A DNA stretch of 64,000 bases, from the NCBI GenBank assembly GCA_903813345.2, contig CAIIXF020000001.1:9773598-9837597 (forward strand), read 5' to 3'. The notes beneath the pieces are model-generated. The model was not told the DNA's origin and made no database searches. It saw nothing but the letters and a program-made list of their open reading frames with translations. Below are positions 1 to 64,000 of the stretch, piece by piece. This stretch comes from Owenia fusiformis (lineage: Eukaryota; Annelida; Polychaeta; Sabellida; Oweniidae). Numbering within the stretch: position 1 is the first letter of the stretch; each line of letters begins with the position of its first letter. The position numbers were made by a program, and so were the translations under genes.

Positions 1-2521
1 AAAAATGTGAAAAACTATAAACAAATAGATCTATTATATTAAAATGGTATGTGTATAAAAACAAAGCTTTTAATAATCCAAAGCATCTATATTATATGTA
101 TAATTATATGTACAGTGTCATATCAAAAATAGATCTAGTAAAATCTAGGCATTTAATACTAATTTTGTAAATAAAAATGTTCAACAGTGAATGTTAGTTA
201 CAAAAAAACATTGTTGCTGAGAATTCACGGATTCTACGATCACTTGTGTGTTGATTTATCGCAAACCAAGCATTTGATTTGGCTTAAATTACATTAACAT
301 TGATTTTTGCATTGCGTGAACCCCTTCAGAGTATGAGCAATATATCACAATGCCAAACGGTCTGAGGGAAATCGCAAGATTTTCCAATAAGTGTAAAGCA
401 GGGTATCTTATTTGAGACTTAGTTTCCAGGAAATACTTTATTGATTTTGTAGATGGTGTTGTATTTGCCATTGATATTTGATAGAGTGAAACGGGGGCTA
501 TTCTCATGTTAAACCAATCGCATGTTACAATGTTATTGTGAGGCTAACCAATTCAAATATACTTGTACAATTATAGGTAATCTTGAAGACATATTATAAG
601 ATGGCTCAATAAAATGCGAGATGTGCCCAGGGGGTACGAGAAAAAACAAAGAACAATTGCAAATCCTATGTTGAGTTATTGACCAACAATCCATGATCAA
701 TCAAAAATTTCTACACCACTCTATAATTACAATTGTGCAACTTAGAATGCATGGTACTAAAAAAATCAATTTGAGGATCTTATACTGAGCCAGCGTATAT
801 GTCTTCAGTCTTACCCACAAAGACAGGCAAACAGCCAAACGTGTACAGTATAACAACATAATACAAAGGGTGCTCTTCCGCGTGGGTATCAAGCAAAAAG
901 GTTATAAAACAAAAGAAACTATGTTTACACATTGAGCAGTACTTGGAAGTCTGATAAGGGTGACAGATTACCAATATCCTCACTATTACAGTTTACAGAA
1001 TTCATATATTATGCCAGAAAACAGATAAAATAATCCGAAAATATCAAAAGAACTTTAGTCCCTATCCCAAATGAGAAAAGCCAAGCCATTATATATGACG
1101 ATTTCTATTGGAATGTACTCATAGATCAATAATATGTACTATGCACTATGTGTTTCTGTAAATTATTTATCAATGTACAGTGCTAAGAATAAGGAATCAA
1201 TAACGAAATCAATTATTTAGGCGAAGTCGATATGCAGATCCAGTATAAAATAGGTTAATGGTGATTCCTCTATGGTTAATTCTTTAAATTTTTTTAATGG
1301 ATATAAAATATTTGATAAATAAGATACAATGCCCGCTTGATATTGATCTGATTTACCAGAAACTTGTCAATAAGCAGAATTGGACTGGTATTATCAATTA
1401 GAAAATGCAAGTAGATCTCATCTTCGTTCACTCGACTCCCGTCTGAACGCTGTGAAGACCGAGTGTGCGAAGATGAGTAGATCTACCATAAATAAAATTG
1501 ATGCACAAACATCATAATATATGTATACAAAAAATTCTTCAAAGATTCATGTGATTGTAAATGTTTTCTTAATATGACTTCGGAAATAAAAGAAAAAAAA
1601 TATATATATAAAAAATTATTGGTTAATTTGATGAGCACATTCCAGTACAAGAGGTGATTTTTTTAGAAACATTGCTCTAGGATCAATTTTTGTGTTATAG
1701 TAACAAAAAATTGAACAAAATCATAACTAAATGAGAGAATTGATTTACTAAATGAATGGATTTGTCAATCTATTCACTCATGACAAAAATGAAAAAAGTG
1801 CATTTTTGTAAAATATCACCCAAGATATCCTAGCACAACTGATGTGATGAAACATATAAAGGATCCACAGATTAAACATTTACAGCACACAATTTTTTTT
1901 CCTATTAGCTGATAGATTGTGATCGTCAAATAATGTCATTCTGACACAAGCAAGAGCGTAAAGATCTGAGGAATATAAATCAGCAAATAAACGGTCTATT
2001 CTACTTGGAACATTTTAATCTTGCCATGTAATTTTGGGATTACATTCTGTCTAATGTATGTGCTGTAAATGTGAAATCTGCTTTGAAGTAATAGGCCTTA
2101 AAGCTAGTTAGAAAATTAGATAAGCATCAAGGAGGCATGTAAAGTCGTTTAAAGGAAACCAGTATAACCTAGAATGCAGGCTCAAATACAGTATATAATG
2201 GAAAAGAAACAATTTGGCCATTTCTATTGAATATGAGTCTCGTATCGTCTCAATCTCTTCCAAAATATGCCCAAAAAATCATAATTTGCAAATACTCCAT
2301 TGCAAGAAAAACTGCTTTCATATCAAGTTACTGATATTCTAATTTTGAAATCGCTAATTTTGAAATATGAAGCTCTCATTGGTACAGATGCTGACTTCTC
2401 GGAGGAAAAAGATTTAACAAACAACTGTGCTGGAATCTCAACACAATAGGAGAAAAACATGAGGATGCCATCGAGGTTATAGGTGTGAAGATTAATGAAG
2501 ACGCACAATGTCGCCACTTAC
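1..2521. other. Presumed Rab3 intron 3, no coding exon seen
   Basis: AT-rich sequence left of exon 3c. I looked on the minus strand for the expected SAKDN/ERLVDIICDKM exon and did not find it. The only notable structure is the inverted repeat at 1411-1486. Short open frames here show no family resemblance. Confidence 0.6.
1411..1486. repeat. Hairpin-forming inverted repeat
   Basis: GTAGATCTCATCTTCG, two bases, CACTCG (1411-1434) faces CGAGTG, two bases, CGAAGATGAGTAGATCTAC (1460-1486). This gives roughly 22 paired bases with small bulges around a 25-nt loop. It could be a short foldback transposon or an RNA hairpin; no target duplication is obvious. Confidence 0.75.
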
Positions 2522-2646
2522 CTAATTGGTCTGCTAATTGTTTACCCCTCTCAGTGGATACAACTCTTTCATCTTCTAGATCACATTTGTTACCAACTAA
2601 CACCACCTGTGCATTATCCCAAGAATATGTCTTGATTTGTGTACAC
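2522..2646 (-). CDS. Rab3: Rab3 alternative exon 3c (canonical G4 segment)
   Basis: 125 nt, acceptor ttgtttctag, donor GTAAGT. It encodes [20 protein letters not shown] then [20 protein letters not shown] and L plus one base, almost identical to the equivalent part of fly and vertebrate Rab3. It is therefore taken as the canonical version. NKCD (134-137) binds guanine. The following exon, which should carry FEFFEASAKDN-like residues, was not found between here and base 1. Confidence 0.93.
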
Positions 2647-5600
2647 CTAGAAACAATACAGAAATAGAGGATGCAGGGGTGACATACATATAGACATCCT
2701 ACCTAGCTGGCTGGCCAGTTGTTTACCGCGCGCTGTCGTGACAACACGGTCCTCTTCACAATCACATTTGTTGCCGACTAGTAGCACCATGGCGCTCTCC
2801 CAGGCATACATCTGGATCTGGGTACACCTGAAACACCAACCCAAGCCTGTGCAAGCTGCACCAAGGATATGCAAGCTGCACCAAGAGTGTGCAAGCTGCA
2901 CCTGTAAGCTGCATGGAGAGTGTCCACCCAATAGGATAAATAGAGGATCACACAGTACAGTGTCCAAAGGTCACAATGTTTGACAAAGCAAGACTTAAAC
3001 ACAGGACCAGTAAGTTTATTTTACAAGTTCTGATGAGGATATTTCATCTTTTGTTTTCCTTAGTAAGTTTCCAATGATCTCATGGAACCAATATTGAATT
3101 CCATGAATCATGAGCTACATATTACTGAAGAAGTAGCATATGATTTCTGTGGCTGTTATCTGGTAGATCAATGATGGGTATAAATGATCTGACATTGAAT
3201 CAGATATCAAACGTTCATTTTGTTGCAATATGAAGCCCTTGGGAAATATACACACTGTACAAATCATATAACTTCACAAGCACAACACAACTTGAACAAT
3301 GGAACAAAACATGCTTCAACGACTGAACATAGGAGGGTACGGGTGGACACGTCCTTGCAGCTTACATTGAAGAAATAATCCTTACACCTGAAAGCCCAGT
3401 AGTAGATTCCTCCACCAGGATAAATAAGCACAGAGTGCTGAAAGATGGCTATTTGATGAGTTTATACCTAATCTATCTGCTAAATCTTGTCCCTGTTTCG
3501 TTGGAACAGCCCTATATTCAGCTTGGTCAGTTTTATTTCCCACAAGTATAACACTGGCATTGTCCCAGGCGTGAGTTTCAATCTGAGAGCTCCTGTTAAG
3601 TCAAAAGCGCATGCAAAAAGATACCACAACATCTTTGAGGGTGCATGTTAAAACAGTATCAAATTTAAAGACCCCATGTAAGGTAAAACGTCATACCAAT
3701 GCATTGCATACATCACATCCAACTCTGTTGTATATTGAAAGAATTAAAAATGGTTGAAAATGAGAAATTAACTCATAATAAGATAGAAAAGATATTTTTT
3801 TTAAATTTTTGTCTTTATTGTGAAACCAAAAGTACAGAAAATATTTAAAACTTGATAGAAAACTCTTTAAAAATTCTGTAACATTTAACGTATGCATAAA
3901 AAATTGATTAAATAGTATAACATTTACTGTCATTTCTAAGTCATCACAAAAAATATTATGATAATTTAACTTCATTTTCAAACTTTACATGAGGCCTTTG
4001 ATAAATTGACATTTTTTACACTGAAGTCTGTATAATTGTTGGTTTAAGTATTAATTTAGAAAAAAATGTTTAGCTAAGCTTTTCATGAGATGCTGTGAAG
4101 CCATGCATGATTCCCAGCATGACCATTTTAAAGATGACCATAAAACATTCATCAATAATTAGGAGTTCAATGTACTCCCTCAATGTTATTTTTCATGAAG
4201 CGTGACATATGTATAGTGTATATAGATATTAGAACCAGAGTACTAGAATCTGCCAGTGTTTTTAATAAGAGTTAGATTTATCCTCATTGTTATTTAAATT
4301 ACGCTGTAAAATTAATAATAAGCATGTATGTTACAGCGTTTATTTCACTGTTGTATGTCTCTAGTATGAAATTGCAAATGTACAGTAAAACGTGTATATG
4401 TAAACACCTCTCTAATACCTAAACAAATAGCTTCAATATGAAGACTTTACAGGGTGTCAAATAAATATGTTTCTCTAGTTTTAATGTGCCAAAGAACAAT
4501 TCAGATATCATGCAGACAAAACAGTTCTGCAACATTGTGGATGTTAAAGCTAAGGGAGAGAACGTATTTATTTGACACCATGTATATGTCAGAATCACAC
4601 TTTAATGTGACCACCTTCATATATGAGCAATGCATATTCTGCTGATTTGAAAGATGTACTTTAAAATATAAAACTTTGAGAACAAGCTTTTGATGAAAAG
4701 TACAGTGGCATTCACTATGAACATGTTTTACTGTATACTGAATGTTACATGTATGATAAAATAAATTGAAGCAAATATTGATTGAATATATGAGTCAGAA
4801 TCATACATAAACATGATAAGGCCTTGATCATTTACAAAATGAAACTTCAATCATTAATTTCTTGTTATTACAGTTATCTGTAAATGCACTGTACATATAT
4901 GTTTCTGTATCAATTAAACTTGAGGCAATCCAATTATCTCTCTCAAATTTGTAAGACATATTCACTTTTCTCTCACATTAGTAAACATGTATGGGGGAGA
5001 AACGAGTAGTATATACTCTGATGAAAACACGGTGCCCAAGTAAAGCTGCGCGCCTACTTAGGCGCGCAGTTTGTTTCGATCACAAACTGCGTGCCTAAGA
5101 ACATTGGATCATTTAAGTTGGAGTCTGTATTTTGAAACGTTATTTAAAGACATTTATCCTGCATTGTTTTCTTGTTCAATGCGCTCATTCTGTGGCGAAT
5201 ATACGAATCTTGCAAATACTAGCAAAAACTGTGTGCAAATGAATCTTAGTTTTAAAACATAAGCAGATTAATGGCATTTTCGTCACTGATTTAATTTATA
5301 CGTAAATCGATGTAGCACTTTAAACATAAATGACAAATACTTTAGACTCGTTTTTTATTTAATTCCTTACACATTTATCATGTTTAATTCAAAATATTTC
5401 GAGATAAAACAGATAATCAGGAGATTAAAAAGAAATAATAAACCACAAACTGCGCGCCTATTTTAGCCAGAAATTACAATCTGTGCGCATACACTATTAA
5501 AACTACATAATCATTGGAATTTCTACAGAGGTACGTGTAGGTGTTTTCGATGTAGCTTTGGAAATTTTGCTTTATGGTCAGATTTTATGAGATTTTCATA

Positions 5601-8600
5601 TTGAAAGTCAAAATGTATAATAGAAGTGACAATTAAGTTGGGAACAAAAAAAAACGTTTATTTTCAGATCACCATCTTGGTGGATGGACTCTCATAGTGT
5701 TTCAATTATGGGGTTCTACTATTAGACACATATGTGCCTTGTATGGCGCTTATGTTTTCTAATAATACAAAACAAGCTTGGATAGGCAAGCAGTTTTGAA
5801 ATATTAGGCACTCAGTTTGGGAAATACGAGGGTTGTCCCAGAAGTAATGCACTATATGCTCTAACTTTATCAATAATTGATATTTTTCCATGAAATTTTC
5901 AGAAAATGTTCCTTAGAGACATTTTGATTATTCTAAAAATTTTCATGTTGACTGATAAAACTATATTGATGTTATAATAAAATCAAGTTGGTGAGTTTGG
6001 GTAGGGCGGGGCAGGTTATACAGTCACGTCAAAAGGAATAAAAAATTGAAAATATGAAATAATTAATCAACAAATACCATTTGGTGTAGCTATAAGAAGT
6101 ATGCTCAAAAATACATTTTAAGATACTAAATTACTATGAGCACATCCTAGATTTAATGGATGTATATTGCACAGTGTCCCATTTCACATTTTCTCAAAAT
6201 ATTGCCCTTTGCATGTTATGTACTTTTGATGCCTGTCAGGTCAAACACTCTCGGCAATTTCTTCCACTGTGACTTGTGGAGTTTTTGCCTCCCATGTTTG
6301 GAGTTGTCATACAGGATCAAATCGTCTCTTTTAAATCTCTTCTGCCACCCCATAATTGTAGTTCTATCTGGTATATACTCCTTATATACTTTCTTCATGG
6401 TAGCATTAGTTTTGCGTGACTGTGAGTCCAAGTGAAGTATGCAATTAGGCCATCAAATGCAAGGCCTTCTGTTATCAGGTGAGAATTTCAGCCATTTTTG
6501 CAATAACTTGACTGCGACTGTATTTGAATTCGTGACTATTGAAATGTGGTATTATGACATCACAGTGCTAAATGTCATTATTCGTACTTGGTTAACATCA
6601 TGCTGAATAAATTTAACAATTTCCCAAACATTTTGACCATTTAAAGGAAAGAAATATTAATAAAATAACACTTTAGATCTTTCCATAATTAGAAAAATTG
6701 GTACCTGCCCCGCCCACCCCTACCTCCATGTTGTTATAGCAACCATATTAAGACTTAATATTAATGTTGGATGCTGAAACTTCAGGATATAATAGATAAA
6801 ACTTCAATTGTTATATACACAAAATTTCAGCTGAATTGAAGAATATTAAAGAAAGTTAGAGCATATAGTGCATTACTTCTGGGACAACCCTCGTACATGT
6901 GAATATAGGCGCGCAGTTTGACAAGAAACATGTTTAAATCACGTTTATGGCGTATTATCGTTTTGAACACAAACTTTGCTGTTTTAATCAGATGGAGTGA
7001 TCCTATATATTCTAGCATACACAGACACAATGGCTAAATAAACATTGAGTACTATGAGTAAATTAAGTTCATCTTTACAGAATGGTACTATCTTTAGAAC
7101 GAGACTAACCTTGTATTTTTCGTATTTTGGCTCTTTTTGGGAGTCGTGTCCTCCCCGTCTCACATTTTGAAATATGCGCGCAGTTTGTCAGAGTTTCAAA
7201 CTGCGTGCCTAGTAGGCACGCTGCTTGACATGGGCATCGTGGAAAAGGTCCATAGTAATCTTCCATCCAAGATTACGTCATGAAATGTATCATCATTATA
7301 AAGCAATTGACAATATGGCGTACTTTACTTTATTGTCATTTTATCATAGAATTTGAGCTGAGGTGAGAAAAAAATTACCATTCATTCATTTATTCCCAAG
7401 GGGCATGAAATAGAAATAGTCACGGAGGAACTTACGACATCCAAGCTTAGCGTTGGTGGAATAATCATTTAGCCTGGGAGTGAGTGATATACAATATTAG
7501 AAGATATTGGGCAATAAAAATGCTACAAGGAGTTTTTTCTAATTTATACCGCAGTAAATCATACAAATATTCCCAGTCTGCCTGAGATAAATCTGAATCA
7601 TTTGAGTTCAATCTAAATAATTTTGGCCCAATTTGAATGTCTTGATCTCAATGTAGAATGACTTGAAGTTGCATATTTTAACTGAATGACCAGAGCTCAA
7701 GCTGAATGATCTAACCTCCTTAATTTAAAGCCTGTCACATTTGCTTTATGGTGGCTGTACCTTCTTGGATTACTAAGTTTTCATTTGACTGAAAATCAAA
7801 CTGGTAAGTGAATATGGGTCTTATGAATTGAATTGAATCACTATATTTCATGCTGGATATTTCTCTCGATTTTGGGAAGCTACAGACGCAGTACATTTGC
7901 CATAGATCAAATGTGACTGAGGCATTAATGACATCTCATCGTGAGCTGACCTAAGACCAACTGGTTTGAACTCCGCCTGAATATAGTGAAATGTCTTTAG
8001 ACGACTCAGATCCAACTATGTTACCTAAATGACTTTAACCTCAATCTAAAATACTTGAGTTCAGTTTGAATAACCAAGTTCAATATGAATAATTCAAATC
8101 CAATGTGTTCAATCAGAATTACTTGATCATTCAATGTGAATAACCGGAGTTCCATGTGAATAACAATTTTCCATCTGAATAACATAATTGCTCCATGTCA
8201 ATAACTGGAGCGCTCGTTGAAAGATACGAGCATGAACGAAAAAGCGAATTCCCACACATACAATATACAATTACACTATAGCACTCTTCTTATTATCTAG
8301 AAACTCAATCAATGAAATGAGCAATTTCTGAGGTTGTACTAACCAATAGATATGAAGTATGCATTGGGCGGAATAGGCTGTTATCATTAATGAACAATGA
8401 GTTATAGGCTACTTCATTAGGTATCCGCTTCAAATAACAAAATGTCATTACCCAAGATTGCAACATTTTTCTGCTGACTCGGAGTATCAAGTATGTTGAA
8501 AGAAATGGATGGTTGTATCTCTCTAGGGTTGGGAACTTGATCTGATGTGCTTAAATATTGATGGTTTTGTTTTTCATATTCATGAAAGTCAGATGGATAG

Positions 8601-11600
8601 AGTATTTCGAGGGTTCAACCAGAATAACAGCTAGATTTTTGAAGATTTCTGATGACTCTTCCATATCATTTTCCTATTAAGAATTCAGTGAAAAAAGGTT
8701 TGCATTATATAACATTATTCATGTTTGATTTGATTTGACTGGGTAGCTCTATCAGTGTAAAAACTGGTATTATGAATTACAATAATTTACAATAGCAAAA
8801 TGCCAGATTAAGGGCTTCAAGCTTGGCCTGGTAGTTGGTCTTTCAAACCTGTCCACACATGATGCCAGAATTGCAACCCTACTCCTGCACTTAAGGAATC
8901 TAAGTTAATTAGTCGAATTACTCATCTGACTCAGCCTACATTGAGGAAGATCTTCCAAATCCCAAAACGTCTTGATAAGAGGACAAGTTAACAAAACACA
9001 ATCATTAAAATATATATTTTGTAAGTACTAATATGGAGTGGGAGATAGTGTTAATAATATTGCCATAGATTTCATGATATCAACAATGTAATAATCTAAG
9101 TAGAAGCAGATGGGACTTTCAGATTTCCACCTCCGTATCTACCTACAAAATTCCTCCGTTAAATCATAAGTGAAACCTGAATTATATTCAGATTACGACA
9201 ATAATCAAATATAAATTAATTGACGTATGTTGAATACTCAACAGGAAATCCTGTATATAAATAATAATAAAATAAAAATAATATTTAAAGATGTCATTGT
9301 TATTAGATATTTCCTGTGATGTCTCAAAGGGAAGGATTAATTTTCTTTCTAGAATAGAAACTTGAAAACACTGAAAGTTCGTCATTTTCGCCGCATTTTA
9401 TATCAAGACTCCCATATTTGTTACATCAGATAGCTTCACTTTATTGATAAACAAGGATCTGAATTTCCACAATGTTTTTGAATCCTGTACTTTTCAGGAT
9501 GATGAACGGTATGTTAAATTATGATTCATCATATTTTGCATAATAGAGCAGTACATGTACATGTATCAGCTATATGATAACAAATTGCTCATTTACATGT
9601 TTTTATAGTAGCAACATACTTATTACAGCTGTTGCATTTAAACAACAGATATTTTTGCAGCTTTCAGAGTTTTTTAAGCAAGCAATGACCAATAATAAGC
9701 ATGCTTATTTACTACAATATAATATCATGTTATGTATGACTCTATATAGAATATAGTTATATATGTGTCTTTTATGAGAATATTAAAATGATTTGTCACG
9801 TCTTTGAGTAAAGGTTAGTCATATCATTGAGAACTGAAGGGCAATATTGTTAGTTAGGGCAATATACGGTTCTGGATTCAGACATTTGTGCGTACTTAAA
9901 AGAAATAAAAATTATATGTGCTATATGTATGTGGTATATTCAATCTCAGATATTATGAAGAAGATTAGTTTACAAGGTGCCAAGAACCATTCCAAATGAA
10001 ACCGGTAAACCTTGTATTATCCACATAAAAATTAAACACAAGGAAAATTGATATGTTCCTTGATCCAAACAATATAAAACCAAAAACAAATTAAGTACAA
10101 ATACATTATTGAATTTTACACTATTTTTTAAGAATTTCTTATTTTGTAAAACATTTTCACTGGCAAATATGTTTTGTACTTATGACCCCTATGCCACATT
10201 ATTGACTTCCTTGGACGTAATACTGTCAGTGATATGAATTTATGGAATGATTAATTCTGATACTGGCCTTGTTTGGGACCAATGTAGCGGGAAAAACGAG
10301 AAAGACATGTCTACCTAATCAGATCATGTGATCAATAAGTAGACGTCAGTGGAAGAAAAACACCATAGATCAATATAAGAAGTCAAAACGATAACTTGAG
10401 AAAGTTGGAACATTCCGTATTTTGTCAACCACAGAGAGAAACTTTATTTTTCTCCAATATATTTGGTCCCATAGTAATGTATACCTACCAATCTTGAACT
10501 GCATTAAAAGATTCTTCATTGGTAACATCATACATGAGTATAAATCCCATAGCACCCCTGTAGTAAGCTGTAGTTATGGTCCTGTACCTCTCTTGGCCTG
10601 CTGTGTCCTGTAACACAAAACAAAAATGTTACCATGGTTTTGGAAGTACAGTTAAATCTGTCAGATGGAACACCTCTCTGTAGGAAACATCACTCTTAAT
10701 AGAACAGTTTTGAAACTAGGCATTAACATGCAAACACCAAATGCTGAACACCAACCACCAAACACAAATACCAGCTGCGGAACACCAAAAGCCACCACAA
10801 AAAAAGTTGGAAACTATTACAAATATGTCACCACTTGTGGTGATGACATAATGAACCAAATCAGCGCTCTTTGTGGGATTTAAGTGTAATTTTAAGTCTT
10901 GTGAATTATTAGAGGAGCACTTTGATAATATGAATTATTTGGAGGTAATGCAACACAGGGGTTTCAATGTGGGAAGAGCAATGCAAGTCTAATTGCATTC
11001 TGGTATGCCAGAGCCCCTCATATCTGCCGTTCACTTTGGAAGGATAAAGACAAAGGGGGCGAGGCTATCACAATGATCTAATTGACTCTAATTGAAAAAA
11101 GTAATGGCCCATTTCATTCATATGAGGCAGTCACATAAACAACGCACCTGTAAACTAAATGTAGATCACCTTGACTCTATCATTAAAGCAGATATGAAAT
11201 GGTATTTTTAACCTAAAAGGAGTCAATATAATTTTTTGATAGATGTATTTGGACATGTTTTCTCATCAGTAGTGTGGAAATTATTTTACTCTAACGATCG
11301 TTATTAGCTGCTTAATAAGCAATATTCGAATTGGTTGTGACTTTATTGGCCCCCACGTGATCTCTCACTGGTCCCCACATGGCCTGTTTTGGTCCATTGG
11401 ATCATGACGTCATAATGCCGAAATGTTTTGTTATTAGTTTACACAACAATCCTATGGTTGCCGTGACGTTGTGATTACTAAGAAACCAATAAACCAAAGC
11501 TATATTTTGTATATGACGTTACTAATCACGTGGGGGCCAATTTGATTAATCAGTTAGTTTTATTTCGTTATCTATGACCGTTAGCAGTTATCCTTTAAAG

Positions 11601-14600
11601 GACAACTGAAATAACTTTTCTCAACTTGCAGCTACAAAAACGCGGTTTTCTCCATTGTAAGCCCAACGTAGAGTTCTTGCGATAGCCATTATAAAATAAA
11701 TGTTAGATAACTGCTTACGGTCGTAGATAACGAAATAAAACTAACTGATAAATCAAATTGGCCCCCACTTGATTAGTAACGTCATATACAAAATATAGCT
11801 TTGGTTTATTGGTTCCATAGTAATCACAACGTCACGGCAACCATTGGATTGTTGTGTAAACAAATAACAAAACATTTTGGCATTATGACGCCATGATCTA
11901 ATGGACCAAAACGGGCCATGTGGGGACCAGTGAGAGATCACGTGGGGGCCAATAAAGTCACAACCAATTCGAATATTGCTTATTAAGCAGCTAATAACGA
12001 TCGTTAGAGTAAAATAATTTCCACACTACTGATGAGAAAACATGTCCAAATACATCTATCAAAAAATTATATTGATTCCTTTAGGTTAAAAATACCATTT
12101 CATATCTGCTTTAACTACTTGAAATCGGACTGAAAGCTGGGGGTTGGGTAATGGGAAAATGTTAGACCTCTTTCATTTGCCATTGTTATCTTATTTATTC
12201 AGCAACAAAACTTTGGATTATTCAATTAAATTCGGAACATGAACTGAATCACAATATCCCTTGATAACTGATATAAATTCATGAGTTTCAATCAATAAGG
12301 AGAATGCTGCATTAAATGCACCATTGGGGTAATACAGCTATATCAGTTAGAATGCTTGGTTTTGAAGAACATGGTATTTCATGATGAACAGTATATCTCT
12401 AATGCTGTGGTCACATTTGCTCTGATCTTGAACAACGGCGCCCAGCCAATGAGTATTTTGTTAAAACTGATTGTAATTTTGAAAAAATACTCATCGGCTG
12501 GGTGCTGGAACTGAAAAGCTATCAAATGTGACCACAGCATTAATAAGGTCTCTGTAGATGGCTATAAACAACTTACTTTTTTTAGACAGAAATCTTATAC
12601 GTGTGTTCATAATGACAATCCCCCATCAATCCCCAATCCTTAAAATGTCATACCTCCATGGGTTCAATATCATATCGAGTTACCCATCCCCCCCCCTCCC
12701 CTCCCTTTATCCATTTCTAATCACTTTGTTAGAGAGAAAGGGGGTAGGGTATACATAAGGGGTTAATGCAAGACTATTAGACTTGTACATGTTTCATTTG
12801 GTAGAACATAAAACTGGAAACTGGTGGTTACAAGAAGTGTCAAGAAACAAAAAAATCTCAAAATCTGGATACCTCGAAAATCTGGACACCTCTAAAACCA
12901 CAAATCATTAACCTGAGTATTAGTCTTGTATATAAGGCTCTGAATAAAGGAGAAATAAATATATACTAAAAAATATAGTAGTTTGATGCTAATAAGATCA
13001 TATAAGATGGCCTTTAGTGAAAGTTTCATTTTGAATGATTGCTAGATATTCACAAAAACATAAAATCCTATTTGATTAGGTAGCTAGTTTTTATCTACTG
13101 TTTTCTCAGTGTTCTGATGGTTAAGGCTCCATCAAAGGATCATCTGTAAAACAAAGAGTGTACAGCGCTTGCATTAGGCTCTGAAAAATGTGAGTCCCAA
13201 TGAAGGAAAAAAATTTAAAAAGTGAGTCCCGACTGAAAAAAGTGTGTCCTCCGATATATAAGCTAAATTAGCTATAATGGGCTATTTTGGAATGTGCATG
13301 ACTGGATCTTACATGTCTTATGTGTTTTCAAAATGTTGCCATTCGTGCCCTGTGATTTAAACATGTTCTTTATATTCAATTCACTTATGTTATGTAACCT
13401 CCAGCCTGTTATAGTAAGTACTATTATACTGTGATTATCTTTATACTTGCTGTTTGCAGTTTGCCCTGAACAACTGCTTGACAAAATAAGAACATTTTTT
13501 AGTATGAATTTGTCTGACGCTCAGTAATTTAGTGTATCACTACATTTTCTACATGATCAGAATCCTCTGATTTATATCATAAATTAGACCATTTTGACGT
13601 TATATAATCACAAATAGACTACTTCACCTAGGTAAGTATGCATCATTTGTACAATTGAACTCATTTTGAAGGTTTTATATCAGCTTTTCAGTGAGAAAAA
13701 TATGTCACATGCAAACTGATAACCTATTATCGCCCATTACAATAGTTCGTTTTTCTGCATTCTTTTTCTTTTTTACTCAAAATAAAGTTGTAAATCTCAC
13801 ATATTTTGATCTTAATATACACCTCAAAGAAGTCAAACATGATCAACTATTGAGATTTTCAAGATTTTCAAAAATGTTCAAAGTTTTGACTCAATTTTTT
13901 TTCCGTCCCAAAAACGGAAATATTTTTTATTTTTCCGTCCTACAATTTTTTTTTGCGTCACTTACATGTAAGGGACGCCGTTAATGCAAGCCCTGAGTGT
14001 AGATGAAGCTCTCTTTTAAGAAGCAAAACCAAACTGTTAAAAAGGGTAAGCAATCAAACTATATTATACAGTATAAGGGATCATTGTTGGCCCCTACACA
14101 CAATCACAATGTTCTATTGAGGACAGGTCCGAAGCTTGATGGAGCAAAATGATAAAGGATGATGAAAGGGGAAGTGAAATAAAGGAATCCAATTATGGAC
14201 AAAAACCTTGCTCCTCATAAGAAAAAAATGAGCAAGGAAATGAGGCATTTCTATATCCTACAATGCGTCACAATTTCGCAAAACGAATTCTACTTATTAG
14301 CAAGCCTCGATAGTGAAATAACTGGCAAAACTTGGCAATAGAAATACTTATCAACTGTAAAATACATATAGACAGACACTCATTCACTTGAGAAATGCAA
14401 ACAATTCAATATAAGATTGAAGTACCAAGTGACGTATTTGATACATTGTTTTTATTAATCTCCTAAGCACACATTCGAAAAATATCAGCAAATAAGAAAT
14501 ATTCGAACACTGACCTTTTGAGAAAGTGATTTTTCTAGATTCTCGAAGAAATCAATAATAAAGTCATAAATCACTGCAAACACCTCAAACGTTAACAGAG

Positions 14601-17600
14601 ATAGCTTTAGTAGCGTTTAATTTACATTATCATGGTTGTCTGTTTTGCTTGGATAATATCCCATCTTATATTTCATAATATTAAAATCTGTCAGAGAAGG
14701 AAACAGGCAGTGAATTACTTTATTAAGCCAAATTATAAAACACAAAATGTGTGACATAATTGTCAATTAACAAATTGATATGTCGCTGAAACAAACCTCG
14801 AGATATGAGACAGCTATAATTTCCCGAATATATCAACTGACTTTCTCCTCAACAGAATATTGACATAATTAGACAATTTTTAGACAGTAATCGAGTCATC
14901 TTTCTATTTTAACGAAAAACAGAATTTATTCTCGATTCAAATCGGTTATAATGAAAACACGCGCTACGCGCTAACGCGCCACGCGCCAATGCGCTAATAG
15001 AAAATGATCCTTCCCCCACGATGTGTGCGCATGTTTATGATTGGTCTATACCCTTGGCCCAGGGACATGTATAATTAGGGTTATGACTCCCTGGGAACTT
15101 GTCAAAACATTGACACTTCAAAAACTGTATAAATCACCGCTAACCTGTCAATCAGACTTTGATGTGAACTTTGCGGCCGCAGGAAATAAACAAAGCCTCT
15201 CGAAAATTACACTTTTCAAGTTACGATTTCTCTAAAAATATAAGACCAATTAAGATGTTCTTCACACCGTTAAAAAACAGAATTCAACTTCAATTTAGGA
15301 AATAATTCCAAAACTAAATGAACGTGTACTTTTCTCATTATTTGACCTGAAAGAACATGAGTAACTTAGAATTAATAAATATTTACGGCCAATTACCGGA
15401 CAATGATAAAACACGCTGGTGGTCGGGTTTACATTACTTTTTAAATCGTCTCTTATTTAAAACTTTAATTCCAAATGAAATACAATCCTGTTTTCAACAA
15501 TATTCCTGGTAAAATAAAAATAGGTAATGCAATTCACTGGGACTGACGTAATTCAAAACTTTTTAAATCTAAAATCAAATTGAGAAAAACGAAAGCAAAC
15601 ATGAAAGGGGGGTTCATAGGGGTCTTGGAAATCCATATACACTATTTTTCACAAGCCCCTCAGTCTTATACCATTTACAGCATTTTTCACCCCTTTTACA
15701 TGTATAACATACAGTGTATGCAATATTTTTCACATCTCCCTATATAGACGGTGAACCAACACGATCCTCAGAGACCCAGAGGGTGCATGAATGCACCTAC
15801 TCCCTATAGTACTATATTTTACAAAAAGGTCGGGTAAATAATATATCCGTACGATAATTTTGAAATTACCGTTGAGAAAAGTTTGGATAATATTCAGAAG
15901 GAAATAACATAATGCAAGAATCCACGTAGTACCAAATGTATAATCATACGGCAAATAGGCAGTACACAGCCCCGAAGCAAGGGGGGTTCGGAGGGTGACT
16001 TTGGAATTTTTGAAAAAGTGACCCCCCCTGGGAAATCCTGGTTACTGTCCTGGCATATGGCATATAGAGACTACTATATAGAGATCTGGATTACCCCCAT
16101 AAATGTGGGGCTGATTTTTCAAATCACCCCCACAACCAGGCCCGTAGCCAGAGGGGGAGCTGGGGGAGCGGAGCTCCCCCTCTGGCCAGAGATTCTTTCA
16201 TGATTATTAGCCAAAATTGTGAAAAAGCTTCCCCTGGAAAAAAGCTGGCTACGGGCAAGCCCCCACAACTACTTGTGTATTGAAATCCCAAATTTATGGG
16301 GATAAGCTGGATCTGCAGTATTCGTTCAAACTGCCTTTAAATTTCATAATAGGCTTCTTTAATTCTTTTAAAACATATGTTTATATAACTTATACGATGC
16401 CATATACGATAAATGTTGCCCCCTCTTATGCGGCCATACACAATAGATTTTCACCCTCCTCTTATACGATAACCCTATACACCCCCCCCCCCCATGAAAG
16501 CGAAAGAGAGTAACCGGGCACGAAAAGAAAAATGGAAAAATATAAATGCGACGCCTGAATTATCCCACCGTTTGGTAAGTCATGTGAGATATAACTTCAA
16601 ATACAAAGAGTAAAGATATATAAAACATCCATGACTTGATATTAAGAGGTAACATGCGACAAATAAACATTATATTAAGTCATTAGTCAAGTAGTCGGGC
16701 CCCCGGCTCAGATTTCGAAACGGGATTTTTCTCGCCGATGGATGGACCCAAATAATGCAATGAAATAGGGAGCATATTCGCATATCTGCGACCATTCATC
16801 TTGTAAGGTGCTACTTTCTATCTTCCTTTTAAATCAGATAAAACACACTGACAATCGATAATCTTTGCACAGTTAACGATCAAACATTGGGCTTTTTCAT
16901 ACTTCTGCTTTCTGATGAGCCACCTAATCTCGTCACTCACTCGATTTTTATACATGTTCCCGGGCCTGTGGGAACGATCATTCTGAACAGTGCGTTAGTG
17001 CGCTAGCGCGTTAGCGCGTAGCGCGTGTTTTCATTATAACCATTCAAATCACTCTTGATTTCCTCGCAAGCAAGCATATCATTAGAAATGAATATATTCC
17101 CTTCTAAAGGGAAACACAGTTGTATCTATTTTTATTATCAAGCTATATATCATGCATACAAATGATTTGTCCTTAATATGTATATATCTTGAGACTAACT
17201 ATTTATCTTGAGACTGACAGAATCTTTGAGGAGGTATACAATTCTCAGATTTATCATAAAGGTCTATTGATCTGAGCCTAATAAGGCGTATTGGAGGACG
17301 TTTAGAATCAATGATTATTGGGAAATACAGCCAGTGCTAAGCCAAACATTATGCTAGAAATTGGACCATGTAACTCTGAATGCACTCAAGAAAACATGTT
17401 GGTCAATCTCTGAAATATAAAACCCAAATTCATAAAGAAAAATCACTACAACATTTCTTAACTATAAAAATAAAGACCTTCAGGTTTTCCAATAAATGTG
17501 CAATCACCAGATGTTTTTGTTTGAGCTTGTCAAAACAAAGAAATAATATCTGGTCAATTATCACTATTTTCTAAGTTTTTATAATAACTTGTGAATTGTG

Positions 17601-18325
17601 AGTACTCATATTACATGAAAAACATAGTCTTGACATTCTGATATCACATCTCTTGTTTACAGAAAACTAATATCTGATTAAACTTAATGTAACTCCCACA
17701 TTGAAATCAAGGTAACATATTTTGTGATAGTTAACAAAAGCTAGCAATGGCTAGGCCCGGATCTTATATAATCTTACAGAACCACAATAGTCCTGGTTCA
17801 ATTTTTGCTTGACCTGCTAGTTGGTATGAAGCAACTCACTACATAGGGTTTAAATCTGTTGGCCAAGTTTCGAATAAAAGGTTCATAAATTGATCTGGCA
17901 AAATATAGCATGGGTTACAGATACTGCAATTCAGAAATGCTCAAATAATGTATATATCCATCCATGATGAAATCAATTTTCTCTTATTTGTAATCTACAT
18001 GTACATTACATGAAGTGTAGTACTGTAAATTTATACAGAATTCAAATTAACAGAACAAGATAAAAAGTGCTTATATAAATTTAAAAATTACGGTACTTAC
18101 CCATATTTGTAATTTTACTCGTTTATCCTGTCGGAATACTGTTTTTACTTTGAAGTCAATACCAACAGTGCTTACAAATGCTGATGTAAAAGAGTCATCC
18201 GCATATCGAAATAAAAATGATGTTTTTCCAACGCTAGAATTTCCTATGATGAGTAGTTTGAACATATAGTCAAAGTTCTGGTCTGCAGCATCCTTCTGCC
18301 ATTTACTGTCGTTAGCGGAAGCCAT
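2522..18325 (-). CDS. Rab3: Rab3 small GTPase gene, 5' part (5 exons in window, 3 of them alternatives)
   Basis: Spliced gene for a Rab3-type GTPase, which cycles between GTP and GDP on secretory and synaptic vesicles and controls docking and release. Visible coding exons in transcript order are 18325-18101, 10607-10489, then one of 3592-3468, 2827-2703 or 2646-2522. They join in frame: residues 1-75, 76-114 plus split W115, then about 42 residues. Motifs: P-loop GNSSVGKT (28-35), switch I around T53 in STVGIDF, DTAGQE (76-81), NKCD (134-137 in the canonical version). The N-terminus [20 protein letters not shown] matches invertebrate Rab3. The C-terminal part (SAK motif, hypervariable tail, prenylated cysteines) is not in the window and should lie left of base 1. 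Introns of 7.5 kb and 7 kb are full of transposable elements. Confidence 0.95.
2703..2827 (-). CDS. Rab3: Rab3 alternative exon 3b (variant G4 segment)
   Basis: 125 nt, acceptor ggtgtttcag, donor GTAGGA. It encodes [20 protein letters not shown] then [20 protein letters not shown] and L plus one base. G4 box NKCD is intact. It differs from exon 3c mainly at IQMYAWES (IKTYSWDN in 3c) and [17 protein letters not shown] ([17 protein letters not shown] in 3c). It is noticeably richer in GC than the surrounding DNA. It lies only 56 nt upstream of exon 3c. Confidence 0.9.
2848..2914. repeat. 18-bp minisatellite upstream of exon 3b
   Basis: About 3.5 imperfect copies of GTGCAAGCTGCACCAAGA. It sits 20-85 nt upstream of the exon 3b acceptor on the minus strand, where branch point and acceptor choice are made; read on that strand each unit gives GTGCAGCTTGCA, with extra AG dinucleotides. 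Confidence 0.8.
3468..3592 (-). CDS. Rab3: Rab3 alternative exon 3a (divergent G4 segment)
   Basis: 125 nt, acceptor cttaacag, donor GTATAA (weaker than those of its two sisters). It completes W115 and encodes [20 protein letters not shown] then [20 protein letters not shown] and L plus one base. The G4 box is NKTD, still usable for guanine recognition. Relative to the canonical copy, CTQIKTYS becomes SSQIETHA and [13 protein letters not shown] becomes [13 protein letters not shown]. There is no stop or frameshift and the length is identical, so it looks like a maintained coding exon rather than a decayed copy. First in transcript order. Confidence 0.85.
4383..4733. mobile_element. Non-autonomous pogo/Tc1-like element
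   Basis: Ends CAGTAAAACGTGT and ACATGTTTTACTG are inverted and flanked by TA (4381-4382, 4734-4735), the target duplication of Tc1/mariner/pogo elements. The interior has a second inverted pair, GTGTCAAATAAATA near 4456 and TATTTATTTGACAC near 4565-4580. No transposase is present; 351 bp. Confidence 0.65.
5827..6893. mobile_element. Mariner-family transposon, decayed
   Basis: Perfect 42-bp terminal inverted repeats (5827-5868 and 6852-6893) starting CGAGGGTTGTCCCAGAAGTA and flanked by TA on both sides. The sequence resembles known mariner ends. At 1,067 bp it is shorter than a full mariner (about 1.3 kb), and only a transposase fragment remains. It sits inside the GCGCGCC element, so it is the younger insertion. 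Confidence 0.85.
6216..6431 (-). pseudogene. Mariner transposase N-terminal remnant
   Basis: A 71-residue open frame reads in part [20 protein letters not shown] then [20 protein letters not shown], which matches the second helix-turn-helix and following linker of mariner transposases (pattern ...TV.RW..RFK.G...DD..SGRP). The DDD catalytic domain is absent and the frame ends after about 71 residues, whereas mariner transposases have about 345. It lies between the inverted ends of the 5827-6893 element, so context supports the call. Not functional. Confidence 0.6.
7560..8210. repeat. Degenerate short tandem repeats (about 20 bp)
   Basis: Phrases such as TTGAGTTCAATCTAAATAA, CCAATTTGAATGTCTTGA, CAATGTGAATAACCGGAG and CCATGTGAATAACAATTT recur at intervals of roughly 20-25 bases. 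Units are too diverged to give a sharp period; it reads as an old minisatellite interrupted in the middle. Confidence 0.45.
10489..10607 (-). CDS. Rab3: Rab3 coding exon 2 (G3 DTAGQE, switch II)
   Basis: 119 nt, acceptor ttacag at its right side and donor GTAGGT at its left. It encodes [20 protein letters not shown] followed by [19 protein letters not shown] and the first two bases of W115. All switch II residues, including the Q80 equivalent of the catalytic glutamine, are present. It is in phase with each of the three downstream alternative exons, all of which begin with the G completing W115. Confidence 0.95.
10723..10855. mobile_element. GTGACAT MITE copy
   Basis: Starts GGCATTAACATGCAAA, runs through CCAAC/CCAAA-rich sequence, then AAAAAGTTGGAAACTATTAC and ATGTCACCACTTGTGGTG. 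One of at least eight copies in this window. Confidence 0.6.
11183..12114. mobile_element. Large foldback element with TTAA ends
   Basis: Two arms of about 410 bp (11183-11592 and 11706-12114) are near-perfect inverted copies separated by a 113-bp spacer. The outer ends read TTAAAGCAGATATGAAATGG and its reverse complement. TTAA at both tips may be a target duplication as in piggyBac-type elements, or part of the repeat. There is no coding capacity. Arms contain CACGTG and GACGTCAT/GACGCCAT motifs. Confidence 0.85.
12400..12542. mobile_element. Short palindromic MITE
   Basis: Perfect 20-bp inverted ends TAATGCTGTGGTCACATTTG (12400-12419) and its complement (12523-12542), beginning and ending with TA. 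A second inverted pair, CCAGCCAATGAGTATTTT and AAAATACTCATCGGCTGG, lies inside. Non-coding. Confidence 0.8.
14944..17041. mobile_element. Mutator-like element, non-autonomous
   Basis: Perfect 36-bp terminal inverted repeats (14944-14979 and 17006-17041) starting GGTTATAATGAAAACACGCG, flanked on both sides by ATTCAAATC (14935-14943, 17042-17050), a 9-bp target duplication typical of Mutator-like elements. The ends carry clustered CGCGCTACGCGCTAACGCGC motifs, very unlike the AT-rich surroundings. No transposase was recognised in the 2.1-kb interior, which holds a nested GCCCGTAGCCAG palindrome. Confidence 0.8.
16138..16258. mobile_element. GCCCGTAGCCAG palindromic MITE, nested
   Basis: GGCCCGTAGCCAGAGGGGGA at the left and AGCTGGCTACGGGC at the right are inverted, with an inner GAGGGGGAG / CTCCCCCTC pair. 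Inserted in the Mutator-like element. Confidence 0.6.
18101..18325 (-). CDS. Rab3: Rab3 coding exon 1 (P-loop and switch I)
   Basis: Codons 1-75, from ATG at 18325-18323 to the W of KLQIW, followed by donor GTAAGT (18100-18095). The sequence just before the ATG reads tctatttttcag, a good splice acceptor ending exactly at the start codon, so the 5' UTR is probably on one or more separate exons further right that I could not place. An upstream in-frame ATG at about 18370 would add residues unlike any Rab and is read as intron. The exon holds GNSSVGKT (phosphate binding) and the effector loop [10 protein letters not shown], both intact. Confidence 0.95.
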
Positions 18326-20299
18326 CTGAAAAATAGAGCGAATATGTTGAGCCATTTCAGCAAACGACATATTTAATGTTCCTTTGATATAACAATAGTA
18401 AAAACTGCCAAAAAATCACCATTTAATATCAATAGTATTGACTTGAGGTATAAGTGTATTTCTATTTAAAGCATTATACACATATACGCTACATGGGGGC
18501 TTTACAAATAATTGCCTTCAATTTGCCAAAAGCAGGCATTGAAAAATCAAAGCGGACTTTACATAAAGATGCAGTATAATGTTAAAACCAGATTTTCTGT
18601 TTTTCAATAACAGATATTAAGTTCAAACAAAAATGCTTATAAAACCACTGACTGGCACAGAAATGCTAAAATTGTATCTGCTTCATCATGGAGAAACCCC
18701 AGGGAGAAACTCCCACAGCTTAGGAAGAGACAATAAATAATTCAACCAGCTCAGTTGATTCATTATACGTTAATGATTGCCAGTAGTCACCAAGGGCAGT
18801 AAGAAATAAACTCCTTCGCCTAAAAATGAGATTCTAATAAGAGCATCTTCCTGTTCAAGGTTCAGTGTTCTATTCAGTGAATACGAATATGTGTAATGAA
18901 GACATGTATGAACAATCTTTGACACGAATACCTCTCTCCTTAATGAGCACATTTCTTTAGCATAACGTTTCTTGGTCACTAAGGTGACTGACTTGCATGT
19001 AACCAAACCATACAGAAGCTTATTAGAACCCATTCTGATACTCATACCATCTCTCTGTTGCATCCAGAAGGATAGAGATGACGAGATGGAGAGGGTGTGG
19101 CTTCGTTACCACGATGATTAGAACCCTACTGAATGAACTTATTTATGTAAATATATAGCAATAGCCCCATCTACAGAAATTGACTAAATATGTCTTCATC
19201 TTTGCTTCCAACTCTGGAAAATAATTGTTTGATAATTATTTTCCATCACATTATAAATACAATTATAACAAACACTGACGGGCTGTCTGATAATGTACAA
19301 GACTTCCTTTACTTTATATGTTTAATATCAAAGAATAATTTTCAAGAAGAACAATATAATTGTTAGTACCTTACTCTTAATAAATACCTAATGACTGGTA
19401 TTACTGGTTAACTGCCTGACAGTCAATTTTCTTTATGATGTCATAATGATGAATCAGACTCAAAAAAGGAGAGATAAACTTAGTCAAGGAGTTAAATTAT
19501 TCTATTGCATTACATCACCAAATGTCTATCAATGAAGGGATGATTTATGATTAATTAACATTTTAAGCTTCTGCATACAGAAGCACTGCCTGTAAATAAA
19601 ATGTCTATCACCCATACATGACATATGAAAACCAACAGTAACCGAAAAACAAGACAAATGACATATATATGGGCATAGCTCAGAACTAACTATACATCAT
19701 TTAAAAAAGTAGAATCATTCAGAATGTGAAAGATCATACCCTGCACACAGAGTCTAGTTATTAACTACGAAGCTCTCTATAAGAAGCGAAGTCAAACGAA
19801 TGCAAACATAGAAAGATCAAAGTATTTTCAATATAGACATAATGCCTGAGTAGCCAGAGATTTATTCAGAAGATATTACTTTTTGCCTGATATCAAAAGA
19901 CAACTTGTTCCGTGTAATGACATGCTCAACCTCCAATATTATAACATGGATGAGAGGATGGCATTCCACTTGCACTTTATCACATATTAGTATGTCACTC
20001 ACTGCATATTAAGGAAATTAAACCGAGCAAGATCAAATAAATTGTCTAGGTATGACAATCTAAAAATACTTAAACACATGGCATGGTAAATTTGATATAT
20101 ATAATATTACCCATATAATAAAGTACATACATTATAATGAAGTCATTAGCACTTGTTATCTATACTGCATTCATTACTGATGTGAAAATAATATTCTGTA
20201 TATATTCACTGATATTTTCCTTTGTAAACCGTAAACCATTTACAATATGTTCAGTCATGGTTTATTTCATTTCTTCAATCATAACCTTAAAACAATTAA

Positions 20300-20475
20300 A
20301 ACAAGGCATTAACATGCAAAATGTCACCACCTGCCATTCATTACAGATGCAGAATGCCAAAGACCAACCACCAAATGCCAAAAACACCAACCACCAAATG
20401 CCAAAAACACCAACCGCCAAACACCATCCCAAAAAAGTTGGAGACTATTACAATATGTACTTCCTATGATGGTGA
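20300..20475. mobile_element. GTGACAT MITE copy with expanded CCAAC units
   Basis: Begins ACAAGGCATTAACATGCAAA, then ATGTCACCACCTGCCATTCA. Contains three tandem units like CCAAATGCCAAAAACACCAA before AAAAAAGTTGGAGACTATTA, making this copy longer than its relatives. Confidence 0.6.
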
Positions 20476-20904
20476 AATTAAACTTAACATTTCTATTAAA
20501 CTGTGACCTTAGAGTTTTCTGTAAGATGATAGATAACAGGTTTGTCAAATACAGATTCCTTTTACACTGGCTTGATCCTACTATATAATTGAAAGCTCTT
20601 ACATAATTCCGAACTGAGGCAATGTTTTACGGTATTCCCTGGATGCACATCATATAAATACATCTACTAGTGCATGATTGAGAGAATTTCTTTTTTGTGT
20701 CATAAGAGGCACTCACACAAGAACATCTATATCGATGTCATAAACAGAGGGAAGTCTATCGAGAAAATTAATAGGGCAATTTCACAAAACAACACAGTCC
20801 AACACGTTTATACTTTAGGGATTCAAACATAACACTAATACTGAGACTAGTGGTGTCATCTATGATAGGGCTACTTAATTATGGCATCACATGACCTCAT
20901 CACA

Positions 20905-21150
20905 ACCAAACAATCAATCAACCAACCAATTAATCAACCATCCAACCAACCCATCATGATTCACCATGACATCTCATTTCTTCTCAGCCCTCAGAATATG
21001 CCTCATAATATCAGAGCATGTTTCAGGTGAAACAGAAAGATGCTATGAGTATCAGAATGCAACCAACCAATCAATCAACCATCCAATCAACCAATCAATC
21101 AATCAAGCAACCAACCAGCTATCAGGGCCAACTGAGCAATCAACCAATAT
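20905..21150. repeat. CAAT/CAAC microsatellite, interrupted
   Basis: Runs of CAAT and CAAC tetramers at 20905-20955 and 21060-21150, separated by about 100 bp of unique sequence. Confidence 0.85.
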
Positions 21151-21570
21151 AATTATGATGATTTATACTGTTCCTGTCAGAAGCAAATTAGATGATAGGA
21201 CAATGCTTTGCTTTTGTGGCAAATGTTAACGTATCAGGTATTTTTGCATTTTATACTGATTTTCATCTTATATGAAATATCCCATGTTTTTACATCTGCA
21301 TCATTTACTGCAACACATGCTACATATCCAGATGGATGGGTCACATACATGTATATGGGATCCCCTTTTATAGACCTACATGCAGTTAATCTCTGTGATA
21401 AAGAAAGCAAAACTACAATTTATTCATGAGTAATCATCCTTTAACATCCATTAAGATTCTCATCACATCTTTCAATTTTTCAACTACAAAAATCATCTCA
21501 AGCTAAGAAGAAGAAATGATATGTTATTAGCACATTGCCCTTAGACAAAGAATGAAGCTGCAGTTAGAAA

Positions 21571-21610
21571 TCACACCTTTCTATTGTTTGTTGAATACAG
21601 AAAGGTGTGA
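21571..21610. repeat. Perfect 12-bp stem hairpin
   Basis: TCACACCTTTCT (21571-21582) pairs with AGAAAGGTGTGA (21599-21610) around a 16-nt loop. No run of T follows and no gene is adjacent; function unknown. Confidence 0.7.
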
Positions 21611-22254
21611 TAATTTGATCTTGGTAGAGTTGAGGCCATGCGATGACACAGTTAAATAGTCACAGTTTTTCTAACAAGTTGTGTGTTGTAAATGTTATGC
21701 ATAAAGCCGAAAATTGATCCCAGAATGTGTTTTTATCATCTCCCTATTAAGAAGAATCTAGATAGCACTATAGTTCATTTCTTTACCATCAATAAGAACA
21801 AACTCACTCCCAAAAATCTAAAACATTATCAAGATGGGTTTAAGTGTCTTTGTTCCTTATTATTTGAGTTATAAGCAAGTGCCTGTTCTTGCTATACAGC
21901 GTATTGATTCTGCTCTGGTGAATGCAATAAATCAATGATGGGAAGAGTCTTACATTTGTTATATGGTAAAGCTGAATGAACCACTTTACAATGATCTTAT
22001 CATTCTGCTTTCTCACAGCTGAGACGTCACTATAGTTAAGCACTACCCTGTGTGCAATCTAGTTATAAACTACCCTCCGCCTCGTATAGATTGGCTCGGT
22101 GTAGATTTATTTGAAACTGAGAGAGTGAAGATGAAGCTCTCTTTTAAGAAGTATAGTTTAACACAAGACAATTTATACAAAAGGACCTAAAATCTTAATT
22201 AGATAAGATATTATTAGATTAACAAACAACTTGCATGTATAACATGGTTTAAGC

Positions 22255-24469
22255 TACCCTGCATGCAGAGTCTAGTTATAAACTACCCTCTGCCTAGTAT
22301 TGACTATATTACAGTTTAGCAGCCCCGCCCCTACAACCTATATCTGTGACAGTCCAGGACCTAGATCATTTCAATTCTATCGCACTGATTTTTCTCAACC
22401 AATCAGTGAGCTGAAAGGAACACATGCTAAATGCGTGCTCATTAACTATACAATAACGTCAGAGGAAATATATATACATATATATAAATATATAGAAAGT
22501 AGTCCGTATTTCGACGACAAGCTCTGAATGGCTCAGTGAGTTCAGAGATTTATTGTAAACTGAAAGAGTGAAGACAAAGCACTCTTCTAGAAGCGAAGTC
22601 AAACGAATGCAAAGGGTATAAGCTATCAGGTGGTGCATTTGTTACATTCAGTCATATTGATACTCATGACATATTTCTATTTTACCAGAAACATGACTGA
22701 GGAGAAATGAGATGTTATCATTTATCATAATGACATTCAGTCAATCTATTGCACCAACTCCCACTACATCGTCTCAAGTTAGATAATTTTTGTGACCAGG
22801 CCAAGCGGCAAAGTGAGGAATGAACATTGAAGTAGCAAAATTAAGCATGGTACAAAATTCACCTGCTGTTTGTCACAATTATAACTACTTTATCATTTTA
22901 TGTATGATTTCACCACAAATTAGTTATGACTCTTTGCCACATATGACAATAATGTCTGTGATTTGTTACAGAAGCCAACCTCTGACCACCAAGCCAAACA
23001 TCGACCACTAAAAATCGACCTCCAAACAAAAAGGGTAAAACTACATTTATTCAAGATATATTTTGTATTGATTACCTTGATGCAGATTCATCAATTATCC
23101 CATATTAAGAGGTCAGCAAGATCAATAAACAGTTATTACCACTATAAAAAACATGTTTATATGACATGTCCTTAAAACGAGAATCAATTGTTTTTAATAA
23201 TTTGTTTTGATATATGGGAGGGTCAAGGGACTGATTTAAGGTGAGTATGCACTGAAAATAAGGACATCATATACTACAGAATGAATGCACTTAAAATTCA
23301 TAAAAAATGAAGTGGCATAACTGTTTCAAAAACGTTTATGTATAAGACACGATATCAGTTTGACTCCAACCGAGATAGACTTTTAACACCAGACCTTCTG
23401 ACTTTCCAGTCATCAAACATATACTTCAGTCAAGTGATCATTTGAATACAGGCCAAAATAGCAATATGATATACCTATATATTCATTTTACATATTGAAG
23501 TGTATGTAATTTGTGCTTCTGTAGATGTGACCCAACCTTATTTGGCAAGAAGATAGGTTAAATGTCAGGAATGCGAGAAGGAATCAAGTATAGCCAAAGC
23601 TGTCTATCTGAATGCCATTGGGACTGGTCAAAAGTAAGCAGGTGTTGAAACATGAAAACATGAAACATATGAAAATATGTTGAAAAAATCACAAACAAGC
23701 ATAATGCTTGTTTGAAATATCAAAATTAGAACAAATAAATACCAAAATAATATGTTCCATTACTGCTGCTAAAATGCGCCAAAATTTACAATTGTATGCA
23801 AAATAAAATGCACAAATTACCTTCAAGCAGCACAAACTGCACATAAGCCTTTTTGTGCAATGTTCTAACAAATGAGAAGAGAAAGAACTAAGACTTGAAC
23901 ATCTGAGTATTTTATATAACAGGACTGCATCTTTAACTTTTTACATGTATGCTGATCGGTCAATTGAGCACTTCATTTAAATCCAATCGTTTGATACTAC
24001 CATTCAGTAAATTAACCCTTAAACAAGTATTCAATGTCTATTAACACAGTTTTATCAGAATTTCTTCTCAAAGCATGCTGAATAACTTGGTTTGTATGTA
24101 CTTGAAATACACAGTAATGTGTATCTGTAGTAAATAGTATAAGAAAACAGATGCATGATTTCCCATGCATGATTTATGACATCATCATTGTGCCACATGG
24201 CAATCAATGTTACATTCCATTATAACTGTAATCTTTGTACTTTGGTAAGCCTCTACTGATCTTGTCTCTCGCTTGTTATTTTCCCATTCCTACCGAGCCA
24301 ATTCTTTTCACTTCGCTGACTGGTTGAGAAAGGGTCAGCGTCGTATATTTGAAATGATTTGTTAACCAGGATTTTCACAGGTGCCAATCTTTAGGGCGGG
24401 GCCGCTAAACTGTAATATAGTCTATACTAGGCAGAGGGTAGTTTATAACTGGACTCTGCGCACAGGGTA
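22255..24469. mobile_element. 2.2-kb DNA element with long inverted ends
   Basis: Left end TACCCTGCATGCAGAGTCTA and right end, reversed, TACCCTGTGCGCAGAGTCCA start inverted repeats still readable over roughly 150 bases (GTTATAAACTACCCTCTGCC is shared). No transposase was recognised inside. Solo fragments of the same family occur near 13996, 19740-19800, 22045-22150 and 29068-29150, many carrying GAAGCTCTCTTTTAAGAAG-type sequence. Confidence 0.65.
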
Positions 24470-25184
24470 CCATTACTAGAACTATTGGGAGAAAATAAAG
24501 AAAAGAGGGGATCTTAATTTTAAATAAAGAGAAGAGAGGGATTTTACACGATGCTTGCTTATAGAGCCAAAACATGTGATGAGAATCAGAATAAACTGCA
24601 AAGACATCAACGAGGGGGATTAATTAGACAATTTTTTGCCAATTGCCAATCCTAAATTGTAGCAGAAGTGTTCAGATTAGCGAGGTGTTCAGATATACAG
24701 GTTTCACTGTATATACATCATTTATCAATCTGCGAAAACTTATAAGAAGTGATCCATCAACGTAAGCAAAATAGAACAATTGCATCTTTGAAAAGGCGTA
24801 ACAAAACACGATGCTATTAGCCATCGATATAATACCAGACAGGATTAGTTCAGATTATTCCAGAAAAACCATCTTGACATTGTCTTTAATCCTTTAATGT
24901 CAATCTCAGGTGAAAGCTTCTAATGTCAAGCTAACACAGAGTATGTTACTTATTTATACGACAATGTAGGTTGGTATGGACTATAGTAAGCCCCACCTAC
25001 TTCACCTACTAAGACATTGCATACTTAATATATAGCCGTTTCAGGCAGCGTTCACAAAACATTCACATCATAATCACATATCTATCTTCTAATTTCAAAT
25101 TCCCAGTATAAGTATAACCTGTTCACAATGCTATAATTTTGAAAGGATTTTATCAAACAGTGGTTGTCAACAAAGAAAGAACAA

Positions 25185-25308
25185 GGTCACCACCTGCCAT
25201 TTGTTTCAGATGCCAAACACCAACTGTCAAATACAAACTGCCAAACATCATCCACAAAAAAGTTGAAGACCATAACAATATATCACCTCTTGTGGTAATG
25301 ACATAAAA
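25185..25308. mobile_element. GTGACAT MITE copy
   Basis: Contains GGTCACCACCTGCCATTTGT, CCAAACACCAACTGTC, AAAAAAGTTGAAGACCATAA and ATCACCTCTTGTGGTAATGA, in the order typical of this family. Confidence 0.6.
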
Positions 25309-26272
25309 AAACTAAGCTACTAGATCCCATGATGTCTCTTACACATATTCTGTGCAAGGCATACATATTTTATATGCAAGTCAAACTTGGGAGGGACCCT
25401 GATGAACCTATTTACAGAATCCCAAAAGAACCCAAAAACTACAAGTTTACTGAACTACAAAACACTAGCTGTACATGTGTGGTAGAGTAAAGCTGCTGCA
25501 TACCAGTGAACCACCTACACCTAATTGATCAAACCAATAAAAGAAATAGTGAATAACATAATATCTTATCTTATAGTACTTGATATCAATCATTCACATA
25601 TAACGAGAAGCTATTGAATGTATAATAGTTACAGTGATGGATTAATCAAGAGTTATTATATTGATTGCTCCACAAATATTTAACTTTGAACGTCCTTATA
25701 TATGGATTTTCTCTAAATGTCATTTCTGGTATAATACTCATACTTAAAGCTGTTTACGAGATGCTATGGCAGAAATCAATAGGGGATATAATCCAGATCT
25801 TATATTCATAATGTTACGATTTTCTTGAATGCCATTCCAATTATTATCATGCACAACGAAGTCACCATTAAAGTGTATTCATATGAGTTGCAACCAATAA
25901 ACATGCACATGTGAAAGTATATCTCAAAATATATCAATTCTTGGAAATTCCTTTATACTTAAACAAAATAAATGATTTCATGCGAGAGCTCTTGAAATCT
26001 ATCAATTCAGTTAGATTTAGAGCTTTGAGAGGTATCAAAAATCCTGTCTAGAAACAAGATTGCTTAGAATTTAGATGATTCATATGAATTCTGTTATGAG
26101 ATATTATAGCTCCTCACACAAGCAAAATTGCTATTAGTGCTGGTCTAAAAATATACTATTAATCGCTTTGCCCTGACCTAAAGGCAATTTATTTTTTATT
26201 GAATATCTGATGCTGTGAGAAACTCAGAACAAGAAACTTTGATGAAAGAAAACTCAACTCAAGTCTTTCTTT

Positions 26273-26445
26273 CAAAAGTTCTTATATGGCCAATATCATA
26301 TTTTCCCTCAGAATAAAATCTATAATCCATTCCTCCCATTAAATAACCTCTTTATCTCAAAAGTTCTAATAAGGTCAATGTAATATTTTCCATCAGAATA
26401 AAATTCATATACCATCCCTCCCATTTAATAACCTCCATACTCAAA
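26273..26445. repeat. Tandem duplication, 85-bp unit
   Basis: CAAAAGTTCTTATATGGCCA at 26273 and CAAAAGTTCTAATAAGGTCA at 26358 start two copies sharing ATATTTTCC.TCAGAATAAAAT and CCTCCCATT.AATAACCTC. About 85 percent alike by eye. Confidence 0.7.
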
Positions 26446-29400
26446 AGAATTGATATTCTGTTCCTATGTTTCATAAATATACATGTACTTTGCTTTGTAT
26501 AAAACAAGGCTGTCCAGTACATTGTTACAGAATGAATTTAGTGTTGAACAAGTGTTGAATATTCAATAATGAAATATGGGGTACCTACTTGATTTTCTTT
26601 CTATATATCTCCTTATCAGATTAACTGCTTAGTGACACGATATAACAATTGCATAGATGTCTAAAAAGCTCCTCTTTATCCAGCAGGTGGCCTAATATTG
26701 ATAAATCTTTATATCCATAAAATATAAATAAAATTGGTATATGTACAAGATGTTCACTGTCTGCGTTCCAATACTCAGTGTCTAACAGTGCCTAAATACA
26801 ACGTAAGTGAGTTTATTAATTTAGCCTGCAAATGTAATAGCACAGCAGCAGTACTGACGATATCGTCCCTTGAGAATCATTTAGAATTTTATATTCATCT
26901 ATTCATCAACCCGCACCATTTGTAACATATCATAAACTGTTCCATTAAGGAAAACCCATAAATTAATGTTTTATTATATAAATTGGTTGATTGTGGGATA
27001 TTGCAAAAATTATTTGTAAATATTGGAATTTAAACTGCAAGGTTATTGCTTGGTCTATTGCGCATGGGCGAGAGTGATGCAGTGGGAGAAATCAATATTG
27101 GGAATAGCTCCGTTAGATTTACTCCCATCTAATCAATCAGTCACTTTATTCTTATGATAAAGAATACAGCGAGTAAGCCACAATTATCTAGGTAACCTCA
27201 GGCAATGCGAGTAAATATATAGCCAATCTATCAATACAAGGAGAACCGAGTGAAGGCAATTTCTTGTACGATATACTCATTTATTCTAGCACCGTACATT
27301 CTATACTATACGTCAAGGCATCTTACAAGTGCATTCTTCCGGATGAACAAAATGTTGGATTTCACCCGTGAAGATGATTTGAAAAATATTTTTCTAACAA
27401 ATGTGGAATTCTTTTTCCGTGTGAACTTGTCTAATTGAACTATACAATGGCAACACCAGGGCAAAGTATATCCTACCAAACTGTAATAAACACGAACATT
27501 TTGCACAAATTAGCTTTGGAACCAAACATCTCTACACCCCAGGCCTGAAGTCTGAGGGGAGGAATTAGGTGGTTCAAAATCATGCAGTTTTTCTGAGCAA
27601 TTTACAGGTGATTTTGGGACAAAATCTTCAAAATATATTACTCTCCGAAATTTGCTTGATTGAATAACTGTAGAATTCTCTATAAAACAGAATATTGGGC
27701 ACTATTTAAAAGGATTATTCTCCAGCACACGATACTACTAAATACCCATATTGCCAAATGAGAATTTCATTCCCAAGTTATTACATTTATAGATCCTTTA
27801 CCCTTAGAGAACAATTATTTGAAGTATTATATTAGAGTTTGGCATCGAGATATGAGCTGGTATAATTGTACTCTATATTGGTTGTCAGTGCAATATATAA
27901 GTCAGTGTATGTATACTGTTCAACTGTATTGATTCACTGAGGTCCAAATGAATTTAGCCAGAATCGCATGGACCAGAGAGACTATAATATACCATCTGTT
28001 ACTTGGTTCTGACAACATTCCATTCTATAAATGCAGATTAGAGAAAATTGTTCAAGATGAAACATTTGTTCCAGTAATTATAATAAGTATATAGGAATTC
28101 TACTTATTCTGAATATCCTAGTTCGGTTTGTACTCATAAAAGCTAAATTATTACAAACAGCAATGACGTGATCTTAATCAAAGCACATTAAAAGAAAGAT
28201 CAATCAAAAATTACATCACACACTTAACGATCCGTTTCTTTAATTTTTTGACTGGTTGACTTGGATGGCTCCAGAATAACAAGCAGAAAATGTAAATTAG
28301 TGTAAGAATTGAGGCATAGAAATCTAAAAGTGTGGTAGAGGATGTTCAATATCTCGGTCTAAATATACAGAGTGTTCAAAAAGTATTGCTAATAACACTG
28401 TGACTTTTGACCTATTGTTTCATTCTTCATGACAGTCTCACAACAGAAAGTACATCTTATTCCACAAAGGTCAGATATATGTTACTTATAGCGTGTCAAT
28501 TCCATGAAGGATTAGCATTACAGTGATCTCCCCAGCATTAAAGCAAGTGGGCCAGCACATGTGATTTAAGTAACAGGCTTGCACCCACCAGAAAATCTAT
28601 TTGCACTTACTTGAAAATGAGAGAAATTGGGATATTTTGACCAATTTTGGTCTAAATTATGAAATTGAGAATTTGCACCAACTTGAGAAAAAATCCTGTG
28701 GAAAGCACTGCATTACAAGCAATACCTATTGAACACCATGTACACATGTATTAATATACTTTGTATTGTAAACACATTAAGAAATAAAGAAAATATATAT
28801 ACTGCAAAACAGGTTATGGATGTTGGACGACTGACTCTAGGTATACTTGATCAAAGATAAATAAAGTTATCAAACCTCATCTTCAATTTGAGTTTCAGTT
28901 GCTACAATTTCAAATATAAGACATCAAATAACAAAGTACTATTTGGACACTTGTGATTGGTTTCGGAAAGATCTTGCTGTATAACACACCACTAAGTACC
29001 AGCACAGAAAAATAAGCATGTACATCCAAGGTATATTACAAACTACTGTAATTGAAGTTGAAGACGAGTCAATACCCTTTGCATTAGTTTGACTTCACTT
29101 CTTAAAAGAGAGCTTCGTCTTCGTGTAGTTTAACTAGACTCTGCGCACAGGGTAACGAGTCAACCTACTGCCCATTGAAATTATCCTTGAGTCTGAGATG
29201 GAGCCAGAGCCTAATTATGTTACATAAAATTGCCACTTTCAAATACCAATATTTTCCTATTTTAACAAGAGAACTAATTGATTCAACCAACCAGCAATGA
29301 GGGGTGAAATTAGTCTCCTACATCATCAATAGTAGATGTAGAGGTTCACCAATGACTTTCAAATCATACATGGAAGACAGACCACAATACTAAAAATATG

Positions 29401-30046
29401 GTTAATGGCTAATGGGCTTGAATGAAAACACTTTAATTAACTTGAAAGTGGCCTGCATATTTCATCATATACATTTTGTAAATATGTCCTGATAACCAAA
29501 ACATGATAATGTATTGGATGTTATGTTGATGAATTTCCTATGTTTCCTTATATTATTAGTAAGGTCAAAAATGGGAGAAATACAGGCAAACTGTATATAT
29601 AATCAAAAACAAGATGATTTAACTCCTGGTATTTCAAAAGATAAATGAATTATGAATGAGATTGGAAAAACAAAGGAAATAAACGAGATGTCCAATCTGT
29701 CATAAAGAGAGGAACAAAGGCAGCACCCATAATGAGAAAATAAGCCTTATTTACATGTACATGTCCACGTATGCACATATTAAAGTAAGTATTTGTACAT
29801 ACAATGTTATTATCTAAGCAGATGGCCCCTTAAATTCTCATGTCTAATTTTCTATAACTGATGAAAATTAGGTCAATTAGGGTTGAAAACTGGAGAGACT
29901 CACAATCACAACATAACTGAAAATCTACTTGTACCATTAAAAGAATGAGATAAGGATTTCTAAATTCATGAAGGAGAACTAGCAGTTAGAACTGAAGAGA
30001 ACATACTGTACTATAAAAGTTATTATAGAATATACAACCTCACCCC

Positions 30047-30174
30047 AGCTTTGTCGTAAACAATACACCCCTGCTTTATTATACACTACACCCCTGCTTT
30101 ATTATACACTATTACACCCCTGCTTTATTATACCCTATTACACCCCTGCTTTATTATACACTATACGCCCCTGT
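30047..30174. repeat. Minisatellite, 22-26 bp unit
   Basis: Five copies of ACACCCCTGCTTTATTATAC plus a variable ACTATT tail, the last copies changing to CGCCCCTGTTTC. Confidence 0.85.
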
Positions 30175-31924
30175 TTCTCCTACTGAAACTGAATATTATG
30201 GAAATTCTCCATTTATCTGCCTTGTATTATCGTTGTATAAAACAGAATGAGTTACTTCCAAAGAATTAATAGAAAGAATTGATTAGGTACACAATAAAAA
30301 TTCCGGAAGCTATAGGCATGTGTGTAGGAGGGGTTACACTCTTATCTTACAGTCATTTAAATTGATAGTTGCTACTGTACGTACTCACAAACCAGGAAAA
30401 TTAATAAAAAGTATATTTTTGGGTAATAAAGATATCAACTTTAGTTTATTTTTCATAACGAATAAACATTAGATGTAATCTATGGAGAAAACATGATGAT
30501 ATATTTATAACATTTTTTGAGAGGTATCATGACATACTAAAGCTCTGATAAAATGAGTGCTTTGGTTGGTAATAGGGGCTTTATCATTCCGCCTCTGTTT
30601 TCATATCATTCGTAATTAAGCTATTGTAATGTGAGGCTGTCTCCTCTCATTTTGTATAATCCATGTTCAAATATCGTCTCTAAACTGACAATATGACTTC
30701 ATACAATACCATCCATACTATTGGGGTCTTATACTAAACCAATATATTTCAGTCAACACGAAATACCCTGATAAACAGGACCAAGTAGGAGGTCTTTTAG
30801 AAGACAGTAAAATATAATGCACCCACGTGTATTTTTGGCCAACTGTGGTGGGTTACCACTCTACTAAGTTCTTATGCAATAGAAAGCTATATACATCAGG
30901 CAATGTAATCAATGAACATAAACAGGAAAAAAGTCCATGGGGTGCTCTGTCCTCCCTGTGTTTTTAACCCCTAATTGATGACTTCACTTTGAATTGCCTT
31001 GCCAATTTAACTTTAACTTGGGCAATAAACAAATTGCATTATCAAAATTACTGTTAATCACTGAAAAACTGTCTTTAGAAAAATATTGCTACAAAATCTG
31101 GACCAAATCTGTGAACTGGTTTTTGATTAATAATTTTTTGTAAAATGTGGCAGTCCTTTTAAAATGAGCAGTCATATAAGCCATATAAGAAGTGCCTTCT
31201 GGAACAGAGGTCTATAGAGTACTATTTCTATAAAATAATAGCCTATAAAATTTGAACCAAATCCAATAACTGGTACTAGATGTAAATGGTGGCCATCTCA
31301 AATTAAGCTGCACAAATCTTACTATTCCTCAGAATGTGGCTGTGACAAATCTATACCCAGACATAGGTAGAGGTGTCACAGTTTCTCGATATTCAGTGAA
31401 ATCAGGGAAATCAGTGTCAAGGACGTTTGAGTTCATGAGATCCAAACGAGATATGCAAATTTATGAACTTTGACTTTTAACTTCAAACACATGACCACTT
31501 GATTAGCTTAGCCTTCTTCATGAATATTCCCGCTCTATTTACTATAAATGACGAAAATCAATCAGGATAATGATAATAAATTACTGATAAATTCCTGCAC
31601 AAATTGAATTGATAAATATCTGGTCCACATATGTGTTTATCAATGACAAACATTTTTTGCTTCATTCTTTTGCAGGTTATTTGAATGAAATCGGACTACA
31701 AAATCCTGAAATATAGCAACTTTCATAGATCCTGTCCATCGTTATAGAATTTTTTTATTTTATGCTTTCATACATTGAATACCCCAGGACTTCAACATAA
31801 ATACACTTTCAACAACTGCAAAAGCACATATTAAAAGCTTAAATATATACTAGTTCAGAAATTAAAAAGACCACAATGTATACTTAATATTTGCCGAGAT
31901 AGGCTACTTTGGGTGTCTGAAATA

Positions 31925-32600
31925 ATTGTCAGTGTCCGCAACGCAAAGATTTCTTTAAATACTGGGCACAGGCAAGACATTGTTTGGTGGTGTTTTATAG
32001 AGTGTATTGGGACGATCAATTACCACCAATAATAGCTTCAGTAACTGCAACCTTACATAGCATTTGGGCATATAACAGGGATCTTATTCAGTGCCCAACA
32101 AGATTCAGTGTCCGCAACAGAATTATTAACCAATGTTTCATGCTTAATGAACACCAAAAAATCCTTAAACTTATTTAAACTGTTTATAAATGGTGTTTTG
32201 ATATCTTTTAAGATGATGAAGACGAAAATTTAGATATGAAAATTGATGCCAGGACACTGAAAATAGTAAATTTACAGTGTTTGATGTTAATATTGGTGGT
32301 AATTGATAATCCTAGAATACTTTATGAATAACCACCAAACAATGTCTTGCCTATAAGTTTAGAAGGTTTAAGAATTTTCTAGGTGTTCTCTACTGGCAAA
32401 TATTTGATAATGATTCTGTTGTGGACACTGAAATTTGTTGCGGACACTGAAAACAGTACATCATGTGCCCAAATGCTATGTAAGGTTTCGGTGATTGAAG
32501 TTATTATTGGTGATAATTGATCATCCCAACAAACTTTACAAATAACCAACAGACAAACTTTACCATGTGCCCAGATCGTTTTGTAGTAGGATCTCACAGG
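31925..32600. repeat. Foldback with AGTGTCCGCAAC ends and three copies of a core
   Basis: AGTGTCCGCAACGCAAAG (near 31931) and ACCACCAATAATAGCTTCAG (near 32024) recur inverted as GTTGCGGACACTG (near 32435) and TTATTATTGGTGATAATTGA (near 32500). A third core copy at about 32252-32352 includes GGTGGTAATTGATAATCC and ACCACCAAACAATGTCTTGC. Probably a complex MITE; non-coding. Confidence 0.55.
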
Positions 32601-32828
32601 CTCAAAGAATAATTCAGAAGATGCGTCACTAAATTGGAAAATTTCCAACAAATTGAACACCTTTCAAAATATTCATTATACAAAATGGTACCTGCTTCCC
32701 TGTGACAGATTTTGCACTTAATTTACAGCTGAGATCTTCATCTTTCTATTTCTACTTGTTTGGTTTGAATAAATAACCTATGGACGCAGTATTTTGACTT
32801 TTAATACGGCAAATATTTTTGACTTGAT

Positions 32829-32923
32829 CCGGGCTCTTGTGTGTCCAAATATCATTGTAATCCTGACGTCACATTTCTGGAATGACGGAAGCACCATTCA
32901 GATTTGGACAGACAAGAGCCCGG
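32829..32923. mobile_element. Short palindromic MITE
   Basis: CCGGGCTCTTGTGTGTCCAA with AT (32829-32850) is inverted as ATTTGGACAGACAAGAGCCC with GG (32902-32923), one mismatch in 22. A CpG-bearing palindrome in AT-rich DNA. Confidence 0.75.
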
Positions 32924-35615
32924 CGATATAATATCACTATTTTGGCCTCTTATCAATGCATTAGTAATCAGAAAGGTAAAGAATAACAAGACGCTACGAA
33001 TGAGGTATGATTTGTCTCATATTTTTCAGAAATGGCTGCACAATCGTCATTTATTGAGGAATATTTATTGAGCAACTGATCCTACTACAAAAGAATCTGG
33101 CCAGGATCTATGTCAAAATACCCCGTATTTCCACACCTTTTTAAATGACTATATCTTTGTCAAATATTGACCGATTTTTATTTTGTTTACAGTTTCATAA
33201 AGCCGAGGCAGAGCTCTAGCTGATGTAATATACTAATACTGTATGCCTTATTTAAAAGAACATTACATTAAAAATCATGTAAATGCCCTAGCATGGACAT
33301 TATTCATATTGAAGATTGCCCAAATGCCCATATGTGTTCTAGCTAAATTGATAAGTTATACAATATTACAAATAATCAGCGGACAACAAATGATTGATTA
33401 GAAGTCTAGAGTCTATTCTGATCTCATTCAAGACCTAGCCTGAGCTTATTTTGCACTTGACTTGCACTTTGCGTTTCCAGAGCATGAGAGTTCAGCTGAC
33501 AAAAATAAAAACAAGAGCTTCAATCAATTTTTTCTTCAGTTTTGAGGCAATTTGACAGTTCACACTTTATATTTAACTGAAGTATATTATCATACAAAAC
33601 ATACATACCTTATTTAATGCCTTTAGTGTGTATTTTCCTTGAAATCAGCACAAATGTTGACCAACGATTAATTTATTAACACATCGATCGTTCTCCAATA
33701 CCCGGATGTGTGTAATGAGAAGTTCAAAGTGCGTCAACTCGGCTATATCTTACGTCGCCAAAACTACTTACTTTATGATGCCTATTGTCTAATAATTACT
33801 TGTACATGAAACACTTCTTTTTGCACTATCGAATCTCTCAATATCTGATCTAATTTCATCTCTTAAATTTGCTTTACTTTGCACGTCAGGTGGTTCAATG
33901 AGTTGTGGACCCGGGGGTTTCGGACGATTGCATTTACAGTGTATGTCTTGTATCAAGACTTTGAATAAGATCCGTTAGCACTTTGAAGCCTCTGATACAA
34001 GACAAACGTCAGAACGAATCAAGTCCATTGTGTGATCCACAATGTGTGCTATTTCTTGAAATACACAGGCTATACTGCAAAATCTGTTTCCTTCAGCTGA
34101 ATTGAAGGCACCAACTTGTTAGAGATCAATTACCCATATGTACTCATAGGAAGGCATTGCGGCTTACTTTGCATTAATGAGTCAAACAAACCCCCCCCCC
34201 CCACTGTGTAGAGTATTGTTATGATAATTTTGTTTATTGAAAACAATAACATGATCAGCAAAAGGAACATTGTAAACAGTAAGAATGATATTAAAGATTA
34301 GAATAATGGTGACCTTCCCAGTGCTGTGATCAAACTAAAGCGTGGTTAGACATTTCTTGATTGAAGACCTCAGGCCATTTTCACTCAAGCACAAAATGCT
34401 CGTTGCATCGTCATTCTGCAAAATTGCTTTGACATATACGAGGGGAGTAAGTCACCCCCTCTCTAATATTCTATATAATGGCATTAGGGTCCACTCACTT
34501 ATTTCAAAATTCGCTATATTAAATGAGGTCATTTGGGGAAACTCGGCTATTTCAAAAACTTTAACAGAAAAGGATATTTTTCGAAGGAGCTTTAGGTCTT
34601 GAATATTCAAGTGAGCAACCTATGTCCAAGTCCATTGATTATGCAAGCCATATATATTCTCATGAATTGATAATACTTCAGGGTTATTTAGGGTGAGAAA
34701 CAAATTAACTGTAAGCCCTTTCATTTTTTGTGTGAAATAACAAAAAACAATAACAAATGATTACAATTTTAATTTTTTATGTTTTTGTATTTCATTTTAG
34801 TATTTCTTGTTAACTTTGTTTGTACATGGTATGTGTCACACATTCACAAGCTTATTGAATCTCATGCACACCACTGATATTGTCACTAAAACCAGCACAC
34901 ACTTACACCATGTAGCCCCTAGAGGGGGAGCACGTTATGTAAACCCCAAAAATTGTAATGCATATCTTGCTTGATTATCGGGCCTTGTAAAAATATTGCC
35001 TATCAACCATTCATACCATTATATGCTTCTGTTTTAGAACATTTTTACATATTTTTTCAAAAATAAAGTACAACTTTCTAAAAGCATATCAGGCATTCTG
35101 TAATATTTTAGTATATATATCTATATAACCAAAATTATGTCAATTAATACCAGGATTCAGCAGTAAAGACGAATAAGGTGACAGTAATCTCTATACACAA
35201 TAGATCATTTTGACAAAATAAAACTATATGAAATAGTGTTGGCACGTTCACAGTAGTGTATGCTATTTGACCAATTCATACCTTCTTTTGGCCTCTCTCT
35301 CAATGTAAAGTTCAACGATTATATTATCTCAACAGTTCAGTTCTTCATTAGTTTTCCATACTATCGTATCTTTAAAAATGGCATCAATTGTGTATTCAGC
35401 TTACTCCATTTTAAATCAAAAATAAACAAATCTCAAATGATTAGATCGCCAAGTTTAACACAGCATAAATTAATTAAACAACCAATAGCCAGACATTATA
35501 AAGTACAGTGTTGTGTACTATGTAGGTATGATATCTGACAATTACACAAATACATCAACTGAATTACAGTATTAAGATCTCATTCATAATGAACCAGAAC
35601 ATACAGTCCATCACT

Positions 35616-35621
35616 TTTATT
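35616..35621 (-). promoter_or_regulatory. Candidate polyadenylation signal of GIGYF
   Basis: AATAAA on the minus strand, about 170 nt after the stop codon. A second AATAAA at 35788-35793 overlaps the stop codon itself (CAATAAAG), which would leave almost no 3' UTR, so the distal one is preferred. Inference from motif and distance only. Confidence 0.4.
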
Positions 35622-35788
35622 GTGGAAACTCTGTACCATTCAATCCACCAGAAATGTCCTTGTTAACACAGGAAAATACAGTCCAGTTCTAAACGCTGTA
35701 TAAAATCACACAAAACTAAGCATTCAAGTAGGTACATCACAATGACGTGATGAAATATTCAGTGAAATATTCAAAAAAGTGTTTTACT

Positions 35789-38700
35789 TTATTGAACACC
35801 TTCCAGTGTGTCTATTTCTCCTACATTGACACGATCTGGAGCCGCGTGAACAGAGAATCCCAAGATGCTTGGATCTAATTTTTGCATTTTTGACTTTTTC
35901 TTCTTATTTTTGACTGCCTTGTCATCATTATTGTTTTGTGTTTGACGGCCCTCATTAGGATTAACTGCAGGCGCTGGTCCCCACATGTTCTCCTGCAAAA
36001 TGCAAAGACTTGTTTTAATAATCTTATGCATTGATATGTCAGTATGTGGTAAATCATATAATGAGTCGTATACCTTGAATTGTACTCAATATACAGTGTG
36101 ATGATCTGGACAGAACAAATTCTATCTTTAGACATAATACATATAACAAACAAACCTCAAAGGCAGATTACAATATCCAGAAACTTGATATCATTACAAG
36201 GTGAATGCTCTAAGCTTTACTAATGTGCTTTTTGTGTAAATGTGCTCGTCTCTGTAGAACTACAGTAAAACCTGTGTAAGTGGAACTCCAATGGTAACTC
36301 AAAAATAATGTTCCATTTGTTACACTTGCAGAGGTTCATTTTACATTAAGATTTGGGTAACTGGACTTCATTGAAGTATTCAACTCATTGAAGTGTTCAA
36401 CTCATTGAAGTGTTCCACTTACAGAGGTGTCCCACTACAGTGGTGTTCCACTTAACAGGTTTTACTCTTCAAACAATTCTCAAAATTACTTATTCTTTTA
36501 ACATTATTTAAATTGTATAGATTCATTCCCGATTACTAACCTCACTCTGATTCCTCTCCTGGTTGCGGCACTGACTACGTTTCTCCAGGAACGCTGTTGC
36601 GAATGCCTGCGTGTCTCCAGTCTCACCCAGGTATGACTTCACATAATCGTGAACTTCATATGGAGAGTCCACATCTTGTAGAAATGCAACAAATGTGGGG
36701 ACTGTAAACAAAGAGAACATTTTATGATTTACATTTTTGCTTTCTATAACTGATAAAATACAATCCAAATTACTTATTAACTCCTACTTATTGCTCTATT
36801 TCGTCTATTTCCCAAATATTGAATAGTGAATGTAACGTTATATACGCTGTATTATATTGTAATTTGTTCACAACTCATTTGGACTTTGGAGTATATGTTC
36901 CATATTTTATGCATGTAATAATGGAAGACAGACCAAGACCCTTTTATATGCAATTAAACAATTACACATCAGAACCTGTTACTACTCAGTTATTCATCCT
37001 TAAACTTCTTGACGCAACAAGTAAAGTAGTCTTGCCTTGACCTGATCTAGCTTCCACTGAGCTAGAGGGTGGTGTGGTAACACACATCCTAGTCAAACTG
37101 GAGTTCATACACCAGATAGAGATAAAACACTCTTGCATGCTACCAGGTAAACAGGGCGTTTGGAACAGCCATGTACATAATACATGTAGGTACCTTATAT
37201 ACATCATAAAGACCTACTATCAACAGAAGCATTTAATCCTTTCAGAGCATTGTGGCACCATTGTGTGAAATCATCCTGGGGTGGGGACCGAGCCTGGAAT
37301 AACCTCTGCACCATTTCTTCCTCCTTCTTTGACCTTGAAGGCCCTTTAGACTTATTGCTGGTATTCACTGGCCCATTAGATGAATTACTCAATGACTGTA
37401 GACTCGGGAATCCAGTTTTTCTGAAAATTATTACGGTAGTGTGTTAAGCACATAATCACAATGCATGTATGACTTACTGCACTTAGCATACTGCACTTTT
37501 ACACCTAGCATTATTTGACTTCAAACAGAAGTGAAGGTTATCCACAAATGATAAACTCATTGCACTGAGTAGTTAATTTCCTTTGGAATAACAAAAAAAA
37601 ACATATGAGTTAAAAGTTTTCTTACAGGTGTTTTTATGAAAAATAGCATGCTCCATCAAGCTGGACAAATTCTTCGATGACAACCCATGCTTCTATGCAT
37701 TCCATTGTTTAAACATTAGTACTTACCCTGTATTATTTTTCTGCTGTTGACTACTATTGCTGACCTCCCAGAAGCCGCCAGCATTTGCTTTATTGGCCCC
37801 CCAAGCACCTTCACTGGCCCAAGTAGCTGCATTAGCTCCACTATTCCATGTAGCTGCTGCAGCTATAGACATCTGTGCCTGCAATGTCACAAAGTAACAA
37901 ATAACAAGTCAAACATAGAAATAAATTTCACTATACATTCATTTTTGTTAGGTTAATTTGACATGACAAAGTTTTTAAGGGTTGAATAGTCAGATTAATG
38001 CTTGCGAGCTTAATATACAGATTTACAGTAATTCACATATAAATATAATAGGACCTTATAGTTGTTGGAGACCCATTGCAGTTGTAATGTGCCAATGTAT
38101 GTTTGTTGAACTGGATGGTTGGGTGTAGCTTACCTTGTTAGCTTGGGCTTGTTGTTGCTGCTGCTTACGCTGGTGATCAGCTTGCAACTGGCGCGCCTGC
38201 TCCTCTTGTATCTCTAACAGGGACTTACCAGAGTTTGCCCTAGAATATATAAAAGTTTTAGTTGCTCAGATATGGATATGATAAATATCATATGAAATGT
38301 TATCAGTTTCAAAGATTGCATTTTCAAGTAAAATGATGTATTTTTTTATTAATTGAACAGCTATATTGAATATTCATTCTGGTGCAGAGATCTTATGCCA
38401 TATAATAAGGCATCAGCTTATAAAACTTGAACCAAATCCGTCAAATGGTATTTGAGCTATCACCCAGACAGACGAATGGATGGATGGCTTCTCTACATCT
38501 GTATTCAAACTTCATACAGTCGGATAATAAAGAATTAATTGATTTGTTTAGAGAATAAGAAGACATGCTTTCATATACATTTTAATGTAAGAACTTACTG
38601 CGCCTGTGCAGCTGCCCAAGACTTCTGCTGCTGGGCCTGTACTATTGCCTGGAGCTGCTGCCTCTGTATGTCTATCTGTCGCTGTCGCTGAAAGTAAATA

Positions 38701-41700
38701 ACATTTTGGAACATGAATGGGAAGACTATCTTACTACTACGAAACTATGCATTTACTGAAGTTAAATACTAATAATCAGAAAGGGTCTTACAATCTTGAT
38801 TTGCATAAGGGTTTTTTGGTGAAGTAATCAAAAGAAGCTTGTTACAGGATTCAATCCAATGTGTTGATTCCTTGAAAACAGAGCTCTGTTATGAAATCTT
38901 AATTTATGTTCTTATTGAAATCTAAATTTTCAGTGAGGTTCATTGGTATCGATAATGATCAGCTCAAGCCTGGCAGAACATTTTCTGACATCTAGCTGAT
39001 ATTTTTGTAATCTAAGTTCTCACCTCCTCCTGTTCATTCCTCTCTTTTTCCTCTTGCAGTTTCTGTATCTGTGCAAGTGAGAGAGCCTGACTGCCTGCAG
39101 GGGGAGACACTCCTTTGCCCCACTGGGCAGATGTAGGAAGCTGAAATATGCAACATAGAGACAATATTAGACACTGTCAATGAGGGAACCTGCCTGCAGG
39201 GGGAGACACTCCTTTGCCCCACTGGGCAGATGTAGGAAGCTGAAATATGCAACATATAGACAATATTAGACACTGTCAATGAGGGAACCTGTCCGCAGGG
39301 GGACAATTGTTGTGATTTACTGTTGATAACCCTCACATATCAAGTCAGCATCAAATCAAGCTTAACATGCTATCATGCAGAACCGAAGGGAATAATACGT
39401 AAACATAGAACAACCAATGAAAGCAACCCGTCTTGCAAAATGTTAATAATAAATGTTCTACTCACCTGTATGTTAGCTAACTGTTCTTGTTGCAGCCTTT
39501 GTAAGGCTTCTTGCTGCTGTTGCCTTTGTAATTCTTGAGCTTTTTGTATCTCCTACACAATACATAGCACTGTTAGTAAGTAATAACAAGCAGTGATGCA
39601 TCATAGCTACACATGTGAAGTATAGACAGGAATACCTGTCATATAAGCGCAATTGAAACTGCAGAACCAATGCTAAGGTTTGGAAATGACAAAATGGCAG
39701 TTTTCTAAACAACAAAACTTTGACTTTTTCAAGATTTTTCGGAACGATCGTATGCACTATATTCAAGACTTCAAGAGCTCTTTATGCTCCACCCATTGGG
39801 GTTCATATTGCATGGCTCCTCCTTGAGTGCTTTAGTTGGAATAATACCAAGGGGGATATTGTGCAATATTTTACCAACATTTATTTTACTTGTGATAGCC
39901 ATTTTGCATTTTAATAAAAAAAAAAATAGTGGAGAATCTGAACAGTGCAAAAGGAGTAACATGAAATGGACATGCTCAAGATTAGAATCAAATTGAAAAA
40001 CTAATCTTAAAACCATGCAATAAAGCACTGTATAGCACTGACCTTCCTGGGAATATTTACTTCAACCGAAACACAAATATTAGCATAAAGAATTGTCAAT
40101 ATGTATCAATGATATTGTGTTTTCAGTTCAGTTAAAGTGATAATTCCCAAGAAGTGAATATATTGGCCTCTGGTCCTATGGCGTTTCAATGTACAGTGTA
40201 CATGTATACTGCACCCACCTGGACTTGTCTCCTTTGTATTTCAAGCTGCCTTTGTTCCTCTTGTCTTCTCTGCATCTCAGCCTGTCTCTGCATCTCTTGC
40301 TTCCTTGCCATCTCCTCCTGTTGTTGCTGTTGCTGTCTCTGGAGTTCAATCCGCCTCATCTCCTCCTCTCTTTCCTGCCTGATACGCTCTTCCTCAAGCT
40401 TCCTTCTCTCTTCTTGCTTCTATAAACAGTCAATGTGTATACTTCACATGTGTAGCTATGATGCATCACTGCTTGTTATTACTTACTAATTTAAAGCCTA
40501 GAAATATCAAAACATATCCCACCACAGAGCAAGAAACACTATACACTTAGATAATCATAATATTGATAAGATGTGAATATATTCTGTTTATGAAACTGAA
40601 AGGTCTGCTGTATATTCTTGAACAAAGGACTCCAAAGGAGCTAGAATGGTGTTTACCTGTTGTTCAATGAGGTGTTGTCTCTCAGCCTCTTGTCTCTGGG
40701 CCTCCTCTAATCTCCTTCTCTCCTCTTCTTGTCTTCTTGCATTCTCTTGCCTCTCTTCCTCTTCCTGCACATACAACACATTATGATGGATTTATATTTC
40801 ATTCTAATTGCAAGTCTCAGCATTACTAGAGAATCTAACTTTCCCATCTTGATACCATGTAAACTTAGGCGGACATGATATGTACTAAATCTCTTTTATT
40901 TCAATTTTTGATGATGGGCGATCATATCTGTGCCACATTTTGAATGTTGACTAGTTTTAGGTTTAACTGAGGTTCGGCAAAATCACTTGTTTCTAAAATA
41001 TTTTAGAAATTTGAAGATTTACCTTTTGAGCTTTGTCTCTTTCAAGTCTTCTCATTTCTTCAGTATTTTGTGACTTGGTTGGATTCAGATCCCAGACACT
41101 GTTAGGTTGTGACCATGCCGCTCCTGGAGATCATGGCATAATACATTCACAATATTTCAATATTATAACACTTTAAAATGCCTTAAACTTCACACTAATT
41201 AAATAGAGTAAACCACAGCTGTTTTTGTAATCTAATCCTCAGTCAAGATTTAACATGATTTATATTTTTTCTTTAACAATTGTTTATTCTAAGTCACTCA
41301 CTGATTGTCGCCTTGAATGCCCAATAGTAAACATACAGACAACTTTCATAGAGAAGAAGAGAAGTCAGAAGAGTACCACCATGAGTTACATAGAGGGTGT
41401 ACTAGATATAGTATAAAGAGCCTAACCTGATGTTGGTGGGTTCTGCCAGTTGTTTGCATTGTTTTCCTCCAAAGAGGGTTGGGACAGGGAGCGCTGGAAT
41501 GCAGGGTGGTCAGGATCTGCAGGCTGAGACACTGACCTCTGGAGGCCTGGGTGATCAACAGATCTGAAACACATACATTGCAAATAACACATTACACATT
41601 ACAATGCAAAAAGATGCAAACAAAAAGTAAAACTGGTTATTTCAAAGATCTCTCGTGGTAATGCAAACAAGGCACTGACATGTTAAATGTCACCACCTGC

Positions 41701-43728
41701 CATTTGTTACAGATGCTGAACACCAACTGCCGAATGCCAACAACCAAATGCTGACAATCAACCGCCAAACACAATCCACAAAAAGTAGGAGACTATAACA
41801 ATATGTCCCCATTTCTATTGGTGACATAATCAAATGACAGTATGAACTATTATGTTGAGCGCTAAATCCATGAATAAACTGTTATTATTGTAACACACAG
41901 TAGAACCCACCTTGGTGAGACTTTTTGTGGCTGTGGTTTACCCGTATTATTCTGAGGAGTTTGCTGGGCTGCCTGTGGTAGCAGACCTGTCTGCTGTTTC
42001 AGGAGCAACTGCAGAGCCAGCTGCTGTTGTTGCTGAGGGTTCAGCTTGGCAAACGCCTCCTGTTGGCCCAACTGTTGAAGTAATGCCTGCATCTGGAGTT
42101 GCCTGTAAGTACACAAGAAAACTAGGCATTAACATCCAAAATGTCACCTCTTGCCATTTGCTACCGACACCAACTTACATAATAATAATTATAAAATTTA
42201 AGGGAAAATATACATACAAATATTGACTGTATCTGGTTGTCCAGCAGTACAGGATCCTATCAAGCTCCTCTTTGATTTATAGAAATGACTGATGTGCAAC
42301 TATATATGGTTGGTTGATGGGAGTTTCATGGGAGGAAATTACATCAAACAACACTAAGTCCATGTCACAATAATTGATGTTGTATGCCATTGGATACATA
42401 TTGATTCGATATACTGTTACAGTAATCTCATACAATACAGTGCAAATAAGTTCATGTATCTGTACAGGTATATCAATATCAGAGATTAGGAAGAGCCTTT
42501 AACCCAACTGTATCTGCATTGCATATTGCTTTTTTGCTGTGTATACAAACATTGAATCAATAATTATTTGTCAAGCACCTTTAAATCACACATGTACTCC
42601 GACAAAACAAAAGGAGTATTCTTCATTAGTCTAGAATAACAATGTTCACAATGACATCTAAATTATCATTAGTCCGTACTGTGCATGCATATGTACATGT
42701 ATATCAAGATTGAAAATCTGCATGTAGCATATTGCCATGTATACAAATAAACAATGAAAGGTCAGTATAACATTGTATGTCATGTCATTCATTACAGCTG
42801 ACAAAGTGGAAGTAATATACATCGCCTGATCGATTTGTGCAGACCCAGGCGATGTCAGACAGTGTCACTCATTGCACAGTGTCAAGTAGGCAAAATAGAT
42901 ATGTTTTTCATAATTTGATGCAAATGAAGTCGTGAAACCTGTAAAATTGAACACCTCTAGAAGTGGAACACCTCTGCTAGTGGAACACCTCTGCTAGTGG
43001 AACACTTTTCAGGGTCCCAAGTCCAACTGACTTAATGACACCTCCAAAGTGCAACACTTTTAAGAGGTACCAAAGGTGTTCCAATGTTTAACTGTACAGG
43101 AATAGAAAGGGAGTTTTTACCCCTCTCTGTTACATTTTAATGTGTTTTGAATTAGTCTGAACTGATTACCCAGTAGCGTTTTATATGACACCCATTTTGA
43201 GAGGTGGAAAAAGTCATTCACCTGTCTGTATTTTTTAAAACATGCTAGTGCATTGCAGGACAACACAATCTACAAGCGACAAACCAGAATATTGATCCAC
43301 CTTTCCAATGAATTTATAAATCACTTGTGAACATTATACAGACTGAACGTGCAGAATATATTGTACAGATAACACAAGCTTTGGGGAAGGTATGGTGTAG
43401 GTGTATATATTCAAATATTCAAACATACTTTCGGAATGTACATCCAATGGTAGAACTCTATCTGGTATTTATAAATGAAAGGGGAATCATATAAAGCAAA
43501 AAGTTTTTTTTGAAGTACCTACCTCATTAGGGCTTGTTGTTGTATGAGCTGCTGTTGCATGAGATATTGTTGCTGCAGGGCCCTCACTTGGTCTGGAGTG
43601 ACAGCTGAGGGTGTGGGGCCACTGGGGGCAGCCACAGATGTTGGGGCGGTCTGTTGCTGGGGTTGTTGTTGTTGCTGCTGCACCGGGTCGGGTTGGTCCT
43701 TACTGTCAGCCTCAGTATTAGGATTATT
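35789..43728 (-). CDS. GIGYF2: GIGYF exons 13-26: Q-rich, coiled-coil and conserved C-terminus
   Basis: Exons 13-14 are glutamine-rich. Exon 15 has RSVSQP and RSLSQPS repeats; exon 16 AAWSQPNSVWDLNP resembles human SVWDLP. Exons 17-22 form a long E/R/Q helix (EEERQENARRQEEERRRLEE, MRRIELQRQQQQQQEEMARK) typical of the family. Exon 23 is WNSGANAATWASEGAWGANK. Exons 24-25 encode EEMVQRLFQARSPPQDDFTQ, WCHNALKGLNASVDIPTFVA and FLQDVDSPYEVHDYVKSYLG, closely matching human. The last exon ends KLDPSILGFSVHAAPDRVNV GEIDTLEGVQ, then TAA at 35791-35789. Confidence 0.93.
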
Positions 43729-46700
43729 CTAAAATAAAAATGTAAAAGATCTTTAAAGTTCAGATTTTATCATGATTGATTAAATCAAAAAATGACGAAG
43801 GGAATTCAAAAATAAACAAACCTTTTTTGAAAAATTTATGTCTCGCTACAGATACTGTAATGCAGGCTATAATGCTCCCGTGACTAGCATAATTTACAAG
43901 TGTGCACAGATACAGAGAAGAAAATTTGATCTACAGAATTTGTTCTTGCACCCTTAGGTGCTATGATAATGTGATCAGTGTTTATTATTTGTTGGAGATA
44001 TTAAAAGGCTACTCACAAGTAAAGGTGGAGGTGGCGGACCAGGAAGGAAGGGTACTCGATTCCAACGTTTTATAAGTTCCCCTTAAACACAAAAGACGAA
44101 ACTGCTACAGAATACAACATACATGTTACATATTTGAATGTATATATTTCTAGAAGGCATGCAACTTGAAATATAGGTTTTTAAGAAAATCACAAGTGAC
44201 AACTGAAATGTCCATTTGAGCAATTACAACATGATTGCGCTTCCACTGTTGTACAAACGTTTAAAATAGGATTATAAAATTAAAACAAATGAAGTCAAAG
44301 ATTTTCTTCTATATGTCTAGCATTTGTGTATAATTAGGTGACAAACATATTCCCTTGGAGATCAGACATCTATACAATTGGTAAGGTAGACATTTATCTT
44401 ACCTAGTGGTTGGAATCGTTCATCACAGCCTCGTTTGATTAGCAGATTCATTGTAAAATAACCCGCACTAAACCATTCAGCCATCTCATCACTGGTGAAT
44501 GGTCCTAAAATATGACAATTAAATAAATATGTATGCATCATTGTAATTATCTTCAAGGAGTGGAGCTCATGAAAGTTTGTTGCTTGATTTGATATTATTT
44601 GTTACATAAAAGGTGTTCTCGGCAATACTGAGTAGTATTACATACATAGCGAAGCATTTGTATGGAAGTCAATGGGAAAGTAAGCAGGCTGGGCTATATC
44701 CACAGAGGTTATGTCACTATGACGTTCTTGCCCAAATATAGAGCCTCCCAAGATCGGCCTATATTGGGAGGGGGAGAACTCAGGCATACTTCACATCATA
44801 GTGACATATTTTTCACATCATAGTGACATATTTTTCACATCATCACGCCCGGTGATCGTGAAAATGGGACGGAAGGGGGGGAGCAAGCAATTTCTGGTAG
44901 AAAAATGAACAAATCTGCAAAAATTATTTTTTCAAGAAAAGGTTTATGATTTAATTGCTAAACGAATAGGCGCACGGTATGGTAAAATATGTCACGTATT
45001 CTACGAATTTTTTTTAGCCGATTCTATTCTTAGGTATAAGATCTATTAAAAAAGGCGCAACGCCGCCAACGTGCAAAAGTCAATGTTTTTGCTTTAAATC
45101 AAGCATCAACGGTCTACACAACCTGCAATAAATATTTGTAAGTGACATTATCATTATAAAATTAATGACCTTAATGACATTACAAAATACGTTTCCATAT
45201 GTTGTATAAAAAATAATCGAAAATAATTAAAATGGGACGGAGGGGGGAGGGGACGGAGGGGGAGCAATATGTCTATAAGTTATGATATGAGATGTTACTT
45301 GATACTTTATATCCAGATTTTCCCATTATCTCCTCAATTACAAAGGGTCAGGAATTGATAACATGTTGTACTTGTTAGGTTTAGTTAGAGGGGTCAAATT
45401 AAGGTTGGCAAAATATTCCAGGAGACTGTTTATCTATAAATGTTTACCTGTCTTAATGTTTTTACTTGCTGATTTGTAGGCATATCATACACAGCACATC
45501 ACACTTTGGACATGTAAGTTTCAGCGAAAATGTAAGTTATTCACAGCGAAGTAACAATCTACTTGATATTAATTATGCGATATATTTTAATTATGCAGAA
45601 TTGAATAAATACAAGAAGCTCACGCGTCTCCAACTCACGACCTGATGGTTATGACGTCTTTGTCTAGCTGAGATTCTGGCGCTGTAGACTGCTCGGCCAA
45701 CTGGCAATGCCAAAAAAAACATGTTCCATCAGCCGATCTGACTAGAGAATTTACACTTAATAGTCTGCTAGGAAGGTTCCCAGTCAATGTGCCACATTCA
45801 TGCCATGGGTGCAACCCCTATTACGCCAAAGAAGCGTAACAAGTCATTTTTTGAAAATGAAATAAAAATTTGTTAATTATTTGAAAATTGTTTTGTGTGC
45901 TTATTAAATCAGTAAGCCATATCTCATCCGGTTTCCATTGGGACAGGCTCAAATCGTTCTGATATCAATGTTTTTGCATGCTCAAGATTCTCTATTTTGA
46001 AGAAATACAAATGCATTGTCAATGTATGTTAATAATTTCACTGTCCACATAATTTTAAATCTAAGCAATATAGTTTCTATATGCATGGATTGTCGCTTGG
46101 TGCTATGGTCTCTCATCATGTCGTATAGACATTTTGCTCCCCCCCTCCGTCCCCTCCCCCCTCCGTCCCATTTTAATTATTTTCGATTATTTTTTATACA
46201 ACGTATGGAAACGTATATTGTAAAGTCATTAATTTTATGATGATAATGTCACTTACAAATATTTATTGCAGGTTGTGTAGACCGTTCCATTTTCACGATC
46301 ACCGGGCGTGATCATAGTGACATAACCTCTAAAGTCTAAATGCATGAATGTAACACATATTACCAGTGCGCGAAATAGACGTCCGACATCGGCCATTGGC
46401 CTGACAAAATTATAGATGGCTTGTTTTGATAAAAACACCCAGACATTTTGGCCTGCCAGACATTTGTGGCATTCGTTAGATTGCCCATGAATAGAACCCA
46501 CATTTCAGTCCGGAAATCCTCTGAATTCCCCGCGATTTCGGCTTATTCCATGACTTTTGTTGAAGATTTAAAAAATTTCAAATATTTTTGTTTTCATACT
46601 GAAGCCCAAGATATAACGTGACTTTTGATTGGCTGTTGTTGTTTGTTGAAATTACGGTGATTTTGATTGGCTATGGATGACTCATTTCTTCATCGTCGTT

Positions 46701-49700
46701 CGCAAATCGAGTGCATTATCAGTATGCCGGATGTAGAAAAGAAATTGAAAAATCGAGCCGGCATCTAAGTCCAAAAAGTCGGCAGTTTGGAAGTATTTTG
46801 GGACTCCGATATCACAAGGTAAACGAATTGGTGATAGTTCACCATGCAGACTATGTGAAATGCCGATCACATTCACGGCAGATGCTTTATATTCGATTTT
46901 AATTGACGTATTTCTGAATATGATTTTGAAAAGTGAAACTGAAAGTGAAACTGTCATCATCAGACATTGTATCATTTTTAATGTTCTGTCCCGTCCTGTC
47001 TCGAAAGTATCGTGTCCCGAGACCATTTGTACCATTCCGTACCGTACCGAAATTTATTTGGACCGTGACACCTCTAATATATACCTTGAATTTTAGTCTG
47101 TTAGTGGAGTCTGTGTACATAGTATGTGTTTTTGAATACCTTGAAGCTTCTGAGAGCAATTCTAAACCGACCAAAATCAGTACAATTTAGTTTGATCAAT
47201 ATGTACATGTTCCTCATGTTTTTGTAAGGTGAATCTAGGGGGGAATCAACACACCCAGGCTGTTGGTTAAGTCATCAAGTACAGTATAGTGAATGATACA
47301 TGACATGCAATGGAATTAGTTTTACTTTGTTAATATTGTACTAAACTAAATCTCATTTTAGAGTGGTTGTGGAGAAATATGGAAAATGAAATTTTTGGCC
47401 AGAGAAGTAAGAAACAGGCTGCAAAAAATTGGCCTGAGAAAAAATGATATGGCTGGTTAAAATCTGGCTGGCCTGCCAAAATGTCTAGGTTAAAAAAATC
47501 CTTATTTCACGCACTGATTACATATCCAAATACCTTGGAGATCTTGTTGAGGGTCCTTATAGAACCATTTCTTAGCATCTTCATGGGCTAAAGGCACTGC
47601 TCCATTCTCTATCTGTGCTTTTTTATCTGATTTCTCGTCCTCCTGAAAATGGACATTTAGTTAGTAAAATACTTCAAAATTGTACATTCAATGATGTAAC
47701 TAACCGTTTTAATTAGGGCCTTTCTTTATGGCCATGTTACAAACGTATAATAAAATAAAAAATACCTCTGCTGTCCAAGTGGCTACAAGATTCTCAGCTG
47801 CCTCTTCGAGATGATGGAAATCAGCCTCAGACATTGATATATTCTGATCCACATCATCATTAGCCCCTCCATCCTTACTAATCCCTTCTCCTGGCACAAT
47901 ACCATTTGACTTAGAAGATTCATTGACAACAGGTTGGACATCTTGAGGAGCAACCCTATCACATGTTTCAGTGTCCACAGATTTTTCCTCAATTTTATTT
48001 TGCACCTTTTTATTTGTAGTCTTTTTAGTTTTACCCACTGGTTCCTTATCTTTATTTATATTGTCTTTGGCTATCTCAGGGGTGGGGGATACAGAGATTT
48101 TCTCTTGCTTGGCAATGTCAGATTTACTAACTGGTTTCTTAAGTTTATCAGTTTTGGTTGGACCAGAGTTTTTATTTTTATTGTTTTTGTTAGTAGATTC
48201 CTCTTGTTGTTGTTGCTGCTGTTCCTCTTTGTCTTTCTCTGGTGATTTAGATACAGACTGAAAGTGAACAAGACACACAGTGATAAATATCGCACTTTGA
48301 AGAGCAAACTGGCCACCATGCAATTTACCCAGCATGGCCAAAACCTAATCAGACCTTGGCACTAGTCTGCTCTTGCATCTGTAAACATTTCAAGTTGACA
48401 AGGTTAGCGGTTTTCCTGCAATTTTGATGACAAGAATTTATTTGTAGTCTTGAACTTTGGGAAAATTTAGATAACATTGTTTGTGACCTAATTTGATGAC
48501 CTTCGACCTCGAAAATTTCACTTTTTCAGACCTCAGTAGGTCTTTTGTAATTAAGCTGACCTAAATTTAAATCCAAAATATCAATTTAGAAAATCAAATT
48601 TTTGACCTTTTCAAGGTCACTGAAGGTGAACGAAAGGTCAAATCTGAAATCTAAGGTCAGATTTGAACTTCTGAGAACTTGTAGATGTTTTTAAAAAAAA
48701 ATTTGGTCAATTTGGAGCAAGTTGAAAAATTCAAAATGGCCGCCAAATTGAAAAATTCAAAATGGCCACCATGTAATTCAGCCAGCATACCAAAAACCTA
48801 ATCAGATCTTGGCAATAGTCTGCTCTTGCATCTGTAAAAATTTCAAGTTGAACGGATAAGTGGTTTTCCTGGAATTTTGATGACAAGATTTTTTGAAAAA
48901 TTCAAAATGGCCGCCACGTAGTTTACCCAGCATGCCCTAAACCTAATCAGATGTTGGCACTAGTCTGCTATTCCATGTGTGAAAATTTCAAGTTGAACAG
49001 GTTAGCGGTTTTCTTGGAATTTTGATGACAAGAATTGATTTGTAGTCTCAAACTTTGAGAAACTTGGATAACATCATTTGTGACCTAGTTTAATGACCTT
49101 GACCTTCGACCTTGAAAATTTCACTTTTTCAGACCTCAGTAGGTCTTTTGTAATTAAGCTGACCTAAATTTAAATCCAAAATATCAATTTAGAAAATCAA
49201 CTTTTTGACCTTTTCAAGGTCACTGAAGGTGAATGAAAGGTCAAATCTGTGACCTAGTTTAATGACCTTGACCTTCGACCTTGAAAATTTCACTTTTTCA
49301 GACCTCAGTTGGTGTTTTGTAATAAAGCTGACCTAAATTTAAATCCAAAATATAAATTTAGACAAGAACACAAATGTGTACAAAATGTCCCCACCAATGG
49401 GTGATCCCATCAAATGGTTATCCTGAAAATGAGTAGACAAGACTTTACCAACACAATTTTAATTGATCCACGACACACAGTTAACTAGAAAACATGTAAA
49501 CAAGACTTTACAGACAAGATTTTAGGATGGAAAATCCAAAATGGCTGCCTTGACATTTACCCAGAATGTCAAAAAACTAATCTGTTCCTAGATTTTCATA
49601 CTAAGAATCATCCCTGAAAATATGACATTGATCTACCAAATGGTTCACCTGAAAACGCGTAGACAAGACTTTACAGACAAGATTTTAGGACAGAAAATCC

Positions 49701-52700
49701 AAAATGGCTGCCATGACATTTACACAGAATGCCAAAAAACTAATCAGATGTAGATTTTCACACTAAGAATCATCCCTGAAAATTTGAAATTGATCTACCA
49801 AACGGTTCACCTAAAAACGCGTAGACAAGACTTTACAGGCAAGATTTTAAGACGGAAAATCCAAAATGGCTGCCTTGACATTTATCCAGAATGCCAAAAA
49901 ACTAATCAGATCTAGATTTTCATACTAAGAATCATCCCTAAAAATTTAAAATTGATCTACAGAACAGTTCACCTGGAAATGCATAGACAAGACTTTACAG
50001 ACAAGATTTTAGGACAGAAAATCCAAAATGGCTGCCTTGACATTTGCCCAGAATGCCAAAAAACTAATCAGTTCTACATTTTCATACTAAGAATCATCTC
50101 TGAAAATTTGAAATTGATCTACCAAACGGTTCACCTGAAAACACGTAGACAAGACTTTACAGACACGATTTTAGGACGGAAAATCCAAAATGGCTGCCTT
50201 GACATTTACCCAGAATGCCAAAAAACAAATCAGATCTAGATTTTTATACTAAGAATCATCCCTGAAAATTTGAAATTGATCCACCAAACGGTTCACCTGA
50301 AAACACGTAGACAAGACTTCACAGACAAGATTTTAGGACTGAAAAATCCAAAATGGCCGACAATAAAAAAGTGATTATGTGTTTTTGCTGATTTCTTCTT
50401 ACAAAATTATCACATATTACTACTGTTAACAATAACATAGGCTTTTACAACAAAGTAGATCTGAAATTATTTATAAAGCTACTAAATAGTTAAAGTATGA
50501 AAACTCAAAAACACCATTCAATATGATACAAAGTATTATCGTGCGCTAACTTTTCTTAAGACATTCAAAATGGCTGACATGACTGAGCTAACAGTTCCAA
50601 AACCTAATCAGATCTAGAATGAAGTGAGCTGAACAAGATGTTAAAGTTTTAAAAGCAACTGTGAAGCCGTTTTTCTTAAAGTTTGCAGACAAGGATTTTA
50701 GCATTTGACTTCAAAATGGCCGACAGGAAGTAGGTATCGAGTTAAAATTTTTTCATCCACATCTGTATGCACTCATAAGTTATCCCTGAAAATTTGAAGG
50801 TGATATCTGTAGCGGTTTTGGAGAAAACTCCCGGACGTACAGACAGACGGACGGACGTCCAGACGGACGCGCCTAGGCCGACAATATGGCCCCACACTAT
50901 GTGGTGGGGACATAAAAATCAACTTTTTTGACCTTTTCAAGGTCACTAAAGGTGAACGAAAGGTCAGATTTGAACTTGTGAGAACTTGTAGATGTTTTTT
51001 TTAAAAAATGTGGTCAATTTGGAGCAAATTGAAAAATTCAAAATGGCCGCCAAATTGAAAAATTCAAAATGGCCACCATGTAATTCAGCCAGCACACCCA
51101 AAACCTAAACAGATCTTGGCAATAGTCTGCTCTTGCATCTGTAAAAATTTCAAGTTGAACGGATGAGTGGTTTTCCTGGAATTTTGATGACAAGATTTGT
51201 TGAAAAATTCAAAATGGCCACCACGTAGTTTACCCAGCATGCCCTTAACCTAATCAGATCTTGGTACTAGTCTGCTCTTGCATCTGTAAAAATTTCAAGT
51301 TGAACAGGTAAGCAGTTATCCTGGAAATTTGATGACAAGATTTGGTTTATGTGCCGCCCGCACGCCCGCCCGCCCAACAGCACAAGACGACGATAATATA
51401 GCACTTTTTCAAAGTGCGATAAAAATTAACTTATAAAAAACACAACACACCCACAATAGTTTTATCTTATAGCTTATTGGATATGAAATTTATGAACCAT
51501 TTGCTCTAAATAGTCTGATCAATTTTGTAGGGTTTCCAACTGTACTATCATATGTATAGTATACTCATTATACAACTCCAAAGCGTGTGCCCATTTGATG
51601 AGTTATCACACCCTTTGAATGAAAACAAGATTTAATTTTGCAGTTAACTCTTAGTTTAAAACTCAGATGGTGGGAACATTTACGAAATATTTATAGATGA
51701 ACTAAATACTTTTTCTTTGTTTTCCTTGTTAACCTCCTTGGAATCATGATTGGCCTCTGGAGGCTGCTTGGATTGTAGTTTAATACCCGCTTTCGATTTA
51801 CCACCCTCATCATTGGGTTTAGTCTTTTTCTCCTTCGCTTCTAGCTCCTGGAATATAACATGAATACTGATTCATTAACGACATATAACATGAATATGGA
51901 TTCATAAACGACATATAACATGAATACTGATTCATTAACAACAGGTTCAGAGAAGAGTATTACCCGAAGATTGTAAATTCCAGACATTGAGTAAATATTT
52001 CTTTCTTTAACAGTACCAACATAATTTATTGGTTAAATACCAGGCAATATCATTCTGTGTTATGATTATTTTCTAAAAGATATCAATCAAAGTATAGCAT
52101 AGTTTCTTATCAAGATACACTTGAATTCTTTTTTAAAACTGGCGAATTCAAACATATTGACAACATATAGCCTTCACACTTTTATTTTCATACATAGTAA
52201 TATTTAAGGTGATGCTCATACGAATATTATGAGAAAGGCCAGTGACTCTTATCTAAAATAACAGTTAAATTCACTCTATCCAAAATTACAGTGAGTCAAA
52301 GGCCACATTGGTATCAAACCAACCAAGATTCACCTACCTCAAGTGACATGAAGGCCCCACTAGCATCAAAGCCACCAAGATTGTCCATATCACCACCATC
52401 ATCCATACTCCATTCTGGAAGATCCTCTCCACCTAAAAACATCCATACATGACTAAATAATGAATTGTGTAAAGGTCTGTGTGTTAGTAGCATAAATGGG
52501 CATTTTGAACATCAGCCAATTCCAAAAATTCATATAAAACTTTTTTTACCTACCAATGATTTAGTGCACAAAGATAAGCTTGGTATACACAAAACATACA
52601 ATGAAGTGAATAAATAAGATACATAGAAAGTGCAAGGTTATAATGTGACATGTACCGTCATCATTAGTACCAGGATAGGACTCACTACGTCTGAACCCTC

Positions 52701-55014
52701 GATCTCCATAACTATTGTTCCGCGTACGTTCAAAGCCACGTGGACGTTCATAATCTGCATCGCCCCTGTCTCTGTCTCTCCAACTGGTACCCCCTCCTCG
52801 ACCTTCAAGTAATGAACAAATAGAATAGAAAAAATGTAATTGTATATGTAATTGAATAAGGTCATTTTTCATTATAGTACACGTCATAGGGTGACCAAAA
52901 ATGGAGCCCTCTAATTTTGGAATGTCTTTCTCTCTACTTTAGTATTTTCTGAAATAAGCATTTCTGTTTTTGTCTTTTTTAGTCAATTTTAGATCGATGA
53001 CATGTTCTATTTCAACACTTTCTTGGAATGAATTTGTCTAGCAATAATGATAAATTAACAGGCTTATTTGATACAAAATGACAAATAATTTCTGATATTC
53101 CCTTCTGAATGATTTTGTGAGAGAACATGCATTGACATATACACATCTACACAAAAAAATCTACCATAATTGTGGATATTGGTCTAAAATTCTAACCTGT
53201 AATATATTGTTTAAGGATGGAGACAAAATGTCAATATTTTTGCTTACCCCATGATCTTTCATGCCTAGTTCCACCAGCTCTCCTCCAACTATCACCATCT
53301 TCCTCAGCATCCCGAGGATCACGGGGGTCTCGTATGTCCCTTGGGTCACGCGGTGACTCGCGTTCACTCAGAGTCTTAGCATCTCGCCAATTACTGCTAC
53401 TCATTGACCGTGAAAATTCTCTACGTGGTGATTCATCAGGATCGTCAAATGTCCTTGGTGTAAACCCAGGCCTTCTAAATGCAAACATATAGTACCATCA
53501 AAATAAATAATTGAATCTTAGTGATTACCCCTTCTCACCCTCAATCGGTCACTCTCCTGACACTCATGTATATATCTAATAATTCAACTACAGTACATCA
53601 ATTTGTCATTACTTTACACCGCAATGATTCAAAATATGAATGATATTTGCAGTCAGAATTCTTTCATAAAATTATATCTTACGTACCCATCTTCCCAACT
53701 CTCACTCCTGTTATGTGCTCTGCCTCTACCGTAAGTATCGTAACCTGCCCCATCTTCAAATGATGTCCCTCTCTGGAAGTACCCCTCCCCTCTGCCGCGA
53801 CCTAACAAATATACAACAGCAATACTAAATACCAATAAATACCAACAACTATGAAATTAATGAAAGGTTCATTATTACTTTAGGATTTAAGTCAGGATTT
53901 AAGTTATTTGCTTACAACTTACAAAAGAAGTTATAATTTGCTGAATGCATTGGTATTGGCAGTAAAACTTTGGTAAGGGAACAGATTGCTATCATAAATC
54001 ACAAATATATTAACCATACCTCTCCCTCGCCCTCTATCAGATGGGCCCCCACCCCTGCCCCCACGGACACCAGGAGGGGGGCCTCCTCGGCCCATCAACC
54101 TTAATACTGCACTACTGTTCACTGACTGAGACATTAACCTCTGAAAACAAACACATATGAAACTGACTCATGTTAAAATGTTGATGTGTGACTATTCTAA
54201 ATAAGACAGGGCACTAACATGGAAAATGTCACCACCTGTCATTTGTTACATACACTGCTGGGCATCAACCGGTATATTGAGACCATAACAATATGTCACA
54301 AATTTTGACGATGATACCATAACAATTTATTATCAAAGAAGATTTATTTTGAAAATGCAATAATTTATGATAAAAATCCAACATACATTTTCTTCCTCTG
54401 TAAGTGGTATTACTGCCAAAAGTGGCTGTGACTGCTCCACTACAATGGAGGGATGTTTGGCTAGTTCTTCTGGGACTTCTTTCTTGGGAACATACAGAGC
54501 TAACATCTCTTCCCGTCCATACCGATAATCTGCTAGCTTGTATTTAGTGAAGCCCGCAGGAGAAGGGGGAGGAGATTTAACATTGTTTCCATCTGATAAG
54601 GCTCTGAGCCTGCAACATTTAAAGGAACACAAGAACTTCATTATTGGTAATATGACTTATTACACACATGCATTAGCAAAATTAACACCACCTCAGAATA
54701 GCTTGCAATATGGTATACACTGATTAAACTCATGTCGAGTAGAGGTATTAATTATTACAGAAAAGTGAAACTGGTTGAGAATTAGTCATGACAAATTGTG
54801 GTACTGATAGATAGTATACACACTTTCTTCTCTCTGTAGGAAGACCATTTGAGGAAAAATGCGGAAAGACTTGATATAATTATGGATATAACACTAACTT
54901 TCCTTAATAAAGTAATTATTTCCAGAAAGTTTTCATCAATTCATACTAGGAAATGAAAAATATCTTCATGAATAGTTTAACTTACCATTCTGGTCCAAAG
55001 TTCAAGTCTGTCAT
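35789..55014 (-). CDS. GIGYF2: GIGYF protein (GRB10-interacting GYF, PERQ family), complete, 26 coding exons
   Basis: Adaptor that represses translation by linking the cap-binding protein 4EHP to mRNA decay and ribosome-quality factors. Exons in order: 55014-54986, 54609-54387, 54140-54020, 53801-53687, 53474-53248, 52802-52656, 52432-52338, 51847-51734, 48257-47766, 47642-47534, 44504-44403, 44081-44017, 43728-43523, 42102-41911, 41563-41427, 41123-41023, 40764-40657, 40419-40219, 39552-39466, 39140-39024, 38687-38599, 38239-38134, 37878-37727, 37420-37218, 36701-36541, 35992-35789. All have GT-AG borders; the sum is 3,903 nt, 1,300 residues plus stop, the usual family size. Start MTDLNFGPEW aligns with the human N-terminus. 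Motifs: YRYGREEML (38-46), GYF domain (547 to about 590), Q/E/R-rich coiled coil, C-terminal LDPSILGFSV. Vertebrates have GIGYF1 and GIGYF2; invertebrates usually one, so the symbol marks the family. Confidence 0.96.
36263..36466. mobile_element. Pogo-like MITE in the last GIGYF intron
   Basis: CAGTAAAACCTGTGTAAGTG at the left (preceded by TA) and CACTTAACAGGTTTTACT at the right are inverted. Inside are short direct repeats of TTGAAGTGTTCAACTCA. Related copies lie at about 42930-43094 and 62341-62505. Confidence 0.6.
39091..39303. repeat. 99-bp tandem duplication across a GIGYF splice acceptor
   Basis: CTGCCTGCAGGGGGAGACAC starts at 39091 and at 39190, and a partial third copy (CTGTCCGCAGGGGGA) at 39289. 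Each full unit spans the 5' part of exon 20 (start at 39140), its acceptor and about 49 nt of intron. The duplicated acceptor is at 39239. Confidence 0.9.
41675..41835. mobile_element. GTGACAT MITE copy in GIGYF intron 14
   Basis: AAGGCACTGACATGTTAAAT, GTCACCACCTGCCATTTGTT, AACTGCCGAATGCCAACAAC, AAAAAGTAGGAGACTATAAC, then GGTGACATAAT. A truncated second copy starts at 42120, directly beside exon 14 in the preceding intron. Confidence 0.65.
42926..43094. mobile_element. Pogo-like MITE in GIGYF intron 13
   Basis: GTGAAACCTGTAAAATTGAA at left and CAATGTTTAACTG followed by TA at right; interior with CTGCTAGTGGAACACCTCTG direct repeats. Ends are partly decayed. Confidence 0.45.
44017..47642 (-). 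CDS. GIGYF2: GIGYF exons 10-12: GYF domain
   Basis: Exon 10 ends with KKWFYKDPQQDLQ, exon 11 encodes GPFTSDEMAEWFSAGYFTMN then LLIKRGCDERFQPL, exon 12 GELIKRWNRVPFLPGPPPPP. Together they give the full GYF signature: W547, Y549, GPF 558-560, M565, W568, GYF 572-574. This fold binds proline-rich PPGphi motifs, for example in TNRC6 and TTP. A 3-kb intron between exons 10 and 11 splits the domain right before GPF and holds two separate transposable elements. Confidence 0.95.
44704..46330. mobile_element. 1.6-kb foldback element in the GYF-domain intron
   Basis: AGAGGTTATGTCACTATGA at the left end is inverted at the right end (46310-46330). Further inward, TCACGCCCGGTGATCGTGAA (about 44841) and GGTCTACACAACCTGCAATA through about 45291 are inverted at about 46112-46305. 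The left arm carries extra insertions. Both arms have G-rich runs (GGGACGGAGGGGGGAGGGGA). The unpaired centre includes a tRNA-like sequence. Confidence 0.75.
45618..45710 (-). repeat. tRNA-Leu-like (SINE-type or tRNA pseudogene) sequence
   Basis: On the minus strand GCCAGTTGGCCGAGCAGTCT then ACAGCGCCAGAATCTCAGCT looks like the D-arm and anticodon arm of a tRNA-Leu (A-box TGGCCGAGCAG). GGTCGTGAGTTGGAGAC resembles a diverged B box. The 3' acceptor stem does not pair, so it is not a working tRNA gene. It lies in the centre of the foldback element. Confidence 0.5.
46364..47516. mobile_element. 1.15-kb DNA element with ATTAC target duplication
   Basis: Ends CAGTGCGCGAAATA and TTATTTCACGCACTG are inverted, flanked by ATTAC at 46359-46363 and 47517-47521. 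A shared sub-terminal phrase (AGACATTTTGGC..GCCAG) appears inverted near both ends. No transposase. Its right end is 17 nt from the donor of GIGYF exon 10 (exon end 47534). A 5-bp duplication fits several superfamilies; I do not assign one. Confidence 0.65.
47766..48257 (-). CDS. GIGYF2: GIGYF exon 9: long low-complexity linker
   Basis: 492 nt, 164 residues, the longest exon. It has a QQQQQQ run, Lys/Asn-rich and Ser/Thr-rich stretches, then a more structured end with SMSEADFHHLEEAAENLVAT, equivalent to human GLKHLEQQAEKMVAYLQ before the GYF domain. The acceptor is tttcag at 48258-48263. The open frame continues 28 codons upstream into the intron, but those residues are intron and transposon end, not protein. 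Confidence 0.9.
49385..50913. mobile_element. Inner element with ATGTCCCCACCA ends
   Basis: ATGTCCCCACCA (49385-49396) and TGGTGGGGACAT (50902-50913) are inverted. The outer element's phrase ATTTAGA...AATCAACTTTTTTGACC is interrupted here, showing insertion. The right part carries GGACGTACAGACAGACGGAC-type sequence. A related reversed fragment lies at about 62505-62660. Confidence 0.7.
49440..50350. repeat. 162-bp tandem array, about 5.5 copies
   Basis: CAAGACTTTACAGACAAGAT or a near variant starts at 49501, 49664, 49826, 49988, 50150 and 50312: one step of 163, then four of 162. Each unit contains CAAAATGGCTGCC and CACCTGAAAACGCGTAGA. Being a multiple of 3, the unit keeps an open frame on the plus strand (49952-50239), which is not a gene. 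Confidence 0.9.
51734..54140 (-). CDS. GIGYF2: GIGYF exons 3-8: RG-rich and DDX6-binding-type region
   Basis: Exon 3 carries SVNSSAVLRLMGRG, conserved with human (SVNSAAVLRLTGRG), then a glycine/arginine-rich stretch (GVRGGRGGGPSDRGRGRG). Exons 4-6 have RSESWED and RRSESYPG serine motifs and a long RD/RE-rich segment with PRDPRDIRDPRDPRD repeats. Exon 7 encodes GEDLPEWSMDDGGDMDNLGG followed by FDASGAFMSLE, matching the human LPEWCLEDAEEE...GAFLSLK segment reported to bind the DDX6 helicase. Exon 8 is a lysine-rich linker. Confidence 0.92.
51853..51942. repeat. 30-bp triplicate beside the exon 8 acceptor
   Basis: Three copies of a 30-bp unit beginning ATATAACATGAATACTGATT end 6 nt from the exon 8 start at 51847. 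The acceptor's branch-point region is therefore built from repeat units. Confidence 0.85.
54205..54315. mobile_element. GTGACAT MITE copy in GIGYF intron 2
   Basis: AGGGCACTAACATGGAAAAT, GTCACCACCTGTCATTTGTT, then a shortened middle and GAGACCATAACAATATGTCA. Internally deleted relative to other copies. Confidence 0.5.
54387..55014 (-). CDS. GIGYF2: GIGYF exons 1-2: start and 4EHP-binding motif
   Basis: Exon 1 contributes only 29 coding nt (MTDLNFGPE plus TG). Its ATG follows an acceptor-like tatag at 55020-55024, so the 5' UTR is split. Exon 2 encodes 74 residues with KYKLADYRYGREEMLALYV, containing the YxYx4-hydrophobic motif that binds the convex face of 4EHP in known family members, followed by an acidic and hydrophobic PLTEEEN segment similar to human PFTEEEQ. 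Confidence 0.93.
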
Positions 55015-55019
55015 TTTTC

Positions 55020-57724
55020 CTATAAAACAAAAAAAACTTACATCTTAGATTCATTGATAAATCTGAAAAAGCAACAATATGATTTTACAGTTCTCCAGTT
55101 TGCCATTTATTCCCTGTTTATACATTTACAGAATTTAATTTCCGTATCTCAATTCTTAAACAGTCAAAATAACTCCAGAGCATTGGGCCATGTTGCAGTT
55201 ATGGGTCAATACGGTAGTCTTGCGTCTGGCCGTATAATAGGGCCGGGGGTGCTCTGGATGTGATGTTAATACTGATTACATTCTTAACATGTTTAGAATA
55301 TATATACATGTATAACTTTTTATCAATTTATATTCTTTAATAAGAAATTGTACTCTTCAGAATTAGAGGAAATAAAAAGATACAAACATAAAATACACAC
55401 ACACCAAAAGGGCATACAAACCCATGAAGCCTAAGTCAAGGAAGGCAAATATGATAAATATAGACATATCAAGAATAGTAAATTTAAAATAGATTTAAAA
55501 CTAAACTTTTTTTATGTGAAATAGAATTATCATTTACTTTGCAATTATAACTACTCCTCATAAGAAATTGTAGAAACAGTATTAATGTTGGGTCATTTTT
55601 CATAAGTGCACCCTGCTTTGTTTTGTTTATTTTGTGTTTTTTATCATCAAAAGACTGTACATGAAGTGAAATTGTTATGACTTGAAGCTAAATATGCTGA
55701 AAACCCCCAAATAATATGTCTGTATATCTTGGATTGCTTGCACAGTAAAATTTTAAATGTTTGGAACTACTTTGAATTAAAAAAATAAGCAATCAAAGGA
55801 CCATATTGAAACAGTATATGTAAAAATAGAAACATTTATACATGTCCTAACTTTTGTATATTTTAGTTTGTTTTTTAATTTAGCTTTCATTTCTGTGGCT
55901 TCTTATATTTTGATGCTTCTCTGCCATGTTATTTATGGAAAAATTACCATGGCTGAAACTCCCTAAATTACAAAAGGCCAAAGCTTTACTGCACATTATA
56001 CATAACTATCTGAAATATACAAAAGTTAGGACAAGTACATGTTTCTATTTTTATATACTGTTGCAATATAGTCATTTAATTGCTTATTTTTTAAATTCAA
56101 AATAGTTCCAAACATTTAAAATTTTACTGTAGTTTGAATAACAAATATGTGACCTATTAATGTATTTTGATGCTTCTCCGCCATGTTATTTTTGAATATA
56201 TCATAGCTGAAACGTCCCAAATTACAAGAGGTCACAGTTTTAGTGCACATAAAACTAACTATCTGAAATATACGAAGTTATGTATCCAATTTGAAGTAAT
56301 CCAGTCCCCTCATTACTTATTTTTAGCTTTGATATAGACAAATCACTTTTCCTGTATATATCAAACTTAAAAAATCAGCAACCAAAGGACTATAGTGCAA
56401 TTTTATATCGAAAAAGAAGACATTCATATTTTTTATGCAATATTTTTGTATATATATTGGATTGTTTGTGGTTCGGCTGATAAAATATGGTGATGTTTCT
56501 CTGATATGTTATTTTCTAAAAAATATGTGCCTGAAACTCCTTGAAGTACAAGAACCCAAATAAAAGGTTTGCAACTAATTTATCTGAATTAATATAATGC
56601 ATTGTATCTAAAACATGAATGTATTTTTCAAAATAATATTATATTATAGAACCACATTGCAACAATAAAGTGACAAGTAGAAACATATATGCTGCTAACC
56701 CTAACTTTTACGTATTTCAGATAGTTAGGTAGTATAGAGTAAAGCTGCAGCCTTTTGTAATTTAGGGGATTTCAGCTAATGTGGAAAAATAATAGAGGAC
56801 AATATGATAGACAAACAAACAAATCAAAAAGTACAAAAGTTAGGGCAGGTGCATAAATCTCAGTATGTTTTTATTTTTCAATATAATGTTGCAATGTGGT
56901 CCTTTGACATCACTTATTTCTACATTCTTCATCTTCATATACAGTGCATACTCCTTATCACAGGCATCAGAATAGATAGTAGAGTTGTACTGAAAAATCC
57001 CCCGATCTCTACAGTTGGGGACATAAATAAATGACAGGTGGATTTGCTGAAGTGAGGATTTCCCATGTTAAAAATAAGAGAATTTACAAGAGGCCATAAA
57101 TCAGTGGATGAGATTATACAAAATGTAAAATATACAAATTTTAAGGGATATGTATCTAGACAATATTGGAAATTATGGGCTTTCAGACCACCATAATTAG
57201 GAAATGGTGTTTGAAAATCGACCTGTCATTTATTTTTGTCCCCAACTGTATGAAAAATTTTCACTGCCCCAGACAGTATCCAGTTTTTCATTGAAAATAT
57301 GATAAAAAGGGGGTGTGGAAATAATCATTTTGAGTTCATGTTTTAACTACACAGAGAAGCAACCTTGATTTGAAAGTGAAATCCCAACATATGCCAAATT
57401 ATTGTGCAAAAAAACAAGTCAGGCACCTAATGACTTTCTTGTCATGAAACGAAAGATAAAAGAATTTTAGACAATAAGTGGCCTAACCGTCTGGAATAGT
57501 GTGACTCATGTCACATTCAGATTGAAAACATATTCCATTTGGAAAAATTGCACCGAAAAATATTTTCTCGTGGAAAAATAAAAATGCTTTACATTTATAT
57601 GCGGATTTCTCCCTGAAAGTACGAGGGAATTGATGCAAAAAGTTGAGAGAATGAAACTTTATATCACAAAGGTAATTTCTGTTAGTAAGGAGATGTTTAA
57701 TAAATCAAAGAAATATTAGTTTAC
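55020..57724. other. GIGYF 5' intron (probable), repeat-rich
   Basis: No coding frame was recognised. Contains an inverted pair: ACAGTAAAATTTTAAATGTT near 55744 and AACATTTAAAATTTTACTGT-type sequence near 56112-56131, plus several diverged copies of TGATGCTTCTCTGCCATGTT with GCTGAAACTCCCTAAATTAC (near 55910, 56168, 56490). A Tc1-like MITE is listed separately. Confidence 0.55.
57012..57248. mobile_element. Tc1/mariner-type MITE
   Basis: CAGTTGGGGACATAAATAAA and its inverted form at the right (TTATTTTTGTCCCCAACTG) are flanked by TA at 57010-57011 and 57249-57250. CAGT ends plus TA duplication are typical of Tc1 elements. TGACAGGT / ACCTGTCA continues the inverted repeat inward. 237 bp, non-coding. 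Confidence 0.75.
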
Positions 57725-57815
57725 CTCGTTTATTTGAGAGATATCTGCTTGAGAACACGAATACACAAAACCAATATGGCCGTCTTGTGTGTATCACGTG
57801 ATCAAAATGCCCGGA
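57725..57815 (-). promoter_or_regulatory. Candidate GIGYF non-coding exon 1 and promoter (CACGTG)
   Basis: On the minus strand ATCACGTGAT (57793-57802, an E-box palindrome) is followed by CAAGACGGCCATATTGG and, at 57725-57719, AACGAG|GTAAAC, a plausible donor. This fits a short 5' UTR exon spliced to the acceptor just before the GIGYF ATG (55020-55024). Inference only; no transcript evidence. Confidence 0.35.
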
Positions 57816-59049
57816 TAAAGAAAAGAAAACCATTGATTTAGATTGAATGAAGGGATGTAGCAGGACTTGTGTGGTTTTACTAGTGATACATCTAGGATAT
57901 CAAACTGATAACAAGGTAGTACATTAATAATTCTATAAGATTTGATTGGCAGCCACCAAAATACGCAGAGTTTTTCACAAATACCACTAATATGAAACAA
58001 AACTTGCATCAATTTTTGTCATCTCAAAAAGTTTGAGACCTCATCCCAATGAATGAGTTACACTTTTTTAAAAAATTAACATTTTTTGCACACCCTTTAT
58101 ATGGGGGCCTATCACCCCATCAGGTCTTATCTAGTATAAACCTTAACATGTCATATTATAAATAGTGGCACAATAAAGCAGATCTATTCTTATTCCTCAG
58201 CCCGGGTTCTTCAGTCACATTACGTGCTGGTGTGGACTACACTCAAAGTACGAATCGACCAGCTTCCTTCCTCGGCATGCTGGTCGCTTGGGACTTTTTT
58301 GGATGTCTGGGATTCACTGTAAGTCACATTACATTCACTGTAAGTCACATTAGATACATGCTTGTGGCTTGAAATCTTGCGATTAAAAATAAGCTGGATT
58401 ATAGTGATAGATAAAATTCAAATTTTGTTACAACTACCGACAACATTTGAAAAATCAACCCCACAATTATTATGGTATGCATTCTCTTAGCCTATGGTCT
58501 ATAGAGCTATAGGATACCTTTGAGGCGAGCAAGTAATATTGTCCAAAAACCAATAAGTTTTGGGAAGATGGCAGCAGCAGTAGAATCCAATTAATATATA
58601 AATAAACAGAGTTGATAGGCCTGCCCTCTTTATTTAAAAATTATTTCTATCGTCCTTTAGGCAATGCAAAAACCCATGTATGGGAGACCCTGCTGGCTAG
58701 GTTCCAATGAATTTGGGCTGGAAAAATAGGGACATCTGCAACTTTTCTGCACTAAAAGGTCCTAGCAACCCGTGCAACATCTAAAAATTGGCTGATTAAA
58801 TTTGGGCTCCCTTTATGGTTCCCTTGCTTGCTGGCTGGCTGATTTTGGTCAAAAAACTGTGTGGAAATTTGATATCATATCACTCATTAGATCTATTCTT
58901 ACTGATCAATATATTCTAATATGTTTAGGTACATTTCAAACTAAGGTAACTCCGCATGTTCAGAAATTTTAAAGTATTTTGTATATTCAGAAAGGACAAG
59001 TCTCGGTTTGGAGAACAGTCTCCTGGGATAATAATTTTTTCATTATTTT

Positions 59050-59100
59050 AAGATGGCGACACTTCAACACTATGTGTGGTACAAACAACTTCGCCATCTT
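59050..59100. promoter_or_regulatory. Inverted pair of YY1-like motifs
   Basis: AAGATGGCGA (59050-59059) and TCGCCATCTT (59091-59100), exact inverted copies 31 nt apart. AAGATGGCGGC-type sites are YY1 sites often found just downstream of metazoan start sites. About 0.9 kb upstream of the JmjC start codon; role inferred. Confidence 0.35.
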
Positions 59101-59409
59101 TCATTGACGTTGGTAAAAACTTGATATATATATAACTAGACAGATGGAAAATATTTTTTGGTAATATATAGTAAGCTCTGATGTGGCCCATTTCAGCTGT
59201 TTTTGGTGTCTAATAAAAGATAAAGTACATATCAATCCACTGGAAATATTATGAAGTCAAAAGATTAGTCTTTATTTTGCCAAAGAATTTTGAAAGTAGA
59301 CCTTTAAATTTTCTTGAAAGTTCATATGCTTTAGGGATTTGTACTATCAACATTTGCTTTACTGTCAAAATTAGCTCATAGCCAAAGTAGAAGTTTATGC
59401 AAATTTTTA

Positions 59410-59885
59410 TGCCACCACCAAAAGTGGTGACATATTGTTATGTATTTCATACCTACTGAGGTTCTAGGTACATAACGAGCGGGAATATATACTGTATCTA
59501 GCCAAGGCCCGGGCGGGATGGATACACGCTGTATCCATCCCGGTCCCGCTCCTGAATTTTTTTCACAATTTTTTCAAATTTTTTTTTGAATTTTTTTCAA
59601 ATTCTTTTTTTCAAATTTTTTTTTCCCATTTTTTCCAAAAAACGTTTTCACATTCTTTTTAAAAAAAAACTTAAAAAAACACTTTATAACACCAAGAAAA
59701 TTGGATATACACATATCTCCCTTGGGATAAAACCTGTATCCAAAACCTCCCAGTACATAACCCTTATGTCTCCCAAATTTTTGTGGACAACAGTTGTTTG
59801 ACGGTCAGTATCTGCTGAGACTAACATTAGTCTCAGGTATCTGTAACAAATGGCAGCTATTGACATTTTGCATGTTAACGCCTTT
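59410..59885. mobile_element. GTGACAT MITE copy, reversed and interrupted
   Basis: CACCAAAAGTGGTGACATAT at the left and CTGTAACAAATGGCAGCTAT then TTTTGCATGTTAACGCC at the right are the two ends of a reversed family member, with about 340 bp between them including the 59514 hairpin and T-rich tract, where the usual interior is about 100 bp. Confidence 0.5.
59514..59542. repeat. Perfect 13-bp GC-rich hairpin
   Basis: CGGGATGGATACA, loop CGC, TGTATCCATCCCG, a perfect stem followed by a long T-rich tract from about 59555. The layout looks like a bacterial-type terminator, but here it lies inside an interrupted MITE in animal DNA, so no such role is claimed. Confidence 0.7.
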
Positions 59886-59956
59886 TTTAATTTTCTTATC
59901 TTTCAGGCTCTATGTGGTGGCTTGAGAAAACTTAAAGCTTGAAGAATATTTATAAA

Positions 59957-61952
59957 ATGAGTGAAGATGATCCAAAGTCATCAAAGGATGGGAAACCTAA
60001 CAGGACATTCAATCCAAAATGTTTGTTTCTAATGATCACCATAACAACAATTGTAGTGATCATGACAATGGCTTTTATAATATTCATGGCACACATACTC
60101 ATGGTAGCAGCGTTGATCCCCAAAAGAACATATAGCTCTTACTTCATGCCATACAAAATGAATTTTGATGCTTTACTAGCAAATAGGAGAGTGAACATGA
60201 AAAAATATGAATATGAGCATAGTACGAAAGGTATCGATCGGAGATTTGGACTTACTGTAGATGAGTACTATGATGTGTATGATGGCAAATGGTAAGTATC
60301 ATCAATTATGACAAAGGAAATTATCCTTAGAGACATTCTAAATTGTGAATCTAGACATGCATCTTTAAACCTACAAATAAAAGAATCCAGTTTATTTTCC
60401 TCCAGTTCCTATATATTGAAATGCTGAAGTAATTTCTCTTTCAGGCCAGTGATAATAACAGATTTGGTTCCCAATTGGCCTGCCATGAATTGGAATAAAG
60501 GCTTCTTTATAAAATATTATGGTAAAACTCTTGTGACTACAAGGACAACATTAACAGTGAGTAAATAAAACTTAATGTATGTTGAATAAAGAATGGAAAA
60601 GACTGTTTAATAGCCATTTATGCAATCCAAACAAGGCATTATCATGCAAAATATCACCACCTAACATTTGTTACAGATCCCAAACTCTGAACGCTGACTG
60701 CCAAACACCGTCCACAAAAAATGTATATATATCACCACCTGTGGAAGTGACATAAAAAGCCAAATGGAATTTTTGAAGCAGTTGAGGTGCATTGCATTGC
60801 ATTGCATTGTGCACATATGAACACTCTTCTCAGTTTGTATGCAACTCTAGAGGTTGAAAATACCTAAACTATGTATTTATTATGTGTTTTACCTTTTAAC
60901 CTTTTAAGAGGACCATATCATTTTTATGTCACCACCACAAGTGGTGACATATAGTCTCCAGCTTTGCTGTGGATGGTGTTCGGTGTTTGGCAGTCAGTGT
61001 TCATCATCTGTAACAACTGGGAGGTGGTGACATTTTGCATGTTTATGCTTTGTTAGTTTTAGTGAAGCATATATAGTACAAAATGTGTTTAGATCTAGGG
61101 TAGAATAATTATTAAACATTGTCTTAAATTTTTCAAGGGAAAACTAAAAGATGCCAGTGGTACAGCAATAGAGTTAGAGAACTATCTTGCCCACTCTCAC
61201 GAAGGCACAGATGAAAGTTGGAGTTATTTTGAAGATGAGCTGTTCTTGTATATGCGTCCAGACCTTCTAAAAGACATTATATCACCTGTAAGTTGTTTTG
61301 TTTTCTTCAAGAAATATTTTGATGTATACACTGTGCAGTGTTTAACTTTACAACCAGAGTTTATGAAATATTTATACGATGAGTTGAAATGAATAAGTAT
61401 ATACATGTAATGGGATTGTTAGTCACATTAATTATCAGTATTGTACTAATAGGAATCTCTCAAAAAATTTGGGTTTGTTGGGATTTTATTATTTGTGGAA
61501 TTGGTATTTTCTTAGTTTTTTACTGACAGATAACAATTCATCAATCAGAGGAAATCTGCAATATGTAAATTCTTGCTTCAGCACCAAATCTCTTCCTAAC
61601 ACAGCACAAGGGTTCGATGCAAGACTTTCTTTCTGATAGATCAGAATTCATCAATCTGAGGAACATCTGTAACATGTTAATCCTTGCTTCGGCACCAAAT
61701 CTCTCCCCAACACAGCACAAGGGTTTGATGCTAGACTATCTTTCTAGTGACTAGCTCTGAATACTTACCCCGTCATATTTCTTGATTTAGGTTTATCTGA
61801 AGGATGATCTCTTCATGTTATTCCCAGAGGTTCTACGTCCATATAATGCTATGTTACTATGGGGTAGTCCATATTCCCGATCCACCCTTCACATGGATCC
61901 TTACAACTGGACTGGTACCAATGCAGTATTAAAGGGACAGAAAAATTGGAAG
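59957..61952 (+). CDS. Membrane-anchored JmjC/cupin-8-type oxygenase, first 253 codons (3' end missing)
   Basis: Exons 59957-60291, 60445-60556, 61138-61287 and 61791-61952, all GT-AG, join in frame to 253 codons. Start: ATG at 59957 (MSEDDPKSSKDG); a TTG six codons upstream is in frame but not needed. Residues about 22-54 (CLFLMITITTIVVIMTMAFI and on) form a signal-anchor, suggesting a type II membrane protein with a lumenal or extracellular catalytic part. WPVIITDLVPNWPAMNW and WGSPYSRSTLHMDPYNWTGT resemble cupin-8/JmjC proteins; H233-x-D235 are two of three expected Fe(II) ligands. The distal histidine is beyond the last visible exon. Such enzymes use 2-oxoglutarate to hydroxylate proteins or other substrates; the substrate is unknown. 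An acceptor at 59905-59906 suggests an upstream non-coding exon. Confidence 0.8.
60633..60757. mobile_element. GTGACAT MITE copy in JmjC intron 2
   Basis: ACAAGGCATTATCATGCAAA, ATATCACCACCTAACATTTG, AACGCTGACTGCCAAACACC, then TATCACCACCTGTGGAAGTG. It shares the intron with an inverted relative at 60930-61060. Confidence 0.65.
60930..61060. mobile_element. GTGACAT MITE copy, reversed
   Basis: ATGTCACCACCACAAGTGGT and GACATATAGTCTCCAGCTTT, then GTGTTTGGCAGTCAGTGTTC and GGTGGTGACATTTTGCATGT. It is the reverse orientation of the 60633 copy, about 170 bp away. Confidence 0.7.
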
Positions 61953-63574
61953 GTATGTACAGGGTTAACTAATGAAGAGGGTTTGAAGTCAGACAAAAAT
62001 TACTCACAAAATTTAAAATTTTTGTAATGGAAAAATTACTAAGTGGTCCACAAGAATTGTTGCTCAGAACTATATTTCCATATGTACAAGCTATTCAATA
62101 TTTGTTATTACAAAAAATCTAAAGGGATAAAATCAAAATACTGTACCTTGCACTTTTGTCATGAAAAAGTATTTCTTGAGCCATATTATTCAGGAATCAT
62201 AATTTCACTTAAAAATGATTATCACAAGAGCACAAAAAATATATACCATGTGAGCCCAGCACCAATGGTACTATTTTATGATTCCAGAGAGTAAAATAAT
62301 CAGCCAGAAATTTAACATCCAAAATTGGATTTTTTGTCATACAATGGAAATTGTTTATTCAAACACCTCTCTAATATGAACACCTCCTAATGTGAACATT
62401 TTTTCTGGGTCCAAAATTTGTCCCATAGACTCATATCTAACAAAATCAAAATGTGAACACCTGCTAATGGGAACACTTGGCTGGTGGTATTACGAGGTTT
62501 ATTGTATCATGTCTCAACCACATTGTTTGGGGCCATATTGTTGGCCCAGGTGTTCGTCCACCCATCCGTCCATACGTATATGTATGTCCAGTAGTTTTCT
62601 CCAAAACGGCTACAGATATCACCTTCAAATTTTCAGGGATAATCTATGAGTCTGCCCTGTCAACCCTCACACATTAGGCGTGATTGTCACGCATTTGCTG
62701 GAAAAATAGAAATCACGCATCAATTTAGCGTGGATGATCAAGTATCACGCAAATCACGCATTTAGTTGATATTTTTAAAAAATCGTCTTTTGTGAAATGC
62801 CGACCAGAAAATACCGAACAGCGAAAAAAAGCAAACGCATTCCATTCAGTCATTGCATGCGACTGCTGCTTATAGCCTTATTTTGTACAAAATATGTGTA
62901 TATATCACGCATTTGTTTCGAAAATATATAAATTATTTACACCTTCAACATCTTGTTCAACTCACTTCATTCTATATCTGAACAGGTTTTCAAATTAACA
63001 GGGATGATTCACAGTATGAAAATTATCTAGAACATTCTGGAATTCTGGAATCCAGCATTCTGGAATTCTGGGTGAATGTCAAGGAAGCCATTTTGGATTA
63101 TCCGTCCTAAAATCTTGTCTGTAATTGTTTTCAATGTTCAGATGATTAGACAGTCCTACTTTATTTGCCGTTAAGAGTATCAGAATGAAAATGTATTTTT
63201 CTGGCTACTAGAGGGAACTATGCAACTTTTTCTTGCAGCATCAAAAACAATAGTTACATGACGACTATCTACCCCCTTGATTTAATTAATTTAAACAATC
63301 GATGCACCCAGTAACATACTGACAGAAATGTATTTATAATTAAAAAATGTAAAATCATTTAATTGTCAGTATTATTGTTTAATCAATAATCATTTCTAAT
63401 GTTGCATGAATCCTGGCATTTAATTCTACAGCTAATGTATGTCATATTTTCACTATTTCACAAATTGCGTAATTTTGGTCTACCAGGTTTACCAGACCCC
63501 CTCTTATCTTTCGTTTGGAAAGATTAAGACAAAGGGGGCACGATGGAACTGCATGTCATTGTTGAGTCTCATTG
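61953..63574. other. Presumed JmjC intron 4, repeat fragments
   Basis: No further JmjC exon was recognised. Contains a pogo-like MITE (about 62341-62505) adjoining a reversed fragment of the GIGYF-intron element (CCATCCGTCC... and AACGGCTACAGATATCACCT, to about 62660), and a piece matching the 162-bp unit (CATTTTGGATTATCCGTCCT and AAAATCTTGTCTG, about 63090-63122). Confidence 0.55.
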
Positions 63575-64000
63575 TTATGCCATATCCAAAGGTTTCCTGT
63601 CAAACCAAATATATTCCATAGCTTGCCGAAGAAGAGACTCTGACGGCAAATCTGGAATTTTTTCTGGACTGTCAGGAACAGTCAAAAGACGTTGCCATAC
63701 ATGAATAGAGTAATTATTCTCCCAGACATATTTTATTCTTCTCTTGTCCATGTAAACACTTGGTTTTGGTTTTATCAGGGTTTGCGACTCTATGTGCACA
63801 AGGTGCGGATATATTGTGAGTAGCATCCTAGGAATGTGGATTGAATAGTATCCCCATAGACGGATGTTATTTCTGATGTCAGACTTACCAAATGTTTTAT
63901 ATGTCCTGTATGCCTCTATCCAAAGATTGAAAAGAATGGATTCCTTTTTTGCGATAATGGCGCCATTTGAGAGACCATCACCATGGAGACCTATACCTTG
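63575..64000 (-). CDS. DXD-type (GT32-like) glycosyltransferase, C-terminal 141 residues
   Basis: Open from the window edge to TAA at 63577-63575, in one uninterrupted frame. Residues include GLHGDGLSNGAIIAKKESIL then FNLWIEAYRTYKTFGKSDIR, LWGYYSIHIPRMLLTIYPHL, VHIES and YVWENNYSIHVWQRLL. This pattern (SNG-hhA...W...YR..., W.Y.S...P, YP..IHVE, NNY.IH.W) is characteristic of the C-terminal half of Gly_transf_sug (DXD) enzymes related to alpha-1,4-galactosyl/GlcNAc-transferases, which work in the Golgi. The DXD motif and signal anchor would lie right of base 64000. Acceptor specificity cannot be told. It is convergent with the JmjC gene. No intron in the visible part. Confidence 0.7.
   Translation of the reverse strand, partial: QGIGLHGDGLSNGAIIAKKESILFNLWIEAYRTYKTFGKSDIRNNIRLWGYYSIHIPRMLLTIYPHLVHIESQTLIKPKPSVYMDKRRIKYVWENNYSIHVWQRLLTVPDSPEKIPDLPSESLLRQAMEYIWFDRKPLDMA

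Follow-up and report, generated by a model that had tools for sequence, protein, structure and literature searches.

Regulated secretion has one of its central switches in Rab3, the switch protein of synaptic vesicles, and in vertebrates the task of choosing its partners is carried out by four Rab3 genes. The minus strand of a 64-kb stretch of the Owenia fusiformis genome (64,000 nucleotides, hereafter the window) carries most of a Rab3 gene, comprising coding exons 1 and 2 and three exons of 125 nt, designated a, b and c. The locus raises the question of whether a single Rab3 gene may yield several Rab3 proteins by taking one of three versions of an internal exon at a time and, if so, how old these versions are and which part of the protein they would alter.

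Organisation of the Rab3 gene and its reading frames

Coding exon 1 (positions 18101..18325, minus strand, as for all the features of the gene given below; 225 nt, 75 codons, MASANDSKW...LQIW) was located by tblastn and a check of its donor, TGG/GTAAGT. Coding exon 2 (10489..10607; 119 nt; ...VQDW) has TG as its last bases and the donor TTG/GTAGGT. Exon a (3468..3592; NKTD), belonging to the THAW type described below, is followed by exon b (2703..2827; QMYAWESAM type, NKCD) and by the canonical Rab3 exon c (2522..2646; TYSWDNAQ, NKCD). The terminal coding exon (C1:9773420-9773230; acceptor CAG/GTTTAG) lies in the adjoining contig DNA, 177 bases past the end of the window. The initial annotation had described three 125-nt units in a Rab3 gene, each with an AG acceptor and a GT donor, and these were confirmed; each unit completes W115, leaves one base and encodes 41 full residues with an intact NKxD box. 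The donors become stronger in the order a, b, c (5/9, 6/9 and 8/9 matches to the consensus), and among the acceptors that of c has the best pyrimidine tract (16/20, as compared to 10/20 in b).

The assignment to Rab3 was borne out. The whole protein is closest to Rab3 among the named Rabs, the best solved chains being fly Rab-3 and mammalian Rab-3C and 3B, and the best database rows for the canonical protein are Rab-3 (among the matches listed, the best 120 of 7999). The nucleotide-binding boxes are intact, including SAK and the NKxD of all three versions, and the tail is of the CxC type with the end CQC. The protein encoded by exons 1 and 2 is identical to that of Littorina, Haliotis, Lingula and one further row among the rows compared. 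A search of the genome with exon b found exactly three places, namely a, b and c, at E <= 0.001, with all 14 candidates scored, and on the basis of this search Rab3 is taken to be single-copy in the genome.

Translation of the spliced frames indicates that a alone, b alone or c alone, joined to the terminal exon, gives an intact Rab3 of 219 aa. Skipping of all three exons gives 119 aa, while joining any two of them, or all three, gives 172 aa, with an early stop that precedes the last junction by 75 nt for a pair and by 200 nt for the triple. A stop well upstream of the last junction usually marks an mRNA for decay. As had been argued from the exon length, one or four copies keep the frame and none, two or three break it, and the reading of three phase-matched tandem copies, one used at a time, stands as the best one.

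Searches for tRNA genes and Rfam families in the 64-kb window found none, and a Pfam scan of six other open frames in it gave no family at E <= 0.001. At 1417-1477, in the intron after exon c, two arms of 18 nt (89% complementary) flank a loop of 25 nt, and this inverted repeat may be a small mobile element.

Constraint on the copies and ancestry of exons a and b

The copies are adjacent, of the same length and phase, and share 20 to 28 of 41 residues. Any two of them show 39 to 59 differences in 123 bases, which rules out a duplication introduced by the assembly. Synonymous differences (pS) are saturated, at 1.07 for a-b, 0.98 for a-c and 0.78 for b-c, and non-synonymous differences (pN) are far below them, at 0.32, 0.27 and 0.19, respectively. 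When neutral drift of exon c was simulated until it had as many base differences as observed, under a simple model (one lineage, uniform sites, half transitions), 722 of 5000 runs for a and 908 of 5000 for b were free of stops, and an open frame alone is therefore weak evidence. No run of 5000 was both open and as similar in protein to c as exon a is, and none was so for exon b. Chance open frames are thus ruled out by the protein similarity in these runs and not by the stop-free frame alone.

That a and b might not be Rab3 exons but pieces of a processed copy or of a different Rab gene is highly improbable, and nothing was found in favour of it. Among solved structures the best matches of both are Rab3 chains, with Rab11, Rab12 and Rab27 behind them; both end exactly at their own exon boundaries and phase, and no further copy was found in the genome at E <= 0.001 with exon b as the query. 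An origin from another Rab gene was rejected on the basis of the Rab3 matches and the genome search.

For comparison with other species, the best 120 of 7999 matches to the canonical protein and two proteins from a search with exon b (122 proteins) were examined. They yielded 124 NKxD segments, three proteins holding two segments each and one (P0122, which reads NKCE) giving none. Three of these were set aside, namely the second copy in each of two rotifer models and P0092, in which there is a deletion, leaving 121 reference segments. Among these matches 110 segments are canonical and 11 belong to a type defined in this analysis by H122, A/G123, S/C128 and a common branch, and called THAW. The THAW rows come from nine named molluscs (Nucella, first copy; Littorina; Pomacea; Batillaria; Patella; Pecten; Ylistrum; Saccostrea; Haliotis), a scallop-like row (P0112) and the brachiopod Lingula; the sample is ranked by a canonical query and says nothing on THAW exons in other phyla. 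H122 and S or C128 each occur in 11 of the 11 THAW segments and A123 in ten of them, as against none of the 110 canonical segments for any of the three (among the matches listed). Names of six THAW rows (Pomacea, Pecten, Ylistrum, Saccostrea, Haliotis and Lingula) include 'isoform X2' or 'X3', and by these names the THAW exon is one that annotation pipelines have already met.

Exon a falls within the THAW type by both diagnostic residues and branch. It has H122, A123, S128, K147, Q150 and D151 in common with THAW members, keeps the canonical D125, and scores +18.7 in profile log-odds (THAW rows left out singly, 6.1 to 38.0; canonical segments, -62.4 to -28.3). It groups with the 11 THAW rows with support of 97/96 in a 94-row tree and of 94/94 in a 37-row tree, where the branch is not starred, with the caveats that the tree has 42 columns, that its bootstrap had not settled and that the branch of exon a is long. 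A direct protein search with exon a gave no match. Taken together, the residues, the profile and the trees show, at the level of sequence, that exon a and the THAW exons elsewhere share ancestry. Exon a is accordingly an old exon type, most economically dated to before the split of molluscs and brachiopods.

The gene context of the THAW segments was also considered. A terminal exon of the usual type directly follows the THAW exon in nine of the 11 rows, while P0082 (Pomacea) departs from it at this point. The gene model of Nucella (P0003) joins a THAW and then a canonical exon into one protein via a short linker, in the same order as in Owenia; as a predicted model it shows the neighbourhood and the order of the two exons, not their exclusivity. 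Among the matches listed, database rows of other species hold a single THAW or a single canonical exon, the exceptions being the Nucella and the rotifer models. P0112 has an uninterrupted frame of 219 aa, and its contig does not exceed 4173 nt, which, with introns as long as those of the present gene, suggests a spliced transcript; its source is marked 'lgn', which is taken to denote assembled reads. It had been proposed beforehand, as a test, that the copies in related species should be intact, without stops or frameshifts, and this holds for the exon a type in the molluscs and the brachiopod.

The bdelloid rotifer models P0004 (Didymodactylos) and P0005 (Adineta) each carry two tandem copies of the Rab3 segment, none of them THAW, perhaps through an independent duplication of the same exon.

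Exon a could nevertheless be a decaying copy in the Owenia lineage, of a type that is used elsewhere. It has the longest branch in the THAW group (0.52) and the weakest donor of the three, and at T117 and K120 it departs from nearly all the reference rows. Against this, it keeps ten of the ten columns invariant in all 121 reference segments, its frame is open with NKTD intact, and its non-synonymous difference is much below the synonymous one; decay of exon a is considered improbable. Rab3 proteins are likely to be made from both a and c.

The status of exon b is less clear-cut. It is nearest to the canonical exons (best, 31 of 43 residues), and its log-odds score of -7.0 lies between the THAW and the canonical groups. 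Of the THAW diagnostic residues it carries A123 only. It reads E-S in place of D125-N126, thereby keeping nine of the ten invariant columns; N126 is found in every one of the 121 reference segments and b alone changes it. The trees leave b unplaced, and a grouping of b with a and the THAW rows is not rejected (p-AU 0.306). Third-position GC is 0.61 in b as against 0.27 in c. No b-specific match was seen among the 124 segments (from the best 120 of 7999 matches and two more), and a direct search with exon b retrieved two proteins only, both of the canonical type.

These features could be accounted for by a two-way switch with a relic, in which a and c are the two functional versions, as they would be in molluscs and Lingula, and b is decaying or rarely used. 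The absence of a b-like row from this sample and the alteration of N126 are in favour of it, as are the pyrimidine tract at the acceptor of b, the poorest of the three, and a tandem repeat of 20 nt in 2.7 copies (2850..2902, minus strand) just upstream of the exon near that acceptor. However, the frame, the NKCD box and both splice dinucleotides of b are intact, its divergence from c (pS 0.78, saturated; pN 0.19) was matched by no neutral run of 5000, and b-like proteins may lie beyond the best 120 of 7999 matches to a canonical query. Exon b is intact and, judged by the saturation of its synonymous sites, old. We regard the relic as unlikely, and favour a cassette with three working exons, for which we infer that a and b are used in O. 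fusiformis.

Splicing and the effector loop

The weaker signals of a and b fit an arrangement with c as the default exon and a and b under regulation, or a weakening of a and b. A motif scan for regulators was also performed, and only a TGCATG (3610..3615, minus strand) just upstream of the acceptor of exon a stood out. It is the Rbfox-type motif and, being one of six in the 18.7-kb gene, provides a weak lead.

The b-c intron (2647..2702, minus strand) is 56 nt long, and its sole TnAy branch-point candidate has its A 23 nt from the donor. It is shorter than all 40 Ras-family exon gaps in the genome (smallest 117, median 695 nt), which are gaps between matches, not measured introns, obtained from 125 of 153 Ras-family matches. 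In human genes, according to a survey (PMC5740500), a distance of under 50 nt from donor to branch point is a sign of steric interference, found in 57 mutually exclusive clusters (9%), and exons not divisible by three occur in 377 (60%). Exclusivity in the present gene is probably of two layers, one steric (b versus c) and one of frame (a versus b or c). The 56-nt intron would be too short for splicing in both b and c, and inclusion of a with either of the others would bring in the early stop and should yield an unstable mRNA. The a-b intron measures 640 nt, so that no steric block would operate between a and b and only the frame rule or regulators could separate them. Each mRNA would carry a single one of the three versions, placed between exon 2 and the terminal exon.

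The numbering of fly Rab3 can be used unchanged for the protein (ungapped match to 4rkf). RabCDR2 of fly Rab3 is the alpha3-beta5 loop including W124-D125-N126, which was mutated as a rabphilin contact (PMC4552854). Three RabCDRs of Rab3A contact rabphilin-3A (1ZBD), and RabSF3 overlaps RabCDR2 (PMC9308819). With the secondary structure placed from these papers and the known Rab fold, the exon spans RabCDR2 and the G4 box and omits both switches. The initial annotation had assigned the alternative region to the G4 segment; this part stands, and the region is wider than G4 alone, RabCDR2 being spanned as well. The choice of exon would alter residues 116-157, which run from the end of helix 3 through RabCDR2, beta 5 and the NKxD box into the beginning of the following helix, and would leave the N-terminus, the P-loop, switch I, switch II and the prenylated tail untouched. 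With NKxD intact, GTP binding is expected to persist, while the loop facing rabphilin and other effectors would be rewritten. Splicing would then set the choice or the strength of partners with GTP binding kept.

It is probable, as far as genomic sequence can tell, that this is a lophotrochozoan single-copy Rab3 gene with a cassette of three tandem, mutually exclusive exons that change the effector loop. A wider reading is put forward tentatively, as possible but doubtful: a three-way selector of Rab3 effectors, arisen by tandem exon duplication, of which at least the THAW arm would go back to the common ancestor of molluscs and brachiopods, by which neurons or secretory cells would pick vesicle partners through splicing.

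Molluscs, Aplysia among them, have long served as classic models in the study of synaptic plasticity. If the reading is true, an old exon that rewrites the effector loop of Rab3 would mean that the vesicle-release machinery is partly set by splicing in molluscs and a brachiopod. Natural isoforms that differ at RabCDR2 and keep both switches would also offer a direct test of the role of RabCDR2. In the fly, the WDN124-126AAA mutant gave full rescue of active-zone protein distribution (PMC4552854), so that CDR2 is dispensable for that distribution. This counts against a choice of partners by splicing, and the tolerance of changes sharpens the question of what RabCDR2 does.

Comparison with known systems

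No report of tandem Rab3 exons was found in the literature searched, with subscription papers mostly outside it. RAB6A is a known Rab gene with a mutually exclusive pair of exons, and RAB6A and RAB6A' differ at a few positions near switch II. The pair is given as a substitution event common to human and mouse in PMC1950890. The mammalian pair and the present cassette are alike in that a Rab GTPase gene carries homologous alternative exons, one per mRNA. They differ in that the RAB6A pair lies near switch II, whereas Rab3 here has three versions of the exon, sharing 20 to 28 of 41 residues, in the RabCDR2/G4 region. The two exclusion rules counted among the human mutually exclusive clusters, frame and a short distance from donor to branch point, are those that may act here, and no Rab is named in the text of that survey available (PMC5740500).

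Outside the window, a Rab26-like gene (C9:22044758-22062655; L034, L035; Rab-26, 2g6b, as the best match among solved structures) contains two switch-II exons that are homologous and separated by 7.7 kb. Each is of about 67 nt by eye, with the donors CAGG/GTAGGT and CAGG/GTACTA, and they may be a second mutually exclusive pair among the Rab genes of the genome. At C7:5263859-5264472, two Ras-family matches 287 nt apart overlap in model positions (14-53 and 14-81), and may be a duplicated exon or an unrelated pair.

Among the closest counterparts are the THAW isoforms of the molluscs and Lingula. These are known from database rows, no third copy was seen in those rows, and no paper on them was found in the literature searched. 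They concern the same gene and the same 42-residue segment and carry the same diagnostic residues as exon a, and in Nucella the THAW exon precedes the canonical one within one gene model, as it does in the Rab3 gene of Owenia.
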